Shown here piece after piece: positions 1-64,000 of a DNA stretch of 64,000 bases (within the stretch, counting starts at the first letter, position 1; every line of letters begins with the position of its first letter). The notes beneath the pieces were generated by a model that saw only the letters and a program-made list of their open reading frames with translations, was not told the DNA's origin and searched no databases. A program made the position numbers and the translations under genes. Source of the stretch: Deltaproteobacteria bacterium (GTDB lineage Bacteria > Desulfobacterota > Deferrimicrobia > Deferrimicrobiales > Deferrimicrobiaceae); the NCBI GenBank assembly GCA_016218975.1, contig JACRCO010000053.1, positions 79,523-143,522 on the forward strand. The letters run 5' to 3'.

Positions 1-10
1 TGTACGCCAT
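1..10 (-). CDS. Start of an unidentified gene running off the left edge
   Basis: An ATG on the minus strand at position 10 is preceded by a good ribosome binding site (AGGGAGG) about 4 bases upstream. It lies 25 bases after the stop of the NifU-type gene, so it is probably the next gene of that operon. Only about three codons (Met-Ala-Tyr) are visible, so nothing can be said of its product. Confidence 0.5.
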
Positions 11-35
11 GTCGCCTCCCTGGGATGTCTTCAGC

Positions 36-254
36 TCACACCGATTCCACCCGTTCGACGGATGGAATCTCCTGCTTGAGCGCCGCCTCGATGCCGCCCT
101 TGAGCGTCATCGTCGCCATGGGGCACCCGCCGCATGCGCCTACCAGGCGCACTTTCACCACGCCCCCTTCGATGTCGACGAGTTCCACGTCTCCTCCGTC
201 CGCCTGGAGCGCCGGGCGAATCTTGTTCAATACCTTCTCCACTTCCATTCTCAT
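36..254 (-). CDS. NifU-type C-terminal domain iron-sulfur scaffold protein
   Basis: A small protein of 72 residues made only of the NifU C-terminal (Nfu) domain. It shows the typical order of an ADGGDVELVDI stretch followed by the CxxC pair in GACGGCP, which carries a transient Fe-S cluster for delivery to apoproteins in the cytosol. Start: the ATG at 254 has AGGGAGG nine bases upstream. A GTG at 263 touches the Shine-Dalgarno and an ATG at 248 is also possible. It follows the CBS-ACT gene by 72 bases on the same strand. Family assignment is firm; the actual client proteins are unknown. Confidence 0.9.
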   Translation of the reverse strand: MRMEVEKVLNKIRPALQADGGDVELVDIEGGVVKVRLVGACGGCPMATMTLKGGIEAALKQEIPSVERVESV

Positions 255-326
255 GCAGCCCACCTCCCTTGCCGGTCTCCCGTATTTTAAGATGTCATCG
301 TCCGCGGTTCCGTTCCTTGACGGAAG

Positions 327-965
327 TCAATCCGCGGACAACATTTCGTATCCTGCCTTTTTCAATGCCGATTTGAGCACCTTGTAGTTTTTCGACTCCA
401 ACCGGAGAATGAGCACCTTCTTTTCCGGATCGTCGTGTGCGGCCGTTGCAACGGAAACGATGTTGGCGTCGAAGTCCTTCATGAGTTTCAGCACGTCGTA
501 GAGCATGCCGGGGCGGTTCGGAAGGGAAAGCTCGACGCGATAGCCGGGACCGCTGACGCCCATGGATTCGATGAATGCGTCCAGGATGTCGGTCTCGGTG
601 AGGATCCCCACCAGCCTTCCTTCCTCGACCACGGGAAGGCATCCTATCTTCTTCTCGCGCATGATCAGCGCCGCTTCCTCGATCGGGGCGGAGGACGATA
701 CTGTGTACGGCCGCCGGGTCATGATCTGCTTCACCTTCACCTTGTCGAGGAGGTAGTAGATCTCACGGATCTCGAGAGCGGTAGCGGGGGACGGCGAAGC
801 CAGCTTGATGTCCCTCTCGGAGACTATCCCCACCAGCTTGTCCCCGTCCTTGAGCACGGGGAGATGGCGGATTTCCCTCTCCTTCAAAAGGTCCATCGCC
901 TTCTTCATCGAGTCGTTCTCGTCCACGTACACCGGATTCCGCATCATCCGCTTCGACACATTCAT
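327..965 (-). CDS. CBS-pair and ACT domain protein (AcuB-like)
   Basis: 212 residues. Two CBS motifs (about residues 1-60 and 75-135) form a Bateman module that usually binds adenine nucleotides. A C-terminal ACT-type domain (about 140-210) starts at the stretch RVELSLPNRPGMLYDVL, typical of small-ligand-binding regulatory domains. This is the architecture of AcuB-like proteins. The ATG at 965 has AGGAGG at good spacing. A paralogue with the same architecture lies at 11455-12114, there beside a histone-deacetylase-family gene. Likely a cytosolic sensor of energy charge or an amino acid; ligand and partner are unknown. Confidence 0.85.
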   Translation of the reverse strand: MNVSKRMMRNPVYVDENDSMKKAMDLLKEREIRHLPVLKDGDKLVGIVSERDIKLASPSPATALEIREIYYLLDKVKVKQIMTRRPYTVSSSAPIEEAALIMREKKIGCLPVVEEGRLVGILTETDILDAFIESMGVSGPGYRVELSLPNRPGMLYDVLKLMKDFDANIVSVATAAHDDPEKKVLILRLESKNYKVLKSALKKAGYEMLSAD

Positions 966-999
966 GATGTCCTCCTCTGCCGTTCCCCGCCGGGAACGC

Positions 1000-1575
1000 T
1001 CAAGTGAAATATTGCCGGACCAGGTCGAAGGCCTGCGTCAGGTCGGCGCCCGAAACCAGGAAGAACAGCGCCTTTTCCCTTTCCCATATCACGAAGGAAT
1101 TTCCGTCCTTTTCCCAGGACAGGAAAGACGCCCCGGAAAACATGGTCGAAGGCGCGACGGCTCCCCCGAATGCGTCCGGCCGCTGGATCATAAGCAGGCA
1201 AGGCTCTTCCGCGAACGTGAAATGCACGGCCGCGGCCGTCTGCGTTCCGATTTTCTCACGGTTCGCGCCCCTGTAAACGATCAGCTTTTCGTTCCGGGGC
1301 AGCGCCACGTCGACTCCGATCCATTCCCGGACCCTCTCCTCGAGTTCAGCCGGGTCGCGTTGCGCCGAGTTCGCCATATCCTTCTTTCCCGCGGCGAAAA
1401 TGCGCAGCGCCTCCCTGCTCATCGCCTCCATCTTCCTTCCGGCCGATTCCCGCGTGATGTGATATCCCACGACGGCCACCGTCAGCGTAAGGAATACGAG
1501 GACGACCGTCAGCCGGGGGCGGAAGCTGACCAGGCCGAAAAGGGATGTTTTTTCGGATCCGGCGTCACCACTCAA
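1000..1575 (-). CDS. Membrane-anchored protein of unknown function
   Basis: 191 residues with a short cytoplasmic N-terminus and one membrane helix at about residues 22-40 (LTVVLVFLTLTVAVVGYHI). The remaining ~150 residues should lie in the periplasm. The C-terminal half is hydrophobic and aromatic and ends in a region containing FVIWEREKALFFLVSGAD. The layout recalls the membrane part of anti-sigma factors, but no zinc-finger anti-sigma domain is visible and no sigma factor is adjacent. The TTG start at 1575 overlaps the end of the LysM gene by 11 bases, so the two are probably co-translated. Function not recognised. Confidence 0.6.
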   Translation of the reverse strand: MSGDAGSEKTSLFGLVSFRPRLTVVLVFLTLTVAVVGYHITRESAGRKMEAMSREALRIFAAGKKDMANSAQRDPAELEERVREWIGVDVALPRNEKLIVYRGANREKIGTQTAAAVHFTFAEEPCLLMIQRPDAFGGAVAPSTMFSGASFLSWEKDGNSFVIWEREKALFFLVSGADLTQAFDLVRQYFT

Positions 1576-3649
1576 CGAGTTCGACCCCCAGGTCGCGCAT
1601 CAGCGCTCGCGTGGCGGAATGGGACCTCCCGCCGAACAGCAGCGCCTCCTTCGTTTTTTTCCCTTCCGGCCGCTCCTTCGACGCGACGAACGTGCCGGTG
1701 GCGCGCACGGAATATCCTTCCGTTTCTCCGCCGGCGACGACGAAATCCCGCCGAGGCTGCGATGCTATTCCCGCTTCCTTCATCACGCGCTGGAAGATCG
1801 TTTTCCCGGTATCATCCTTGAGCACGGGGAATATACGATACCCCGAATCCCGAAGGAGCGACTTGAGCGCCGGCGCCATTCTGCCTGTGTCCGCGATGTG
1901 CCGTTTCCCTCCCGCATCGAACAGCCGCTCAGGCTGGACGATCAACTGGAACGATTCCCCTTTGCCGCCGATCTTCAGACGTTCCCCGTCCTTCCTGGGT
2001 ACGCCCAGAAAATCGAGGGCGAAATCGAGTGCCGCAAGCCCTCCGGCCGGAACCGACAGCCGTTGCGGAGGATCGGCCGGTTCCCCCGGATCGCGGATGC
2101 CGACGATGAATCCTTCGAGGGCGCTCCGATCGATGGCCAGTGGCAGGACCCGGATCCCGACCCGTTCCGCATACCTGAGGACGGCGGCAAGGTTTCCCGA
2201 CGGTTTTTCCGGAACCTCCTTGATCAGGACGACCTCGCCCGACAGAAGGCTCTCCGGTGTCCGGAGCACTACCCAACGAGCCGGAAGCATGACCGATACG
2301 CCCTCTCCGATTACCAGCGGGCGCGCCAGTCCCTCCTTGACCGAGTGATAGCCGGACGCCTGAAGGAGACGCCGGATGATTTCCCAGGCGTCACCGGCGC
2401 CTTCCATCGAGACCACCCGGTAGTTCTTCCACGTCTCGGCGATGAGAACCTGGATGTTATGCGGCAGCGTTCCGCGGAAATCCATCAGCACCTGTGTTCC
2501 GTTCGAGAAGCGGGCCACGGGGAAATCCTCAAGGTTCAGTACCACCTCTCCGCCCGACGGAACCGGCAGGTAGAGCGTCCCCCGATCGGCCCAATTCTCC
2601 CCCAACCCGGCCAGGAGATCGGCCAGCAGCCCCCGGTACGGGGGCTTCGGTGGAACGAGCGGCGGCTCCTCTTTTTTCGCAGGCTCCGGTTTCGCCGCTT
2701 GCGGTTTGGCTTCGACGACGGGCGCGGCAACCGACGCAGGAGCCGGGGATGTGCGAATCTGCGCCTCCGGCTTGGCGGGCTCGTCGACAGCCTTTACCTG
2801 TTCCGGCGGGACTTCCCTGGTAAGGGCCGGCTGCGGCTCATCGGGAGCCGGTTTCGCGGACGGCGTCTCCGCCTGCCGGGCGGGCGCTTTCGCCTCTCCG
2901 GCCGGTTCCGCAGCCGCGATCGCAGTTTCCTTCGGTGCTTCCTTCACGACTTCTTCAGCCGGTTCCTTGGAGGCTTCCTTCGGAGCTTCCTTCGGAGCTT
3001 CCTTCGGTGGTTCCTTCGGAAGTTCCACGGCCGCCGTCACGGGCGGAACGGACGGGACCGCATCCTTCCGCACGGCTTCGACCGTCTCCTTCGGGGCGCC
3101 GAAATATTCCGCCGTCGGGATCAGGATCGTGCTTCCCATGATGATGCGGTTCACATCGCGGATCGATTCGTTCAGTTTCTTCACTGCATCGAGGTATCTC
3201 GTGTAATCCCGGCGCGCCACGCCCTTCTCCGACAGGATCCGCGTGAGCGTGTCCCCGCGCGCAACGCGGTGCTTCGCCACCTTCCCCTCGGCAACCCCGG
3301 AATCGGGCGGCGGCGGGACCGCCGACGGCACCAGGATCTTCCGGCCTTTCCGCAGCTTCCCGGGGTCGGTCACGCCGGGATTGGCCCGGCGAAACTCCTT
3401 CATCAATCTTCCGTATTCCGCCGGCGGGAGAATGCCCTTGCTGTTGAGTATCTTCCACAGGCTCTCCCCCTGCGCTACGGTGTGGACCTCGTAGAAACTT
3501 TTCTTCCCCCCGGAAGTGTCGGCGAAGATCCTCTTCTCCAGGAAGATCTTCGGGCGTTCCTCCTCCTCCGCGCGCACCGCTCCCGCGGCAATCAGGAAGG
3601 CGGCCGCAAGCGCCGCCGCTTTCAGTATCCTTCGCCCGTGAAAGTGCAT
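1565..3649 (-). CDS. Secreted LysM-domain protein with EAPK-rich linker
   Basis: 694 residues. A signal peptide (about 1-27) is followed by two LysM modules (about 53-108 and 126-178), which bind peptidoglycan glycan chains. A low-complexity Ala/Pro/Glu/Lys linker (about 185-350) with repeated EAPK units comes next, then a C-terminal region of about 340 residues that I do not recognise. Start: the ATG at 3649 has GGAGGGAT directly upstream. The open frame continues a long way further upstream, but that part is antisense-like shadow of the neighbouring gene. It overlaps the end of that gene by 28 bases. Probably a periplasmic wall-associated protein; enzymatic activity is not evident. Confidence 0.75.
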   Translation of the reverse strand: MHFHGRRILKAAALAAAFLIAAGAVRAEEEERPKIFLEKRIFADTSGGKKSFYEVHTVAQGESLWKILNSKGILPPAEYGRLMKEFRRANPGVTDPGKLRKGRKILVPSAVPPPPDSGVAEGKVAKHRVARGDTLTRILSEKGVARRDYTRYLDAVKKLNESIRDVNRIIMGSTILIPTAEYFGAPKETVEAVRKDAVPSVPPVTAAVELPKEPPKEAPKEAPKEASKEPAEEVVKEAPKETAIAAAEPAGEAKAPARQAETPSAKPAPDEPQPALTREVPPEQVKAVDEPAKPEAQIRTSPAPASVAAPVVEAKPQAAKPEPAKKEEPPLVPPKPPYRGLLADLLAGLGENWADRGTLYLPVPSGGEVVLNLEDFPVARFSNGTQVLMDFRGTLPHNIQVLIAETWKNYRVVSMEGAGDAWEIIRRLLQASGYHSVKEGLARPLVIGEGVSVMLPARWVVLRTPESLLSGEVVLIKEVPEKPSGNLAAVLRYAERVGIRVLPLAIDRSALEGFIVGIRDPGEPADPPQRLSVPAGGLAALDFALDFLGVPRKDGERLKIGGKGESFQLIVQPERLFDAGGKRHIADTGRMAPALKSLLRDSGYRIFPVLKDDTGKTIFQRVMKEAGIASQPRRDFVVAGGETEGYSVRATGTFVASKERPEGKKTKEALLFGGRSHSATRALMRDLGVELVEW
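2926..3030 (-). repeat. Tandem 12-base repeats coding the EAPK linker
   Basis: The unit CTTCCTTCGGAG (plus strand) recurs with variants through this stretch and encodes Glu-Ala-Pro-Lys tetrapeptides in the LysM protein linker. At least three copies near 2981-3015 are almost identical, suggesting slippage-driven length variation. Confidence 0.8.
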
Positions 3650-4419
3650 ATCCCTCCGTCGATTCCCACCGTTTTGTACATCTTGGGGCTCTCCCACGGC
3701 TCGTCGAGTATGCCGTCGTGGATCGCCCAGCTCCTTCCCCGCACGGTCTTCCAGTGCTCCGGCTTCCGGAATGGGGTGCTTCCGTCGAGCCGCGCGTGAA
3801 GGACGCCGCCGGGACGGAACTCCCTGTCGATATATTCCATCTTCTCCCTTCCCTGGACGTATTGGAAGCCGCCTCTTTCGTACAGGATGGCGCTGTTGTA
3901 GCTCAGCGGCTCGAGGAAGTAGAACCGGTGCCCGATCCGGCCGAAGAAATCGTCCCAGCAGGCGATCAGGTCCCGCATGGCCCGAAGGCCTTTGCGGACC
4001 TGGGCCGGCGCCAGACCCGCTTCCAACGCGCGTATTTCCTCGTAAATGTTCCGGCGCGCCGTTCCGAAGTACGTGTCCTGGCCGTACTCGTCGACGTCGA
4101 TATCGTACCGTTCGCTGTCCGGGTCGTTCACTATGATGAACGATATTTCCATCTGACCGTACGGCGACGTGGATATGTCGAGGAAGTAGGCGGCGTCCCT
4201 GTCCGCGGGATCGCGCCGCAGGTCGATCTGGAAGAACGGCATCCCTTCGGGGCATGCGAATTTTACGCACCGGATCCCCGCCGTATTGAGGAACGAACCG
4301 GAGTCGATCGAGAAAATCTCGAGGAAACGGGAAGGAATCAGGACGGAAAGGAGCCGCTCGCGCTCCTTTTCCGGCATCTTGTTGATTTCGTAAGCTGAAA
4401 CGGGCAAGGCGCTCGTCAA
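3622..4419 (-). CDS. Conserved-looking cytosolic protein of unknown function
   Basis: 265 residues, no signal peptide or membrane segment. The sequence is rich in aromatic and acidic residues (for example IDVDEYGQDTYFGTARRNIY near residue 105) and its composition looks like a real folded protein. No motif I can name is present. A TTG at 4419 is used here because the frame has no ATG until residue 15 (4377), which has only a weak ribosome binding site. It sits 21 bases after the acyl-CoA synthetase gene and overlaps the LysM gene by 28 bases, so it belongs to this operon. Confidence 0.65.
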   Translation of the reverse strand: MTSALPVSAYEINKMPEKERERLLSVLIPSRFLEIFSIDSGSFLNTAGIRCVKFACPEGMPFFQIDLRRDPADRDAAYFLDISTSPYGQMEISFIIVNDPDSERYDIDVDEYGQDTYFGTARRNIYEEIRALEAGLAPAQVRKGLRAMRDLIACWDDFFGRIGHRFYFLEPLSYNSAILYERGGFQYVQGREKMEYIDREFRPGGVLHARLDGSTPFRKPEHWKTVRGRSWAIHDGILDEPWESPKMYKTVGIDGGICTFTGEGY

Positions 4420-4440
4420 CCCTCAGTTCCCGAATGAGGG

Positions 4441-6237
4441 TCAATCCTTTTCGTAGAGGGCATCGAGCAGCGTCCCGTACTTCTGGATGACCACCTTGCG
4501 CTTCACCTTCAACGTAGGCGTCAGCTCCCCCGTTTCCTGGGAAAAATCGGTCCCCAGGAGCACGAATTTCTTGATCCGCTCGAAGGACGCCAGCGACCTG
4601 TTAATCTCCTCCACCCGCGCGCTCATCATCGCTATGACGCGGCTGTCCGACGCGAGTTTCGCCGGGTCCTTCTCCGCGATGCCGTTCTCGCCCGCCCATT
4701 TTACGATCTCATCGGGCGCCAGCGTCAGGAGGGCCGTGAGGAACTTCCTGCGGTCTCCGTAGACGAACGACTGGCTGACGAATTTATCGGTCTTCAGCAG
4801 GTTCTCGATATTCTGCGGGGCGACGTTCTTTCCGCCGGACGTGACGATGATGTCCTTTTTCCTGTCCGTTATCCTCAGGAATCCGTCCCCCTCGATCACT
4901 CCGATGTCTCCGGAGTGGAACCATCCTTCCGCGTCGATAGCTTCCCGGGTCGCCGCCGGATCGTGGAAATATTCCTTGAACACGTGCGGCCCACGTATGA
5001 GTATCTCCCCGTCGGCGGCGATCCTGACCTCGGTGCCGGGAATCGGCTTGCCGACGGTCCCGAACTTGAATTTCTCCACCTGGTTGCACGATACCACGGA
5101 GGGGGTTTCGGTAAGGCCGTACCCTTCGAGAATCAGAATCCCCATTGCGTGGAAGAATTCGGCTATTTCCCTGGCGAGGGGAGCACCCCCGGACACGAAG
5201 AAACGAAGCCTGCCTCCCAGCCGCTCCCGTATCTTCCCGAACACAAGCCGGTCCGCCAGCGAGAACTTGAGCCCCAGCAATCCCCCGACGCTCTCGCGGC
5301 GCTGCTTCCGCGCCGAGACCTCGCGCCCCACGGAGAGCGCCCAGAGGAATATCTTTTTCTTGAGCCCTCCTTCCTGGTGCACCTTCCCGAGGACAGCCGC
5401 GTAGAACTTCTCGTAGAGCCGCGGGACGCTTATCATCATGTGCGGACGGACCGCGGGCAGGTCCTCGGCGACCGTCTGGAGGCCCCGGGCGAAGGCCGTG
5501 ACCGCCATCGCGTCGAAGGAAAGGAAATGCTCGAACCGCCCCAGCACGTGCGCAAGCGGCAGGAACTGGAGCATGACCGACCCCCGCGGAACGTCGATGA
5601 CCGAAAGGACGGAGGTGCAGTCGAAAGCCACGTTGCTGTGGCGGATCACGGCGCCCTTCGGTGGTCCCGTGGTTCCCGAAGTGTAGATGATGGTAAGGTC
5701 GTCCTCCGGCCGGATCTCCGCCGTCCTGGCCTCGAGCGCTCCGGGGTGCGCGGCGTCGTAAGCTGCCCCCTTCGCGCGAAGCTCCGCGAGACCCATCGTC
5801 CCTTCCCTGCCCTCCGCGCCGTCCGCGAAAAGGATCAGGGAAGACAGATCCGGAAGCCGTTTCCGGGCGCCGGACACCTTGTTCCACTGGGACTCGTCCT
5901 CGACGAACACGGCCCGCGCCCCCGAGTGCGCAAGGATGTACTCCACCTGGTCGGGAAGATTCGACGGATAGATCGGAACGGTGACTATCCCGCACAGGAT
6001 CGCCGCGAAGTCCGAGAGCACCCACTCCACGCGCGTGGAGGACAGGATCGCCACGCGCTCCCCCCGGGCAAGCCCCATGCTCATCAGGCCGGATGCCATC
6101 TCACGGACGGCGGATCCTGCCTCCCTGAAGGTCATCGGCTCCCACTTCCCGTCCCTCGGGACGATGTATCGCGTGTCGCCGCCGCCCTCCGCGACGCGGT
6201 TCAGGAACATGCCGGCAAGCGTCGTCTCTTTCATCAT
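4441..6237 (-). CDS. Long-chain acyl-CoA synthetase (AMP-forming)
   Basis: 598 residues of the ANL superfamily; activates fatty acids to acyl-AMP and then acyl-CoA. Signatures visible in order: the P-loop-like YTSGTTGPPKGAV (about residue 190), the GYGLTETPSVV adenine-site motif (about 350), the hinge region HSGDIG...DRKKDIIVTSGGKNVAPQNIE (about 440-480), and the C-terminal TPTLKVKRKVV. Length fits the long FadD/FAA subgroup. GGAGGG lies just before ATGATG; the second ATG (6234) has the better spacing. It follows the tetrahaem cytochrome gene by 22 bases. The fatty acid chain-length preference cannot be read from sequence. Confidence 0.92.
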   Translation of the reverse strand: MMKETTLAGMFLNRVAEGGGDTRYIVPRDGKWEPMTFREAGSAVREMASGLMSMGLARGERVAILSSTRVEWVLSDFAAILCGIVTVPIYPSNLPDQVEYILAHSGARAVFVEDESQWNKVSGARKRLPDLSSLILFADGAEGREGTMGLAELRAKGAAYDAAHPGALEARTAEIRPEDDLTIIYTSGTTGPPKGAVIRHSNVAFDCTSVLSVIDVPRGSVMLQFLPLAHVLGRFEHFLSFDAMAVTAFARGLQTVAEDLPAVRPHMMISVPRLYEKFYAAVLGKVHQEGGLKKKIFLWALSVGREVSARKQRRESVGGLLGLKFSLADRLVFGKIRERLGGRLRFFVSGGAPLAREIAEFFHAMGILILEGYGLTETPSVVSCNQVEKFKFGTVGKPIPGTEVRIAADGEILIRGPHVFKEYFHDPAATREAIDAEGWFHSGDIGVIEGDGFLRITDRKKDIIVTSGGKNVAPQNIENLLKTDKFVSQSFVYGDRRKFLTALLTLAPDEIVKWAGENGIAEKDPAKLASDSRVIAMMSARVEEINRSLASFERIKKFVLLGTDFSQETGELTPTLKVKRKVVIQKYGTLLDALYEKD

Positions 6238-6259
6238 CCCTCCGTTCGTAATACGCGGA

Positions 6260-7054
6260 TTACAGGTATTCCACAGCCAGCGTAACCGTATTGCTTCGCC
6301 TCCCCCCCGAGTCCATGACCCAGCCCGTGTAGACCACGCGCCGTTTCGCGCCCGTGAGGGGAACATCCTCGATCAGCGTGTAGACGGAATCGTTCGCCTG
6401 CCGGTCCCCGTGCGTGCCGTCGTCGTACAGGATATTCGTGCCGAACGTTATGTCCCCCGTATCCACGTCCTTGGCATAGTAGTAGAAGTACACCATGCTC
6501 CCGAGGTAGGACTTGCCCGCGGGAATGCGGAACTCGACGGACTTGATTTCCAGCCGGCCCTTCTCCCCTTTCGCAAGCCTGGTCGGATACCAGTTAACCT
6601 GGGCCAGGATGTCGGAATCAACGTGGCAGTTCAGGCAAAGCTGCCGCCCGGAGATCCTCCGCTTCCGATGCACCCCCTCCTTCTCCATGACATCATGGCA
6701 AGTGACGCAGGTGATACGCCGGTTCCTGTCCAGCGGCAGGTCCTCCGTTATTTTCATGTCGGGGGCCAGCGCGATCTTCACCGGATGCATGTGCCGGTAC
6801 CCTTCATGGCAGGAGGAGCAGAGCGTCACGACGTCCCCGCCGAACTTCAGCTCCGGGGCGCGGCGCGGCCCTTCGGCCTGCGGGCGCTTCGCGATGTGGC
6901 ACACGATGCAGGACTTCTCGTCTCTCCGCCCATGGGGGCTCTCTTTCCCCGAAACTCCCGGTTCCGCGGACTCCACGCAAACCGCCGCCATCGCCGACGC
7001 AATCGTCCATGCCAGAACCGAGGCCGCCCTTTTGCCCCATTTCCGAGTCGTCAT
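6260..7054 (-). CDS. Periplasmic tetrahaem cytochrome c with C-terminal beta domain
   Basis: 264 residues. A signal peptide (about 1-30) precedes four CxxCH haem-attachment motifs: CIVCH, CSSCH, CVTCH and CLNCH, with extra histidines able to act as distal ligands. After the haem part (about 45-155), a region of about 110 residues (FRIPAGKSYLGSMVYFYYYAKD...) looks like a beta-sandwich domain instead of more haem motifs. Likely an electron carrier in the periplasm. It starts 20 bases after the degenerate GspE-like gene, probably in the same transcript. Electron donor and acceptor are unknown. Confidence 0.88.
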   Translation of the reverse strand: MTTRKWGKRAASVLAWTIASAMAAVCVESAEPGVSGKESPHGRRDEKSCIVCHIAKRPQAEGPRRAPELKFGGDVVTLCSSCHEGYRHMHPVKIALAPDMKITEDLPLDRNRRITCVTCHDVMEKEGVHRKRRISGRQLCLNCHVDSDILAQVNWYPTRLAKGEKGRLEIKSVEFRIPAGKSYLGSMVYFYYYAKDVDTGDITFGTNILYDDGTHGDRQANDSVYTLIEDVPLTGAKRRVVYTGWVMDSGGRRSNTVTLAVEYL

Positions 7055-7073
7055 CGGATCGCTCCCTTGCGCG

Positions 7074-8744
7074 CTAACGGAAAAACGGAAGGACCTCGTC
7101 GTAGGTGACCATACCCCGCAGCAGAAGGTCCTCCACTGTGCGGATCGCCGAGTAGAAATCCTCTTCCAGCAGCCGGCCAAGCTTCTCTTCGAGCCAGACG
7201 TCCGAGGACACGATGTTTTCAACCCCCGGAGTGAAAGGAAGCAGCTCGACGAGAGCCATTTTCCCGGAGTACCCCTTGCCCTTGCAGCGCTCGCATCCCG
7301 CGGGCACGTAGAACGAAGAATCCTCGATGATCCTTTCCAGCTGCGTGCGGTACCTTTCTCCCACCATCCTGAGGGAAGGCTTGGCGGGCACGGGACGGCG
7401 GCACTCCTGGCAAAGCAGGTTGACCAGGCGCTGGTGCATCACTAGCCTTACGACGCGCGCCAGGATGAACGGGTCCACGTCCAGCGAAAGCAGGGTCCGG
7501 AGCGTGCGGTCGAAGTTGAAACGCCGGACGCCGCACAGAACCGTGATACCGCCCTGCGCAAGGTGAATGAGGTCGGAGAACTCGCCAGGATCGGAGACGT
7601 GCTCGATCATGAGAACATCCGGCTCCAGCGACTCGGCGAGGCGGGGCCATTTCCCTTCGAACTGCTGCTCCGCATACCGTCGCTCGAGCTGGATGTACCC
7701 CTCGTTCCGCAGCTGGAACTGCTCCTCCACGGTCACCACTCGGGTCCCCGTGCGGTAGATATCCCTGAGCAGCGTGAAAAGCGTGGTGGCGACACCCTCG
7801 GGGCCGGGGGAGGACACAAGGAAGAAGCCGCTCCCCTTGGAGAGGACCTTCCGCGTGATGTCGACCTGCTCCTGGTTCAGTCCCACCGAATCCAGCGTGA
7901 TGCCCGATTTCCTGTCCGGCAGGATCTTTATGATCGCCTCGACCCCGGACAGCCCCTGCACGAAACTGAGGCGGAAGGAAACGACTCCGGAGGCCGATTC
8001 CAGCTGGAAGATCTTTCCGGACATCCTCTCGGGTCCCTTCCCGGCTTCAGCCAGGTCGAGGAACGCGTCGATGAGGATTCGACGGAACTTCAACGGGAAG
8101 GAAAGAAGAAGAACGGATCCCGATTCCCCCTTCCCCTTCAGAAGGACTTTCTCCCCCGCCGGAAACATGCGGACGTTTTCAAGCTTCGTGGAAGCGGCGT
8201 AGATCAGCGCCTTTTCGGCCAACCGCCGCACCCCTCCCTGCGAGATCCATTTTTCCGCCTCCCGGCTGCCGATCAGTCCTCCGGAAAGGTCGGCCGGGGC
8301 AAGCTGGAAAAGGTCGGGATAGAAGCGGGAGAGTATCGACGCCAGGATACGGTGCGGGCATACCGCGATGCGGACGGAAAGGCCGGTCATGGCCTCTACG
8401 GAGGAGAAAGCCTCATGGCAGAACGGGTCGGAAACGGCAAGCGTCAGCCGGTCGTTCTCCAGGGCGATCGGAGCCACCAGGTGCTCCCTGGCGATGGCTT
8501 CCGGAATGACGTCGCAAAGAGACATGGGAACGGACTCGGGGTCTATCTCGATAAAGGGGATTCCCAGGGCCTCCGCAAGGATCCAGCCTTTCGCGTCGGA
8601 ATGCAGGATGTTTTCGAGGAGAGCGGCTTCGGCGAGAGTGGTTCCCCTGCTCGCGGCGCGTGATTTCAGGGTCTGGATTTCATCGGGCGGGATGAATCCG
8701 AGTTCCATCAACTTGTCCAGGAGATCCGTCTGGAAGCCGCCCAC
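7074..8744 (-). CDS. Degenerate GspE/PilB-family protein lacking a working Walker A motif
   Basis: About 556 residues, aligned by eye over its length to type II secretion/type IV pilus ATPases. The N-terminal GspE/MshEN-like domain (about 1-150) and the zinc tetracysteine motif (CQEC...CERCKGKG, about 440-485) are kept. The P-loop, GPTGSGKTT in active members, reads SSPGPEGVATT (about 308-318) with no lysine. The Walker B region reads PDVLMIEHVSDPGEF instead of PDVILVGEMRDAET, and the STLHTNDA histidine box is lost. So it is probably a non-hydrolysing paralogue of the ATPase at 46024-47721. GTG at 8744 has AAAGGAA upstream; ATG at 8708 is an alternative. Confidence 0.75.
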   Translation of the reverse strand: MGGFQTDLLDKLMELGFIPPDEIQTLKSRAASRGTTLAEAALLENILHSDAKGWILAEALGIPFIEIDPESVPMSLCDVIPEAIAREHLVAPIALENDRLTLAVSDPFCHEAFSSVEAMTGLSVRIAVCPHRILASILSRFYPDLFQLAPADLSGGLIGSREAEKWISQGGVRRLAEKALIYAASTKLENVRMFPAGEKVLLKGKGESGSVLLLSFPLKFRRILIDAFLDLAEAGKGPERMSGKIFQLESASGVVSFRLSFVQGLSGVEAIIKILPDRKSGITLDSVGLNQEQVDITRKVLSKGSGFFLVSSPGPEGVATTLFTLLRDIYRTGTRVVTVEEQFQLRNEGYIQLERRYAEQQFEGKWPRLAESLEPDVLMIEHVSDPGEFSDLIHLAQGGITVLCGVRRFNFDRTLRTLLSLDVDPFILARVVRLVMHQRLVNLLCQECRRPVPAKPSLRMVGERYRTQLERIIEDSSFYVPAGCERCKGKGYSGKMALVELLPFTPGVENIVSSDVWLEEKLGRLLEEDFYSAIRTVEDLLLRGMVTYDEVLPFFR

Positions 8745-8851
8745 GCCGCGTGTTCCTTTCCTTTTGTTTTTAAAATCTTTTGTTTTCAACTTTATTAAAA
8801 AGGGGGAGGAAAGTAAAATGATTCGTGTTTTTCGATACGATGGGGACATTC
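8745..8851. promoter_or_regulatory. AT-rich divergent intergenic region
   Basis: A sharply AT-rich stretch between divergent genes that should hold promoters for both directions. A strong ribosome binding site (GGGGGAGG, about 8803-8810) precedes an ATG at 8818 that is not in frame with the lipoprotein gene. I could not fix -35/-10 elements with confidence. Confidence 0.4.
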
Positions 8852-9784
8852 ATGGGGGGAACCGTGAGAGGAAACCGGTTGCGGGCGACGGCCCTGCTGT
8901 TTCCGCTGCTCCTTGCCGCAGGCGGCTGCATGGTCACAAGTTCCAGGTACGAAATGAAGACTCGGGAAGCCGACACCCTGCGCGACGCTCTCGCGGCCGC
9001 GAACAAGGAAAAAACGGTTCTCGATGCAAGGGCCGAGGCGCTCCAGGCGCAGCTCGCCGCGGAAAAGGAAGAGGCCGCGTCTCTCTCTTCCCGGGTACGC
9101 ACCCGGGAAGAGGAAGCCCGCAAGCTGAACGAAGAGCTTGCATCCGCCCGCAAGAACTACGAGGGGACCCGCATCACGCGGGAGCAGTTCATCTCGGAGC
9201 TGCTCGAGAAGGAGAAAGCGACCGGCAAGCGCATCCAGGAGATGAACGCTAAAACGCAATCGTGCGAGCAGGCGCTGGAGGCCCTGAAAAAAGAGAGCGC
9301 CGCACGGAATGCCGAGCTGGCGGAACTTCGCAAAAAAACTGAAAAACCTCAGGAAGAGGAAGCGATCCGGCGGGAGCGCGATATTCTTCTCGGACGCGTC
9401 GAGCGCCTGACTGAGGAACGCAAGATAGAGGAAAAACGGCGTGAAACCCGGTTCGCGGCCCTGAAGGAATCGATCGAAAAGATTTCTCCCGGGGTCAAGG
9501 TCACTCCCCTCGGCCCCTCGCTGGACATTTACCTTCCGGTAAACGTTTTGTTTTCAAAGGGGAAAGCGGGTTTGTCCGACGGGTGCAGGAAGGTCCTCGC
9601 CGAAGCGGGGAAGGCGGCAGCCGAATTCGCCGGCTCGTCCTTCCTTGTTTCAACCGGAGCGAAAAAAACCGGGGAAGATATCCGGGCCGCCCTCGAGGGC
9701 ACGGCGAAAATTACTGCGGATCGAATTCTCCTGAAACTCATCGAAAAGGAAAAAGGGGCGGAACTGCTGCTCCTGGTACCGTAA
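8852..9784 (+). CDS. Coiled-coil lipoprotein with C-terminal OmpA-like remnant
   Basis: About 310 residues. A hydrophobic signal ends in AAGGC, a plausible lipobox. A long Glu/Lys/Ala-rich coiled coil follows (about 35-200). The C-terminal part (SLDIYLPVNVLFSKGKAGLSDGCRKVLAEA) resembles the start of an OmpA-type peptidoglycan-binding domain, but it is short and divergent. Start is uncertain: ATG at 8852 is used; GTG 8825, ATG 8840 and GTG 8864 are in frame, and the best ribosome binding site serves an out-of-frame ATG. Likely an outer-membrane-anchored periplasmic spacer. Divergent from the degenerate GspE gene. Confidence 0.65.
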   Translation: MGGTVRGNRLRATALLFPLLLAAGGCMVTSSRYEMKTREADTLRDALAAANKEKTVLDARAEALQAQLAAEKEEAASLSSRVRTREEEARKLNEELASARKNYEGTRITREQFISELLEKEKATGKRIQEMNAKTQSCEQALEALKKESAARNAELAELRKKTEKPQEEEAIRRERDILLGRVERLTEERKIEEKRRETRFAALKESIEKISPGVKVTPLGPSLDIYLPVNVLFSKGKAGLSDGCRKVLAEAGKAAAEFAGSSFLVSTGAKKTGEDIRAALEGTAKITADRILLKLIEKEKGAELLLLVP

Positions 9785-9858
9785 ACGCCTGCCGAAGGCA
9801 AGCGCCGCCGGGATTTAAGGCAATATCTACGGAATCGTATCGAAGGGGAGGTGCGGGG

Positions 9859-10464
9859 ATGGACGTCTTCGAGGCGATGAAGGGACGGCAGAGCGTCCGG
9901 AAGTACCGAAAGGATCCGGTCCCACGTGAATCGATCCTTAAAATGGTGGAAGCCGCAACGTGGGCTCCATCGGCGGGCAACGCCCAGAACGTCCGGTTCC
10001 TCGTCGTCGAGGACAAGGAAATGCTCACCAAAATGAAGGGCATCGTGGACATGGTTGTGTCTCGGACCACGGGAAAAGTGATCCCCGCGGACAAGATAAA
10101 CAACTACAACCTGTTTTGGGGCGCGCCTGCGGCCGTGTGCGTCGTCGGGGCGCCGTACGAATCCGCCACCGACAAACTCCTCCGTGAAAAAGAGCCGAAG
10201 CGGCACCAGGTTCGCCGGTTCCAGGTCAACGCGGGGCTTCAGAGCGTTTCGGCGTACGTGACGCAGTTCATCCTTGCTGCCTACGCACTTGGATACGGCA
10301 CTTGCTGGATGACCGGCCCGCTGATCGCGAAGCCGGAACTTGAATCCGCGCTTTCGATTCGGTTCCCGGAGGAGCTTCTCACGGTCATCGCCTTGGGCAA
10401 GCCGGACACCCTCCCCGCGAAACCGCCCCGAAAGCCGGCCGCGGAGATCACGACGTTTAGATAG
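9859..10464 (+). CDS. Nitroreductase-family FMN oxidoreductase
   Basis: 201 residues. The N-terminus (MDVFEAMKGRQSVRKYRKDPV) is the classic FMN-binding start of the nitroreductase family, followed by TWAPSAGNAQNVRF and a C-terminal GYGTCWMTGP region. Such enzymes use NAD(P)H to reduce nitro compounds, quinones or flavins; the true substrate is not deducible. The ATG at 9859 follows a GGGGAGGTGCGGGG ribosome binding region. It is the second gene of the plus-strand run; the deacetylase gene follows after 15 bases. Confidence 0.9.
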   Translation: MDVFEAMKGRQSVRKYRKDPVPRESILKMVEAATWAPSAGNAQNVRFLVVEDKEMLTKMKGIVDMVVSRTTGKVIPADKINNYNLFWGAPAAVCVVGAPYESATDKLLREKEPKRHQVRRFQVNAGLQSVSAYVTQFILAAYALGYGTCWMTGPLIAKPELESALSIRFPEELLTVIALGKPDTLPAKPPRKPAAEITTFR

Positions 10465-10479
10465 ACCGGCGGAGAACCG

Positions 10480-11430
10480 ATGAACCGCGTCGGCTTCGTC
10501 TACCACAGCGATTATCTGCTTCACGCGGCCCCGTTCGATCATCCGGAGTCTCCCTCCCGCCTGCTCGCGATCGTCGAGCACTTGTCGTCCAACGGGATCG
10601 CGGACAGGATGATTCCGATCGAGCCCGTTTACCCGGGCGAATCCGACATCCTGCGCGTCCACGATCCGGAATACCTGCGGAAGCTCGAAGCCGCCTGCCG
10701 CCGCGGCGACACGACGCTTGACGCGGAGGACACATACCTCTGCCGGAACTCTTACACGATCGCACTCCTGTCGGCGGGGGGTGCTATAGCGGGAGCGGAG
10801 GCCGTCGCAACCGGCATGGTGCGGCGCGCCTTCTGCGCAGTGCGGCCGCCCGGGCACCATGCCGACCGCCACACGGGAATGGGTTTCTGCCTGCTGAACA
10901 ACGTGGCGGTCGCCGCGCGCTACCTCCAGGCGAAGCACGGCATCTCGCGGGTCTTCATCGTCGACTGGGACGTGCATCATGGGAACGGAACGCAGTCGAT
11001 CTTCCTCGAAGATCCGTCCGTCTTCTTCTTCAGCATCCACGAGCACCCCTCATTCCTTTACCCCGGAACCGGCCGCAGGTGGGAGACAGGCAAGGGGGCG
11101 GGAGAAGGAACCACCATAAACGCGCCTATGTCCCCGGGAACGGGAGACGAGGAGTACCGGCTCGCGTTCGAACAGATGCTTCAGCCCGCCGTGGAGCGTT
11201 TCCGCCCGGAGATCATCATGATCTCGGCCGGATTCGACGCCCACCGGGAAGATCCGCTCGCGGATATCGAGGTCACGACCGAGGGATACCGCTTCATGAC
11301 GCGGTTCGTGTGCGAGCTGGCGGAACGTCACTGCGGAGGGAAGGTCGTATCCGTCCTCGAGGGGGGATACGAAATTCCGTCCCTCGTGGCCTCCGTGGCA
11401 ATCCATGTACAGGAACTCCTCGGAACGTAG
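10480..11430 (+). CDS. Histone-deacetylase family protein (AcuC/acetylpolyamine-type)
   Basis: 316 residues of the zinc-dependent arginase/deacetylase fold. Catalytic signatures are present: RPPGHHADRHTGMGFCLLNN (the tandem histidines), DWDVHHGNGTQ (metal-binding Asp and His) and SAGFDAHREDPL (second metal Asp). Bacterial members deacetylate acetyl-lysine (AcuC on acetyl-CoA synthetase) or acetylpolyamines. It is followed after 24 bases by a CBS-ACT protein of AcuB type, which repeats the acuB-acuC pairing known from Bacillus. I therefore favour a role in controlling acetate/acyl-CoA metabolism, although no acetyl-CoA synthetase gene is adjacent. Confidence 0.9.
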   Translation: MNRVGFVYHSDYLLHAAPFDHPESPSRLLAIVEHLSSNGIADRMIPIEPVYPGESDILRVHDPEYLRKLEAACRRGDTTLDAEDTYLCRNSYTIALLSAGGAIAGAEAVATGMVRRAFCAVRPPGHHADRHTGMGFCLLNNVAVAARYLQAKHGISRVFIVDWDVHHGNGTQSIFLEDPSVFFFSIHEHPSFLYPGTGRRWETGKGAGEGTTINAPMSPGTGDEEYRLAFEQMLQPAVERFRPEIIMISAGFDAHREDPLADIEVTTEGYRFMTRFVCELAERHCGGKVVSVLEGGYEIPSLVASVAIHVQELLGT

Positions 11431-11454
11431 CCCCGGGGAGAGAGGGAGCCTGCC

Positions 11455-12114
11455 ATGTTCGTCGTACGCAGAATGAAAAAGCACGTAGTCACGATATCCC
11501 CGGCCGCTTCCCTGTACGAGGCGAGGGAAATCATGCGCGGGAACAACATCCACCAGCTCCCGGTAGCCGGGGAGAACGGGAAGCTCGTCGGCATTCTCTC
11601 CAATCGTGACATCCGCGAGGCGACGCTTCCCGTGGGCATCCTGCGGGGGGCGACGGAAGAAGAGGCCGTGGAACTCCTGAAAAAAACGGCGGTGGAGAAG
11701 GTGATGACCCGGAAGGTCACGGTGGCCACGCTCACCGACACATTGGAGGACGCCATCGTTCTGCTTCACGATTTCAGGATCAATGCGCTTCCGGTGGTCG
11801 ACGACAAGGGCAGGGTGGCCGGAATCATCACGCGGACGGACGTGCTCAAGGCGTTCATCGAGGCATTGGGGGTCGGAGAGATAAGCTCGCGCCTCGAAGT
11901 GGTCGTCCCGGACCGGCCGGGGGGGCTGGCGAAGATCGTTTCGATCATCAAGGGCTTCAACGTCAATATCACGAGCATCCTGACGACGGGTCACGCCGAG
12001 GCGGGGAAGCGGACCATCTTCTTCCGCGTCGCGACGATCAACGTCCTCCCGCTGAAGCAGACCATACAGGAAGCGGGATTCGAGATACTCGATCCGTCCC
12101 TCTATCACGTTTGA
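11455..12114 (+). CDS. CBS-pair and ACT domain protein (AcuB-like)
   Basis: 219 residues: CBS 1 (about 1-60), CBS 2 (about 78-135) and a C-terminal ACT-like domain beginning RLEVVVPDRPGGLAKIVSII. It is the second copy of this architecture in the window (the other is at 327-965); the two share the NIVSV/NITSI-type ACT core and the same domain spacing. Its place between a histone-deacetylase-family gene and an alcohol dehydrogenase supports an acetate/acetoin-type regulatory role. The nucleotide or amino-acid ligand is unknown. Confidence 0.88.
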   Translation: MFVVRRMKKHVVTISPAASLYEAREIMRGNNIHQLPVAGENGKLVGILSNRDIREATLPVGILRGATEEEAVELLKKTAVEKVMTRKVTVATLTDTLEDAIVLLHDFRINALPVVDDKGRVAGIITRTDVLKAFIEALGVGEISSRLEVVVPDRPGGLAKIVSIIKGFNVNITSILTTGHAEAGKRTIFFRVATINVLPLKQTIQEAGFEILDPSLYHV

Positions 12115-12130
12115 CGGCGGCGCTCTCCGC

Positions 12131-13132
12131 ATGAAAGCGATGGTGCTGAAAAAGACCGGTCCTATCGAGGGGTCGCCGCTCGCCCGGGAAGACGCGCCCG
12201 TCCCTTCGCCCGGGCCGGGAGAGATCCTGGTGAAGGTGTCCGCATGCGGGATCTGCCGGACCGACCTGCACGTGATCGAGGGGGACCTTCCCTCCGTCCG
12301 CACCCCGCTCATTCCGGGGCACCAGGTCGTCGGGAGGGTGGAAATGCCGGGCGAAGGCTCGGGGCGCTTCCCCAAGGGGACCCGCGTGGGGATCGCATGG
12401 CTGCGCCACACTTGCGGAGAATGCGCTTTCTGCCGTTCGGGGAAGGAGAACCTGTGCGAGGCGCCCCTCTTCACGGGATACCACAGGGACGGCGGATACG
12501 CCGAATACGCGGTGGTCCCGGAAAGCTACGCTTACGCCCTCCCTTACGCGTTTTCGGACGCGGAAGCCGCCCCGCTGCTCTGCGCCGGGATCATCGGGTA
12601 CCGCGCGCTCACGCGCGCCGAGCTTCCGCGTGGCGGAAGGCTCGCCATCTACGGCTTCGGCTCCTCCGCGCACATCGTCATCCAGCTTGCCCTGCACCGA
12701 GGCTGCGAGGTTTTCGTCTGCACGCGCGGGACGACCCATCGGGAGCATGCGTTGACACTTGGGGCCGCATGGGCCGGCGAGAATCCGTCGGAGATGCCCG
12801 TCGCAGCCGATTCAGCGATAATATTCGCACCCGCGGGCGAACTGATCCCGCAGGCGCTGCGGGCGCTCAAAAAAGGCGGCACCCTCTCTCTGGCGGGAAT
12901 CCACATGAGCGACGTTCCGACGATGCGTTACGAGGAGTGCCTTTTCTACGAGAAGAACGTACGGAGCGTCACCGCCAACACCCGGCGGGACGGCGAAGAA
13001 CTATTGCGTGAGGCCGCCGAAATCCCCATCCGTCCGAAGGTCACGCTATTCCCGTTGGAAGACGCCAACCGCGCCCTGCAAATGCTGAAAGCTGACGAAC
13101 TCCAGGGCACGGGGGTGCTGATCGTCGGGTGA
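12131..13132 (+). CDS. Zinc-dependent alcohol dehydrogenase (MDR family)
   Basis: 333 residues. Catalytic zinc ligands are in CGICRTDLHVIEGD and PGHQVVG; the four-cysteine structural zinc site is CGECAFCRSGKENLC. The nucleotide-binding fold starts at AIYGFGSSAHI, a GxGxxA-like glycine motif slightly altered from GxGGxG. The C-terminus is short and typical of the AdhA subgroup of medium-chain dehydrogenases. It catalyses NAD(P)-linked alcohol/aldehyde interconversion; the substrate is not deducible. Last gene of the plus-strand run and convergent with the VapBC pair. Confidence 0.9.
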   Translation: MKAMVLKKTGPIEGSPLAREDAPVPSPGPGEILVKVSACGICRTDLHVIEGDLPSVRTPLIPGHQVVGRVEMPGEGSGRFPKGTRVGIAWLRHTCGECAFCRSGKENLCEAPLFTGYHRDGGYAEYAVVPESYAYALPYAFSDAEAAPLLCAGIIGYRALTRAELPRGGRLAIYGFGSSAHIVIQLALHRGCEVFVCTRGTTHREHALTLGAAWAGENPSEMPVAADSAIIFAPAGELIPQALRALKKGGTLSLAGIHMSDVPTMRYEECLFYEKNVRSVTANTRRDGEELLREAAEIPIRPKVTLFPLEDANRALQMLKADELQGTGVLIVG

Positions 13133-13146
13133 GCGTTGCCGGGCGC

Positions 13147-13572
13147 TCAGACAGGAACAAGTACGGAAATTTTCTCGCCTGCAGCGGCCCGGTTCAAAAC
13201 GGAATCGAACGATGAAAACCATACATCCGGTCCGGAAGGAACGGATGCAAGCACGAGGGCTGCCGAAAGGTGTATTGCATCGAATCCACGCAGCCCGTGC
13301 TTTGCGGCAAGCCTGCCTGCGTCGATCTCCCTGAAATCCACGATTGCCAGACGATCCCAATCCCGCCTGAAGTATTTCATTGCGGATCCATATATATTCT
13401 TCATCATGTCACCCGCGCGCATGCGCCGGTTGAAAGCCGATACGGCTTCAGGATATGCGACGCGGCAAGTGGCGACGATTTCCGCCTCATCAGCCCATCG
13501 GCGGACATCGTCCGAATGAAGTTCCTCGATGTAAAGTTTCACGAGCGCGCTTGTATCGAGGTAGAGGATCAC
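13147..13572 (-). CDS. vapC: PIN-domain toxin (VapC-type ribonuclease)
   Basis: 141 residues. The N-terminus MILYLDTSALVKLYIEE carries the first catalytic aspartate of the PIN fold, a conserved glutamate follows in AYPEAVSAF, and later acidic residues lie in the DAIHLSAALVLA segment. VapC toxins are Mg-dependent RNases, often cutting tRNA or rRNA. The start codon overlaps the antitoxin stop by four bases, the usual antitoxin-toxin coupling. GC content here is visibly lower than in the neighbours, in line with transfer. Confidence 0.88.
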   Translation of the reverse strand: MILYLDTSALVKLYIEELHSDDVRRWADEAEIVATCRVAYPEAVSAFNRRMRAGDMMKNIYGSAMKYFRRDWDRLAIVDFREIDAGRLAAKHGLRGFDAIHLSAALVLASVPSGPDVWFSSFDSVLNRAAAGEKISVLVPV

Positions 13573-13829
13573 CGGCGGCTTTCCAGAACCGTTTGCGCCA
13601 GGGACTTTCCCCGGATACGAAGGCCACTGACTCCCGCCGGTTTTCCCTTTGGCATCCTGGCCTCACCTGTCTCCGAAAGATGTTTCAAGGCCCGCCGCTC
13701 TTTCGTTATCGGGACAATGAGGGCAATCTCCTTGCCACGCGCTGTTACCACGATTTCCTCACCCCTGCCCGCTTTCCCCACATAGTTGCTCAGCTTTGCC
13801 TTCAACTCCTTGATACCGACAGTTAACAT
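13569..13829 (-). CDS. vapB: Phd/VapB-type antitoxin
   Basis: 86 residues. The N-terminal stretch TVGIKELKAKLSNYVGKAGRGE followed by IVVTARGKEIALIVP is the Phd/YefM-like DNA-binding and dimerisation module. The C-terminal tail (SLAQTVLESRR) should wrap the toxin. It would neutralise the adjacent PIN toxin and repress the operon. ATG at 13829 is chosen because GAGGTG lies at good spacing; a GTG at 13835 is also in frame. Confidence 0.85.
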   Translation of the reverse strand: MLTVGIKELKAKLSNYVGKAGRGEEIVVTARGKEIALIVPITKERRALKHLSETGEARMPKGKPAGVSGLRIRGKSLAQTVLESRR

Positions 13830-13875
13830 GGCCACCTCGCCAACCCAGGGTGGTTACATAATATCACAATAGTGG

Positions 13876-15264
13876 TTACTTGATTCCCTCTTTCCGCAAA
13901 ATCCCCTCGGCGGCGAGCATGCCGTTCAGGGCGGCGCCCACGATGCCGCGCGATTTGCCCACACCGTCCCCCGCGACGAAAAGATTGGGCACCTCGGTCT
14001 CGAGGTTCCGGTCGGTGGGATACTTCGTGTCGTAGAACTTGATCTCGGGGACGTAGACGGTCGTCGACGGGTGCGCAACCCCCGGGATGACGCGAGAGAG
14101 GAGGAGCAGGCTCTCGCGCAGATTGTCCACGATCCTCCCCGGGTAGGCGTACGAGATGTCCCCGGGCGTGACCCCGGGGCCGGGCGGAAGCGTAGGTATC
14201 ATCTTGTCGTATCCGAGTGAACCCGAGAAGAACGTCTCCCTTTTCGACCGGCGGCCTTCCGTCAGGTCACCCCACCGCTGCACGATGAGGCTGTCCCCGC
14301 CTCCCCAGAAATTTGCGAACTCCATCACCTTGCGCCCCATCTCCGTGGTGTCCTGGAGCGGTTCCGTCATGAAGACCGTGTTGAGGATCGCGAAGTTGGT
14401 GCAGGGGGTCTTCATTCTCTTCAGCGCATCGCCGTTTACCAGCCGGAAGCCGTTACGGAGTTCCACGCGGACCCTGCCTCCGGGGTTCGTGCAGAATGTG
14501 CGGGTCCGGTCCCCGTGGGTGGGGGTGACGAAGAGGAACTTGGGATCGTAGAGGACCTGCGTTATCTCGTCGTATACCGGCAGCGCGACTTCGACCCGGC
14601 AGCCGATGTCGATGGCCCCCCAGCGTGTCCGCACGCCCATGGAGCGGGCCACCTCGCGGAACCAGTGCGCTCCGTCGCGCCCAGGGGCCGAAACCACGTA
14701 CCTCGACTCGAAATCTCCTTTGGAGCTTGTGACGACGAACGGACCTCCGCCGTCCCGCAGCCGTATTCCATCCACCTTCGCCCCGAGGAGGAACCCGGCG
14801 CCTTTTTTCGCGATGGACTCGGTCAGGCGTGCGACGACGTGATGCGCGAGGTCTGTCCCCATGTGACGCTGCCTCGCGGGGAGAAGCGTGATGTCCCAGT
14901 CCCCCCTGAAAGTGCGGCGCCTTACCCAGGAGACACGGTCCATCCAAAGGGCGATCCGCTCCCGGTCGACGCCGTAGAGCGTTCGGTCCGCGCCGTGCTC
15001 GAGGAACGTCTCGTCGATTTTCGCGATCCGGCTCTCGGCCTCCGCCTCCGTCAGTTGAAGCTCGTCGAGGTCGAGCCCGATCCGGGGGGACAGATTCAGC
15101 TTCCCGTCGGTCATCGCTCCGGCCCCGCCCGTGCGGTGCTTTTCGTCGATGACGAGGACTGAGAGATGCCCGGACAGCGCGCGGGCGGCGAACAACCCGG
15201 CGGGCCCCGCACCGACGACGATCACATCATGCACTTTCGGGCCCGCTTCCAGCGCTGTGTTCAT
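13876..15264 (-). CDS. FAD-dependent dehydrogenase (COG2509-like)
   Basis: 462 residues. An N-terminal Rossmann FAD site, VIVVGAGPAGLFAARAL, is followed by a GG-rich stretch (RTGGAGAMTDGKLNLSP). The second FAD-contact region near the C-terminus is NLFVAGDGVGKSRGIVGAALNG. This pattern fits the uncharacterised FAD-dependent dehydrogenase family related to geranylgeranyl reductases and BFD-like oxidoreductases. The substrate is unknown. The ATG overlaps the stop of the HddA-like kinase gene by four bases, and GGAGGT precedes it, so the two are coupled. Confidence 0.85.
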   Translation of the reverse strand: MNTALEAGPKVHDVIVVGAGPAGLFAARALSGHLSVLVIDEKHRTGGAGAMTDGKLNLSPRIGLDLDELQLTEAEAESRIAKIDETFLEHGADRTLYGVDRERIALWMDRVSWVRRRTFRGDWDITLLPARQRHMGTDLAHHVVARLTESIAKKGAGFLLGAKVDGIRLRDGGGPFVVTSSKGDFESRYVVSAPGRDGAHWFREVARSMGVRTRWGAIDIGCRVEVALPVYDEITQVLYDPKFLFVTPTHGDRTRTFCTNPGGRVRVELRNGFRLVNGDALKRMKTPCTNFAILNTVFMTEPLQDTTEMGRKVMEFANFWGGGDSLIVQRWGDLTEGRRSKRETFFSGSLGYDKMIPTLPPGPGVTPGDISYAYPGRIVDNLRESLLLLSRVIPGVAHPSTTVYVPEIKFYDTKYPTDRNLETEVPNLFVAGDGVGKSRGIVGAALNGMLAAEGILRKEGIK

Positions 15265-16301
15265 CCGACCTCCAGGCGGGGTCCCTTCGAAAGGCGGAAG
15301 GGCAGCACCTCGAATCCTTCCTCCTTGAGTATCCCCTCCACCCGCATCCGTTCCTCCGGCCCGCGCAGCAGGCCGAACAACATTCCGCCTCCGCCGGCTC
15401 CGCATAACTTGGCGCCGGCTACGCGCATCCGGAACTCCCGCGACGCGAACAGCCGCTCCACCTTCGGCGGCGAAATCCCTGCGGCAAGCGTCTTGCGGAT
15501 CTTCCACTCCTGCGCCACCGCCCTGCCGATCCCGTCGGCTTTCCCGCTGCGGACGGCGTCCCAGGCGTCCCGCGAGGCCGATGCGATCCCGCGGAACTTC
15601 CTCAATATCTCTTCGTTTCCGTCGATCGCGCCGCGGATCATCCTCCAGTTGACGTTCCCGGAACGGTGCGAAATGCCGGTCCCGGCGAGGATCCCGTGCG
15701 CCGCAAGCTTCTTCCCTGCCTCGCCGCCTCCCGATATCCTCTCCGCCTCGAGCTTCCCCGGCATGTAGCGGATCCCCTGGATACCTCCTCGCAGCGCAGC
15801 CACGTGGTCCTGGCACCCGGTAAGGCAGCGCAGGTATCCCGCCTCGATTTCCATCGCCTTACGCGCCGTTTCCTCCCAGCCCCGGCTTTTTCCCAGGTAC
15901 GCGTCCATCGCCAGCATCAAGGCCACCAGCAGCGCGGACGATGCGCCGATGCCGGAACCCAGCGGGGCTTCGTTACGGACCCGGATCGAGATTCCCGCGA
16001 CCGGAGGGAAGAACCTCATGACCGAAGCGACAAGCCCCAGTTTCCCCCCCGTGGGGAAGCCGTGCGTGTCCCTCGCCTCCGCATCCATCGAAAAATTCTC
16101 CGATCGCAACCGCGCGGGCCCGCGCCCGGAGAAGATCTCCGCTTCGCTGTGCACGCCGATCGCGGCGTTGACGGTCATCGAACCCGGAACGAGCAGATAA
16201 AGGGGATAGATATCGAGCGTCCCCCCCGCAAGGTCCACCCTGTTCGGGACGATGGCGCGGATACGGGACGGCTTTTCGGAATTTCTCATCGCGCGCGGCA
16301 A
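15261..16301 (-). CDS. GHMP-family sugar kinase (HddA-like)
   Basis: About 346 residues. The GHMP signatures are present: the substrate-side start PNRVDLAGGTLDIYPLY, the phosphate-binding loop APLGSGIGASSALLVAL (about 115-130) and the C-terminal AKLCGAGGGGMLFGLL. Closest resemblance is to D-glycero-D-manno-heptose 7-phosphate kinase (HddA) and galactokinase-like enzymes. Together with GmhA nearby it could take part in heptose nucleotide synthesis for LPS core or S-layer glycans. Start is TTG at 16301 (AAGGAG four bases upstream) or ATG at 16289. Confidence 0.8.
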   Translation of the reverse strand: MPRAMRNSEKPSRIRAIVPNRVDLAGGTLDIYPLYLLVPGSMTVNAAIGVHSEAEIFSGRGPARLRSENFSMDAEARDTHGFPTGGKLGLVASVMRFFPPVAGISIRVRNEAPLGSGIGASSALLVALMLAMDAYLGKSRGWEETARKAMEIEAGYLRCLTGCQDHVAALRGGIQGIRYMPGKLEAERISGGGEAGKKLAAHGILAGTGISHRSGNVNWRMIRGAIDGNEEILRKFRGIASASRDAWDAVRSGKADGIGRAVAQEWKIRKTLAAGISPPKVERLFASREFRMRVAGAKLCGAGGGGMLFGLLRGPEERMRVEGILKEEGFEVLPFRLSKGPRLEVG

Positions 16302-16468
16302 CGGCTCCTTGACTTAGTGCTGCATTTCAACTCCCGATTGCGGCCGGGCCTCCTCCCCGTGTTTGTATCACGGGAATGCCGGACTCCGAAAGGCGCGATT
16401 TCCTTCTTGATGACCGCCCTGCAACCTCGTATATAGAAAATATACCCGGTCGAAAGGAGGATCGTCAC

Positions 16469-17170
16469 ATGGCGTCCGTGAAGATTCGATGGTTAGGGCA
16501 CTCCGGTTTCTCCATCCAGGATCCGTCCGGCAAGACCGTGCTCATCGATGCCTGGTTCAAAGGGAACCCCAAAGCGCCCGGCGGTCCGGAAAGCATAGCG
16601 AAAGCGGACTTCCTTCTCCTCACCCACGATCATTCCGACCACGCGGGCGACGCCGTCACGCTGGCCAAACGGACGGGTGCGATGGTGGTCGGGATCTACG
16701 AACTGACGGGGGATCTGAAGGCCAGGGGGGTCCCCGAATCGCAGCTTCTGCACGGAGGGGGCGGAATGAACGTCGGAGGCACGGTGATACTCGACGGCTT
16801 CTCCTTCACGATGACCGAGGCCCGTCATTCCTGCACACTCGGGGCGCCGGTGGGATACGTGATCCGCACTCCTTCGGGCGCAACGGTTTACCATTCGGGG
16901 GATACGGGGATCTTCGCGGGCATGTCGCTTATCGGCGAACTGTATCCGATCGACGTGGCGCTGCTCCCGATCGGGTCGGTGTTCACGATGGATTACAGGC
17001 AAGCCGCGAAGGCGGCTGCGCTGCTCCGGGCGAAGACGGTCGTCCCGATGCACTTCGGGACGTTCCCGATCCTCGAGCCCAACGCGGACCGGTTCGTCGC
17101 GGAGATGAAGAAGACCGCACCGGGAACACGGGTGGTCGTGCTCGAGCCCGGCGAAGAGACGTCTCTCTAA
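16469..17170 (+). CDS. UPF0173-type metallo-beta-lactamase-fold hydrolase
   Basis: 233 residues. The metal-binding motif THDHSDHAGDA (HxHxDH) is followed by downstream ligands in EARHSCT, YHSGDTGIF and PMHFGTFP, and the protein begins IRWLGHSGFSI. This is the UPF0173/YtkL type of metal-dependent hydrolase. Substrate unknown. An excellent ribosome binding site (AAAGGAGG) precedes the ATG. It is a single plus-strand gene between two minus-strand transcripts. A small inverted repeat, GTATAT-AGAAA-ATATAC, lies about 15 bases before the ribosome binding site and might be an operator. Confidence 0.88.
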   Translation: MASVKIRWLGHSGFSIQDPSGKTVLIDAWFKGNPKAPGGPESIAKADFLLLTHDHSDHAGDAVTLAKRTGAMVVGIYELTGDLKARGVPESQLLHGGGGMNVGGTVILDGFSFTMTEARHSCTLGAPVGYVIRTPSGATVYHSGDTGIFAGMSLIGELYPIDVALLPIGSVFTMDYRQAAKAAALLRAKTVVPMHFGTFPILEPNADRFVAEMKKTAPGTRVVVLEPGEETSL

Positions 17171-17197
17171 CCCGACCGATCGCCCGGGACCGGACGA

Positions 17198-18133
17198 TCA
17201 CCACAACTTCTCGGCCACGGCGGCCATGAAGAGCGGGAAAAGTATTTCGTGGGGCCCGATCAGGTGATATCCCTTCCCTCCTGCCCGGGTCGGCCTGGTC
17301 ACCACGTTGACGTCCGGCCGGTAGTGGCGCTGGAAATCCATGTTCACCGTGGTTATCCGGGACAGGGGCCTGCCGAGATTCCTCGCCACCGACACCGCCT
17401 TCAGGAAGACTTCGGGCAGTACCACGGCCGATCCGACGTTCAGGTAGACCCCGCCTTCCAGGCGCGCCACCATCTCGCAAAACCGGCGGAAGTCCTTCTG
17501 TGAGGCCTCCCCCATCGCCGCGCCGTCCGCTTCCGGGTGCATGTGGATTATGTCGGAGCCGATGCAGACATGTACGGTGGCAGGCACATCCTTCTTCCAT
17601 GCCGCCGCAAGCAGGCTTCTGTCACGATACCGCGCCCGGGAGCCGGCGATGGCCTTTCCGACCGCCGCGCCGAACCCGAGGCCCTCCGGCACGCCTGAAG
17701 CAAGGGCGGAGTGGATGAACTGCGCCGTCTCCCTGGCCATCCCGAAGGAGCCGTCGGAAAGGCTGTCCTGCACGTCCTCCGACGTCTTTCCGGCCAGCGC
17801 CAGCTCCGTGTCGTGGATCACGCCCGCGCCGTTCATCGAAACGCAGTCGAACAGCCCTTTCGAAATCCCCTGTAGAAGCAGCGGGGAAAGCCCCACCTTG
17901 ATGAAGTGCGCCCCGATCCCGAGGAGCACGGGAGCCCCTCGCTTCTTCGCCGCAGCCACGGCCGCGACCGCCGCGCGGAAGTCCTTCGCCGACAGGTAAT
18001 CGGGAAGCCCGTTCAGGAACGCGGAAAACGACATGCCCTTCCGTACGGGATCGCAGAAACCCTTGAAGGTGACCTTGCTTTTTCTGGAGAAAAGCGACGT
18101 CCGGCGAAGCCGGGACGGGTCGATCTCCTTCAT
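17198..18133 (-). CDS. Protein of unknown function, possibly deoxyhypusine-synthase-like fold
   Basis: 311 residues, cytosolic. Segments such as GIGAHFIKVGLSPLLLQG, SMNGAGVIHDTELALAGKTS, VHVCIGSDIIHMHP and GGVYLNVGSAVVLPE are glycine-rich and reminiscent of the NAD-binding deoxyhypusine synthase (DHS-like) superfamily. Bacteria make no hypusinated eIF5A, so another reaction is likely. I am not sure of this assignment. The start (ATG 18133) overlaps the gmhA stop by four bases, so it is translationally coupled to heptose metabolism. It may act on a sugar-phosphate or polyamine; this is inference from position only. Confidence 0.5.
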   Translation of the reverse strand: MKEIDPSRLRRTSLFSRKSKVTFKGFCDPVRKGMSFSAFLNGLPDYLSAKDFRAAVAAVAAAKKRGAPVLLGIGAHFIKVGLSPLLLQGISKGLFDCVSMNGAGVIHDTELALAGKTSEDVQDSLSDGSFGMARETAQFIHSALASGVPEGLGFGAAVGKAIAGSRARYRDRSLLAAAWKKDVPATVHVCIGSDIIHMHPEADGAAMGEASQKDFRRFCEMVARLEGGVYLNVGSAVVLPEVFLKAVSVARNLGRPLSRITTVNMDFQRHYRPDVNVVTRPTRAGGKGYHLIGPHEILFPLFMAAVAEKLW

Positions 18134-18711
18134 CGCTTTCCGACCTGCCGGAACAGGAAGGTGTCCGTCAGATCGCACAGTATGTGCCCGATGGCGATGT
18201 GGGCCTCCTGGATCCGCGGGGTGCTCTTCGAAGGGACGGCAAGGGCGATGTCGGCGATCGAGGCCATCTTCCCCCCCTCGGCCGTGAGCGCGATCGTGAC
18301 CATTCCCAGTTTCTTGGCGACCCGGAACCCCTTGAGGACGTTCGCGGAATTCCCGCTTGTGGAGATTCCTATGGCTATGTCCCCCTTCTTGCCGAGGGCT
18401 TTTATCTGCTTGCTGAAAATCTCGTCGAACGCATAATCGTTCGAGATGCTGGTGAGTATCGAGGTGTCGGTGGTAAGCGCGATGGCCGGGAGCGGGGGGC
18501 GCTCGATAAGGAAACGGTTCATGAATTCCGCCGCGATGTGCTGGGAGTCCGCGGCGCTGCCGCCGTTGCCGAACAGGAGGATTTTCCGGCCCGCCTTGAA
18601 CGCGTGGGCGATCGCCTGCGCGGCGTCGTGGATTTCGCGGGCCATCGTCTCCGCCATCTGGAGGCGCAGGTCCGCACCTTCCTTCAGCATTTTCACGATC
18701 GTTTCCTGCAA
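18130..18711 (-). CDS. gmhA: Phosphoheptose isomerase
   Basis: 193 residues, full length for GmhA. SIS-domain motifs: LLFGNGGSAADSQHIAAEF (about 44-62) and GISTSGNSANVLKG (about 115-128); the catalytic Glu and His region is in STPRIQEAHIAIGHILCD. It converts sedoheptulose 7-phosphate to D-glycero-D-manno-heptose 7-phosphate, the first step towards LPS inner-core heptose. Start is TTG at 18711, with GGAGG seven bases upstream; no ATG is near. The gene after it is coupled by a four-base overlap. Confidence 0.93.
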   Translation of the reverse strand: MQETIVKMLKEGADLRLQMAETMAREIHDAAQAIAHAFKAGRKILLFGNGGSAADSQHIAAEFMNRFLIERPPLPAIALTTDTSILTSISNDYAFDEIFSKQIKALGKKGDIAIGISTSGNSANVLKGFRVAKKLGMVTIALTAEGGKMASIADIALAVPSKSTPRIQEAHIAIGHILCDLTDTFLFRQVGKR

Positions 18712-18847
18712 GGAATTCCCTCCGGAAAGGTTGGCGATAGGGAATCATGATCGCTTTTCCCCACCGCCAATGTCAAGGAGGCGTCGCCTTTCCTTTAACG
18801 GAAAACCGGTGTAGCATGTTTCGCATCTTAACGATGGTGATTCGCGA

Positions 18848-19246
18848 GTGGAACGGGCGATCGACAGGATTCTCAAGGAAACGCGCACCGTTGCCGTTGT
18901 GGGAATCTCCGACAAACCGGAGCGGCCAAGCAACGCCGTGGCGCGGTATCTGAAGGAGAGGGGATTCCAGGTAATTCCCGTGAACCCCATGCTCACCGAG
19001 GCACTGGGGGAGAAGGCGTATCCCTCCCTGACGCAGGTTCCCGGGAAAATCGACCTCGTGGACGTGTTCAGGAAATCCGAAGAAGTGCCGGCGATCGCGG
19101 AAGAGGCGATCCGGATCGGCGCACGGTTTTTCTGGATGCAGGAAGGGGTCGTGAGCGAGGCGGCGCGCGATCTCCTGGATCGGGCGGGAATTCCGGTGGT
19201 GATGGATCTTTGCGTCAAAAAGGAGCTCGCGAAGCGGGGCATGTGA
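18848..19246 (+). CDS. CoA-binding domain protein (YccU-like)
   Basis: 132 residues, a single Rossmann-type CoA-binding domain: VAVVGISDKPERPSNAVARYL near the N-terminus, then GFQVIPVNP and later FWMQEGVVSEAA. The family is widespread and poorly characterised; it binds CoA or acyl-CoA in some homologues. GTG start at 18848. It leads a short plus-strand run with thioredoxin 28 bases downstream, which hints at a link to thiol or CoA redox state. Confidence 0.88.
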   Translation: MERAIDRILKETRTVAVVGISDKPERPSNAVARYLKERGFQVIPVNPMLTEALGEKAYPSLTQVPGKIDLVDVFRKSEEVPAIAEEAIRIGARFFWMQEGVVSEAARDLLDRAGIPVVMDLCVKKELAKRGM

Positions 19247-19274
19247 GCGCAGCGAGAATAACTGGAGGAAGAGA

Positions 19275-19601
19275 ATGGCCGGAAACATCATGGAATTGAA
19301 CGACGGAAACTTCAAGACGACGGTCGACTCCGGCCCGACGCCGGTGCTGGTCGATTTCTGGGCTCCCTGGTGCGGTCCGTGCAGGGTGATCGCGCCGATC
19401 CTCGAAGAGGTCGCCAGGGAGATGGAGGGGAAGGTGCGCATCGCCAAGGTGAACGTCGATGAAAGCCCGGACATCGCGTCGACCCTGGGCATCCGCGGAA
19501 TCCCGACCCTCATCCTGTTCAAGGAAGGGCAGATCAAGGGCCAGATGGTGGGAGTCAACACGAAAGCCGGCATCGTATCGCTGATACAGAAAGGAATGTA
19601 G
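19275..19601 (+). CDS. trxA: Thioredoxin
   Basis: 108 residues, full length. The active site WCGPC sits in DFWAPWCGPCRVIAPILEE, the cis-proline loop is GIRGIPTLILF, and the typical C-terminal helix is present. It reduces protein disulfides in the cytosol using electrons from a thioredoxin reductase that is not in this window. ATG at 19275 follows TGGAGGAAGAGA. The next gene starts inside its stop codon (TAGTG). Confidence 0.95.
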   Translation: MAGNIMELNDGNFKTTVDSGPTPVLVDFWAPWCGPCRVIAPILEEVAREMEGKVRIAKVNVDESPDIASTLGIRGIPTLILFKEGQIKGQMVGVNTKAGIVSLIQKGM

Positions 19602-20158
19602 TGCGGCGTTCCGCCGCGTGGCTGCTCGCGGCTTTTTTTTTCGCCGCATGCGGCGCTAAATACCTCTCCGTAGGGTCGGTTCCCTTTCCCGCCCCGAACC
19701 CCGTGTTCCTGGACGAGCGGGGAGAACCGCGGGCGAACCTGCCGGAATCCTCCGAACCATTGCGTTTGATCTTTCTCGATTACGTGTGGTGCCCGCCGTG
19801 CGCGGATGTCTGGAAATCCCTTAAAGTGGCATCGCGGGACATCCCCGCGGGCAGCGTGCGGGTGTACCGGATCCTCTTCGACCGGGAACGTCTCCTCGGG
19901 CGCGAAGGTACGAAGGAGGTCGCCCCTCTTCGGCCCTCCGCTCAGCCCGATGCGGGCACGATTCCGGTAACTACACTGCTTGCGCTTCCCGGTCCCTTCA
20001 AGGCGCGTTACGGCCCTGAGCAGGCTCCGCTACTGCTTCTTGCGGACGCCGACGGGAAAGTGCTCAAAAAATGGACCGGCGCTTCCCCGTCCCTTGCCGG
20101 CTCGATCGTTTCGGAGATCAAGAGCTTATCGAGCTCTCCCCTCCTCCCTGAAATGTGA
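19601..20158 (+). CDS. Thioredoxin-like (TlpA-type) lipoprotein
   Basis: 185 residues. The signal sequence ends at AFFFAAC, a lipobox-like cysteine, predicting a membrane-anchored periplasmic protein. A thioredoxin-like core follows with a WCPPC active site in DYVWCPPCADVWKSL (about residue 65) and a cis-Pro-like strand IPVTTLLALPG. GTG start at 19601 overlaps the trxA stop. Probably a periplasmic dithiol oxidoreductase, for example in cytochrome maturation; the exact partner is unknown. Its 3' end overlaps the 3' end of rodA by 41 bases, convergently. Confidence 0.78.
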   Translation: MRRSAAWLLAAFFFAACGAKYLSVGSVPFPAPNPVFLDERGEPRANLPESSEPLRLIFLDYVWCPPCADVWKSLKVASRDIPAGSVRVYRILFDRERLLGREGTKEVAPLRPSAQPDAGTIPVTTLLALPGPFKARYGPEQAPLLLLADADGKVLKKWTGASPSLAGSIVSEIKSLSSSPLLPEM

Positions 20159-21245
20159 AGCGGCTTCGGGCCAGGTTCGTCATAATGCCGAGGGCCATCA
20201 TGTTCGTCAGCATCGACGACCCGCCGTAACTGACGAACGGTAGCGGTATTCCCACTACGGGAAAGAGGCCGCAGACCATCGCGAGATTGATGGCGATGTG
20301 GGCCAGGAAGTAGACGGCCAGCCCGCCGCACGCGAAAGAAGCGAACCGGTCCTGCGAACGGGATGCCAGGTGAAACGCCCTTTGGACGAGCAGCAGAAAA
20401 AGAGCGAGCAGGACCAGCGTTCCCGCAAACCCCCATTCCTCCGCGAACACGGCGAAAGCGAAATCGGTGTGCTGTTCCGGGAGAAACCTGAGGGATCCCT
20501 GCGTTCCGCGCAGGTATCCTTTTCCAATGAACCCCCCGGAGCCCACGGCGATCTTCGACTGGATCACGTGGTACCCCGCCCCCAGGGGATCGCGCTCGGG
20601 ATCAAGGAACGTGAGGACCCTCTGTTTCTGGTAGTCCTTCATCGCAAGCCACAGGGCGGGGATCAGAAGCGCGCCCGTTCCCCCCAGCCACAGGAGCACC
20701 TTCGTCCGCACGCAGGCGATCACGAGCATTCCCAGCAGGATGATGACGAACACGCCGGCGGTTCCGAGATCGGGCTGGAGCGCGACCAGCAGGAAAGGCA
20801 CGATCACGAGCCCGATGGCCGGCAGGGTATCGACGAATCCGATCCCGCTGTAGCTGTACTTGTCGGCGAAGTATTTGGAGAGCGCGAGTACGATGGCGAC
20901 CTTCGCGAACTCCGACGGCTGGAAATTGAAGGCGCCGAGGGAGATCCACCGCTGGGCCCCTCCCCTCACCTTCCCGGCTACGAGGACGATGACGAGGATC
21001 GCGAGGATGCCCCAGAATACGGGGCGGACGACCTCCTCGATCAATCCGTCGCCGGTCAGGTAACATGCGAAGAATGCGAGTATCCCGAGGAAGATCCAGA
21101 CGAACTGCTTCGCGAAGAGGGGGAAGCCCGTCCCTCCGAACACCCGCGTTCCGCTGTACACGTTGAGCAGGCCCACGCCGCACAATGCAAGGGCGAGCAG
21201 GAAGATCGGCCAGTCAAGGCGCGCAAGCTTTCCCTTGCGGATCAT
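20118..21245 (-). CDS. rodA: Rod-shape peptidoglycan polymerase RodA
   Basis: 375 residues, about ten membrane helices, SEDS family. Visible motifs include YQKQRVLTFLDPERDPLGAGYH and QSKIAVGSGGFIGKGYLRGTQ, the signature loop containing the catalytic Asp region, and EQHTDFAFAVFAEEWGF. It polymerises lipid II glycan chains at the inner membrane together with PBP2. The ATG overlaps the mrdA stop. Last gene of the mreBCD-mrdA-rodA operon. Confidence 0.95.
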   Translation of the reverse strand: MIRKGKLARLDWPIFLLALALCGVGLLNVYSGTRVFGGTGFPLFAKQFVWIFLGILAFFACYLTGDGLIEEVVRPVFWGILAILVIVLVAGKVRGGAQRWISLGAFNFQPSEFAKVAIVLALSKYFADKYSYSGIGFVDTLPAIGLVIVPFLLVALQPDLGTAGVFVIILLGMLVIACVRTKVLLWLGGTGALLIPALWLAMKDYQKQRVLTFLDPERDPLGAGYHVIQSKIAVGSGGFIGKGYLRGTQGSLRFLPEQHTDFAFAVFAEEWGFAGTLVLLALFLLLVQRAFHLASRSQDRFASFACGGLAVYFLAHIAINLAMVCGLFPVVGIPLPFVSYGGSSMLTNMMALGIMTNLARSRFTFQGGGESSISS

Positions 21246-23101
21246 CGCTTCTCCTTCTCCTTCTCCTTTGCCGCGGCTTCGGCCGGCTGCTTCGTCCGGA
21301 AATACTCCTGCATCACCGCTTTGACCACGGGGGCGGCGGCGGACCCTCCATGGCCGCCGTGCTCAAGCATCGCCACGACACAGATCTCCGGATCGGATAC
21401 CGGGGCGAATCCCACGAACCATGCATGGTCGCGGAGATTGTAGGGGAGGTTCTCCGACTTGATCATCTTCCCCTTGACCGCGGCCACCTGTGCCGTCCCT
21501 GTTTTTCCTCCCACCTCGATCCCCTGGAGCTTCGCGGCGCCGCCGGTACCGTGATCGTTTACCACCCCCCCGAGCGCCCTTCGGACGAAAGCGACGTTCT
21601 CCGGCTTCCAGGGAAGTTTCCGGAGCATCTTCGGCGCGCGTTGTTCCACGGGGGCTTCCCTCGGCGCTATCCGGTCCACGAGACGGGGACGCATCACCTC
21701 TCCCCCGGTGGCGATGGAGGCGTAACCCGCAAGCATCTCGAGCGGCGTGACGTGGATCGCTCCCTGGCCTATTCCGAGGATCGCCCTCTCCGAATCGTAC
21801 CACCTCTCCTTCGATACCTTCCGTTTCCACTCCGAATCGGGAACGAGGCCCTTCCTTTCCCCCGGAAGTTCTATTTCCGTTAGGGTGCCCAGGCCGGCGT
21901 CCCTCTCAAGTTTCGCGATCCGGTCCGGCCCGAGCCGCATCCCCATCGTGTAAAAATAGACGTCGCACGACTGCACTATCCCCTTGTACATGTCAACCGA
22001 CCCGTGGCCCTTCTCCCTCCAGCAGCGGAAGGCCCGGTTCCCGATCCAGAGGTGTCCCGGGCACCGGACCGTGGCCTTCGGATCCTGCAACCCCTCTTCC
22101 AGCGCCGCCAGCGCGACGAACGGTTTCACGGTGGAGCCGGGGGCGTACGTGCCCTGGAGCCCCTTGTTCTGCATCGGCTTGCGCGGATCGTTGGACAGTT
22201 CCTGCCACTCCGCCTTCCGGATTCCCCTCGAAAATGCGCTCGGGTCGAAGGTCGGCGCGGAGACGAACGCCAGGATGTCCCCGGTCTTCGGAACCATGGC
22301 GATCACTGCGCCCGCCTTCCCTTCCATCGCCTCCTCCGCCGTTTTCTGGATGTCGGCGTCGAGGGTCGTCGTGACGATCCCTCCCGCGCGCGGCGGAACT
22401 TCCTCGACGAGGCGCTTGTCCCTGCCCGCGGCGTCCACCTCGACGTGCCGCCCCCCGTTTATCCCGCGAAGAACGTCGTCTTCCTCCCGTTCCAGCCCGT
22501 ATTTCCCGACGACGTCCCCCATCCCGAGCAGCTCGTCCTCGGATGCGTCCAGCTCCGCCTGGCTCACTTCCCCCACGTATCCCAGGACGTGCGCGAACGC
22601 CCGCCCGTACGGATAGCTGCGCTTGGCTTCCACAAGCACCGAGAAACCGCGGAGGGCCTCCCGGTTGAATTCGATCACGGAGACCTGCTCGAACCTCAGG
22701 TCCCGAGCGACCGTGATGGAGCTGTAGGGATTTTTCTTCTTCGCATCCCGGATCTTTCCCGGAATTTCGTCAGTGTCGAAATCGACGATCTCCGCAAGGA
22801 GCTTGAGCTCGCCCTCGAGGTCCGCCACGTCGATCGGGGAGCATATGAGATCGAAGGAGGCCTGCGTCTCGGCGATCGGCCTGCCCTTGCGGTCAAGGAT
22901 CTGCCCGCGCGGCGCCCGGATCGTCCGTATGCGCAGCCTGTTGTTTTCGGACAGGGTGCGGAAGCGCTCGTACTGCACCACCTGGAGCCAGTAGACTCTC
23001 ACCATGAGAAGGGCGAACAAGCCGAACGCGACCCATATGACCGTCTGTATCCGCTTCACGATCTGCGGATCGTGTTCCCGTTTCCTGATACGCTGTGTCA
23101 C
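21242..23101 (-). CDS. mrdA: Penicillin-binding protein 2 (elongasome transpeptidase)
   Basis: 619 residues. One N-terminal membrane helix (about 20-42), a PBP dimerisation domain (RAPRGQILDRKGRPIAETQ), then the transpeptidase with active-site serine in YAPGSTVKPFVAL (SxxK), SxN-type motif SCDVYF, and KTGTAQV (KTG). It cross-links peptidoglycan during cell elongation with RodA. GTG at 23101 overlaps the mreD stop by four bases. The open frame extends further upstream but only as a shadow of mreD. Confidence 0.95.
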   Translation of the reverse strand: MTQRIRKREHDPQIVKRIQTVIWVAFGLFALLMVRVYWLQVVQYERFRTLSENNRLRIRTIRAPRGQILDRKGRPIAETQASFDLICSPIDVADLEGELKLLAEIVDFDTDEIPGKIRDAKKKNPYSSITVARDLRFEQVSVIEFNREALRGFSVLVEAKRSYPYGRAFAHVLGYVGEVSQAELDASEDELLGMGDVVGKYGLEREEDDVLRGINGGRHVEVDAAGRDKRLVEEVPPRAGGIVTTTLDADIQKTAEEAMEGKAGAVIAMVPKTGDILAFVSAPTFDPSAFSRGIRKAEWQELSNDPRKPMQNKGLQGTYAPGSTVKPFVALAALEEGLQDPKATVRCPGHLWIGNRAFRCWREKGHGSVDMYKGIVQSCDVYFYTMGMRLGPDRIAKLERDAGLGTLTEIELPGERKGLVPDSEWKRKVSKERWYDSERAILGIGQGAIHVTPLEMLAGYASIATGGEVMRPRLVDRIAPREAPVEQRAPKMLRKLPWKPENVAFVRRALGGVVNDHGTGGAAKLQGIEVGGKTGTAQVAAVKGKMIKSENLPYNLRDHAWFVGFAPVSDPEICVVAMLEHGGHGGSAAAPVVKAVMQEYFRTKQPAEAAAKEKEKEKR

Positions 23102-23583
23102 TCTTTGACCCGGCGCCTGCGGCTGGACAGGTCCATGAACAGCGGGACGGCGACCAGCCCCGTCCATGCGATGCGTACCGCCTCCTGCGCGGCCCACAGG
23201 AATGAGAAGGGGCGGCTGCCTCCAAGCAGCACGAGGACGGCGACGGAAATCGATTCCGCGAGGAGCAGCCCGACCACCACCGCCAGGATCAGGTATTCCG
23301 CCCTGAGGTAGAACCGCATCCCGATCTCGCGCGAGGCGAAGTAGAGCGCCAGCGACGAGAGGAAGAAGGTCCACGGCGGCGAGGACACGGTGATTTCCCT
23401 GAATATCGCAGGGGGGATCGCCGCGAAAAACCCAAGTGGTCCGTGAAGGAACAGGCCCGCGAAGACTATCGAAAGGAATGGAATGTCCGGAAGCAGGAAC
23501 CTTGGGATGAAACCGGAAAACCACCAGACGCAGACCGCGGTGCCGGCATAGGACGCCGCGAGAAGGACCAGGAATTCCCTCAC
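23098..23583 (-). CDS. mreD: Rod-shape determining protein MreD
   Basis: 161 residues and strongly hydrophobic, with about five membrane helices; it starts MREFLVLLAASYAGTAVCVW. Sequence conservation in MreD is low, so the call rests on size, topology and position between mreC and mrdA. It is a membrane scaffold of the elongasome. GTG at 23583 overlaps the mreC stop by four bases. Confidence 0.85.
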   Translation of the reverse strand: MREFLVLLAASYAGTAVCVWWFSGFIPRFLLPDIPFLSIVFAGLFLHGPLGFFAAIPPAIFREITVSSPPWTFFLSSLALYFASREIGMRFYLRAEYLILAVVVGLLLAESISVAVLVLLGGSRPFSFLWAAQEAVRIAWTGLVAVPLFMDLSSRRRRVKE

Positions 23584-24425
23584 AATTTTCCGGTCCGGAA
23601 AGGGATGGACGGGCGGGAGAGGACCACCAGCACCTCCTCCGCCGCCTGGAGGTTCACTGCGCACTGCACCTGGATCTTCTGAAAGAGGCCTTCCCTGGGT
23701 TTGTCCGCGCTGATTACCGTGCCGAGCAGCGTCCCCTTCGGCATGCTGCCGTCGAACCCCGAGAAAAGGATACGGTCGCCTGCGACTACGTCCTGCGTGG
23801 GCGAGACGTACTTCAACCGGCACAGGTTTCCGCCCATTCCTTCGGCGATCGCGCGAACCCGGCTTCGCTCGACGATCACGTCCGCGGCGAACCGCCCGTC
23901 GGTCACGAGGAGCACCTCCGAAACCCCCCTGTACGTTTTGTGGACGCGCCCCATCCCGCCGTAAGGCGTCACCACGGCCATGCCCGCCTCCACGCCGGAT
24001 TCGAGGCCCGCGTCGATGAATACCGCCTGGAACCAGGGAGAGATGTCGTGTCCGACGACGCGCGCGCCGATCGCCTTCCTCTCGACCGACCCGGAGAAGG
24101 AAAGCAGATCCTTGAGGCGGCGGTTTTCGAGGACGGCGTCCCTGTTCTCCTGGAGCTTCTCCCTCAGGGTAACGATTTCCTGCCGGAGACGTTCATTCTC
24201 CCGGGACACGCCGACCAGAGCGATGTAGTGCGACCATATGGAGGAGATCCCCTGGCGAACGTAATCCACCGCGAGGTAGACCGGCCGGAAGACGAGCGAG
24301 GCGGAAGCGTGCACCGCATCCGTGCGCGAAAGCGCGGCGGGGGGATGCACGAAGATCTGGATTGCGACGGATATCAGGGCGACCGCAGTAAGCAGCCGCC
24401 ACCATTTTCTAAGGAACGATCCCAT
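23580..24425 (-). CDS. mreC: Rod-shape determining protein MreC
   Basis: 281 residues. One N-terminal membrane helix (about 8-28) is followed by a coiled coil (ENERLRQEIVTLREKLQENR, about 77-96) and the periplasmic double beta-barrel with GARVVGHDISPWFQAVFIDAG and AGDRILFSGFDG. It organises PBP2 and RodA in the periplasm. Located 44 bases downstream of mreB and coupled to mreD. Confidence 0.94.
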   Translation of the reverse strand: MGSFLRKWWRLLTAVALISVAIQIFVHPPAALSRTDAVHASASLVFRPVYLAVDYVRQGISSIWSHYIALVGVSRENERLRQEIVTLREKLQENRDAVLENRRLKDLLSFSGSVERKAIGARVVGHDISPWFQAVFIDAGLESGVEAGMAVVTPYGGMGRVHKTYRGVSEVLLVTDGRFAADVIVERSRVRAIAEGMGGNLCRLKYVSPTQDVVAGDRILFSGFDGSMPKGTLLGTVISADKPREGLFQKIQVQCAVNLQAAEEVLVVLSRPSIPFRTGKL

Positions 24426-24469
24426 AGGCGAATCTTGCTGTCACGAACCGCAATAATGCGTACGTCGTT

Positions 24470-25555
<1,086 letters not shown>

Positions 25556-25686
25556 CTAACAAGCCGGTCCCCCCTTTGCAAACATTTGGGGGATCGCGGC
25601 GAATACCGTTGAATTCATACCTGCGGGCGCATTAACATATTATGTTTGTCGTCAAATCCGCAACCTTACAGGAGACACGATAAGCC

Positions 25687-27555
25687 ATGCTGGACGTCCT
25701 CCGGCGGAACGCCGGCTCTTGGGCCATAAAGATCATACTGGGATTCATCGCGGTCACGTTCGTCTGGTGGGGGGTAGGCACATACTCCGAGCGCGAAAGG
25801 GACGTGGCGGCTACGGTCGGAAAGCAGAAAATATCGATGGGCGAGCTTGCCGAGGCTGCTGCGGAACTGGAGAAGTCCTACCGGGACGTCTACGGCGCAG
25901 CCCTCACACCCGAGATGGCAAAGGCCCTCAATTTCCGGAAACAGGCGCTGGACGGCCTGGTCAAGCGGACCCTCATGCTCTCCGAGGCGAAGAAGCTGGG
26001 GCTCACGGCCGCAGACGAGGAGGTGCAACGGGAGATCGCCGCCACGCCCGCCTTCCAGGTCAACGGGCAGTTCAGCGAGCAGCAGTACCAGAACACGCTG
26101 AAGTACAACCGCATCGCCCCCGCCGCCTACGAGGAGACGAAGCGCCAGGACATCACGCTGAGGAAGATCGAGGGGTTGATCGCCGCGGATGCGCTCGTCC
26201 CGGAGAGCGAGGGCAGGGACATCTTCCGCCTGGCCACCCGCAAGGTGCGGCTGCTGGTCGTCACGGCGGATCCCGAAAAGATGAAGGGCGTCGCCGCCCC
26301 GGCGGAGGCGGAGATCGCGGCAAGATACGAGCAGGCAAAGGAATCCCTTCGCATCCCGGCGCGTGTGAAGCTCCTGCTTGCCCGCTTCGAGCCCTCGTTC
26401 TTCGCGCGGGACGCGCAGCTCACGGACGCCGAGATCCGCGCATTCTACGAAGGAAACGCCGACAAGTTCAGGAACGAGGAACAGCGCCTCGTTTCCCAGA
26501 TCTATCTACCGTATTCGAAAAAGGACAAGGACGCCGTCGCGAGAAGGGTTTCGGAGATCATGGTCGAAGCAGGGAAGGGAAAGCCCGAATTCGAAAAACT
26601 CGCGAAGAAACATTCGAAGATGAAGACCGGCGAAACCTGGATGCGGCGCAGCGAAGCCAGGCAGGAGGTGGCGGCTCCCCTCTTTTCCGCCGCTGTGGAC
26701 TCTCTTGTCGGACCTATCGACGTGGGAAACGGCTTCCTTCTCGTTCGCGTAAACAGGATCCGGTTCCCGGAGACGCTTCCCCTCGCAGAGGTCAAGGACC
26801 GGGTCGCGGCGGTGCTCAAGCGTGATAAGGGGAAGGACGTCGCGGTCATCAAGGCGTACGAGGCCCACACGAAGGTTCAGGAGTCGAAGGACCTGAAAAG
26901 CGCATGCGCTCCGTACGGCATCGCCCCGACGGAAACCGGGTGGTCGGGCGGCGCGAAGGACGAATCGGCTCCCCCGGCTGTATTCCAGGAAGCGCTGGCG
27001 CTGTCCGTAAAGGAGATCGGGCAGGTCAAGACGGTCGGTGACGTTCATTACCTGTTCCAGGTTGTCGCCAAAGAGGAATCGCGAATCCCGGCATTGAGCG
27101 AAGTACGGGAAAAGATCGCGGCCATGGCGCTCCGCGATAAACGGAGGGCGGCCGCCCAGGCGGAACTGCTGAAAGCCGTTTCCGGGGCGAAATCCCACTC
27201 GGATCTCGCGGCGGGCGCGAAAAAGGCCGGCCTCCCGGCGGTCGCTACCGGCCAATTCGCTCCCCTTTCCGATCCCCTGCCGGAAAACCTGCCCCCGACA
27301 GGCGAGATGCGGAAGACGCTCCTGTCGCTCTCCATGAAAGCGCCCGTGCTGACCATGCCGGTGGAAGTCTCCGGCAGGTTCATAGCCCTTGCCCTCGCAG
27401 GCGAACAGGAGACGGATGAAAAGGAGTGGGCCGCCAGGAAGGACGCTTTCCTGCGCAGCGTAGCCGAGCAGAAAAAAAGCCAGCTGATCGAAGCCTTTCT
27501 CGCCGAGCGCCGCGTCCGTGAAAAGGTGGAGATCAATCCCGAAGCGCTGAAATAA
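25687..27555 (+). CDS. PpiD-like periplasmic folding factor (SurA/PpiC-type)
   Basis: 622 residues. An N-terminal membrane anchor (IKIILGFIAVTFVWWGVGTY, about 14-33) is followed by a SurA_N-like chaperone region (about 40-200) and a parvulin-type PpiC domain (about 255-360: VSQIYLPYSKKDKDAVARRV ... VGPIDVGNGFLLVRV). A second C-terminal chaperone part follows. It assists folding of exported proteins at the outer face of the inner membrane. The architecture matches PpiD. AGGAGA lies 11 bases before the ATG. The nuclease gene follows directly. Confidence 0.88.
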   Translation: MLDVLRRNAGSWAIKIILGFIAVTFVWWGVGTYSERERDVAATVGKQKISMGELAEAAAELEKSYRDVYGAALTPEMAKALNFRKQALDGLVKRTLMLSEAKKLGLTAADEEVQREIAATPAFQVNGQFSEQQYQNTLKYNRIAPAAYEETKRQDITLRKIEGLIAADALVPESEGRDIFRLATRKVRLLVVTADPEKMKGVAAPAEAEIAARYEQAKESLRIPARVKLLLARFEPSFFARDAQLTDAEIRAFYEGNADKFRNEEQRLVSQIYLPYSKKDKDAVARRVSEIMVEAGKGKPEFEKLAKKHSKMKTGETWMRRSEARQEVAAPLFSAAVDSLVGPIDVGNGFLLVRVNRIRFPETLPLAEVKDRVAAVLKRDKGKDVAVIKAYEAHTKVQESKDLKSACAPYGIAPTETGWSGGAKDESAPPAVFQEALALSVKEIGQVKTVGDVHYLFQVVAKEESRIPALSEVREKIAAMALRDKRRAAAQAELLKAVSGAKSHSDLAAGAKKAGLPAVATGQFAPLSDPLPENLPPTGEMRKTLLSLSMKAPVLTMPVEVSGRFIALALAGEQETDEKEWAARKDAFLRSVAEQKKSQLIEAFLAERRVREKVEINPEALK

Positions 27556-28665
27556 TTGGCCCGGGGACCATCCCGCATTTCTTACCCGGCTTCATGGCGC
27601 CGGGTCGGCCCGTTCCTGGCGCTGCTCGCGTTCGGCCTCCTTTTTCCCGCCGCGATCCCTGCCGTAGAACGCGCCGAGGTGGTTGAGATCGTCGACGGCG
27701 ACACCGTCCGCATCTTTACGGACGGAAATATCCGCACCGTCCGCCTGATCGGCATCGACGCCCCGGAACGCTCCCATCCATCCCGGCCGAAGGAGTTCCA
27801 GTCCGACGAGGCCTCGGATTTCCTTGCAACCCTATGCGGCGGAAAAATCGTCGAGATGGAGGGCGGCAACGAGGATACGGACCGTCACGGGCGGCTCCTT
27901 CGATACCTCGTCCTTCCGCCTCCCGACGGCAGGCTCGTCAACCGGGAAATGGTGCGCCACGGATACGCCCGGGTGAATCGGGGCTTCCCGTTCTCCCGCG
28001 AAGCCGAATTCACCGAAGCGGAAAAGGAGGCGCGGCGGGAAGGTAAAGGCATCTGGCGGGAAGGAGGGCTTGCCGAGTCCCGGTGGGCGAGGTCGCAGGG
28101 AACCCCTTCCGTCGAAGTCCATTCCATCGGGGGCGGAAATTACTCGGTCGCCTGCTGCGGAATGGTGAAATCAGGCGTCGGCCGCGACGATCTCGGGAAG
28201 ACCGTCCAGGAAATCCTTCGCTTTCGCGCGGAGTACTCCGACAAGGATTTCGCGAGGTCAGCAAGGGAAGCCGGGTTCCACCCGATCGCTGCGGAAATGC
28301 CCCCTGCAGCTTCCGTCACTCCATCAGATGCCCGGGAATTCACCCCGCCGCACGTTTCCGGCCCGTTACCTTCCGGTGTTATCGCTTGGGACGAGGCGCA
28401 CCGGCATGCAGGGAAAGAAATCGTGGTGGAGGGGAAGCTGGTCCGGGTACACCGGGCCGGGAAGGTCCTCTACCTCAACTTCCATACGAACTGGAAGAAG
28501 TACCTGACGGTGGTCGTAATGGGGAAGGACCTCCGGAAGTTTCCGAAGAACCCGGAGGCGCTCTACAAGGGAAAAACCGTCCGTGTCCGCGGGAAGGTCA
28601 CCATGTACAAGGACCGCCCGGAGATGATCATTCGCTCTCCCAAGGTCATCAGTGTCATCAAGTAA
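27556..28665 (+). CDS. Secreted thermonuclease-type nuclease with C-terminal OB-like domain
   Basis: 369 residues. A hydrophobic N-terminal segment (about 15-35) looks like a signal peptide. The staphylococcal-nuclease (SNase) domain follows (about 39-170): VEIVDGDTVRIF, VRLIGIDAPER, DRHGRLLRYL, then VNREMVRHGYARVNRG. After a linker with a Cys-Cys pair, the C-terminal ~95 residues (EIVVEGKLVRVHRAGKVLYLNF ... VRVRGKVTMYKDRPEMII) form an OB-fold-like nucleic-acid-binding domain. Likely a periplasmic or extracellular nuclease. TTG at 27556 abuts the ppiD stop; no better start is visible. Confidence 0.78.
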   Translation: MARGPSRISYPASWRRVGPFLALLAFGLLFPAAIPAVERAEVVEIVDGDTVRIFTDGNIRTVRLIGIDAPERSHPSRPKEFQSDEASDFLATLCGGKIVEMEGGNEDTDRHGRLLRYLVLPPPDGRLVNREMVRHGYARVNRGFPFSREAEFTEAEKEARREGKGIWREGGLAESRWARSQGTPSVEVHSIGGGNYSVACCGMVKSGVGRDDLGKTVQEILRFRAEYSDKDFARSAREAGFHPIAAEMPPAASVTPSDAREFTPPHVSGPLPSGVIAWDEAHRHAGKEIVVEGKLVRVHRAGKVLYLNFHTNWKKYLTVVVMGKDLRKFPKNPEALYKGKTVRVRGKVTMYKDRPEMIIRSPKVISVIK

Positions 28666-28710
28666 CATCCGCCCGCTCGGCTCCCCGAAAAGACCATCGC
28701 GATCATCAAT

Positions 28711-28855
28711 TAACTTAAAACAGGGACGTTCCTCTTAAAAACGGGGACGTTCCTGAACTTTTTTCCATCACACGCCAGAAAAAGTTCAGGAACGTCCCCG
28801 TTTTTAAGAGGAACGTCCCCGTTTTTTTTAAGGAACGTCCCCGTTTGTAAGTTAA
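28711..28855. repeat. Large inverted repeat built of CGGGGACGTTCCT units
   Basis: Five copies of a unit close to CGGGGACGTTCCT are arranged head to head. Two lie in plus orientation (about 28721-28733, 28741-28754) and three in minus orientation (about 28789-28803, 28809-28822, 28830-28843). The inner arms, 28731-28763 and 28779-28811, are perfectly complementary over 33 bases around a 15-base loop. I recall similar GGGACGTTCC palindromes as dispersed elements near REP-associated transposases in deltaproteobacteria, but no transposase gene is present here. It could form a cruciform or a very stable hairpin. Confidence 0.9.
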
Positions 28856-28892
28856 AAAAATGCCCGCCGGGGAGTTGCGCCCCGGCGGGCAT
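28854..28892 (-). terminator. Rho-independent terminator of the pyrophosphatase gene
   Basis: Perfect 13-base arms (28860-28872 and 28880-28892) around a seven-base loop. Read on the minus strand, the hairpin is followed by a run of seven T. It ends transcription of the membrane pyrophosphatase gene about 55 bases after its stop. Confidence 0.9.
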
Positions 28893-28948
28893 CCTTGCAT
28901 CGGGGGCAGCGGGTTTTCTACCGCCGCCAGGTCGGCTGTTTCAGAACT

Positions 28949-31390
<2,442 letters not shown>

Positions 31391-31691
31391 GCCCCTCCCT
31401 GCCATGGAATTATGAATGGTGAGAAATGCGGGTTCAGACGGGAAATCCCCCTGGATTTAAAAAGCAAAAACCGCTTTCCGGAGACGCTCCGAGGATAATG
31501 AAACTTGCATTAAATACCACGGCTTTCCGGCGGGGTCAAGGGGAAAACGTATACAGTATCCGGACACGTTCCGCGGGCGAGCCGCCGAGACGGGGTACCC
31601 GTCGGGCCGGGTCCCGGCAGCTCGCCGGCAGCTCGCCCGCGGCTCGCCCGCGGAACGTGCCCCCGCGGGAAATGTACGTTATATTAGGTTG
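31391..31691. repeat. Intergenic region with GC-rich inverted repeat (31565-31584 / 31640-31659)
   Basis: This 300-base gap lies between the divergent hppA and dusB genes. Near its dusB side a perfect 20-base inverted repeat (arms 31565-31584 and 31640-31659, CACGTTCCGCGGGCGAGCCG) is separated by 55 bases. The intervening part contains more copies of GCTCGCC/CAGCTCGCC-type words, so the whole can fold into a strong GC-rich hairpin. It is not followed by a T run on either strand. The hppA side is less GC-rich and should hold promoters. Confidence 0.75.
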
Positions 31692-32657
31692 ATGGAATTC
31701 AGGGGGAAACTGATCCTCGCGCCGATGGCGGGGATCACCGACACGACGTTCCGGCTCATCTGCCGGGAAAACGGGGCCGACGCCGTCCTCACCGAGATGG
31801 CCTCCGCGAAGGGCCTCCTTATGCAGCCTGAGCGGACCCGGCGGTTCCTGGAATATTCCGTAGCGGAACGCCCCATCGGGGCTCAGCTTTTCGGCGCTTC
31901 CCCGGTGGAAATCGGCGAGGCCGCCGCCGCTGTAGGGGGCATGGGATTCGATTTCGTCGACATAAACATGGGATGCCCCGTCCGCAAGGTAACCGGGGGG
32001 GGCGCCGGGTCGGCGCTCCTTGCCAACCCCGTGCTGGCGGGTGAAATCGCCGCCGCCGCCGTCCGGAACGCGGGCATCCCCGTCACCGCGAAGATACGCG
32101 CAGGTTTCGGAGCGGATACGGACGGCTTCCTGGATGTGGCGCGGGCGGTTTTCGAGGCGGGCGCCGCCGCCGTGACCCTCCACCCCCGCACGCGGGGCCA
32201 GATGTTCTCGGGCCTGGCGGACTGGAGCCGGATCGCTGCGCTGAAAATGGAGTTTCCGGACCGTATAATCATCGGCAACGGCGATGTAAGAACGCCCGGG
32301 GACGCGGCCCGCATGATTTCCGAAACCGGATGCGACGCCGTCATGGTGGGGCGCGCGGCGCTCGGCAATCCGTGGGTCTTCCGGGAAATGCGGAACGATC
32401 CGGCGCGGCTCTTCGCTCCGGCGGGACCGGCGGCGCTCCCTTCCGCCCCGGCCCTTCCCGCCGGCGAACGGCGGGCGGTCATCCTTCGCCACGGCGAGGA
32501 GATGCACCGGCGGCTGGGGAACGCCGGGATCCGCGACATGCGCAAGCACCTGGCATGGTACAGCAGGGGAATCCCGGGAGCCGCCGCCTTCCGGGGAGAT
32601 CTTGTGAGGGTTTCCACGCTCGAGGATTTCCGCGCAGCCGTCGAGCGATTCTATTGA
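31692..32657 (+). CDS. dusB: tRNA-dihydrouridine synthase (DusB/NifR3 type)
   Basis: 321 residues. FMN-dependent TIM barrel; the start LILAPMAGITDTTFR, catalytic-Cys motif DINMGCPVRKV (about 92-102), HPRTRGQMFSG and GNGDVRTPGDA are all present. It reduces uridines in tRNA D-loops. ATG at 31692 (TTG at 31689 also in frame). It leads an operon with ntrB and ntrC, the same nifR3-ntrB-ntrC order known from other proteobacteria. Its stop overlaps the next start. Confidence 0.93.
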   Translation: MEFRGKLILAPMAGITDTTFRLICRENGADAVLTEMASAKGLLMQPERTRRFLEYSVAERPIGAQLFGASPVEIGEAAAAVGGMGFDFVDINMGCPVRKVTGGGAGSALLANPVLAGEIAAAAVRNAGIPVTAKIRAGFGADTDGFLDVARAVFEAGAAAVTLHPRTRGQMFSGLADWSRIAALKMEFPDRIIIGNGDVRTPGDAARMISETGCDAVMVGRAALGNPWVFREMRNDPARLFAPAGPAALPSAPALPAGERRAVILRHGEEMHRRLGNAGIRDMRKHLAWYSRGIPGAAAFRGDLVRVSTLEDFRAAVERFY

Positions 32658-33754
32658 GCGACCTCCACCAGCAGGTCCTGGAATCGGTCAACACAGGGAT
32701 ACTGGTGTTCGACGGAGACGGAAAACTCGTCTACATGAACCCGGCCGCTGAAGAGATACTCCAGGGATCGGAGCAGTCCCTCAAGGGCAGGCATTACCGG
32801 ACGCTTTTCCGGGGAAGCCCCTCGGCCGTCCGCATCGCGAGGAAAGCGCTCGCCGAAAACGCCGCCGTCACCGGATTCGACGTCGGGCTCCGCCTGCCCA
32901 ACCGGGGACCCGAGATGCCCCCCCTGTCGGTAATCATCGGCGCGTCTCCCCTTTCCTGGCCGGGGGGCGAGTTGCGGGGCGCCGTGCTGTCGATGAAACC
33001 GTCGGAGATCCTTACGATGGTGGAACGGGAAGAGCAGGCGGCGTTGAGCGCCGAGGAGATGCAGATGCTCGCCTACGGCATCGCGCACGAGATAAAGAAT
33101 CCGCTCGGGGGGATACTGGGGGCGGCCCAATGGATTCTCCGCAGGGAGGCGTCCGAGTCGGAGCGCGGGGAGGGGATCCGGCTCATCCGCAGGGAGGCCG
33201 AGCGGATCAACGGACTCGTCGAGAAGATGCTGGAAATGGGGAAGCCCGCACGCAATCCGAGGCCTTTCGCTCTTCTCGCGCTGCTGCTCGAAGCGGAGGA
33301 ACTTCTGAAAGCGGAGGCCCGCGCCCAAGGCAAGGAGATAGCATTCGAGCGTCATGTCGACCCGAGCCTTCCCGACGTCCTCGGGCATCCGGACGCGATC
33401 TTCCGGGCGATCGTAAACATCATCAAGAATGGGATCGAAGCGATCGGGAAAAAGGGAACCATAAGGATAGACGGGCGGATGAACGTCAATTTCAGGGTCA
33501 GCCGGGGGAGAGGCCGGAAACGCTCCTTCCTCGATGTCATAATCGCCGACGACGGGTCAGGGATGTCCGAAGAGGACATCCGGAAGGCATTTCTACCCTT
33601 TTACACGACCAAACCGAAAGGGACGGGCCTGGGGCTTGTCATGGCCCGCCAGGCCGTCACCCGCAACGGCGGCAAACTCGAAATAAAGTCCGTGCGGGGA
33701 GCCGGAACGACGGTTAAAATATCCCTTCCCGTCGAACCCGGGAAGAAGGCCTGA
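32654..33754 (+). CDS. NtrB-type sensor histidine kinase
   Basis: 366 residues, no membrane segment. A PAS domain (about 1-110: GILVFDGDGKLVYMNPAAEEIL) precedes the dimerisation/phosphoacceptor helix with His145 in YGIAHEIKNPLGG. The ATPase domain (about 240-360) has the N box NIIKNGIEAIG, DDGSGMS and the G box GTGLGLVMARQ. It should phosphorylate the adjacent regulator. TTG start at 32654 lies in the dusB stop (TTGA). The signal is probably nitrogen status by analogy, but the PAS ligand cannot be read. Confidence 0.9.
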   Translation: MSDLHQQVLESVNTGILVFDGDGKLVYMNPAAEEILQGSEQSLKGRHYRTLFRGSPSAVRIARKALAENAAVTGFDVGLRLPNRGPEMPPLSVIIGASPLSWPGGELRGAVLSMKPSEILTMVEREEQAALSAEEMQMLAYGIAHEIKNPLGGILGAAQWILRREASESERGEGIRLIRREAERINGLVEKMLEMGKPARNPRPFALLALLLEAEELLKAEARAQGKEIAFERHVDPSLPDVLGHPDAIFRAIVNIIKNGIEAIGKKGTIRIDGRMNVNFRVSRGRGRKRSFLDVIIADDGSGMSEEDIRKAFLPFYTTKPKGTGLGLVMARQAVTRNGGKLEIKSVRGAGTTVKISLPVEPGKKA

Positions 33755-33756
33755 CG

Positions 33757-35205
33757 TTGAAAAAAGTCCTGATCGCAGATGACGACGAAAGCATCCGCTG
33801 GGTCCTCCAGAAAGCGGTGACGGGGATGGGGTACTGCGCCGACCTCGCCGAGGACGGCGACAAGGCGCTCGCCCTGTTGTCGAAACACCCTTATGCCGCG
33901 GCTTTCGTGGATATCCGGATGCCGGGGATGGAGGGGATAGAGGTGCTCGAACGCGTCCAGGCGAGAAAGTCCTCCACCCGGTTCTTCGTCATGACAGCCG
34001 TCCGGCGGCCCGACGCGGCGGCGCGATCCACGCGCGCGGGAGCGGCTGAGTTCATCACCAAGCCGTTCGACCTGTCGCACATAGAAAAACTTCTCAAGGA
34101 CCTGGAAAAGGAATCCTCCTCGCGGGAGCGGCCGTTCCGCGAGGAGGACGCCGAGGAGTGGCGGTCGTCCCGGATCGTCGGGAAAAGCCGCGCCATTCTC
34201 GAGGTGTTCCAGAGCGTCGGGAAAATCGCGGACTCGGAGGCCACCGTCCTGCTGCTGGGCGAACGAGGCGTCGGCAAGGAGCTGGTGGCCCGATGCATCC
34301 ATGATCTTGGCACACCCGGCGGTCCGTTCGTGACCGTCAATACCTCCGCCATTCCGAGGGACCTTCAGGAGGCCGAGCTGTTCGGATTCGAAAAAGGATC
34401 GTTCACCGGCGCGGAAACCGCACGGGAAGGAAAGCTGGAAGCCGCCATGGGGGGAACGCTTTTCCTGGACGAGATCGGCGACACCCCGCACGAGCTGCAG
34501 GTCAAGCTGCTTCGCGTCCTCCAGGAAAAGGAATTCACGAGGCTCGGCTCGAACCGTCCTCTCAAGTTCAGGGGCAGGGTTATCGCAGCCACCAACCGCG
34601 ACCTTAGGCGGCTTACTGCGGATGGGAAATTCCGCGAGGACCTATTCGACCGGCTGAACGTCTTCCCCGTCCGCGTACCTCCGCTTTCCGAGAGACGGGA
34701 AGACATCCCCCTGCTGGCCGATTTCTTCCTTCAGAAATACTGCACGCTGCTTTCCCGGCCTCCGAAGTCGTTCTCGAAAGAGGCGCTCGAGGAGCTTTCA
34801 TCCCGCACCTGGAAGGGGAACGTCCGGGAGCTGGAGAATTTCGTGCAGCGCCTGGCGGTCCTCTCCGCCGGAAAACTCCTGCGCAAGGAGGAGGTCGTCC
34901 GCGAGCTGGCGAAGGCGGAAGGGGCCCCCGACCTTTCCACCGCCCCCCTCGAGCAGCTGATAGAGGAAAGGATCCGGGAGTTCGTGCGCCGATTCGGCGA
35001 AACCATCGGCGACGAGGAGAACCTTCATGCGCTTTTCCTGCGCCAGATGGAGAAGCCGCTTATCAAGGTCGTGATGGAGGCGGCGGGGGGGAACCAGATA
35101 AAGGCCGCCGGGATCCTGGGCATCAACCGGAACACGCTCCGCAAGAAACTCGTTTTCCTGTCGCTCTTTCCGAAATCCGGGAAGAAGAAAAGGAAGTCCC
35201 GTTGA
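33757..35205 (+). CDS. NtrC-family sigma-54-dependent response regulator
   Basis: 482 residues. The receiver domain has phospho-acceptor Asp52 (AFVDIRMPG). The AAA+ domain has Walker A GERGVGKELVA, the sigma-54 contact loop GSFTGA (usual GAFTGA with Ala to Ser), and GGTLFLDEIGD. A C-terminal Fis-type helix-turn-helix (GGNQIKAAGILGINRNTLRKKL) binds DNA. It activates sigma-54 promoters when phosphorylated by the neighbouring kinase. TTG start at 33757, two bases after the kinase stop. Confidence 0.92.
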   Translation: MKKVLIADDDESIRWVLQKAVTGMGYCADLAEDGDKALALLSKHPYAAAFVDIRMPGMEGIEVLERVQARKSSTRFFVMTAVRRPDAAARSTRAGAAEFITKPFDLSHIEKLLKDLEKESSSRERPFREEDAEEWRSSRIVGKSRAILEVFQSVGKIADSEATVLLLGERGVGKELVARCIHDLGTPGGPFVTVNTSAIPRDLQEAELFGFEKGSFTGAETAREGKLEAAMGGTLFLDEIGDTPHELQVKLLRVLQEKEFTRLGSNRPLKFRGRVIAATNRDLRRLTADGKFREDLFDRLNVFPVRVPPLSERREDIPLLADFFLQKYCTLLSRPPKSFSKEALEELSSRTWKGNVRELENFVQRLAVLSAGKLLRKEEVVRELAKAEGAPDLSTAPLEQLIEERIREFVRRFGETIGDEENLHALFLRQMEKPLIKVVMEAAGGNQIKAAGILGINRNTLRKKLVFLSLFPKSGKKKRKSR

Positions 35206-35888
35206 ACAGCGGCAACGCGGGCGTTCCTGCGGCCGGACGGATCCGCGGCCTTTACGCGATACTCGATCCTTCCGCGGCGGTCCGCGGGGGAGAAGACCCG
35301 GAAACGTCCCTCGACCTGGCCCTTTCGGAAGCGCTGGAGGGCGGATGCCGCACTTTCCAGTACCGGGACAAGTTTTCCCCTGCTCGCCTGCTGCTCGCGC
35401 GGGCGAAACGTTTCGCCTGCGCTTGCCGTGAGGCGGGAGCGCTCTTCCTGGTGAACGACCGGCTCGACGTGGCGCTGCTTTCGGGGGCGGAAGGATGCCA
35501 CCTGGGACAGGACGACCTCCCGCTTCCCGCCGCCAGGCGAATCGTTCCGGAAAATTTTCTCCTCGGCGTTTCCACACATAACGTCTCCGAGGCAAGGAAG
35601 GCACAGGAGGATGGCGCCGATTACATAGGAGTGGGCGCCGTATACAGGACGATGAGCAAGGACGATGCGCTGGAACCTCGCGGCCCCGGGCTCGTGCAGG
35701 AGGTCTCGGAGGCGGTTTCGATTCCAACGGTAGCCATTTCGGGTATCACCCGGGAGAACGCGCGTGAAGTCATCCGCGCCGGGGCCGCCGCATTTGCCGT
35801 GATCTCGAACCTTTTTTCCGGACCGGGTGTCCGCGAACGGACCGAGGAGTTCCTAAGGATATGGGAAGAAGAAACGTCCCGCCGGTGA
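35202..35888 (+). CDS. thiE: Thiamine-phosphate synthase
   Basis: 228 residues, TIM barrel. Motifs: FQYRDKFSPARLLLARAKR (substrate site), FLVNDRLDVALLSGAEGCHLGQDDLP, GVSTHNVSEA, and YIGVGAVYRTMSK. Couples HMP-pyrophosphate to the thiazole phosphate to give thiamine phosphate. TTG start at 35202 overlaps the ntrC-like stop (TTGA), so thiamine genes are coupled to the two-component genes. No TPP riboswitch is visible upstream. Confidence 0.92.
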   Translation: MNSGNAGVPAAGRIRGLYAILDPSAAVRGGEDPETSLDLALSEALEGGCRTFQYRDKFSPARLLLARAKRFACACREAGALFLVNDRLDVALLSGAEGCHLGQDDLPLPAARRIVPENFLLGVSTHNVSEARKAQEDGADYIGVGAVYRTMSKDDALEPRGPGLVQEVSEAVSIPTVAISGITRENAREVIRAGAAAFAVISNLFSGPGVRERTEEFLRIWEEETSRR

Positions 35889-36664
35889 TATTGGCCTTCG
35901 GAGGCTACGACCCCACGGGCGGCGCGGGTATACTGATGGACGCGAAGGCCATCCACGCCGCGGGGGGGTATGCCGCAGCAGTACCCTCCTGCCTTGCGGT
36001 CCAGACAACCGCCGCCTTTCATCGCATAGTCCCCATTCCGCGGGACGCTGTCGACAGCTCGCTCGCATGCGCTGCGAAAAGCTTTCCGATTCGCGCGGTG
36101 AAAATCGGCATGGTTGGAACGCGGCAGTCTGCGGAGAGCATCCTTTCATTCCTTGACCGTAATCCCCGGCTGCCTGTCGTCCTCGACCCGGTGCTGCGGG
36201 CCTCCTCGGGAACCCCTCTCCTCTTCGGGAACGCCTTGCCCGCGTACCGGAAGCTGCTGTTTCGCGCAAACGTGATTACTCCCAACCTGCCCGAGGCGGA
36301 GAAGATCCTCGACCGGAAGCTCCGCACGTTCGGCGAGGCGATAATCGCCGCGAGAGACATATACGGCGCAACCGGCGGGAACGTAATCCTCAAGGGAGGA
36401 CATTTCCCCTGGAAGGGCAAGCGGGGAATCGATATCGTATTCGAGGACGGCCTCGTCACCCTTCTGCCGCCGGACGGAAAACCGGCCCGCCGCGATGCGC
36501 ACGGCACCGGATGCGCCCTTGCGTCGGCCATGGCTGCACGGTTGGCGCTTGGAGAGCCGGTCGTGGACTCGGCCCGGTCCGCGAAAAAGATGCTCGAATG
36601 GTGGCATGCCGGGGGATTCCCGTCGTCGGAGGGCCGGTGGACGCTTTTCGCCCGCCGCGGGTAG
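35861..36664 (+). CDS. thiD: Hydroxymethylpyrimidine/phosphomethylpyrimidine kinase
   Basis: 267 residues, ribokinase fold. Motifs: AFGGYDPTGGAGILMDAKAI, VKIGMVGT, VLDPVLRASSGTPLL, and the C-terminal catalytic DAHGTGCALASAMAA. It phosphorylates HMP twice for thiamine synthesis and feeds the preceding ThiE. The start overlaps the thiE end by 28 bases. Last gene of the dusB operon. Confidence 0.93.
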   Translation: MGRRNVPPVILAFGGYDPTGGAGILMDAKAIHAAGGYAAAVPSCLAVQTTAAFHRIVPIPRDAVDSSLACAAKSFPIRAVKIGMVGTRQSAESILSFLDRNPRLPVVLDPVLRASSGTPLLFGNALPAYRKLLFRANVITPNLPEAEKILDRKLRTFGEAIIAARDIYGATGGNVILKGGHFPWKGKRGIDIVFEDGLVTLLPPDGKPARRDAHGTGCALASAMAARLALGEPVVDSARSAKKMLEWWHAGGFPSSEGRWTLFARRG

Positions 36665-36713
36665 CCCGCTTTTCCCACGATACACGATGAAGGGTTAAGG
36701 AGGCAGAACGCCG

Positions 36714-37613
36714 ATGCTTCGCTGCGGGGCGCATGCTATTCTTTTCGCAACGATTCTTTTATGCGCATCATGCGCGCACAGGGAGGCGATCTCGCCGGCC
36801 GCAGTCAAACCCGCTCCCAAAGGTCCCAAGGTGGCCCTTGCCCTCGGCGCCGGCTCTTCGAAGGGGTTCGCCCACATCGGCGTCCTGAAGGTCCTTGAAG
36901 CCAACAAGATACCCGTCCACATGATCGTCGGCACCAGCGCGGGAAGCTTCGTCGGATGCTTCTATGCGTACGGATATAACACGTACCAACTTCAGCGGCT
37001 CGCGTTCGCAATCGAGAAAGGCGACATCGCCGACCTCACCGTCCCCGACAACGGGTTCATAAAGGGAGAGAAGCTTGAGGAGTACGTCAATCGGGCCGTC
37101 CGGAACACTCCGCTCGAGAGCATGAGGATCCCCTTCTACGCCATCGCCACGGACATACAGAGCGGGCAGGAGTTCGTCTTCGGAACGGGGAACACGGGGA
37201 AGGCCGTACGCGCGAGCTGCTCGATCCCCGGCGTTTTCCGTCCCGTCCGGATCGGCCAACGAACGTACGTGGACGGCGGCATCGTAAGCCCGGTGGCGGT
37301 GGACGCGGCGAGAAAGCTCGGGGCCGACGTCGTCATCGCGGTGGACATCTCATCGGACCACGAGGGGGGGCCGGCCCCCGAGAGCACCGTGGACACGATT
37401 CTCCACTCTATCGGGATCATGTATGCGCGGCTCTCGGCAAATCAGCTCGGCCGTGCGGACGTCGTTATCCGGCCGAAGGTCGGCCACATCGGAGCGAGCG
37501 ATTTCAACAGGCGGCACGATGCGATCCTGGAGGGCGAGAAGGCCGCCCAGGACGCATTACTCAAGATCAGGGACGTTCTCAGGCTATACGGTGAGGGAAA
37601 GACGGGGCTGTAG
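36714..37613 (+). CDS. Patatin-like phospholipase lipoprotein (RssA-like)
   Basis: 299 residues. The signal peptide ends in LCASC, a lipobox, so the mature protein should be lipid-anchored in the envelope. The patatin domain has the oxyanion loop LGAGSSKGFAHIGVL, nucleophile Ser in GTSAGS (about 78-83) and the catalytic Asp in VDGGIVSPVAV (about 183). It probably hydrolyses phospholipid or neutral lipid ester bonds. AGGAGG precedes the ATG by ten bases. A single gene, convergent with the pilus operon. Confidence 0.88.
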   Translation: MLRCGAHAILFATILLCASCAHREAISPAAVKPAPKGPKVALALGAGSSKGFAHIGVLKVLEANKIPVHMIVGTSAGSFVGCFYAYGYNTYQLQRLAFAIEKGDIADLTVPDNGFIKGEKLEEYVNRAVRNTPLESMRIPFYAIATDIQSGQEFVFGTGNTGKAVRASCSIPGVFRPVRIGQRTYVDGGIVSPVAVDAARKLGADVVIAVDISSDHEGGPAPESTVDTILHSIGIMYARLSANQLGRADVVIRPKVGHIGASDFNRRHDAILEGEKAAQDALLKIRDVLRLYGEGKTGL

Positions 37614-37631
37614 CCTCGGCCGCGCCGGAAG

Positions 37632-38651
37632 TTATTCCACCCCCCATTCGCGCAACCGCTCCCGGACGGATCTTTCCAGCGCAGACCTTTTCCCGTTCGA
37701 GACCGCGAGGAATGCGGAGTAGCCCTCGGCTGCCCTGGCGCGTTTTCCCATTCGTTCGTAGACAGTCCCGAGGTGATAAAGAACATCGGCGTCGGAGGGA
37801 AACCTGCGTCTGGCGGCAATAAGCGTCTCTTCGGCTTCCGCAAGAAGGCCTTGCCTCGATTGGGCGATGGCAAGATTGACGCGGTGGGCCGGGCGTCCGG
37901 GATCGAGAAACGCCGAGCGGGAAAAAAGCTCCGCTGCCTCAGGGTTGCGTCCCTCGCTCAAGCGAAGTATGCCTTCATTCATCAGTGCTGATGGATATTC
38001 CGGATCCATGGAAAGCGCCGTTTCGATCGCGTTGCCTGCCTCTTCCGTTTTTCCCTGGCGCAGAAGTGCAATGCCAAGGCCGTTCCACCCCTCGATAAGC
38101 GACGGATCCTGCCCGACAAGCTCGCGGAACCGGCGTGCCGCGGCTTCCCAGTCGTTGCGCTCCCCGGCCTCGATCCCTTCGTTGTAGCACGCCATCGCAA
38201 GCGTCCTGTCATCATGCTGTGGCCGCGGCGCCGCAGGGGGAGGAAGAGGAGGCAGCGGATGCGCGTTACGGGAACCTGCGCGCGACGGAACGGAAGGCGG
38301 CGCCGATCGCCGGGAGCCGGCCGCTGCCGGAGTTCGTTCCTGCGTGGTCTCCGGATTCGGCGTATCTCGGGGAACAGGGGCTTCAACCGTCGGGGCCTGG
38401 GTGGGGCCTGCGTTAACGACCGCGCCCCCGGCCGGTTGCTGCAGGGCAATGCGGGGAGCTTCCTGCGTGAAGCGGCGAAAGAAATAAGCCCCTGCCGCGA
38501 GGAGGCACACGACGGCAAGTGCAGCTCCCGCGCGCATCGCGAGCTTTTTCCGTTCGGCGGGCGCATGCCCCGCGTTATGGATTATGCCAGGCGAAGCCGA
38601 CGACGACGTCGCGAACTGCGCTTTGCGCAACGCATCCTGGAGAAGACTCAA
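37632..38651 (-). CDS. TPR-repeat membrane protein of the pilus operon (MshN-like)
   Basis: 339 residues. A short cytoplasmic start (MSLLQDALRKAQ) precedes one membrane helix (about 45-63). A Pro/Ala-rich linker follows, then several tetratricopeptide repeats (about 150-330), including YNEGIEAGERNDWEAAARRF and GIALLRQGKTEEAGNAIE. The layout equals MshN, a periplasmic TPR factor of MSHA pilus systems. TTG start at 38651 overlaps the stop of the ExeA-like gene. Final gene of the operon; it probably helps secretin or pilus assembly. Confidence 0.8.
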   Translation of the reverse strand: MSLLQDALRKAQFATSSSASPGIIHNAGHAPAERKKLAMRAGAALAVVCLLAAGAYFFRRFTQEAPRIALQQPAGGAVVNAGPTQAPTVEAPVPRDTPNPETTQERTPAAAGSRRSAPPSVPSRAGSRNAHPLPPLPPPAAPRPQHDDRTLAMACYNEGIEAGERNDWEAAARRFRELVGQDPSLIEGWNGLGIALLRQGKTEEAGNAIETALSMDPEYPSALMNEGILRLSEGRNPEAAELFSRSAFLDPGRPAHRVNLAIAQSRQGLLAEAEETLIAARRRFPSDADVLYHLGTVYERMGKRARAAEGYSAFLAVSNGKRSALERSVRERLREWGVE

Positions 38652-39553
38652 AAGGCCCTCCCGTGCGCCGCAAGCACCGCCAGGATCGCCGTGGCCGTGG
38701 TGGTGGCCGCCCAGGGCAACCAACGTTTCGCGCGGCGGAATATGCCGGCCCGTTCGGCGAGGGACTCGGCCGCGCGCCGCACGTCTTTTCGCTCGACGAC
38801 CGCCGAGCCCCTCAGGAATGCGGCGAGAAACGCCCGGTCGCACAGCTTGTTTATCAGACGCGGCACCCCCCGCGTGCCCCGGTACACCGCCCTTTCCGCC
38901 CCGGGCGCCATCAACGGCCGCCCTCCGCTGCCGGCCACCGCGAGCCGATGCCCGATATACCGGGCGGTCTCCTTATCGGTCAACGGCAGGATTTCCGCCC
39001 GTACGGTGACCCTCTGGGTGAGCTGCCGCAGCTCGGGCAGCGACAGCTTTTCCTTCAGCTCGTTCTGCCCTATGAGAACGATCTGGAGCAACTTTCGTTT
39101 GTCGGTCTCCAGGTTGGACAACAGCCGGATTTGCTCGAGCAGGGCCGATGGCAGGTTCTGCGCCTCGTCGACGATCAGGACAGGGAGCCTCCCCTTTTCC
39201 GCCTCCGCAAGCAGGAACCTGTTCAGCTCGTCGAGGCAGTCCTTCTTCGTCCCGCGGGGATCCTCTCCGCCGAAGTCGGTCAGGATCGCTCTTACTAGTT
39301 CCTTTTCCGTCAGCAGCGGATTCACTATAAGGGACGTCGAGTGTCGTTCCGGCAGCCGCGAAAGCATCGCCCTGCAGACGGTGGTCTTCCCGACCCCGAT
39401 GTCCCCGGTGATGACGATGAACCCTTCGCCGCCCCCAAGACCGAACTGAAGGTGGTCGAGGGCCTGCTGATGGCTCCCGGACAGGAACAGAAAACCGGGG
39501 TCCGGCGTGAGGGAGAACGGCTTTTCCTTCAGTTGGAACCAGGCCTCGTACAT
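38648..39553 (-). CDS. ExeA/MshM-like AAA ATPase
   Basis: 301 residues. N-terminal MYEAWFQLKEKPFSLTPDPG is the hallmark of the ExeA/MshM/GspA group. Walker A is GDIGVGKTTVC (about 50), Walker B VLIVDEAQNL (about 123-132), sensor-like LIGQNELKEKL, and a C-terminal hydrophobic segment (WLPWAATTTATAILAVLAA) anchors it in the inner membrane. Relatives insert or position the secretin with a peptidoglycan-binding partner. No peptidoglycan-binding domain is present here. GGGAG seven bases upstream of the ATG. Confidence 0.88.
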   Translation of the reverse strand: MYEAWFQLKEKPFSLTPDPGFLFLSGSHQQALDHLQFGLGGGEGFIVITGDIGVGKTTVCRAMLSRLPERHSTSLIVNPLLTEKELVRAILTDFGGEDPRGTKKDCLDELNRFLLAEAEKGRLPVLIVDEAQNLPSALLEQIRLLSNLETDKRKLLQIVLIGQNELKEKLSLPELRQLTQRVTVRAEILPLTDKETARYIGHRLAVAGSGGRPLMAPGAERAVYRGTRGVPRLINKLCDRAFLAAFLRGSAVVERKDVRRAAESLAERAGIFRRAKRWLPWAATTTATAILAVLAAHGRAF

Positions 39554-39557
39554 GGCG

Positions 39558-41258
39558 TCACTCCCAGGGCTCGAGCCCCTTGGATTCCCCTTTGGTCCCG
39601 TATACCCATGGTTTCCCGCCCACGTGGTATCCACGGTCCGCGCGCAGGAGCCTCTCCTGCTCCAGGGCGGCGATCTCCGCAGCGTTGGAGTCCTGCAGAA
39701 GCCGCGGGGTGATAAGGATCACGAGCTCGGTCTTCTTCTTCGTCTGATCCGTGTTGCGGAAAAGGGCTCCCAGGAACGGTATGTCTCCGAGCAGCGGAAC
39801 GCTTCTCACGACCTCCTGGGTTCGTTCCTGCATCAGGCCGCCGATGAAGACCGTCTGCCCCTCCGCCACGGTCACCATCGTGTTGGTCTCGCGTACGTCC
39901 ACGATGGGAGCGGTATTTCCGTCGGGCGCGGTCGCGTTTCCGACCTTTTCGGTGATGGAGGGGTGTATGGCCAGCATGATCCTGCCGTCCCGCCCGATCT
40001 GCGGCGTCACGGAAAGAATTATCCCCTCGGTGATCGTATCGGGAGTGAAGGTCACGAAAGCCGCGGAGGTCGTCGTCGCCGGCGTGACCACGGCCCGGAA
40101 GAACACGTCCTGCCTGCCGATCCTGATGATCGCCTTCTGGTTGTTGAGAGTCGACACCTTCGGCGCGGACAGCACGTTGATCTGCCCCGACTGGGCCAGC
40201 GCGTCGATTACCGCATCGAACTTGCCTCCCGCGACTCCCACCTGGAACGCCGTGGTGCCGGCGGAGAGGGACTGTCGGGCGGTGGCCCCGCCGGAAAGCG
40301 CGCCGGTCAGGGAAACCGAGGTCAGGTCGGGAAGCGCCGTCCAGTTGATCCCGTATTGCGTGCGGTCGTCGAGCGTGATCTCGAGTATCTTCGTCTCGAT
40401 GGTCACGCCGCTCCGGGAGCGCGCCTCGAGCGTCCGCAGGTACCGGTCCACCTTGTCCAGGTTCTCCCGGTAGTCGGTCACGGCGAGAGTGCCCGCTGCC
40501 TTGTTGATGGCGGCTTTGGCGTCTCCGCCGGAAAGGAGGGAATTCACCTCGTCCAGCATGCCGCTCCAAAAATCGAATTTCTCTTCGGTGGTTACGATGT
40601 TGCGGCTCTCGCTCTCACCGCCGGATGACGATCCGCCGGCCGTGGACGTGCTTCCGCCGGTCGTCGCGGAGCCTCCGCCGGTCGAAGTCGAGGCGGTGAG
40701 CGAGCCGGACCCGGCGCGGGAAGTCAGCAGATAGTCGACTCGGAATATCCGCGTCATCCGCTTCAAAGGAAGCACGCGCACGGTCTTTCCGTCCCGCTCC
40801 ACCCGGCAGCCCACGAGTCCGCAAGCCTCGTCCATGATCTCGGTCGCAGTCGCGCCCTTTATGTCCATCGTCACGGAGCCCGATACATCGGATGAAAGAA
40901 CGAGGTTGAGGTCGTTCTCCTTTGCAAGGGAGAGAAAAAGCTCGCGCGCGTCGGCGCCTGCCATCACCAGCGTGTATCGGCGCGGGGCTTTCCGGAATTC
41001 GTCGGGCGACCGCTTCGCCCCTTCCATGCCTGCGACCGGAGCATCCGGGAGCGGCGCGGTCGCGGAAGGGGCGCCTTCGACCTGACCTGCCCGCTTCGCC
41101 GGCGGCGCAGCCCCCCGGGAGACGACGGCGCCTGCCGGCTGTTCCTTCCGTAAGGCTTGCCGTCCGTAGCATCCGCACTGCGTTACGACAAGGACGGCGC
41201 ATGCCGCAAACAGCATCCCGCGCAGCACGGGTCTGCGCCCCCTGAATTTCCCTTTCAC
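39558..41258 (-). CDS. mshL: Pilus secretin (MshL-like), lipoprotein
   Basis: 566 residues. The signal sequence ends at VVTQCGC with a lipobox-like Cys. A STN/secretin N domain (about 95-165) is followed by a low-complexity Ser/Thr/Gly linker (about 195-235) and a GspD-type secretin core ending in the signature VPLLGDIPFLGALFR (about 520). It forms the outer-membrane ring through which the pilus passes. GTG 41258 has GGAGGG upstream and overlaps the PilP-like stop. The longer open frame upstream is a shadow. Confidence 0.9.
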   Translation of the reverse strand: MKGKFRGRRPVLRGMLFAACAVLVVTQCGCYGRQALRKEQPAGAVVSRGAAPPAKRAGQVEGAPSATAPLPDAPVAGMEGAKRSPDEFRKAPRRYTLVMAGADARELFLSLAKENDLNLVLSSDVSGSVTMDIKGATATEIMDEACGLVGCRVERDGKTVRVLPLKRMTRIFRVDYLLTSRAGSGSLTASTSTGGGSATTGGSTSTAGGSSSGGESESRNIVTTEEKFDFWSGMLDEVNSLLSGGDAKAAINKAAGTLAVTDYRENLDKVDRYLRTLEARSRSGVTIETKILEITLDDRTQYGINWTALPDLTSVSLTGALSGGATARQSLSAGTTAFQVGVAGGKFDAVIDALAQSGQINVLSAPKVSTLNNQKAIIRIGRQDVFFRAVVTPATTTSAAFVTFTPDTITEGIILSVTPQIGRDGRIMLAIHPSITEKVGNATAPDGNTAPIVDVRETNTMVTVAEGQTVFIGGLMQERTQEVVRSVPLLGDIPFLGALFRNTDQTKKKTELVILITPRLLQDSNAAEIAALEQERLLRADRGYHVGGKPWVYGTKGESKGLEPWE

Positions 41259-41839
41259 AGGTTCCCTCCTCCGCCCTTGCCGCCACGAGGCATGGGTTTG
41301 AAAAGCTCCACCACGCGGGTCTCTCCGCCACTGCGCAACGTCACCGAATAGCGCTCCACCCGCTCCACCGTCCAGATCCCGATACGTTCGCCGACCGGAA
41401 CGATCCGGCTGCCGAACAGCGCGAACCCCGATTGTCCCGAGACGACCGTCCCGCGCAGGACCGACGGCATGTCCCGGTCTCTCGCCGTTCCACCCATGCC
41501 TGCGGCGGTTTCGGTCGCGCGCACATCCGCGGAAGCATGCCGTCCCTTCCACTGCGGTACAAACGGATTTCTGTCCCACGACCAGGCGATCGCCCCCGCT
41601 GCCGGGGAGGAAGCCAGCGCCTTCCCGGCAGTCCCGCGATCGGGTGAAATCCCGCGCGATTCCGAACCGGCGGCTTCCGCAGCGCTCTGCCCCGCCGCCT
41701 GCGCGGGGGAGGGTTGCGCCGGAGACGTTCTTGCGGAGACGGCGGGGTAAAAAAACCTTGCGGCGACGGCGATAACGGCCAACGCCGCAAGGCCCGCCGC
41801 CACTCTCTTGTCCCCCATCAGCTCGCGCACCGATTTCAT
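41255..41839 (-). CDS. PilP/MshK-like pilus assembly protein
   Basis: 194 residues. One N-terminal membrane helix (about 13-31) and an Ala/Pro/Ser linker precede a periplasmic C-terminal domain starting at WDRNPFVPQW, equivalent to the R(D/N)PF box of PilP and GspC. The domain continues with LRGTVVSGQSGFALFG and VGERIGIWTVERVE, a small beta-barrel. In type IV pilus systems this protein links the PilN/O platform with the secretin. Both ends overlap neighbours by four bases. Confidence 0.78.
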   Translation of the reverse strand: MKSVRELMGDKRVAAGLAALAVIAVAARFFYPAVSARTSPAQPSPAQAAGQSAAEAAGSESRGISPDRGTAGKALASSPAAGAIAWSWDRNPFVPQWKGRHASADVRATETAAGMGGTARDRDMPSVLRGTVVSGQSGFALFGSRIVPVGERIGIWTVERVERYSVTLRSGGETRVVELFKPMPRGGKGGGGNL

Positions 41840-42432
41840 TGCGGCATGCCGTAGTACGCCGATAGATCCACAGTCGCCTCCATCTCCCCCTCTTTCTCCT
41901 TGACCGCGACGCTGCGGACCGACAGGAGCCGCTTCATTTTCGGGATGCCGTCCATAAATTCAGCCATATCCTTGTATCCGGAATGGAAAACGAGGCGAAG
42001 GCGAAGCTCCCCGAAGCCGTTGGCTTTGCCCTGTTCAGCGGGATGAGCCGCCCCCGGCCCCTCCGCAGCGCCGCTACCGGCAGTCTTGTCGTCCGTCGGC
42101 ACGGAGATCCGCAGCCCCCCGAGATTGTGCAGAACCGCCCGCCGGGCGATCTCCGCCATCAGCCGGTCCATTTCATGCGATTCGGGCACCTTCTCCTTCC
42201 ACTCCCGAACGGAGTCCTCCCATCCGTGCCCTTCCTTGCCGGCGGTCTGCGCCATATCCCCCCAGGCGCGCAGGGCGTTTCCCCTCTCGGCTTCCTTCGC
42301 GGCGACCTCCGCCCGCAGGCTTCGGATCTCCCGAATCTTCGGCGAAAACACGAGAAGGTACGAAACCGCCGTGAGGAGGACCAATACGCCGGCAACCGGA
42401 ACCAGCGGGCTTTTCCCGAGGAGCTTTCTCAT
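41836..42432 (-). CDS. PilO/MshJ-like pilus assembly protein
   Basis: 198 residues. One N-terminal membrane helix (about 10-30) is followed by a coiled coil (EIRSLRAEVAAKEAERG) and a ferredoxin-like periplasmic domain (about 85-195: LAEIARRAVLHNLGGLRISVP ... LRLVFHSGYKDMAEFMDGIP). This matches PilO. It pairs with the PilN portion of the preceding fused protein on the periplasmic side of the inner membrane. Confidence 0.82.
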   Translation of the reverse strand: MRKLLGKSPLVPVAGVLVLLTAVSYLLVFSPKIREIRSLRAEVAAKEAERGNALRAWGDMAQTAGKEGHGWEDSVREWKEKVPESHEMDRLMAEIARRAVLHNLGGLRISVPTDDKTAGSGAAEGPGAAHPAEQGKANGFGELRLRLVFHSGYKDMAEFMDGIPKMKRLLSVRSVAVKEKEGEMEATVDLSAYYGMPQ

Positions 42433-44009
42433 CTGCCCCCGCCTGTCCCTTCGCGCGGCAGTGAAAAACTCACGAGGAATTCCTGTTCGTACCCTCTTCC
42501 CTCTTCCGCCCTTAAGGGCCGCATTTCTTGTGGAGCGTAACGCGCTTCGGCGATCGTCCGCGTTTTTCCGACCGCAACGAGGAACGCGTTAACCTTCTCC
42601 TGGGCATCCGACGGGTCTTTCCCCCGTGCCTTGCCTCGCAATTCTCCGCGGAATGCGTCCCCCGAACGCTCGATGGTGAGGCTCGCGAACGCCACCTCCG
42701 CGGGTACCGACGCGCCGAGCGAGGCGAACAACGCCTTCCAGCCGTTGAAGGGAGCGGAAAGCGCCCGCTCTCCCGCGGTCGCGTCCTCGGCGGCCTTCCT
42801 TAGGGAGAGCCATGCGCCGAACTCCTCCTTCATTCCGTCGCCTGTCCGCACCCCTGAGGCGCTCCCCGAGAGCGCGAGACGGTACTCGTTCCGCGCTTTC
42901 TGCAGCCCCGCAAAAAGCCCCGCGTTGGCCGCCACGAACACCGCGAGGACGGCCGCGAATGCAATGAGGCTCCCGCGCCGCTCCTTTCGCCGCATCAATC
43001 CTTCCGGAAGCAGGTTGGCCTGCCCGGGCACCTGTCCCGCAACCGCAAGTCCTATGGGAACGCCGAACTCGGCCGCGTTTTCGTCCCTCACCACTCCGCA
43101 GGACGCCGCGATCGCGGGATGGGGGGAAATCTCGAGCTTGAGCCGGGCCCTTATGAGGCTCGCCGCCTCATCGGAAGGCGCACGTCCGCTCCAGTAAAGA
43201 TTGCTGATCGATCCCCCTCGAGAGATCTGCCTGAAGTACAGAAGCGACCGGGTCAACTCCGTCACCAGCCGCTCGGCCATGGCTTCGGCGTCGCTCTGCG
43301 CGGCCGGAGGCGCCGGCTCCTGCCGGTCCTGGCCCAGATCGATGTTTTTATAGTCCGGCGGCTCCGGGGCCGCTACCGGCCGGAGAGGGGCTTCAAGCGC
43401 GAATTCCCTGGAGAACCGGAGCTTCCCGCCGTCCGAAATGCCGATCACGCAGCGGCCCGCTTCCGAATGGAGGAACCCTGCGAGGAGGTCTTTCTTTTCC
43501 TCCGGATGCAGGGACGCAAGGGCCAGAGGTATCGAGGCGATTCGTGCAGGAGAGATCCCGGCCTCCAGCAGCAGGAAGGTAAGCCGCTTTATCTCGAACT
43601 CCGGGGTGTAGACGGCGAGCACTTCCTGGCGCTCGATGCCTCCTTCCGACAATTTGCCGATCGCCTCTCCCGTAACCTTCATCTCGGCGATCGGCGTGGT
43701 GGTCTCCTGGGCCACCTTTCCCCGCAACAGCTCTATCCGCGCCTCGCCCGCCACGGGCGGGATCGTGTAAATCCTGTGCTCGATCACAGGCCCCGAATAG
43801 CCGACGAGAGCCCGCTTCGCGGCGAATCCGTTCCCGGAAAGGAATTCCCGCATGGCCCGCCCCACTGCGGAAGGCTCCCCCGCGGGCCTCTCCATCGAAG
43901 CCGTCCTGGTGACCTGGACGGGAAACGTGTTCGGAACGAACTCCACCGCCCGGATCAGCCTGGGGGTGATCTCCAGGGCCAGCATCTTCCCTTTAGGAGC
44001 CGCGCTCAT
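42429..44009 (-). CDS. PilM-PilN fusion protein of the pilus platform
   Basis: 526 residues. The N-terminal ~330 residues resemble actin-like PilM: MLALEITPRLIRAVEFV at the start, then GRCVIGISDGGKLRF. A membrane helix (LIAFAAVLAVFVAANAGLFAG, about 345-365) and a PilN-like periplasmic domain follow (KALFASLGASVPAEVAFASLTIE). In most species these are two genes; here they are one, as in MshI-like proteins. The usual PilN N-terminal peptide that docks into PilM is replaced by covalent linkage. Overlaps the PilO gene by four bases. Confidence 0.82.
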   Translation of the reverse strand: MSAAPKGKMLALEITPRLIRAVEFVPNTFPVQVTRTASMERPAGEPSAVGRAMREFLSGNGFAAKRALVGYSGPVIEHRIYTIPPVAGEARIELLRGKVAQETTTPIAEMKVTGEAIGKLSEGGIERQEVLAVYTPEFEIKRLTFLLLEAGISPARIASIPLALASLHPEEKKDLLAGFLHSEAGRCVIGISDGGKLRFSREFALEAPLRPVAAPEPPDYKNIDLGQDRQEPAPPAAQSDAEAMAERLVTELTRSLLYFRQISRGGSISNLYWSGRAPSDEAASLIRARLKLEISPHPAIAASCGVVRDENAAEFGVPIGLAVAGQVPGQANLLPEGLMRRKERRGSLIAFAAVLAVFVAANAGLFAGLQKARNEYRLALSGSASGVRTGDGMKEEFGAWLSLRKAAEDATAGERALSAPFNGWKALFASLGASVPAEVAFASLTIERSGDAFRGELRGKARGKDPSDAQEKVNAFLVAVGKTRTIAEARYAPQEMRPLRAEEGRGYEQEFLVSFSLPREGTGGGR

Positions 44010-44012
44010 TCT

Positions 44013-44816
44013 TCATCTCAGGTAAAGATTCAGTTGGGCCTGCTGGTTGTTGGACGGCACGTAGACCACCGCCTGGCCCGAAGTGACCGGACCCGCCAGG
44101 GAAAGCCTGCACGTGCCCGCCACTGCGTGCAAACCCGCGTGGTAACCGTTGAACGAATACGGGGGACCCGCCGCAGGGGGCAGCACGATGGACGCGGTCG
44201 CCTGGTTGCCGTTGTTCGAATAGTAGAACGCGATGGACGCCGTCATCTGCGGAAAAGCGCCGGGCTGCGGGTTCGGCAGGTACTGGCCGGCGGTGTTGTC
44301 CCAAACGTAGAGATTGACCAGCAGGCGTCCGTAGATGTTGACGGAACCGGAGGGATATATGATGTCGTCCGCATTCCCCATCGCCCGATCCGGCCCCGCG
44401 CTGCGGATTTGTCCCGCGCCGGGGTTGCCGTAAGCGTAGGCGGTGCCCCATGCGTCGTTCAGGTATCCCTGGGGGTCGAACCCGGTGTTCACATAAGGCC
44501 CGTACCATCCGATCTTCACGCCGAGAAATCCTCCGCCGCCCCCCCCCTGGGGCGGAGCGGGGAGAGGCGGAGCTGTCCTGACGTTCAGCTGGTCGATTCC
44601 CGCCGGCAGCCGGCCGACGTCGCCCACGAACCCTCCGGTCTGGATCTTCGTATCCCCGAGGATCACGCTCGAGATCTCCTCCATCTCCTTGCGCGTCGTT
44701 TCCTCCCTGGACTTGTCGATTATCTTCGCGGCGTAGGGCACCGCCATGGAGGCCAGGATGGAGATGATCGCGATCACTATGATCACCTCGATGAGGGAGA
44801 AGCCGCTCCGCCGCAT
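44013..44816 (-). CDS. Type IV prepilin/pseudopilin (GspG-like), larger than usual
   Basis: 267 residues. Class III signal RRSG|FSLIEVIIVIAIISIL: the prepilin peptidase should cut after Gly and methylate Phe1, with Glu5 present. The rest (about 200 residues) holds GspG-like features, such as GYLNDAWGTAYAYGNPG and a short acidic PDRAMGNADD loop. It also has a long Tyr/Asn-rich C-terminal part. Could be a minor pilin or tip adhesin of this pilus. GTG 44819 is an alternative start. It sits 3 bases before the PilM-PilN gene. Confidence 0.85.
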   Translation of the reverse strand: MRRSGFSLIEVIIVIAIISILASMAVPYAAKIIDKSREETTRKEMEEISSVILGDTKIQTGGFVGDVGRLPAGIDQLNVRTAPPLPAPPQGGGGGGFLGVKIGWYGPYVNTGFDPQGYLNDAWGTAYAYGNPGAGQIRSAGPDRAMGNADDIIYPSGSVNIYGRLLVNLYVWDNTAGQYLPNPQPGAFPQMTASIAFYYSNNGNQATASIVLPPAAGPPYSFNGYHAGLHAVAGTCRLSLAGPVTSGQAVVYVPSNNQQAQLNLYLR

Positions 44817-46024
44817 CACTTCCCCCCCATCGCGCCTACCATCTTGTAAAGGGCCATGAAGAAGGAAAGGGCGGCTCCAAGGACGATCGTGGAAAGAACA
44901 AGCACGATTACCGGCTCGAGGATCGCGAAGGTCTTTTTCACGGCCCTTGGAATCTCCTCGTCGTAATATTGCGATACGTTCTCGAGGGTCACGTCCAGGT
45001 TTCCGCTGGTCTCGCCCGCTGAGACCATCCGCAGTACCATGGGCGGGAATTCCCCCGATTTACGCAGCGAGACCGAAAGCGCCCCGCCTGCGATCAAATC
45101 CTCCCGCGCGTTGCGTACGACTCTCGCGATGACGCGGTTGCCGATCAGCCTTTCCACGATCCACAGGGACTGGGTCATCTCCACGCCGGAACGGAAGAGC
45201 GAAGCGAGGTAGTGGCTGAACTGGCTGACTTCGATGGAACGTATAAGGTTCCCGATAACGGGGATTTTCAGCTTCCAGCCGTCCACCCGCAATCGTCCGC
45301 TCTCCGTGCGCTGGTAGAGCTTGAGAAGGACTGCGGCAAGGGCCGCGGCGGCCAAAAGCATGAGGCCCCTGTCGCGGAAGAACTCGCTTACCGCGATCAC
45401 GATTCTCGTCGGCAGCGGTAACTCGACGGCCGCAGCCTTGAAGACCTGCATGAAACGCGGGAATACGAAAGCGAACAGGATGAATATGAGGCCCCCCACC
45501 GCGGTCACGACGGTCGCGGGATAATATGTCGCCTGCTTGATCGTCTTCGAGAGCTCCTCCTGCCATGTAAGGAAGCGCACGAGGTCCCCGAGGACCGCTT
45601 CGAGATTCCCGGTCGTCTCCCCGGACCGCACGATGTTCACGTAAATCTCGGGGAACGTCTCCGGGTGCAACGCGAAGGATTCGGAAAGCGACGCCCCCGA
45701 CTGCAGGTTCCTCCTTACATCCTGTATCACTTCGCGGAAACCGGCATGTTCGGTCTGGTCGGCCAGGTCTCCCAATGCGGCCACGACGGAAACACCGGCG
45801 GCGACAAGCGTCTTCATGTGAAAGGTGAAAGGGATGAGGTCGGCCCGACTCGTTTTCTTCCGGAACAGGGACAGGCCGCCCGCATTCTTCCTCTCCCTGG
45901 CGCTCAACAGGTGGAGTCCCATTATCGATAGGGCGTCGCGCAGCCCGTTCTCGTCCGCAGCCGAGAGCGTCCCCCTGACGCTCTTTCCGTAGTCATCGAC
46001 TGCGTTGTATTCGTAGTGCGCCAT
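44816..46024 (-). CDS. Inner-membrane platform protein (GspF/PilC/MshG family)
   Basis: 402 residues. Two T2SSF domains (about 70-195 and 270-395) and three membrane helices (near 170, 220 and 375). Typical repeats are LVAAGVSVVAALGDLA / LFRSGVEMTQSLWIVERL and VRSGETTGNLEAVL / VSAGETSGNLDVTL. It transmits the motion of the ATPase to pilin subunits. One-base overlap with the ATPase gene. Confidence 0.93.
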   Translation of the reverse strand: MAHYEYNAVDDYGKSVRGTLSAADENGLRDALSIMGLHLLSARERKNAGGLSLFRKKTSRADLIPFTFHMKTLVAAGVSVVAALGDLADQTEHAGFREVIQDVRRNLQSGASLSESFALHPETFPEIYVNIVRSGETTGNLEAVLGDLVRFLTWQEELSKTIKQATYYPATVVTAVGGLIFILFAFVFPRFMQVFKAAAVELPLPTRIVIAVSEFFRDRGLMLLAAAALAAVLLKLYQRTESGRLRVDGWKLKIPVIGNLIRSIEVSQFSHYLASLFRSGVEMTQSLWIVERLIGNRVIARVVRNAREDLIAGGALSVSLRKSGEFPPMVLRMVSAGETSGNLDVTLENVSQYYDEEIPRAVKKTFAILEPVIVLVLSTIVLGAALSFFMALYKMVGAMGGK

Positions 46025-47721
46025 TACGTGACCCGAACCGCCTCATCCAGCGTGGTCATGCCCCGCAACGCCTTGGCGACCGCGTCCTCCCTCATCGTCT
46101 TCATTCCCTCGGCCTTCGCGGCGGCGAGGAGGTCCTGGCTGTTCCCGCGCTCCATCACGAGCCGGGTGATCGCAGGCGTGACTTCCATGATCTCGTAGAC
46201 GCCTACCCGCCCGCGGAATCCCGTCCCGCCGCACTGACCGCACCCTGCGCCCTTGACAAGCCCCCCATTGACCGACTCCCGCGGAATGCCCGCGAGATCG
46301 AGCGTATCCGCCGACGGGATGTAGTTCGTCCTGCACTTGGAGCAGTTGGTCCGCATGAGCGTCTGCCCGACGATCGCACGGATCGAGGAAGCGACGAGGA
46401 ACGGCTCCTGGCCCATGTTGATGAGCCGGGGGATCGCGCCCGCGGCGTCGTTGGTGTGAAGCGTGGAAAAGACGAGATGGCCGGTAAGGGACGATCGTAT
46501 CGCGAGTTCCGCCGTCTCGGCGTCCCGCATCTCTCCCACGAGGATGACGTCGGGGTCGTGCCGCAGGATCGACCGCAGTCCCGCGGAGAAGGTCAGCCCG
46601 GCCTTCACGTTGATCTGGCACTGGCGGATGATCGGCAGCTCGTACTCAACCGGGTCCTCGAGCGTGATTATGCTTCGGTCGAGCGCGTTTATGTGGGAGA
46701 GTGCGGAATAAAGGGTCGTCGTCTTCCCGGAGCCGGTGGGTCCGCATACGAGGATGATCCCGTGCCTGCTTTCTATGGAGCGCTTGAACCTTGCGAGCGT
46801 CAGTTCGTCGAACCCGAGCGCTTCGAGGCCCAGGACCAGCCGCGTGCGGTCGAGGACGCGCAACACCATGTTTTCGCCGTGGGAGGTCGGAAGCGTGGAG
46901 ACACGCAGGTCAACCTTCCGCTTTCCGATGTAGAAATTTATCTTGCCGTCCTGGGGGAGGCGGGTTTCCGCTATGTTCATTCCCGAAATGATCTTGACGC
47001 GGGCGGTTATGGCCGGCTGGAGAGGCTTAGGGAGCGAGGGCCCGGGCCGAAGTTTGCCGTCGATCCGGTACCTGACGCGGAAGATGCGTTCCTCGGGCTC
47101 GAAGTGGATGTCTGTCCCGCCTTCCTGCACGGCGGTAAGGAAGATCTGTTCCACAAGACGGACTATCGGCGCCCCGGCGGCGAGGTCGGAGTCAGAGACC
47201 CGCCCGGACTCCACCTGTCGGACGGACTTCTGGATGATCTCCTCGAGAGAACCTCCTCCCCCGTAGTACCGGTCGATGGAGGCCATGATGCTCGACTCCG
47301 CGGCCGAGACGACGTCGATCATGTAACCGGTCGCGCGGTGGACCTCGTCGATGGCCAGAATGTCGAAGACGTTCACCATGGCTATCGTCAAGCGGGGAGG
47401 CTCCAGCAGTATCGGGACGATCTTGTGCCGCCTCGCGAGCGACTCGGGCACGGCCTTGGTGGCGGCGGGTTCCACCAGGTAGTTGTCGAGCTGGACGAAT
47501 GTGACGCCCGCCTCCGAGGCGAGCGCCGAGGAGATCAGCTCCTGGGTGACGAAACCCAGATTGATCAGTATCTCGCCGATCCGATCGCCGGTGCGCTTCT
47601 GCTCCCGCAGCCCGAGCTGCAGCTGGTCGGAGGTTATGACTCCGGCCTCGATAAGCCGCTCCCCCAGGAGCTTCCCCTTGCGGGGAGCCGCAGTCGCCGC
47701 ACCTGCGTCGGACCTTTTCAT
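46024..47721 (-). CDS. Pilus extension ATPase with MshEN domain (MshE/PilB family)
   Basis: 565 residues. The N-terminal MshEN-type repeats (LLGERLIEAGVITSDQLQLG and RIGEILINLGFVTQELISSA, about 18-70) are the c-di-GMP-binding module of MshE. The catalytic part has Walker A GPTGSGKTTTLYS, Asp box, Walker B DPDVILVGEMRDAE, histidine box TGHLVFSTLHTNDA and zinc tetracysteines CSKC...CGQCGGTG. It is the active counterpart of the degenerate homologue at 7074-8744. Pilus extension is therefore probably controlled by c-di-GMP. Confidence 0.93.
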   Translation of the reverse strand: MKRSDAGAATAAPRKGKLLGERLIEAGVITSDQLQLGLREQKRTGDRIGEILINLGFVTQELISSALASEAGVTFVQLDNYLVEPAATKAVPESLARRHKIVPILLEPPRLTIAMVNVFDILAIDEVHRATGYMIDVVSAAESSIMASIDRYYGGGGSLEEIIQKSVRQVESGRVSDSDLAAGAPIVRLVEQIFLTAVQEGGTDIHFEPEERIFRVRYRIDGKLRPGPSLPKPLQPAITARVKIISGMNIAETRLPQDGKINFYIGKRKVDLRVSTLPTSHGENMVLRVLDRTRLVLGLEALGFDELTLARFKRSIESRHGIILVCGPTGSGKTTTLYSALSHINALDRSIITLEDPVEYELPIIRQCQINVKAGLTFSAGLRSILRHDPDVILVGEMRDAETAELAIRSSLTGHLVFSTLHTNDAAGAIPRLINMGQEPFLVASSIRAIVGQTLMRTNCSKCRTNYIPSADTLDLAGIPRESVNGGLVKGAGCGQCGGTGFRGRVGVYEIMEVTPAITRLVMERGNSQDLLAAAKAEGMKTMREDAVAKALRGMTTLDEAVRVT

Positions 47722-47813
47722 CTTCTCTCCTTAATCCTTATTCCGCTTCCTTGCTCCGCACCGCCGCTCCCGGACATCCATGGCATCCGGCTGCTCTCGC
47801 AATCCCCGGCGAC

Positions 47814-47845
47814 AAAAAAGCCGAAGAGTGTCTCTTCGGCTTTTT
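47814..47845. terminator. Bidirectional rho-independent terminator
   Basis: Nine-base perfect arms (47820-47828 and 47832-47840) around a three-base loop, flanked by A6 on the left and T5 on the right. On the minus strand it lies just after the major-pilin-like gene, so it would separate abundant pilin mRNA from the assembly operon downstream. Confidence 0.88.
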
Positions 47846-47866
47846 CTCTCCTCCCGATGACGCCTT

Positions 47867-48445
47867 CTACCGGATGCGGACGCCGACGTCGTCCCCACCC
47901 GGCGTGGTCGTCGCCGCGGCGATGTTCGTCTCTACGACTCCGTTCGGCCCCGCGGAGAGGACCCACACGGGAACCGGGGGTATCGCCGCGCTGACGAATT
48001 GAAGCGCGTTAATGACGTACGGTCTCCCCCATGGATCGGTGGTGAGCTGGGCCGTGTAAGGACCGTTCCACCGGTTATCCCCTGTGGCGGTGTAAGTATG
48101 CCCGTTCTGGACCAGGTGGGTATCGAGCTGATTCCAGGCCGCTCCGGCCGCAGCCCAGCCGGTTGCGCTGCCGAAGAATGCGGCGGTCGGGGTGGTGGCG
48201 CCGGTATACAGGCCGTTGTAGTTCGCCGTGGCTGTGTCGCGGTTCGGCCACCTTCCGAGGTCCTTATATGCGTTCGTCACGGCCGCCGCGAGCACCTGCT
48301 CTTCGTTCCTTGCCCGCGCCGTTCTCGAATCCTCTATGTATTTCGTGATGAAAGGCGTGAGGATCGCGGCAAGGATCGCGATGACCGCAACGACAACGAC
48401 GACCTCGATCAACGTAAAACCCGAATCCTTTCTTTTCCGACCCAT
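47867..48445 (-). CDS. Type IV pilin-like (GspG-type) major subunit candidate
   Basis: 192 residues. Class III signal GRKRKDSG|FTLIEVVVVVAVIAIL with Phe1 and Glu5 of the mature pilin. GspG-like features follow, with a C-terminal TTDPWGRPYVIN and a short Asp loop near DDVGVRIR. ATG 48445 has GGAGGAGTTC upstream, a very good ribosome binding site. It has its own terminator and probable promoter, consistent with high expression. I take it as the main structural pilin of the operon downstream, by inference. Confidence 0.88.
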   Translation of the reverse strand: MGRKRKDSGFTLIEVVVVVAVIAILAAILTPFITKYIEDSRTARARNEEQVLAAAVTNAYKDLGRWPNRDTATANYNGLYTGATTPTAAFFGSATGWAAAGAAWNQLDTHLVQNGHTYTATGDNRWNGPYTAQLTTDPWGRPYVINALQFVSAAIPPVPVWVLSAGPNGVVETNIAAATTTPGGDDVGVRIR

Positions 48446-48764
48446 GAACTCCTCCTTCAGATACGGCCTTTGAGCCAAGGCTTATTTTTTTGCATTAATG
48501 AACCTAAATTCCCATTCGTTTACGGCTATTCACGCCTTTTTTCAAACCCATCCATGAATTGACGTATCGGAAAGAAAGTGAAAATCTTCATCATCAGAAG
48601 GAAAATAATTACCCATCCATTGCGAAAATATCGTTTTCAGGGGGAAATCTCATTGATTCCGGCAATATTACGATTATGACTGTCGAGTTTGCACCGGGGT
48701 GAATTTTCCCGGCTTCATTGACAGGCCGTGATTGCCGGATTAATCGGAAACGGCGAACGGCGGG
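48446..48764 (-). promoter_or_regulatory. AT-rich gap with candidate pilin promoter (48518-48546)
   Basis: This 319-base gap is much poorer in GC than the surroundings and contains no gene I can support. On the minus strand a sigma-70-like pair, TTGAAA (48541-48546) and TAAACG (48518-48523) with 17-base spacing, lies about 70 bases before the pilin start. The -10 match is weak. No sigma-54 element was seen. Confidence 0.4.
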
Positions 48765-51416
48765 TTATTCGTAATCCTTCGCCAGGTCTTCGAAGCGGGT
48801 GTAAGGGTTAAGGAAAGCGAGTTTGACGTCGCCGGTCGGGCCGTTGCGGTGCTTCCCGACGATCACTTCGGCGATCCCTTTCTTGTCTTCAGGGGTGTTT
48901 TCCTTTTCGTACATTTCTTCCCGATAGATAAATAGTATCAAGTCCGAATCCTGTTCTAAAGCCCCGGAATTATGAGAAATTATTCCGTCCGCAAGCCATG
49001 AGGATGGTCCCGGAACCGTTAAATCGAACGCTTCCTCGGCTCCATCCTGTTTCAGGTCAACCACCCGATCCCAGAACAAATCGCTGTTCACCCACTTAAG
49101 AAGAGCAGCATCATCGAGGAGACCGGCGTATTGCGCAAGCGTATCTCGAGAAGGCGCGAAAGCAAAATGCGCGTTACCTCCATAGGAAGTGCCGCGCAAT
49201 TCTGCCATTGCACGTTGGGATATTCCCATGGCATTCATTGCTTTCTTCACATGCTGGAACACTTCCTCGGGCAAGGTATCCACATTGGTATTCGACTCGA
49301 CGAACGCCAATTCGTTCCAAAGTTTATCGGCTGGAATGATTCGCGGACCGAATGCTCCTACCGTCTCCAAAAAATGTTTCTGTTGTTCGGCGCCGGAGAC
49401 ATACACATTGAAAACCGGGCGGTAATTTGCTTTATGCACCGTGCGTATCCTGGAAACGATTCCAAGCCGCAACAGAAGTGCGGCCACGTCTTTCGCCAGA
49501 CCTTCGCTTGACGAACAGAAATACACTCCCGCCGACCCCCTGGATCCCTCCTTGCGACAACATATGCTTCCGTCCGTCGCCCAGAGATGCCTCAGCAACA
49601 ACGCAATCTGTTCGTTGTCGAATCGGAAGACCTCGGCAGGTAGTCTCTTTTCGTGCGACCGCTGTCCGAAGATCCCCAGTTCGCGCAACCAAAGATTGAC
49701 ACCGGCCGGATGCCAGCGGTTGCCGTTCCCGCTGATCATCAACTGGTGCCATTTTCCCCGCCCCCGATAACGGGTCACCTTCGCTCCAAACTCGTTTTCA
49801 GCCGCCTGGGTAACGGCAAGGCTGTTTTCTTCGGAAGCGGTCGTATACCGCATCGGTTGATTGCTCAGATAGCTGCCATCACCGACGAGTTGTCCCAGCA
49901 AGGCAATCCTGTCTTCCGGCCACCGGACGATGCGGGAGGGTTCGGGGACCCTGCGGGCAATCGCAAGCCGCTCGCCCGGTTTCATATCCTTTACGCGCAC
50001 CCATCCGCAGGCTCCGTAAAGCAGATGTTCCTCCGTGGCACGGATGGTGCGACCGCTCGCCAGGGTGATCCGCATTACCGGCTTCTCTCCCACGGACCAG
50101 ATCTTGTCGCTCCATGCGGGGACGATGCGCCCCTCGGAGGACATCGCCCAAACTTCGGCCTGTTTTCCCACCAGTTCCCGAATGGGCACCCTGCAGCCAT
50201 CCGTCGTCATGACGAGAGTATCACCCGTCACGCACTCCCTCAAATCAGACATCAGCGGGCGCTTATCCGTGCGATTTTCCACGCTGCGGCTGAGCTGCGA
50301 GATGGCAAGGAGAGGGATGTTCAGCTCCTTCGCAAGCGCCTTCAGTGAGCGGGAGATCTCCGATACCTCCTGCACGCGGTTATCAGAGGAACCTCGGAAG
50401 GTCGCCCCCCGCATCAACTGGAGGTAGTCGACCACCATCAGCCCGATGTCCTTCTCTTTCTTTAGCCTGCGCGCCCTCGCCCGCAGCTCGAGGGCGGTGA
50501 GGGAATCGGAGTCGTCGATGAAGATCGGTGCTTCGGAGAGCCTGCCGACCGAAGCGACGATCCGGTTCATCTCCTCCTGCGCCAGGTACCCGCTCCGCAT
50601 CTTGCGGGAGTTGACGCGCGCGTCGGAGCAGATCATCCGGAGCGCGAGCTGGTGGCGGCTCATTTCCAGCGAGAAGATCGCCACGGGCAGCTTGTACCTT
50701 ATCGCCGCGTTCCGGGCGACATCGAGGCAGAAGGCGGTCTTCCCCATGCTGGGGCGCGCCGCGACGATGACCATGTCCGACCGCTGGAAGCCGGAAGTGA
50801 GCTGGTCGAGATCCCGGAAGCCCGAAGGAACCCCTGTGATCAGCTCCTTCTTCTCGTAGAGCTTCTCGATCTCCTTCATCGACTCCTTGGCCATCTCCGC
50901 CATCGAATAGTAGGAGGGCTTGATCTTCTCCTCGGCGATCGCGAAGATCGCCTGCTCCGTCTGGTCGAGGAACTCGTCGACCTCGGAGACCCCCTGGAAC
51001 GCCGAGGTGCTGATCTGCTGCGCCACTGCGATCGCTTTTCGAAGGATCGCGGTGTTCTTCACCAGCCGTGCGTATTCGCCTATGTTGGCGGAAGTGGGAA
51101 CGTTCTGGATGAGATCGGAGAGGTACGCGAGCCCGCCGACTTCCTCCTCCACCCCCCGGTCCTTGAGGGCGGTGGAAAGGGTGAGCTGATCGATCGCACG
51201 TCCCCTGTCGTACAGGTCGACCATCGCGGAGAAAAGGGTTCGATGCGACCCCTGGTAGAAGTCATCCGCGCGCAGGATCTCCAGCGCGGAGTTCATGAGG
51301 TCGTTGTTGAGAAGAATGGATGCGAGCACCGCCTGTTCGGCGGCAAGGTTGTGCGGGGGAACACGGAGCAGGGAGGTGTCGGTGCCGGGAGACGGCGTCG
51401 GCCGCGAACCGTTCAT
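48765..51416 (-). CDS. dnaB: Replicative DNA helicase DnaB containing an intein
   Basis: 883 residues as translated; 461 after splicing. N-extein 1-394: primase-interacting domain (LLRVPPHNLAAEQAVLASIL), Walker A ARPSMGKTAF and VVDYLQLMRG. The intein (395-816) interrupts the conserved sequence SDLRE/SGALEQDSD, a known DnaB insertion point. C-extein 817-883 holds the last RecA-motifs (GIAEVIVGKHRNGPTGDV). DnaB unwinds DNA at the replication fork. ATG 51416 has GGGAGG at good spacing; GTG 51422 is an alternative. Last gene of the prs-rplY operon. Confidence 0.95.
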   Translation of the reverse strand: MNGSRPTPSPGTDTSLLRVPPHNLAAEQAVLASILLNNDLMNSALEILRADDFYQGSHRTLFSAMVDLYDRGRAIDQLTLSTALKDRGVEEEVGGLAYLSDLIQNVPTSANIGEYARLVKNTAILRKAIAVAQQISTSAFQGVSEVDEFLDQTEQAIFAIAEEKIKPSYYSMAEMAKESMKEIEKLYEKKELITGVPSGFRDLDQLTSGFQRSDMVIVAARPSMGKTAFCLDVARNAAIRYKLPVAIFSLEMSRHQLALRMICSDARVNSRKMRSGYLAQEEMNRIVASVGRLSEAPIFIDDSDSLTALELRARARRLKKEKDIGLMVVDYLQLMRGATFRGSSDNRVQEVSEISRSLKALAKELNIPLLAISQLSRSVENRTDKRPLMSDLRECVTGDTLVMTTDGCRVPIRELVGKQAEVWAMSSEGRIVPAWSDKIWSVGEKPVMRITLASGRTIRATEEHLLYGACGWVRVKDMKPGERLAIARRVPEPSRIVRWPEDRIALLGQLVGDGSYLSNQPMRYTTASEENSLAVTQAAENEFGAKVTRYRGRGKWHQLMISGNGNRWHPAGVNLWLRELGIFGQRSHEKRLPAEVFRFDNEQIALLLRHLWATDGSICCRKEGSRGSAGVYFCSSSEGLAKDVAALLLRLGIVSRIRTVHKANYRPVFNVYVSGAEQQKHFLETVGAFGPRIIPADKLWNELAFVESNTNVDTLPEEVFQHVKKAMNAMGISQRAMAELRGTSYGGNAHFAFAPSRDTLAQYAGLLDDAALLKWVNSDLFWDRVVDLKQDGAEEAFDLTVPGPSSWLADGIISHNSGALEQDSDLILFIYREEMYEKENTPEDKKGIAEVIVGKHRNGPTGDVKLAFLNPYTRFEDLAKDYE
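48969..50234 (-). mobile_element. Intein with LAGLIDADG homing endonuclease in dnaB
   Basis: 422 codons. It begins with Cys (CVTGDTLVMTTDG, block A), has block B ATEEHLLYG, and ends with blocks F/G DLTVPGPSSWLADGIISHN followed by Ser+1, so all splicing residues (Cys1, Thr/His, His-Asn, Ser+1) are present. Two LAGLIDADG-like motifs, LLGQLVGDGS and LLRHLWATDGS, mark a homing endonuclease that looks intact. The DNA is visibly less GC-rich than the exteins, a sign of recent transfer. Confidence 0.93.
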
Positions 51417-51441
51417 TGACACCTCCCGCGCCCTTGAATCG

Positions 51442-51888
51442 CTACGATTCCGCCACCACGCTCACGGAGATTTCGGGAAGGTGGTCTCCCCCCGCCTTCA
51501 CTTTCACCTTGTAATCTCCAAGATGCTTTATGGGATCGGGCAGCTGGACAAGCTTCCGGTCGACCGGGACGCCTGCCTTTTCGAGCGCCTCGGCAATGTC
51601 CCGTGACGTGATCGCGCCGAAAAGCTTTCCCTCCTCGCCCGCCTTGGCGGGGATAGTGACGGAGACGGCCGCGAGTTTCGACGCCAGCGATTCGGCCGCC
51701 TTGAGGGACTTCTTCACCCTGGCCTCGATCACCCGCTTGTCGTGCTCGAGTGTCTTCAGGTTCCGGAGGTTCGCAGTCACGGCCAGCCGCCGCGGGATCA
51801 GGAAATTGCGCCCGTACCCGTCGGCCACCTTGACGATGTCGCCCGCCTTCCCCAGCTTCTCGATATCTTCGCGCAGAATGACCTTCAT
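51442..51888 (-). CDS. rplI: 50S ribosomal protein L9
   Basis: 148 residues, full length. N-terminal KVILREDIEKLGKAGDIVKV and GYGRNFLIPRRLA bind 23S rRNA, followed by the long connecting helix and the C-terminal domain (GKLFGAITSRDIAEAL). Part of the rpsF-ssb-rpsR-rplI cluster. GGAGGGGGG lies before the ATG. Confidence 0.97.
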   Translation of the reverse strand: MKVILREDIEKLGKAGDIVKVADGYGRNFLIPRRLAVTANLRNLKTLEHDKRVIEARVKKSLKAAESLASKLAAVSVTIPAKAGEEGKLFGAITSRDIAEALEKAGVPVDRKLVQLPDPIKHLGDYKVKVKAGGDHLPEISVSVVAES

Positions 51889-51897
51889 GCCCCCCTC

Positions 51898-52188
51898 CTA
51901 CCGGACCTGCGTGGCGGTGAACGGGATCAGGGCCACGATGCGAGCCTTCTTGATTTCTACGGTCAGCTTCCGCTGGTGGCTGGCGCAGACCCCCGAGATG
52001 CGCCGTGGGACGATCTTCCCGCGCTCGGAAATGAACTGCTTGATCATGTAGACGTTCTTGTAGTCGAGCTGAAGTTCCTTTTCCGCGCAGAACCGGCAGA
52101 ACTTTTTCCTGACGTAACGCTTCTTCGGCCCTCCCGGCCCGCCTCCTTCGCGGGGACCGTTATGCCGGGGTCTCATCATCGCGCTCAT
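51898..52188 (-). CDS. rpsR: 30S ribosomal protein S18
   Basis: 96 residues, slightly long because of a Gly/Pro/Arg-rich N-terminal extension. The core [20 protein letters not shown] and [18 protein letters not shown] has Cys residues of the zinc-binding (C+) form of S18. Binds 16S rRNA with S6. AGGAACG precedes the ATG; it ends 9 bases before rplI. Confidence 0.96.
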
Positions 52189-52244
52189 CGTTCCTGTTCC
52201 TCCTGGTTATCCATCATTTGAATGGTATCGTTTCGTACCGTCGC

Positions 52245-52649
52245 TCAGAACGGAGTGTCGTCGTCGATGCCTTCGGCGGCCGGCGCGGACGCGCCTTCCT
52301 GGGCGCCCTTCCCCTGCCCGCCGCCCGGCGCGCCGAGGAACTGGACGTTTTGCGCCACCACCTCGATCTTGCTGCGCTTGACCCCTTCAGTCTCCCACCG
52401 CCGCTGCCGGAGCCGCCCCTCCACCAGGACGGGCCGTCCCTTGGAAAGGTATTCCGCGCAGTTTTCCCCCTGCTTGCCGAACACCACGATGTCGAAGAAG
52501 GACACGTCTTCCTTGACCTCGTTGTTCTGGCGGAAGCGGGAATTCACCGCGATCCCGAAGCTGGTTACCGAGAGGCCGGAGGGCAGATAACGAATCTCCG
52601 GATCCCGGACGAGATTTCCGGCCAGGATGACCCGGTTGAAAGTGACCAT
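52245..52649 (-). CDS. ssb: Single-stranded DNA-binding protein
   Basis: 134 residues. OB-fold start VTFNRVILAGNLVRDPEIRY, then VSFFDIVVFGKQGENCAEYL and KGRPVLVEGRLRQRRWE. A Gly/Ala-rich tail ends in the acidic tip DDDTPF, which recruits replication and repair partners. It binds ssDNA as a tetramer. Located between rpsF and rpsR as in many bacteria. Confidence 0.96.
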   Translation of the reverse strand: MVTFNRVILAGNLVRDPEIRYLPSGLSVTSFGIAVNSRFRQNNEVKEDVSFFDIVVFGKQGENCAEYLSKGRPVLVEGRLRQRRWETEGVKRSKIEVVAQNVQFLGAPGGGQGKGAQEGASAPAAEGIDDDTPF

Positions 52650-52658
52650 AGGGGTCTC

Positions 52659-53042
52659 CTACTGGGCCGGTGCGGCCGGAGGCGCGCCTTCCGCCGGCGC
52701 CTGTTCTTCCGGTGCGGACGGGGGCTCGGCGGCCGCCGCCTTCCCCTTGATTTCCATTTCCACGCGGGACGTCATATGGCGCAGGATCCCGTCGAAGATC
52801 TTTATGTTGCGCTCCACTTCCTCCACTACGCCGCGGTTTCCGGAGTAGGTGAGGAACGTGTAGAACGCGTTGACCTTCTTGCGGATCTGGTAGGCCATCT
52901 TGCGGTTTCCCCAATCGTCCTGCTTCAGGACCTCCCCCTGGTATGAAGCGACCACCCCCGCCAGTTTGGCGAGGAACTCCTTGCGGCGCTCTTCGGGGAG
53001 TTCGGGGTCGAACAGAATGACGGTTTCATACTTCTTCGGCAT
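52659..53042 (-). CDS. rpsF: 30S ribosomal protein S6
   Basis: 127 residues. KKYETVILFDPELPEERRKE is the family start; later QDDWGNRKMAYQIRKKVNAF and a C-terminal Ala/Pro/Glu-rich tail beyond the core. It pairs with S18 on the platform of the 30S subunit. ATG 53042 lies 17 bases inside the end of pth. Confidence 0.95.
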   Translation of the reverse strand: MPKKYETVILFDPELPEERRKEFLAKLAGVVASYQGEVLKQDDWGNRKMAYQIRKKVNAFYTFLTYSGNRGVVEEVERNIKIFDGILRHMTSRVEMEIKGKAAAAEPPSAPEEQAPAEGAPPAAPAQ

Positions 53043-53748
53043 TGGGATTCTTAGCCTCCTTTCGGCTGATCGAGCCCCCGGACTTTCCGCCGGGAGCAAG
53101 GAGTATTTCGCCCTCCGCCGTTTTCGGGGAGGGACAGGTGCGTTTTGCGTTCCAGCGCGTCATCGCCTTGTCGAAACCGTCTCTCATGATATCCCGGACG
53201 GCCTCCCCGGCGGCGGCGACTCCGCCGAGAAAAATTTCGCGGACCTCAGTAGCCGGCGGCGAAAGAACGTAGTCCGCCGGGTCCACACCTTCCGGCGGCC
53301 TTCCGACCCCGACCCGGACCCGCAGAAACGACAAAGTCCCCAATTCCGCCTGAAGGGAGCGCAGGCCGTTGTGCCCGCCCGTCCCACCGCCCCGCTTGAG
53401 CCTTACCTGGCCCGGGGGAATATCCAGATCGTCGTGGATGACGATCAGGTCCTCGGGGGATTCGGCATAGTTCCTGTAGACCGGCGCAACCGCGACGCCG
53501 CTCAGGTTCATGTACGTAAGCGGCCGCGCAAGGAGGACGGCGACTTCTTCCGCCTCGCCCGTACCGCACTCGAGGTTCCCGGTTCGGGAAAGCCTCGCTC
53601 CAAGAGAGCGCGCCAGCCGCTCCACCGCCAGAAACCCTGCGTTGTGGAGCGTCCCGGCGTACCTGCGGCCCGGATTCCCCAGGCCTACGACCAGGAGATC
53701 CGGCCTGCTACGGCTTTTCCTTATCCTTTTCAGCGGGCTCCGCAACAC
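53026..53748 (-). CDS. pth: Peptidyl-tRNA hydrolase
   Basis: About 240 residues. Motifs: LVVGLGNPGRRYAGTLHNAGF (with catalytic His), RPLTYMNLSG, VIHDDLDIPPGQVRLKRGGG and GGHNGLRSL. It recycles peptidyl-tRNAs dropped from ribosomes. The only plausible starts are GTG 53748 or TTG 53745, inside the end of rplY. The C-terminus has a basic/Pro-rich extension beyond the usual fold that overlaps rpsF by 17 bases. Confidence 0.93.
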   Translation of the reverse strand: MLRSPLKRIRKSRSRPDLLVVGLGNPGRRYAGTLHNAGFLAVERLARSLGARLSRTGNLECGTGEAEEVAVLLARPLTYMNLSGVAVAPVYRNYAESPEDLIVIHDDLDIPPGQVRLKRGGGTGGHNGLRSLQAELGTLSFLRVRVGVGRPPEGVDPADYVLSPPATEVREIFLGGVAAAGEAVRDIMRDGFDKAMTRWNAKRTCPSPKTAEGEILLAPGGKSGGSISRKEAKNPNAEEV

Positions 53749-54373
53749 TGGCGCCCTCCGCAGCCTCCGCGCCTTCCTCCGGCGTAGGCGTTACAACTTC
53801 CTCGACCCTCGGCGTGTGGACCGAGGCGATGGTCATCTTCATATCCTTTTCCACCGGCTGGACGCCTTCGGGGAACGTTACGTGCCCAAGCTGCATGGAC
53901 TGGCCGATCCCGAGGTGCGACACGTTCAACTCGATGAACTCGGGAACGTTGTCCGGCGTGCACTCCACTTCAAGCGACCGGACGACCTGCTCCATAACGC
54001 CGCCAAGCTCGATCCCGGCCGCCTTGCCCCGCAGCTTGATCGGCACTTCGATCCGGAACTTCCGGCCGAGCGCCACCTCGTAGAAGTCCACGTGGATGAC
54101 ACGGTCCGTCCGCGGGTCCGTCTGCACTTCCTTGAGGACCGCGAACGACTCGCTCGCACCGGAATCTCCCTCCACGTTCATCTTGACGACCACCGTCCCC
54201 CGCCGGGCGGTGGTAAGGAATTTCTCCAGGGAGCGCCGCTCGAATTCCAGCGCCCGCGTCTCGAGCCCCTTCCCGTATATGATACCCGGAACCTTTCCCT
54301 GCACGAGCCGCTTCCGGTTGATCTCCTTGCCGGTGCCTTGGCGGCGGGCCGCCGCCAGTTCCATCATGGCCAT
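53708..54373 (-). CDS. rplY: 50S ribosomal protein L25 (CTC form)
   Basis: 221 residues, the long CTC type with two domains: a 5S rRNA-binding N-domain (RQGTGKEINRKRLVQGKVPGI) and a C-terminal beta domain (ELNVSHLGIGQSMQLGHVTF). A Glu/Ala-rich tail follows. Sits between prs and pth, the usual order. Its last 41 bases overlap pth. Confidence 0.95.
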   Translation of the reverse strand: MAMMELAAARRQGTGKEINRKRLVQGKVPGIIYGKGLETRALEFERRSLEKFLTTARRGTVVVKMNVEGDSGASESFAVLKEVQTDPRTDRVIHVDFYEVALGRKFRIEVPIKLRGKAAGIELGGVMEQVVRSLEVECTPDNVPEFIELNVSHLGIGQSMQLGHVTFPEGVQPVEKDMKMTIASVHTPRVEEVVTPTPEEGAEAAEGASVAEPAEKDKEKP

Positions 54374-54392
54374 GTCTTCGCTCCTTATATCC

Positions 54393-55328
54393 CTATACGA
54401 ACAATGAACTGACGGAATCGTGGAAATGGATACGCTTTATGGCTTCTCCCAACAATCCGGCCACCGACAGCACCCTGAGCTTCCTGCACGATGATTTCGC
54501 TCCGAGAGGAATGGTGTCAGTGACCACCAGCTCTTCGATATCGGATTTTTCGAGCCGCTCGATCGCAGGCCCGGAGAGGACGGGGTGAGTGGCCAGCGCG
54601 AACACCCGTTTTGCGCCTTCCTTTTTAAGGGCGTTGGCCGACATCACGAGCGTTCCCGCCGTATCGACCATATCGTCGAGAAGGATCGCCGTTTTGCCTT
54701 CCACATCTCCGATGATGTTCATCACTTCGGCGACGTTCGGCATTATGCGCCGCTTGTCGATGATCGCCATGGGCGAATGAAGGCGCTTGGCGAACGCGCG
54801 CGCACGCTCCACTCCTCCCGCGTCGGGGGACACGATGACGATGTCGTTCCCGTAGTTTGCCTTTATGTAATCGAGCATCACCGGCGCGGAGTACAAGTGG
54901 TCCACCGGAATGTTGAAAAAGCCCTGGATCTGGCCGGCGTGGAGGTCAACCGTCAAAACGCGCGAGACTCCCGCAGCGGTCAGGAGATCCGCGATCAGCT
55001 TGGCGGTGATCGGTGCGCGGGGAAGCACCTTCCTGTCCTGACGGGCATACCCGTAATACGGAATGACCGCCGTCACCCGCTTGGCGGATGCGCGCTTGAG
55101 CGCGTCCATCAGGATCAGCAGCTCCATAAGGTTGTCGTTCACGGGAGGACAGGTCGGCTGGACGATGAACACGTCCACGCCGCGCACGTTCTCCCGGATC
55201 TCCACGTTGATCTCGCCGTCGCTGAACCGCCGCACTTCCGCGGCCGCAAGCGGAATGCAGAGAAACGCGCAGATCTCTTTCGCCAGCTCCACGTTGGCGT
55301 TACCCGAGAAAAGCTTGAGTCTGGCCAC
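54393..55328 (-). CDS. prs: Ribose-phosphate pyrophosphokinase
   Basis: 311 residues from GTG 55328, the normal size. Start [19 protein letters not shown]/ribose-5-P motifs [33 protein letters not shown] and the PRPP loop [15 protein letters not shown]. It makes PRPP for nucleotide, His, Trp and NAD synthesis. GGGGAAGGG precedes the start. First gene of the prs-rplY-pth-rpsF-ssb-rpsR-rplI-dnaB operon. Confidence 0.96.
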
Positions 55329-55675
55329 ACCCTTCCCCTGTAGGGAGATTTCCGCAACCGAAAGTATGGAATCATATACTTCCCTCCGCAACTTGGCAAG
55401 CGGAAAAGGAGCGGAATTCCTGCCGAAGAAAATTCAAATTCGGGCGCGAACTGTTTCTTATCACCGCCGGAACATTGAGGCTGCACACCCGCCCGGCTTC
55501 GACCTTCCCCATTTGGGGAAACGACTCCCGATTCGGGTAACCAACGGAGCGACATCAATCCTTCCTGAAATAAAATATCCTTACGTTTCATGCAGTTTTG
55601 CTTTAGCCCAATCTTGGCATAATCCTTGAGTCAGATACATTGCGATTCGATTATATCCTTTGGAGGTGGGTAAAG
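55329..55675. promoter_or_regulatory. Divergent promoter region (plus promoter 55626-55654)
   Basis: A 347-base, AT-richer gap between prs (minus) and the Lys-rich secreted protein gene (plus). On the plus strand TTGAGT (55626-55631) and GATTAT (55649-55654) with 17-base spacing form a plausible sigma-70 promoter just before the ribosome binding site. No tRNA gene was found here, although tRNA-Gln often precedes prs in relatives. The minus-strand prs promoter could not be pinned down. Confidence 0.5.
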
Positions 55676-55951
55676 ATGAAGAAGTTCCTGGCGTTGATGG
55701 TGGCGTTGGTGTTCGCCGTTACGTGCTTCGGCACCGTGATGGCGGCGGAGCCCAAGGCTGCGGCCCCGGCCGAGCCGGCGAAGGCTGCTCCTGCGGCTGA
55801 GAAGAAGGAAGGCGAGAAGAAGGAAGAGAAGAAGAAGAAGCCGGCCAAGAAGAAGGCAGCGAAGAAGAAGGCCGACAAGAAGGAAGAGAAGAAAGACGAG
55901 AAGAAGGCAGAGCCCATGAAGCCCGCGGAGCCGATGGCGCCGAAGAAGTAA
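55676..55951 (+). CDS. Small secreted Lys/Ala/Glu-rich protein
   Basis: 91 residues. A clear signal peptide (KKFLALMVALVFAVTCFG ... VMAAE, cut after about residue 24) is followed by an almost purely Lys/Ala/Glu/Pro tail with KKEEKK and PAKKKA repeats and an MKPAEPMAPKK end. Highly charged and probably disordered in the periplasm; function not known. Possible roles are binding to anionic polymers or acting like histone H1-type tails. GGAGGTGGG lies eight bases before the ATG, its promoter is good and a terminator follows, so expression may be high. Confidence 0.8.
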   Translation: MKKFLALMVALVFAVTCFGTVMAAEPKAAAPAEPAKAAPAAEKKEGEKKEEKKKKPAKKKAAKKKADKKEEKKDEKKAEPMKPAEPMAPKK

Positions 55952-55977
55952 CGAACGATCCGCACGCGGTATACCCG

Positions 55978-56010
55978 GGGCAGGGGGCCAACCTCCTGCC
56001 CTTTTCTATT
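55978..56010 (+). terminator. Rho-independent terminator of the Lys-rich protein gene
   Basis: Seven-base arms GGGCAGG (55978-55984) and CCTGCCC (55995-56001), then TTTTCTATT on the plus strand. It overlaps the last bases of the convergent dehydratase gene. Confidence 0.75.
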
Positions 56011-56338
56011 CCCCCGCCAACGCGTTCACCTTCGCGGCCATGACGAAATCGTTCTCGTGCAGCCCCCTGATCTTGTGCGTATGGAAGGATACCGTGCAGT
56101 AACCCCATCCGACCGAAATGTCGGGGTGGTGGCCTTCAAGTTCCGCCAGGTCACCGATCTTGCGGGCGAAATCCATTGCCGACGCGAAATCCTTGAAACG
56201 GAATGTTCGCTCGATCTTCGCAGCTCCCCCCGCAATCGTCCATCCGGGAGTTTCCTCCAGGAATGCCTGCGCTTCCTCTTCCGGAAAGGGGGAAACCCCG
56301 CCCCGGCAGGGGACGCATTTCTTTTCCGCGAGACCCAT
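56006..56338 (-). CDS. phhB: Pterin-4a-carbinolamine dehydratase
   Basis: 110 residues. The catalytic motif EGHHPDISVGWGYCTVSFHTH (His-His-Pro and second His) is complete, with W(T)I...FRFKDFASAMDFARKI before it. It dehydrates 4a-hydroxytetrahydrobiopterin; in bacteria without aromatic hydroxylases it may serve molybdopterin or other pterins. No pterin-dependent hydroxylase is in the window. Downstream of the dynamin-like GTPase gene, separated by the 61-base tandem repeat. Confidence 0.9.
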   Translation of the reverse strand: MGLAEKKCVPCRGGVSPFPEEEAQAFLEETPGWTIAGGAAKIERTFRFKDFASAMDFARKIGDLAELEGHHPDISVGWGYCTVSFHTHKIRGLHENDFVMAAKVNALAGE

Positions 56339-56352
56339 GCGGCATTCTCCGG

Positions 56353-56474
56353 CCGACAGCCCCTCTTCAGCCGCGGGCGCTTATTTTTTTTAAGCGACCG
56401 TAGGCTGTACCATCCGACAGCCCCTCTTCAGCCGCGGGCGCTTGGTCTTTTTTGTCGGCACCGTCGGCTGCAAG
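56353..56474. repeat. Two tandem copies of a 61-base element
   Basis: Copies at 56353-56413 and 56414-56474. The first 30 bases of each (CCGACAGCCCCTCTTCAGCC..., 56353-56382 and 56414-56443) are identical; the rest is similar. Each copy contains a CGCTT/AAGCG or GACAGCC/GGCTGT-type inverted repeat around a T-rich centre. They lie between the stop of the GTPase gene and the start of the dehydratase gene, so they may act as tandem terminators or an attenuator on the minus strand. Confidence 0.8.
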
Positions 56475-56541
56475 GGGGCATGGAATAATAAGATGCGAAA
56501 ACCGGGAAAGAGAAACGACGGGAGGCCGGATTCTTTTTCTG

Positions 56542-58215
56542 TTAACCCGAAGACGGGGAGGCCTCAAGCCGTTGCAGCTCTTCCAGGGCTTCCCTGATAT
56601 CGCCTCTACGGTCTTCGGCGTTCTCGACGAGACCCCGGATCGTTGCGAGCTCGTCCCCCATGAACTCCGTCGATTGGCGGGCGAGGCCGCCGATCGAACG
56701 GTTCACGGCGTCGGACCATTGGGAGGCAAGACGGGATAGGTTCTTTTCCACCTCCCAGACTATCTGCTTCCGGAAGTGGCGGAACGCGAATCCCCGGAAA
56801 ATTCCCATCGGGATCAGGAACCAGAGCAGGTCGATCTGCGTATCGAATGTCTTCCCTACCCGGACGTCGGGGCGCGTCGGTTCCTCGATCTCGGCATGGA
56901 ACTGCGCCCCGGTGAAGGAAATCCCCAGGGCGCGCTCGATCTCCTTCCCCAGCCGGTCCTGGAACGCACGGACCGATCGCTGGAAGCCGGACTGAGCTTC
57001 GACCAGAAACCCCGCGAGGTGCGTTTCACCGTAAAAAGAGACCTCCGCGAGCCGTTCCCCGAGGGATACGAGCAGCCACTCACGGAACGATTTCGTCACC
57101 TTCGCCAGGTTTCCCCTCCACTCCTTTTCCACCTCGTCGAGATCCCGGTTCATCAGGTTCCGGATCTCCGCGTGATACGAATGGAACCGCTCCCCGGCAA
57201 CCGTCCGCACGCGGGATTCAAGGTCGCGGACCTTCAGGCCGATCTCGGCCTTCACGAACCCGAGATCGCCGTCCTCGCGGGACATTGCCTCCCGCAGGTC
57301 CTCCCGCGCCTTCCCCGCGGCTTCCGCGGCATGGTTCGCAAGAAGCAGATATTGCCGGCATCCGCCGATGAGGAACCGGATCTTGTGTACGACGATCTCC
57401 TCGAATGTTTCCTCCCGCCGTTCGACGATCCGGCGGAAGAGGTGGTCCCGGACAGCGCTCCGCAAGTTGTCGAAGCCGGGACGGTTGGAGAACGGCAGGA
57501 TCGCCACGTCCTTTCCCGTGTGCCGGTGGACCTGCCGCTTCGTGAACTCGACGACCGATTCAAGCTGTTCGGCAGAGACAAGATCTGCCTTCGTCAGAAG
57601 GATCGCCGTCTCGGGGGTGTGCCGGAACACTTCCAGCAGAAGATTGAGGTCCTGTTCGGAAAGGGGATGGTTGACGCTCACGGCGACGAGCGCCCCCCCG
57701 ACCCGGGGAAGCCAATCCATGGAGACCTGCGTGTTGTGAGCGAAAATGCTCCCCAGCCCCGGGGTATCCACGAACCTCATCCCGCGAAAACTCACCAACG
57801 CCGGCAGCTCCACGTCCACGATCGATACTTCCTTTTCGTTCCCGGGATTCTTCTGCTCGGTCACGAATTCGGACAGGTCATCGAGAGGGATCTCCTCATC
57901 GCTCCCGTTCTGATGCCGGACGGCGGCGCGCTCCGACGGCCCGTGTCCGATCCGGGTGATCACGGCGGTGGCCGGGAGAACGTTGACGGGCAAAACATTC
58001 CTGCCGATGAGACCGTTGAGGAATGAACTCTTGCCGGCCTTGAACTGGCCGAGAACGGCGACGTCCACAACTCCGTGCTCCCGCAGCACCTCCTCGCCGG
58101 CCCGGAGCTGTGGGAGAAGGGAATCGACGCGAAACTCGCGGCAGATGCGTTCGAGACGGGAGACGACCGCCTGCCGGGAATCGGCGGCGTTCGTTTTCAG
58201 GTTGGAATTGCCCAT
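56542..58215 (-). CDS. Bacterial dynamin-like GTPase
   Basis: 557 residues. GTPase motifs: G1 GQFKAGKSS (56-64), G2-like PATAVITRI (81-89), G3 DTPG (150-153), G4 TKAD (208-211). Long helical stalk regions follow (about 270-440). A hydrophobic patch (DLLWFLIPMGIFRGFAFRHF, about 455-475) fits a membrane-inserting paddle, and a C-terminal helix ends the protein. Such proteins remodel or protect membranes. Only a single copy is present, whereas many species carry tandem pairs. It follows the uspA gene after a 334-base gap. Confidence 0.85.
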   Translation of the reverse strand: MGNSNLKTNAADSRQAVVSRLERICREFRVDSLLPQLRAGEEVLREHGVVDVAVLGQFKAGKSSFLNGLIGRNVLPVNVLPATAVITRIGHGPSERAAVRHQNGSDEEIPLDDLSEFVTEQKNPGNEKEVSIVDVELPALVSFRGMRFVDTPGLGSIFAHNTQVSMDWLPRVGGALVAVSVNHPLSEQDLNLLLEVFRHTPETAILLTKADLVSAEQLESVVEFTKRQVHRHTGKDVAILPFSNRPGFDNLRSAVRDHLFRRIVERREETFEEIVVHKIRFLIGGCRQYLLLANHAAEAAGKAREDLREAMSREDGDLGFVKAEIGLKVRDLESRVRTVAGERFHSYHAEIRNLMNRDLDEVEKEWRGNLAKVTKSFREWLLVSLGERLAEVSFYGETHLAGFLVEAQSGFQRSVRAFQDRLGKEIERALGISFTGAQFHAEIEEPTRPDVRVGKTFDTQIDLLWFLIPMGIFRGFAFRHFRKQIVWEVEKNLSRLASQWSDAVNRSIGGLARQSTEFMGDELATIRGLVENAEDRRGDIREALEELQRLEASPSSG

Positions 58216-58549
58216 CGTGTCAATCCTCCGCCTGGGTTATCGGCGATACCCGACGGGTCCGCCGCGCCGTCAACGCCTCCCGATACCTTGTTATACGCAT
58301 AGTCAGCTTCTCCCTCAACTTCCCATATTCTCACCGGTACCAGGAAAAGGCAGGAGCGGAGGTTGCGGAACGGGTCGATCTCCGGCGGGATATTGCATGG
58401 CCCGCATATTTCAACCATACGGGGATCGTCCTCCCCGCTCACACCTATGGGTATCCCCCCTGCGCAATCGCACACGCAATGGGAAGGCGTATCGGGGACG
58501 GCTTCAACCGTCCGACGGTACGGACATGCCTGGAGGGATGCGACTCCCC
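58216..58549. other. 334-base gap without a supported gene
   Basis: Between uspA and the GTPase gene. A minus-strand open frame spans it (about 125 codons, overlapping both neighbours), but its composition is unconvincing and it lacks a good ribosome binding site. A plus-strand frame of 66 codons is equally weak. It may hold the GTPase promoter; I could not identify one. Confidence 0.5.
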
Positions 58550-58972
58550 CTATTTCACGATGATCACCGTGCAAGGAGACAACCTCACGAGGTTCTGGGA
58601 TGTGCTCCCCCAGATCCGGTCGTACAGATGGGAAAGCCCCATGAATCCGATGACCATCAGGTCGAAATTCCCGGATTTCGCGTACTCCAGGATGGCCTGC
58701 ACTTCATGGCCCGAAAGGATTTTTACGGTCAGTGGCACTCCCGCCTTCTCCGCTTCTTCCTGCGCCCGCGCGGTGAGATCGTCGAAGAACGCCTTTGCCT
58801 CGCTGCTCGCCTCCATCACCTCGCCGACGGTGGCCGCGTACACAGGAAGTTTTTCACGGACGGAGATGCAATGGACGACCCCTTTGAATTTGGCTGCCAC
58901 GGACAACCCCGCCGCAAGCGCTTTCCACCCATGCTCGGAACCGTCGTGGGCGACCAGGATTTTCGAATACAT
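58550..58972 (-). CDS. Universal stress protein (UspA family)
   Basis: 140 residues, single Usp domain. Start KILVAHDGSEHGWKALAAGL; the nucleotide-binding C-terminal part is VIGFMGLSHLYDRIWGSTSQNLVRLSPCTVIIV, where the usual GxGxxG...S/T loop is altered to IGFMGLS...GSTS. ATG overlaps the antiporter stop by one base, so the two are coupled under the same riboswitch. Family members act in stress adaptation; the pairing suggests a role in regulating or supporting the transporter. Confidence 0.9.
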   Translation of the reverse strand: MYSKILVAHDGSEHGWKALAAGLSVAAKFKGVVHCISVREKLPVYAATVGEVMEASSEAKAFFDDLTARAQEEAEKAGVPLTVKILSGHEVQAILEYAKSGNFDLMVIGFMGLSHLYDRIWGSTSQNLVRLSPCTVIIVK

Positions 58973-60135
58973 TATCTTTCCTCCCTTTGCGATCCTTCGG
59001 GAATGGCCTCATAGACATATTCCGCTTCCGGCGGTTCCGGTTCGAACCACCGCTGGGCGATGAAAGTCGGCACCACCGCGGTGAGAATGACGGTTGCCAC
59101 CAGCAGGGAAAATTGGGTCCTGTCGATAAAGCCCGCCGACAGGCCGTACATCGAGGAGATCGTGCCGAAGGTGAGCCCCGTGCTCATCAGGAGCGTCGTG
59201 TAGGAGGCATCCTCCGGCGCGTATTTCTTCGCCAGGGGATAGACGCCGGCGATCTTCGCCACCATCTTCACCGCGAACAGACCCCCCAGCAGGCCCATGT
59301 TTGCGGCGAGATCTTGCAGGTTCACGTTCATCCCTCCCTTGATGAAGAAGAAGGGTGTGACCATTGCGAACCCGATGATACGGACCTTGCGCTGCAGGTC
59401 CCGGTTCCCCCGGAAATACCTGGAAAGGGCCAACCCGAAGACGAAGACGGGAAGGACGGCATGGCTCTTGCCCAACTTGGCGATATACATGAATAAGAAC
59501 AACAGGAGGAACAGGAACTTGACCTCCGGTTCTATCACCCGGTTGCCGAAGCGCTTGAACAGGGACGGGATGAATTTGGGTCCAAGCCAAATCAGCCCCG
59601 CAGAGACAAACACGAAGACGATCGTATATACATTCCCCTCGGCGAATACCAGGGAGAGCGCAAGCGCTGTCCCGATATCGGTGACGAAGCAAGCGGCCAT
59701 TATTAGCTTTCCGATCGGCGTTTCGGTCAATCCCGTTTCCACGAGAACCGCGTATATGACGGCAAGCGATGTGGTGGAAAGTGCGCATCCGGCTATGAGC
59801 GATGCATTCCAGGACCAGCCGCCGAGGTAATAGCAGAAAAGGACGGCCAGTGTGAACGGCGCAAAAAAGGAAAGCGATCCGATCCACATGCTCTCCTTGA
59901 ACTTTTCCCGGAATAGATCGGGGTCCACCTCGGCGCCTGCGAGGAACGTCAGCAGGATTCCGGCGAACCCCGCAAGGAAGTCGACCCATTCCGTCGTATG
60001 CAAACCCAGGAAATTCCCCCCGATCACCCCCACCATTATCTCCACGATCGCTACCGATACAGCCGCCTTGATGGAGATGACCGACGCCGCGAAGATCAGC
60101 GCCGCCATCCCCAGTGCTAAAGCCGCTTCTTGCAT
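58972..60135 (-). CDS. CPA2-type cation/proton antiporter (Kef/NapA-like)
   Basis: 387 residues, about 12 membrane helices, without the RCK/TrkA domain of Kef channels. Typical helices are VEIMVGVIGGNFLGL and LAGFAGILLTFLAGAEVD. The ion-site helix reads CFVTDIGTALAL with Thr152-Asp153, where CPA2 proteins normally carry Asp-Asp or Asn-Asp. It should exchange Na+/K+ (or another ion) for H+. GGGAGG precedes ATG 60135. The 5' leader holds a fluoride-type riboswitch, so it is probably induced by fluoride. Confidence 0.88.
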   Translation of the reverse strand: MQEAALALGMAALIFAASVISIKAAVSVAIVEIMVGVIGGNFLGLHTTEWVDFLAGFAGILLTFLAGAEVDPDLFREKFKESMWIGSLSFFAPFTLAVLFCYYLGGWSWNASLIAGCALSTTSLAVIYAVLVETGLTETPIGKLIMAACFVTDIGTALALSLVFAEGNVYTIVFVFVSAGLIWLGPKFIPSLFKRFGNRVIEPEVKFLFLLLFLFMYIAKLGKSHAVLPVFVFGLALSRYFRGNRDLQRKVRIIGFAMVTPFFFIKGGMNVNLQDLAANMGLLGGLFAVKMVAKIAGVYPLAKKYAPEDASYTTLLMSTGLTFGTISSMYGLSAGFIDRTQFSLLVATVILTAVVPTFIAQRWFEPEPPEAEYVYEAIPEGSQREER

Positions 60136-60185
60136 CTTTTTTCCTCCCTAAGCCCGCATTTCTCACCATGGTCGCCGCCCGAAAC

Positions 60186-60222
60186 AAAAAAACTCCTGCG
60201 ACGTTTCGTCATCGCAGGAGTT
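60186..60222 (-). terminator. Regulated terminator of the riboswitch
   Basis: Eleven-base perfect arms (60212-60222 and 60191-60201) around a ten-base loop, then T7 (60192-60186) on the minus strand. It ends 50 bases before the antiporter start and shares its first arm with the aptamer pseudoknot, which is how an on-switch works. Confidence 0.9.
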
Positions 60223-60267
60223 ATTAGCCGTCCGATCGACAGGCGGTTTCAGGCGAACTCCATCGCC
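60186..60267 (-). promoter_or_regulatory. Fluoride (crcB-motif) riboswitch
   Basis: Read on the minus strand from 60267: GGCGATGGAGTTCGCC, then TGAAACCGCC, a short helix loop, GGCTAATAACTCCTGC. This is the crcB-motif layout: P1 hairpin, conserved loop, P3 stem and the pseudoknot in which GGAGTT (60261-60256) pairs with AACTCC (60222-60217). The same AACTCC also forms the left arm of the following terminator, so fluoride binding would block termination. A weak promoter (TTGAAA at 60306-60311, spacing 17) lies upstream. Confidence 0.88.
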
Positions 60268-60388
60268 ACAAACTTCACGGCACTTTAACACGGCCACGCC
60301 GGGATTTTCAACTGCGCTCCAACTGCGCTTCACGTTGCCGGAAAGACTCCGGGACTATATTATCGGGAAGGTGGTTGGGGAGGTGGAT

Positions 60389-60676
60389 GTGGACATCGAC
60401 GATGTAAGGAAACGGATCGACCTGCTGGACGACGTTCTTCTGCGGATCTTCAACGAGCGCGCGCGGCTGGCGCTGGAAATAGGCCACATCAAGAAGGGGT
60501 TGGGGATTCCCGTTTACGACCCTGCCCGGGAGAAGCGCATCTTCGCACGGATGAAGGGTGACAATCCGGGGCCGTTGGATGACGGCGCCATCGTCCGGCT
60601 GTTCGAGAGGGTCGTCGACGAATCGCGCCGCCTGGAGCGTATCATGTCGCAACGGGAAGGAAGTGACGAATGCTGA
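60389..60676 (+). CDS. Stand-alone chorismate mutase (AroQ type)
   Basis: 95 residues from GTG 60389 (GGGAGG at good spacing; an in-frame ATG lies at 60335 but without such a site). The all-helical AroQ fold: VRKRIDLLDDVLLRIFNERARLALEIGHIKKGLG, then YDPAREKRIF and FERVVDESRRLE. It converts chorismate to prephenate for Phe/Tyr. It lacks the usual fusion to prephenate dehydratase. The following gene overlaps it by seven bases. Confidence 0.88.
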   Translation: MDIDDVRKRIDLLDDVLLRIFNERARLALEIGHIKKGLGIPVYDPAREKRIFARMKGDNPGPLDDGAIVRLFERVVDESRRLERIMSQREGSDEC

Positions 60677-60879
60677 TCATCACGAAGAAGAACGCGCCGG
60701 AAGAGGAACTGGACGCCATCAAGGCGTACCTGATCGATCACGGCTTCGACATCCATCAGTCGACGGGCGCAAATCGCATCATCATCGGCGTGATCGGCGA
60801 TACGGAAACGCTCGACACGCGCGAGGTCGAAGCGCTCCCCGGCGTCAGCCAGGTGGTCCGGATCAAGAAGGATGATTAA
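60670..60879 (+). CDS. Stand-alone DAHP-synthase N-terminal (ferredoxin-like) domain
   Basis: 69 residues. MLIITKKNAPEEELDAIKAYL, DIHQSTGANRIIIGVIGDTE and REVEALPGVSQVVRIKK match the N-terminal regulatory domain of type I-beta DAHP synthases, which binds Tyr/Phe, but the catalytic barrel is missing. The stop is clean and the next gene is on the other strand, so it is a complete small gene and not an obvious frameshift. Overlap with the chorismate mutase gene suggests a feedback-sensing subunit of an aromatic pathway complex. Confidence 0.8.
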   Translation: MLIITKKNAPEEELDAIKAYLIDHGFDIHQSTGANRIIIGVIGDTETLDTREVEALPGVSQVVRIKKDD

Positions 60880-60890
60880 GCAATAAATCC

Positions 60891-61409
60891 CTAACCGGCG
60901 ATCCCCTTCGCCGCTTTGAGCACCTCGTCGTAATCGGGTTCAGCCGTGAGCTCCTTCACACGCTGTATATAGCGAACGGTGTCTTTCTCGTCGATGACGA
61001 ACAGGGAGCGGGCCAAAAGTTTGGTTTCCTTGACAAGCACGCCGTAGTTTTCCGAGAAGGAACGGTCCTGGTAATCGGAAAGCGTTTTAACCTTCTCGAT
61101 GCCGTTGGCCGCGCACCAGCGCTTTTGCGCGAAGGGCAGGTCCATGCTGACGGTCAAAATCACCACGTTTCCGGGAAGATTCGCCGCTTCCTGGTTGAAT
61201 TTGCGGGTCTCGGTGTCGCAAGTCGCGGTGTCAAGCGAACCGACGGCGCTCACGATCTTGATCTTCCCCTTGAAATCTCCAAGGGTCACGGGTGCGAGCG
61301 CGTTGTCCACCACGCGGAAGTCCGGGGCCTTGTCCCCCACCTTGATCTCCGGCCCGAGCAGTGTCACCGGATTCCCCTTTAAGGTCACAAGCCCTTTCCT
61401 CTCCTGCAT
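60891..61409 (-). CDS. tpx: Thiol peroxidase
   Basis: 172 residues, full length. Peroxidatic Cys64 in SLDTATCDTETRKFNQ and resolving Cys99 in AQKRWCAANGIEKVKTLSDY; start VTLKGNPVTLLGPEIKVGDKAP is Tpx-specific. It removes hydrogen and alkyl peroxides using thioredoxin (one is encoded at 19275). A single gene convergent with the aromatic gene pair; GGAGGAAGCC precedes the ATG. Confidence 0.95.
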   Translation of the reverse strand: MQERKGLVTLKGNPVTLLGPEIKVGDKAPDFRVVDNALAPVTLGDFKGKIKIVSAVGSLDTATCDTETRKFNQEAANLPGNVVILTVSMDLPFAQKRWCAANGIEKVKTLSDYQDRSFSENYGVLVKETKLLARSLFVIDEKDTVRYIQRVKELTAEPDYDEVLKAAKGIAG

Positions 61410-61526
61410 GGCTTCCTCCTCGCCTGATAATGGCCCCCATTCGGGAAATGCGGGCGTCGGATTCACCTACGAGATGCCCCGCGCGCCGGGATGGTTTCGA
61501 CCCAATCGGATGGGATCCTCCCTCGC

Positions 61527-62432
61527 TTATCTGCGGGGTCTACGTCGCCGGTGCAGTTCCAAAAGCATGTTTTTGAACGCGGCGGCCTGCGGAGACAACT
61601 CCCGGCGCAAGCGGCTGACGATGTGGAAGGAACGCGAGAGATCGAGCCCCTTGACGGAAAGGGCAAACAGTTCACCCGATTCGATTTCTCCGCGGATCGC
61701 AGTCTCCGATATGAAAGAAACCCCGATGCCGTTAACTACCGCCCGCTTGACGGCTTCGTTGCTGCCCAGGCATATACGGACGTTCAATGGCTCGGCCCCG
61801 GCGCGGATCAAAGCGTCCTGGACGGTTTTCTGCGTTCCGGAACCCGGCTCCCGCGCCACATAAGGTAATTTCGCCAATTCGTCCATCGTTATGGGTTTCC
61901 CTCTTGCACTTCCGTACTCCCCTCCCGCCGCCAGCATGAGAACTTCACGCCCGAGAGGAGTGAAAAGGAGATCCTTGTCCGCGTATCGGGTTCCCACGAT
62001 CCCGATCTCCACACGTTCCTGCTTTATCCGTTCCACCGTTTCCCTGCTGTCGCCCTGTATGACGGTTATCGAGACCCGCGGATATCGAGCCAGGAACGAA
62101 GGGATCGCTTCGGGGATCACGTAATTTCCCGGGATGTTGCTTGCGCCGATCGTCAAAACGGCGTCTTCGAGCCCCGCGAGGCGCTTCATCGCCCGGGGAA
62201 TCTCCCTTGTCTCCGCAACGATCTTCCTTGCATGCCTCAAGAGGATCTTCCCGCTTTCCGTGGGGAGGATCCCCCTGGGAGTGCGGTCGAGGAGTTTCGA
62301 CCCCAGCAGTTCCTCGAGCGAGGCGATGTGCTGGCTGACGGTGGACTGGGTCACGTGGACGGCGCGTGCCGCCTTCGAGAAACTCCCGCAGTCGACTACC
62401 GCGAGAAAGACCTCGAGCCGCTTGAGGTTCAT
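61527..62432 (-). CDS. LysR-family transcriptional regulator
   Basis: 301 residues. N-terminal helix-turn-helix MNLKRLEVFLAVVDCGSFSKAARAVHVTQSTVSQHIASLEELLG, then a periplasmic-binding-protein-like effector domain (about 90-295: LTIGASNIPGNYVIPEAIP, GIVGTRYADKDLLFTPL). The set resembles CysB/CbbR-type LTTRs. It is divergent from the TusA-DsrE cluster and most likely controls it from the 145-base gap. GGGGGAGG precedes the ATG. Confidence 0.93.
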   Translation of the reverse strand: MNLKRLEVFLAVVDCGSFSKAARAVHVTQSTVSQHIASLEELLGSKLLDRTPRGILPTESGKILLRHARKIVAETREIPRAMKRLAGLEDAVLTIGASNIPGNYVIPEAIPSFLARYPRVSITVIQGDSRETVERIKQERVEIGIVGTRYADKDLLFTPLGREVLMLAAGGEYGSARGKPITMDELAKLPYVAREPGSGTQKTVQDALIRAGAEPLNVRICLGSNEAVKRAVVNGIGVSFISETAIRGEIESGELFALSVKGLDLSRSFHIVSRLRRELSPQAAAFKNMLLELHRRRRPRR

Positions 62433-62577
62433 TCCTCCCCCATCGTTTTTACCGATAGATCCTATCGCAATTATGATTTTTATCAATTTGATTTCACCGG
62501 GTCGATCGGGAATACTTTGATACGGAGTTTCCGGCAGGGCGGATATAGGGCGCATCGAAACGGGGAGGCATACGGCC
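62433..62577. promoter_or_regulatory. Divergent control region with palindromes (62453-62467)
   Basis: A 145-base AT-rich gap between lysR and tusA-like genes. Perfect palindrome CGATAG-ATC-CTATCG at 62453-62467 and an imperfect one around TTATGATTTTTATCAA (62471-62486). Such T-N11-A-like dyads are normal LysR binding sites. Confidence 0.5.
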
Positions 62578-63180
62578 GTGAATCCCGGTTACGACGACAC
62601 GAGTCGCACGGAAGCTGTGCTCCATGGCGCGGAGCGGCTGCGGGGGAATCCCTGCAGTGTTTGCTCCCGTCCGATCTGCGGCCATGAAGCGGTCGTGTGC
62701 ATCGCCATGGGTTACGGAAGCGCCCCGCACTGCCTGGATTGCATGGCCGACGGCCAACGGACCGGACATGATGAGTTTCGGGATCGGTTGCTTGCGTACA
62801 TCATGGAACGGGAATGTTACCGGACGGGTTGGCTCTCCGCGGGCGAAGCGGAAGGATTCGGGCGGGCAGTGAATCCCGATTGTCTCTGGCGGAACGGGGC
62901 AGGCGGGTCATTCGAATCCGTCGTTGCGGGGGAAGGAATGGGGCGCGAACGTACGGGTGGGCCTCCTGCCGTCGAATGGGATGCGGGAGATTCAGGGTGC
63001 GGAGAACTGGTCATGGAGCTGCGGCTCCGGCTCAATGCGATGAAACCGGGCGATTTGCTGAAATTGACCGCCACGGACCCGGGAGCAAGGGAGGACCTGC
63101 CCGCCTGGTGCAGGCTTACCGGGCACGCGCTTGTCGAAAGCGGACATCCGATATACCTGATACGTCGAAGGGAGGATTAG
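62578..63180 (+). CDS. Cys-rich protein with C-terminal TusA-family domain
   Basis: 200 residues. The N-terminal part has six cysteines (26, 29, 34, 41, 52, 55) in a CxxC...CxxC pattern, likely a metal-binding knuckle. The C-terminal ~70 residues (from about 133) have the TusA/SirA fold: Cys141 in DAGDSGCGELVMELRLRLNAMKPGDLLKL, then WCRLTGHALVESGHPIYLIRRR. The CPxP motif of classical TusA is reduced to GC. TusA domains carry persulfides. GTG 62578 start; next gene is three bases after the stop. Confidence 0.75.
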   Translation: MNPGYDDTSRTEAVLHGAERLRGNPCSVCSRPICGHEAVVCIAMGYGSAPHCLDCMADGQRTGHDEFRDRLLAYIMERECYRTGWLSAGEAEGFGRAVNPDCLWRNGAGGSFESVVAGEGMGRERTGGPPAVEWDAGDSGCGELVMELRLRLNAMKPGDLLKLTATDPGAREDLPAWCRLTGHALVESGHPIYLIRRRED

Positions 63181-63183
63181 AAC

Positions 63184-63546
63184 ATGGCGGGAAAGCTCTG
63201 CGTCAGCCTCACGAATGCGAAAAACGACTCCGACAAGGCCACCGTTGCGTTCGTCGTCGCCAACGCGTCCGCGGCGTCCGAGAAGGAAACCCTGGTATTC
63301 TTAAGCACGGAAGGAGTCCGGCTGGCCGTCAAGGGATACGCGGAAGACATCCATGAAGAAGGATTCGCACCGCTACGGGAACTTATGGGGAATTTCGTCA
63401 AGGCGGGAGGGAAGATCTACGTATGCTCCCCCTGTTTCAGGAAACGCGGGCTGGACGAAGGGAAGCTCGTGGAAGGCGCGACGATCGTAGGCGGCGCGAA
63501 GCTCGTGGAGTTTCTCGGGGACGGCGCGCCCTGCATCTCCTACTGA
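63184..63546 (+). CDS. DsrE-family sulfur-relay protein
   Basis: 120 residues. KLCVSLTNAKNDSDKATVAF and LVFLSTEGVRLAV lead to AGGKIYVCSPCFRKRGL, with Cys81/Cys84 in the position of the active thiol of DsrE/TusD-type proteins, and GGAKLVEFLGDGAPC at the end. Such proteins accept and hand on persulfide sulfur from TusA-like partners, which flank this gene on both sides. Cytosolic. Confidence 0.83.
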   Translation: MAGKLCVSLTNAKNDSDKATVAFVVANASAASEKETLVFLSTEGVRLAVKGYAEDIHEEGFAPLRELMGNFVKAGGKIYVCSPCFRKRGLDEGKLVEGATIVGGAKLVEFLGDGAPCISY

Positions 63547-63567
63547 CTTTTTTATCGTGAGAAGCGC

Positions 63568-64000
63568 ATGAAGCCCGTGGAACGCCATCCTTTCGAGCCT
63601 GACGTCCGCTTCGACGGCGGAAGCCTGGATTGCGGAAGCGGCCTGCTGCTGTTGATCCGAAAAGCTATCGATCCGCTGGAACGCGGAGGGCTGCTGGAAA
63701 TCCTTTCCACCGAGTCTTCAGTGAAGGAAGACCTCCCCTCCTGGTGCCGGATGACCGGGAACGAACTGGTGTCGTGGACCCGGTCGGGAACCCGATGCAG
63801 TTTCCTGATTTGCAAGGGAGCCCTTCGGGAGCGGACAACCATCACTCCGGCTTCATCAGGGCTTCCGGGCGTCCCTTCGCAAACGGCCGTTCCGGTTCGG
63901 ATCCCGGAGACCCTGCCGGAGCCCGCGAACGTGCCCGAGGTCCCGCCTCTATCAATCACGGGAATCGGAAGCTGGCCCCGCCCTTCCTGGCTGCTGCGGG
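63568..64000 (+). CDS. TusA domain fused to a MetE-like methyltransferase (partial)
   Basis: At least 144 residues, running off the right edge. Residues ~10-85 form a second TusA-type domain (Cys22 in FDGGSLDCGSGLLLLI, then LPSWCRMTGNELVSW). After a Pro-rich linker, ITGIGSWPRPSWLLR appears at ~129-144. This matches the N-terminal signature of cobalamin-independent methionine synthase II/core-MetE and related UROD-fold methyltransferases (IGSFPRPxWL). A TusA-MetE fusion would link persulfide delivery to sulfur methylation; this is inference from a short stretch. Confidence 0.65.
   Translation, partial: MKPVERHPFEPDVRFDGGSLDCGSGLLLLIRKAIDPLERGGLLEILSTESSVKEDLPSWCRMTGNELVSWTRSGTRCSFLICKGALRERTTITPASSGLPGVPSQTAVPVRIPETLPEPANVPEVPPLSITGIGSWPRPSWLLR

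Follow-up and report, generated by a model that had tools for sequence, protein, structure and literature searches.

Two exporters, Fluc/CrcB and CLC-F, are described as the basis of resistance to fluoride. According to a review on the subject, the genes most commonly linked to fluoride riboswitches after these exporters, i.e. the second class, are Na+/H+ antiporters (PMC11139923, citing Baker et al. 2012), whose presence was explained by a helper role in pH homeostasis (PMC11139923). In Enterobacter cloacae FRM, uspA is part of a fluoride-induced operon, for which induction was shown (PMC5533749). In view of these two descriptions, the main association put forward in an initial annotation of the locus described here, namely a fluoride riboswitch in control of an antiporter and a UspA protein, was already known; the annotation regarded such sets as rarer, whereas the antiporter link is the second commonest class (PMC11139923).

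The locus lies in a stretch of 64,000 nucleotides (contig JACRCO010000053.1, positions 79,523 to 143,522; hereafter the window) of a Deltaproteobacteria bacterium of the Deferrimicrobiaceae, and its elements follow each other in one direction: aptamer and terminator, antiporter, UspA and a dynamin-like GTPase. As in the known riboswitch-linked systems, the antiporter stands directly behind the aptamer (PMC11139923), with the difference that it belongs to a defined subfamily that is mostly carried without a classical exporter. The operon of E. cloacae FRM (ppaC, uspA, eno, gpmA and crcB; PMC5533749) also combines a fluoride riboswitch with uspA, whereas here crcB, enolase and pyrophosphatase are absent and the antiporter and the GTPase are found instead. 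Judged from its sequence, the locus is a genuine operon under a fluoride riboswitch and of a type already known, with the substantial twist that the classical exporters appear to be replaced and that a dynamin-like partner is present.

The Rfam fluoride riboswitch model (RF01734), whose use had been proposed in the initial annotation, matched positions 60276-60208 (minus strand) from end to end (model positions 1-64 of 64) with 49.7 bits, above the gathering cut-off of 34, a score below which that annotation had named as a refutation (E-values of 6.8e-12 with 5 kb searched and of 9.5e-13 with the whole genome searched), and the crcB-motif strings quoted in that annotation, GGCGATGGAGTTCGCC, AAACCGCC and GGCTAATAACTCC, are all present in the leader. 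P1 is formed by GGCG (60267-60264) and CGCC (60255-60252), and the pseudoknot by GGAGTT (60261-60256) and AACTCC (60222-60217). Across the aptamers of the antiporter family and of neighbouring operons, the pseudoknot pairs in 25/25 cases, with two-sided changes at two pairs. An intrinsic terminator occupies 60222-60191 (minus strand), with a T run behind its stem and, when folded in isolation, an energy of -21.8 kcal/mol (z -8.1). Since its 5' arm opens with the pseudoknot strand AACTCC, the expression platform is predicted to be mutually exclusive with the aptamer; the sharing of this strand had been proposed before, for a stem of 11 bp, and we observed the sharing and a stem of 13 bp. The model score, the pairing with its two-sided changes and the overlap with the terminator together indicate a genuine RNA of the classical terminating ON type, in which fluoride would bind and allow read-through. 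Terminating ON switches such as that of Bacillus cereus crcB are alike in aptamer order, in the pseudoknot and in a terminator that competes for the pseudoknot strand, the difference being that an antiporter operon, and not crcB, is controlled here. A sigma-70-like promoter is predicted at 60311-60282 (minus strand; TTGAAA at 60311-60306, an 18-nt spacer, TAAAGT at 60287-60282 and an extended TG), with 9/12 consensus positions and a predicted start near 60275, at the 5' end of the aptamer.

The antiporter gene (58972-60135, minus strand), preceded by a GGGAGG ribosome-binding site at 60143-60148, encodes a CPA2-type cation/proton antiporter of 387 aa (PF00999, 143 bits against a cut-off of 26.2). 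Its predicted model (pLDDT 83.9) resembles NapA (4bwz, 5bz2) and KefC (8bxg) in fold, with TM-scores, normalised by query length, of 0.76 to 5bz2 and 0.73 to 8bxg, at sequence identities of 18-24%. A viral fold library gave no match. The residues Asp153 and Lys294 align with the core aspartate and lysine of NapA. The D-D pair of NapA, in contrast, corresponds to Thr152-Asp153, and to N-D in 26/62 homologues. Asp153 is kept in 59/62 homologues, and Lys290 and Lys294 in 62/62; the three exceptions at the aspartate carry asparagine (L043, L094 and L099), two of them (L094 and L099) being among the few antiporters without a riboswitch. We noticed a conserved signature, composed of LTFLAGxE, T/N-D, the two invariant lysines and TGLTFGT, which differs from that of the other two PF00999 proteins of the genome, one NapA-like (D-D) and one KefB-like (Q-D). 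The best NCBIfam match is a CPA2 subfamily with weak KefB/KefC similarity (TIGR00932), and the score of 99.2 bits stays below the cut-off of 238.3, so that by this curated rule the protein is related to CPA2 and not a member, while its wider PF00999 membership stands. Transport of Na+ or K+ against H+ is what fold and motif would predict.

The UspA-type universal stress protein (58550-58972, minus strand; 140 aa; PF00582, 97.5 bits against a cut-off of 24) is encoded by a gene overlapping that of the antiporter by one base (TAATG), which suggests translational coupling of the two. UspA follows the antiporter in 27 of the 61 rows compared, clustered on the antiporter tree. Control of antiporter and UspA by the riboswitch, as originally proposed, is supported by the model score, by the overlap of pseudoknot and terminator and by the conserved arrangement. 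Divergent from the riboswitch is a chorismate mutase gene (60335-60676, plus strand), a gene listed in the literature as common near fluoride exporters. We considered it as a member of the operon set and rejected it: in the genus relative another gene occupies this place, on the riboswitch strand, and we therefore treat the neighbourhood as chance. Adjoining the fluoride operon, at 60891-62555 (minus strand), a redoxin-family peroxidase lies beside a LysR-type regulator, possibly an unrelated oxidative-stress pair.

The third gene of the operon, overlooked in the initial annotation, encodes a dynamin-like GTPase of 557 aa (56542-58215, minus strand; PF00350, 74.5 bits against a cut-off of 27), with G1 (GQFKAGKS), G3 (DTPG) and G4 (TKAD) motifs. 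The closest solved structures are the bacterial dynamin-like proteins 5owv and 2j68 and IniA (6j72), and PADLOC gave a weak match to LeoA; the predicted model, with a pLDDT of 58.8 from four sequences only, is too poor for a fold comparison of the helical trunk and paddle. The Campylobacter-type DLP pair (5owv), the Nostoc-type BDLP (2j68) and IniA share the Pfam family and the three motifs with the protein described here, which differs from them in being tied to fluoride riboswitches. We found no such link in the papers searched, a set outside which the primary list of riboswitch-linked genes (Baker et al. 2012) lies and in which no paper pairs 'fluoride riboswitch' with 'dynamin'. Homologues (E < 1e-15) are present in 53 genomes of the phylum, 51 of which contain a riboswitch (p 4e-22, uncorrected for relatedness), and 43/55 genes of the family start no more than 700 nt downstream of a same-strand aptamer. 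This tie of a dynamin-like GTPase family to fluoride aptamers is a new, computational observation. The arrangements include an aptamer with the GTPase alone, aptamer-GTPase-antiporter-UspA (L098 and L103), aptamer-antiporter-UspA-aptamer-GTPase (L096) and two divergent aptamers, one serving the GTPase and the other the antiporter (L100).

In the window, the GTPase gene starts 334 nt behind UspA, a gap that could hide a separate transcript start. The gap also speaks for the explanation that the gene lies downstream by chance, outside the fluoride response. Against this explanation, which we regard as very unlikely, stand the position of most homologues shortly behind a same-strand aptamer and the riboswitches of nearly all carrier genomes, as well as the gap itself, which measures just 50 nt in the genus relative and in which, in the window, neither a terminator nor a promoter is predicted on the operon strand. 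Another related genome (L045) likewise has the order antiporter-UspA-GTPase. The GTPase is very likely part of the fluoride set and likely belongs to the same transcript as the antiporter and UspA, as far as the sequence can tell. Fluoride-linked dynamin-like proteins of ~550-640 aa occur in dozens of genomes (56542-58215, minus strand, in the window; L098, L100, L103, L136-L138 and L145), and one genome (G278; L145 and L146) has eleven fluoride riboswitch matches, many of them on one contig beside genes for CrcB, dynamin-like, UspA, MFS and antiporter proteins.

We were able to identify the antiporter (E < 1e-60) in 43 of the 297 genomes of our phylum sample, and RF01734 matches occur anywhere in the genome in 40/43 of these carriers vs 77/254 of the others (p 2e-15). 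In the context-map count, 38 of the 44 antiporter genes of the phylum are riboswitch-linked, 33 directly behind the aptamer and 5 in the same operon, and in a wide scan of genomes of all phyla an aptamer stands just upstream at 20/21 antiporter loci, the exception (L056) being a partial match. This nearly constant link of the antiporter subfamily to the riboswitch is a new, computational observation. Its hosts belong to Bacillota, Actinomycetota, Planctomycetota, Elusimicrobiota, Hydrogenedentes, Ignavibacteriota, Bacteroidota, Myxococcota and others, and the antiporters of one bacterial family (f1) fall in separate branches of the tree, which suggests repeated transfer of the gene. Among the cultured carriers is Thermosyntropha lipolytica, which has the antiporter-UspA pair and, in addition, CrcB. 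Two loci (L092 and L097) show an operon of aptamer, CrcB, a second gene, antiporter, UspA and a third, transporter-sized gene, the second gene encoding a DUF190+CBS protein and the transporter-sized gene an MFS protein in L092; in both loci a divergent aptamer fronts a dynamin-like gene. At another locus (L091), a gene ahead of the antiporter and flanked by two fluoride aptamers, one on either side, encodes a HEAT-repeat protein of 153 aa (L091:8431-8889).

Neither classical exporter was found in the 2.95-Mb, 97.6%-complete genome, whose sole RF01734 match is that of the window, serving only the antiporter operon; the initial annotation had asked for the rest of the genome to be checked for crcB, CLC-F and their leaders. 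For CrcB (PF02537) the best score in the whole genome was 15.4 bits against a cut-off of 32.9, and this candidate (L002) was rejected, as it is interrupted by a stop and overlies a reading frame that resembles an ABC permease. For CLC-F no match was obtained in the whole genome at 1e-15. The only CLC protein of the genome (L003) was likewise rejected as a candidate, being closest to the chloride transporter ClcA (1kpl, E 3e-31, vs 5e-11 for the CLC-F 6d0j); it has GTGIP, GRFAP and GGIVGP, and all three CLC-F signatures (GNNLI/GMGLI, GREGT/V and GEVTP; PMC11139923) are absent.

The carriers of the antiporter are depleted of both exporters. CrcB or CLC-F is present in 8/43 antiporter carriers of the phylum vs 126/254 non-carriers (p 1e-4), counts in which related genomes are not independent and drafts can miss short genes such as crcB; the depletion persists among riboswitch-bearing genomes (8/40 carriers vs 36/77 non-carriers, p 0.005) and when one genome per family is sampled (median p 0.018). 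In the 21 genomes of the wide scan, CrcB was found in 1 and a CLC-F-grade match in none, the two CLC matches (74 and 47 bits) being at the level of ordinary CLC proteins. When both sets are pooled, with one genome dropped as a duplicate (L036, of G288), 54/63 carriers are without both exporters and 9/63 have CrcB or CLC-F. That antiporter carriers rarely have either exporter is also a new, computational observation. Nevertheless, neither CrcB nor CLC-F is present in 41/77 riboswitch-bearing non-carriers, so exporter absence is not specific to the antiporter, and, given the 8/43 phylum carriers with CrcB or CLC-F, the antiporter can be an addition. In at least 10 of these 41 genomes, the aptamer is followed by another kind of PF00999 antiporter. 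A second family (AP2; ~490 aa, D-D with Arg in most members) follows aptamers in about a dozen phylum genomes (L145:9216-10697; L188, L189, L200, L201, L204, L206, L208, L212, L213, L217 and L220); since it was found in genomes chosen for lacking the other exporters, their absence alongside it carries no weight as evidence. The earlier suggestion that, with no classical exporter in view, the fluoride response may consist in the antiporter-UspA pair itself gains from the whole-genome absence and from the depletion in carriers, and is incomplete in that the GTPase is very likely a further member.

Several roles can be considered for the antiporter. It could itself export fluoride, by F-/H+ exchange or F- efflux, as a third class beside Fluc/CrcB and CLC-F, which would agree with its near-obligate riboswitch link, with the lack of both known exporters in most carrier genomes and with a signature unlike that of the D-D and Q-D paralogues. 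The fold and the closest relatives are, however, those of cation/proton antiporters, the catalytic Asp153 is kept in nearly all homologues and no anion-selectivity signature can be named; we know of no member of the CPA family that moves halides, and we consider this role improbable. It is also unlikely, in our estimate, that the protein acts in a KefC-like manner, in which fluoride induces cation efflux and proton entry, reducing the pH gradient that traps fluoride, which leaves as HF. The weak KefB/KefC similarity of the best NCBIfam match points in this direction, as does the single-aspartate T/N-D, closer to the Q-D of the KefB-like paralogue than to the D-D of NapA; such a route would account for the absence of an exporter, and fluoride-adapted yeast is reported to tolerate a lower internal pH (PMC11139923). 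Unlike KefC, though, the antiporter lacks the regulatory nucleotide-binding domain, its direction and ion are not fixed by the sequence, and deliberate acidification would be risky while enolase is inhibited.

Antiporter and UspA could, on the other hand, be accessories, the main work being done by an unrecognised exporter elsewhere in the genome. The operons shared with CrcB in some relatives (L092 and L097) and the description of antiporters as pH-homeostasis helpers (PMC11139923) are consistent with such a role, to which we likewise give little weight, as the single fluoride riboswitch of the genome serves the antiporter operon only and the depletion of CrcB and CLC-F in carriers runs counter to the expectation for a pure helper, which would be the reverse.

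We favour, with a probability of about three in four, a fluoride-induced resistance operon of antiporter, UspA and possibly GTPase that stands in for a classical exporter. In such an operon, Mg-bound fluoride would stabilise the pseudoknot, which would keep the terminator from forming and allow transcription of the genes, as expected from the known riboswitch class. The antiporter, which the genome comparison suggests may be the lineage's main defence against fluoride in place of CrcB/Fluc or CLC-F, would exchange a monovalent cation for protons, as its fold and motif indicate, and this exchange may counter either the damage that HF entry causes to pH and proton-motive force or the trapping of fluoride. 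UspA would have the part of a general stress protein, and the dynamin-like GTPase would serve to maintain the membrane. The wider proposal that the subfamily forms an unrecognised third class of exporters for fluoride, or a route independent of exporters that expels fluoride by collapse of the pH gradient, and that it replaces Fluc and CLC-F in at least nine phyla together with a dedicated fluoride-induced dynamin-like membrane GTPase, is a tentative one, which we hold to be rather doubtful.

The link between riboswitch and antiporter being known, the new parts are the exporter-replacement pattern and the link to the GTPase (in a comparison that does not extend to the primary list of Baker et al. 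2012). A widespread antiporter subfamily stands in an approximately one-to-one relation to the fluoride riboswitch, mostly where both exporters are absent, and this pattern makes the question of how riboswitch-bearing bacteria without exporters survive fluoride directly testable. The dynamin-like GTPases behind fluoride riboswitches, in turn, point to membrane remodelling in the fluoride response.
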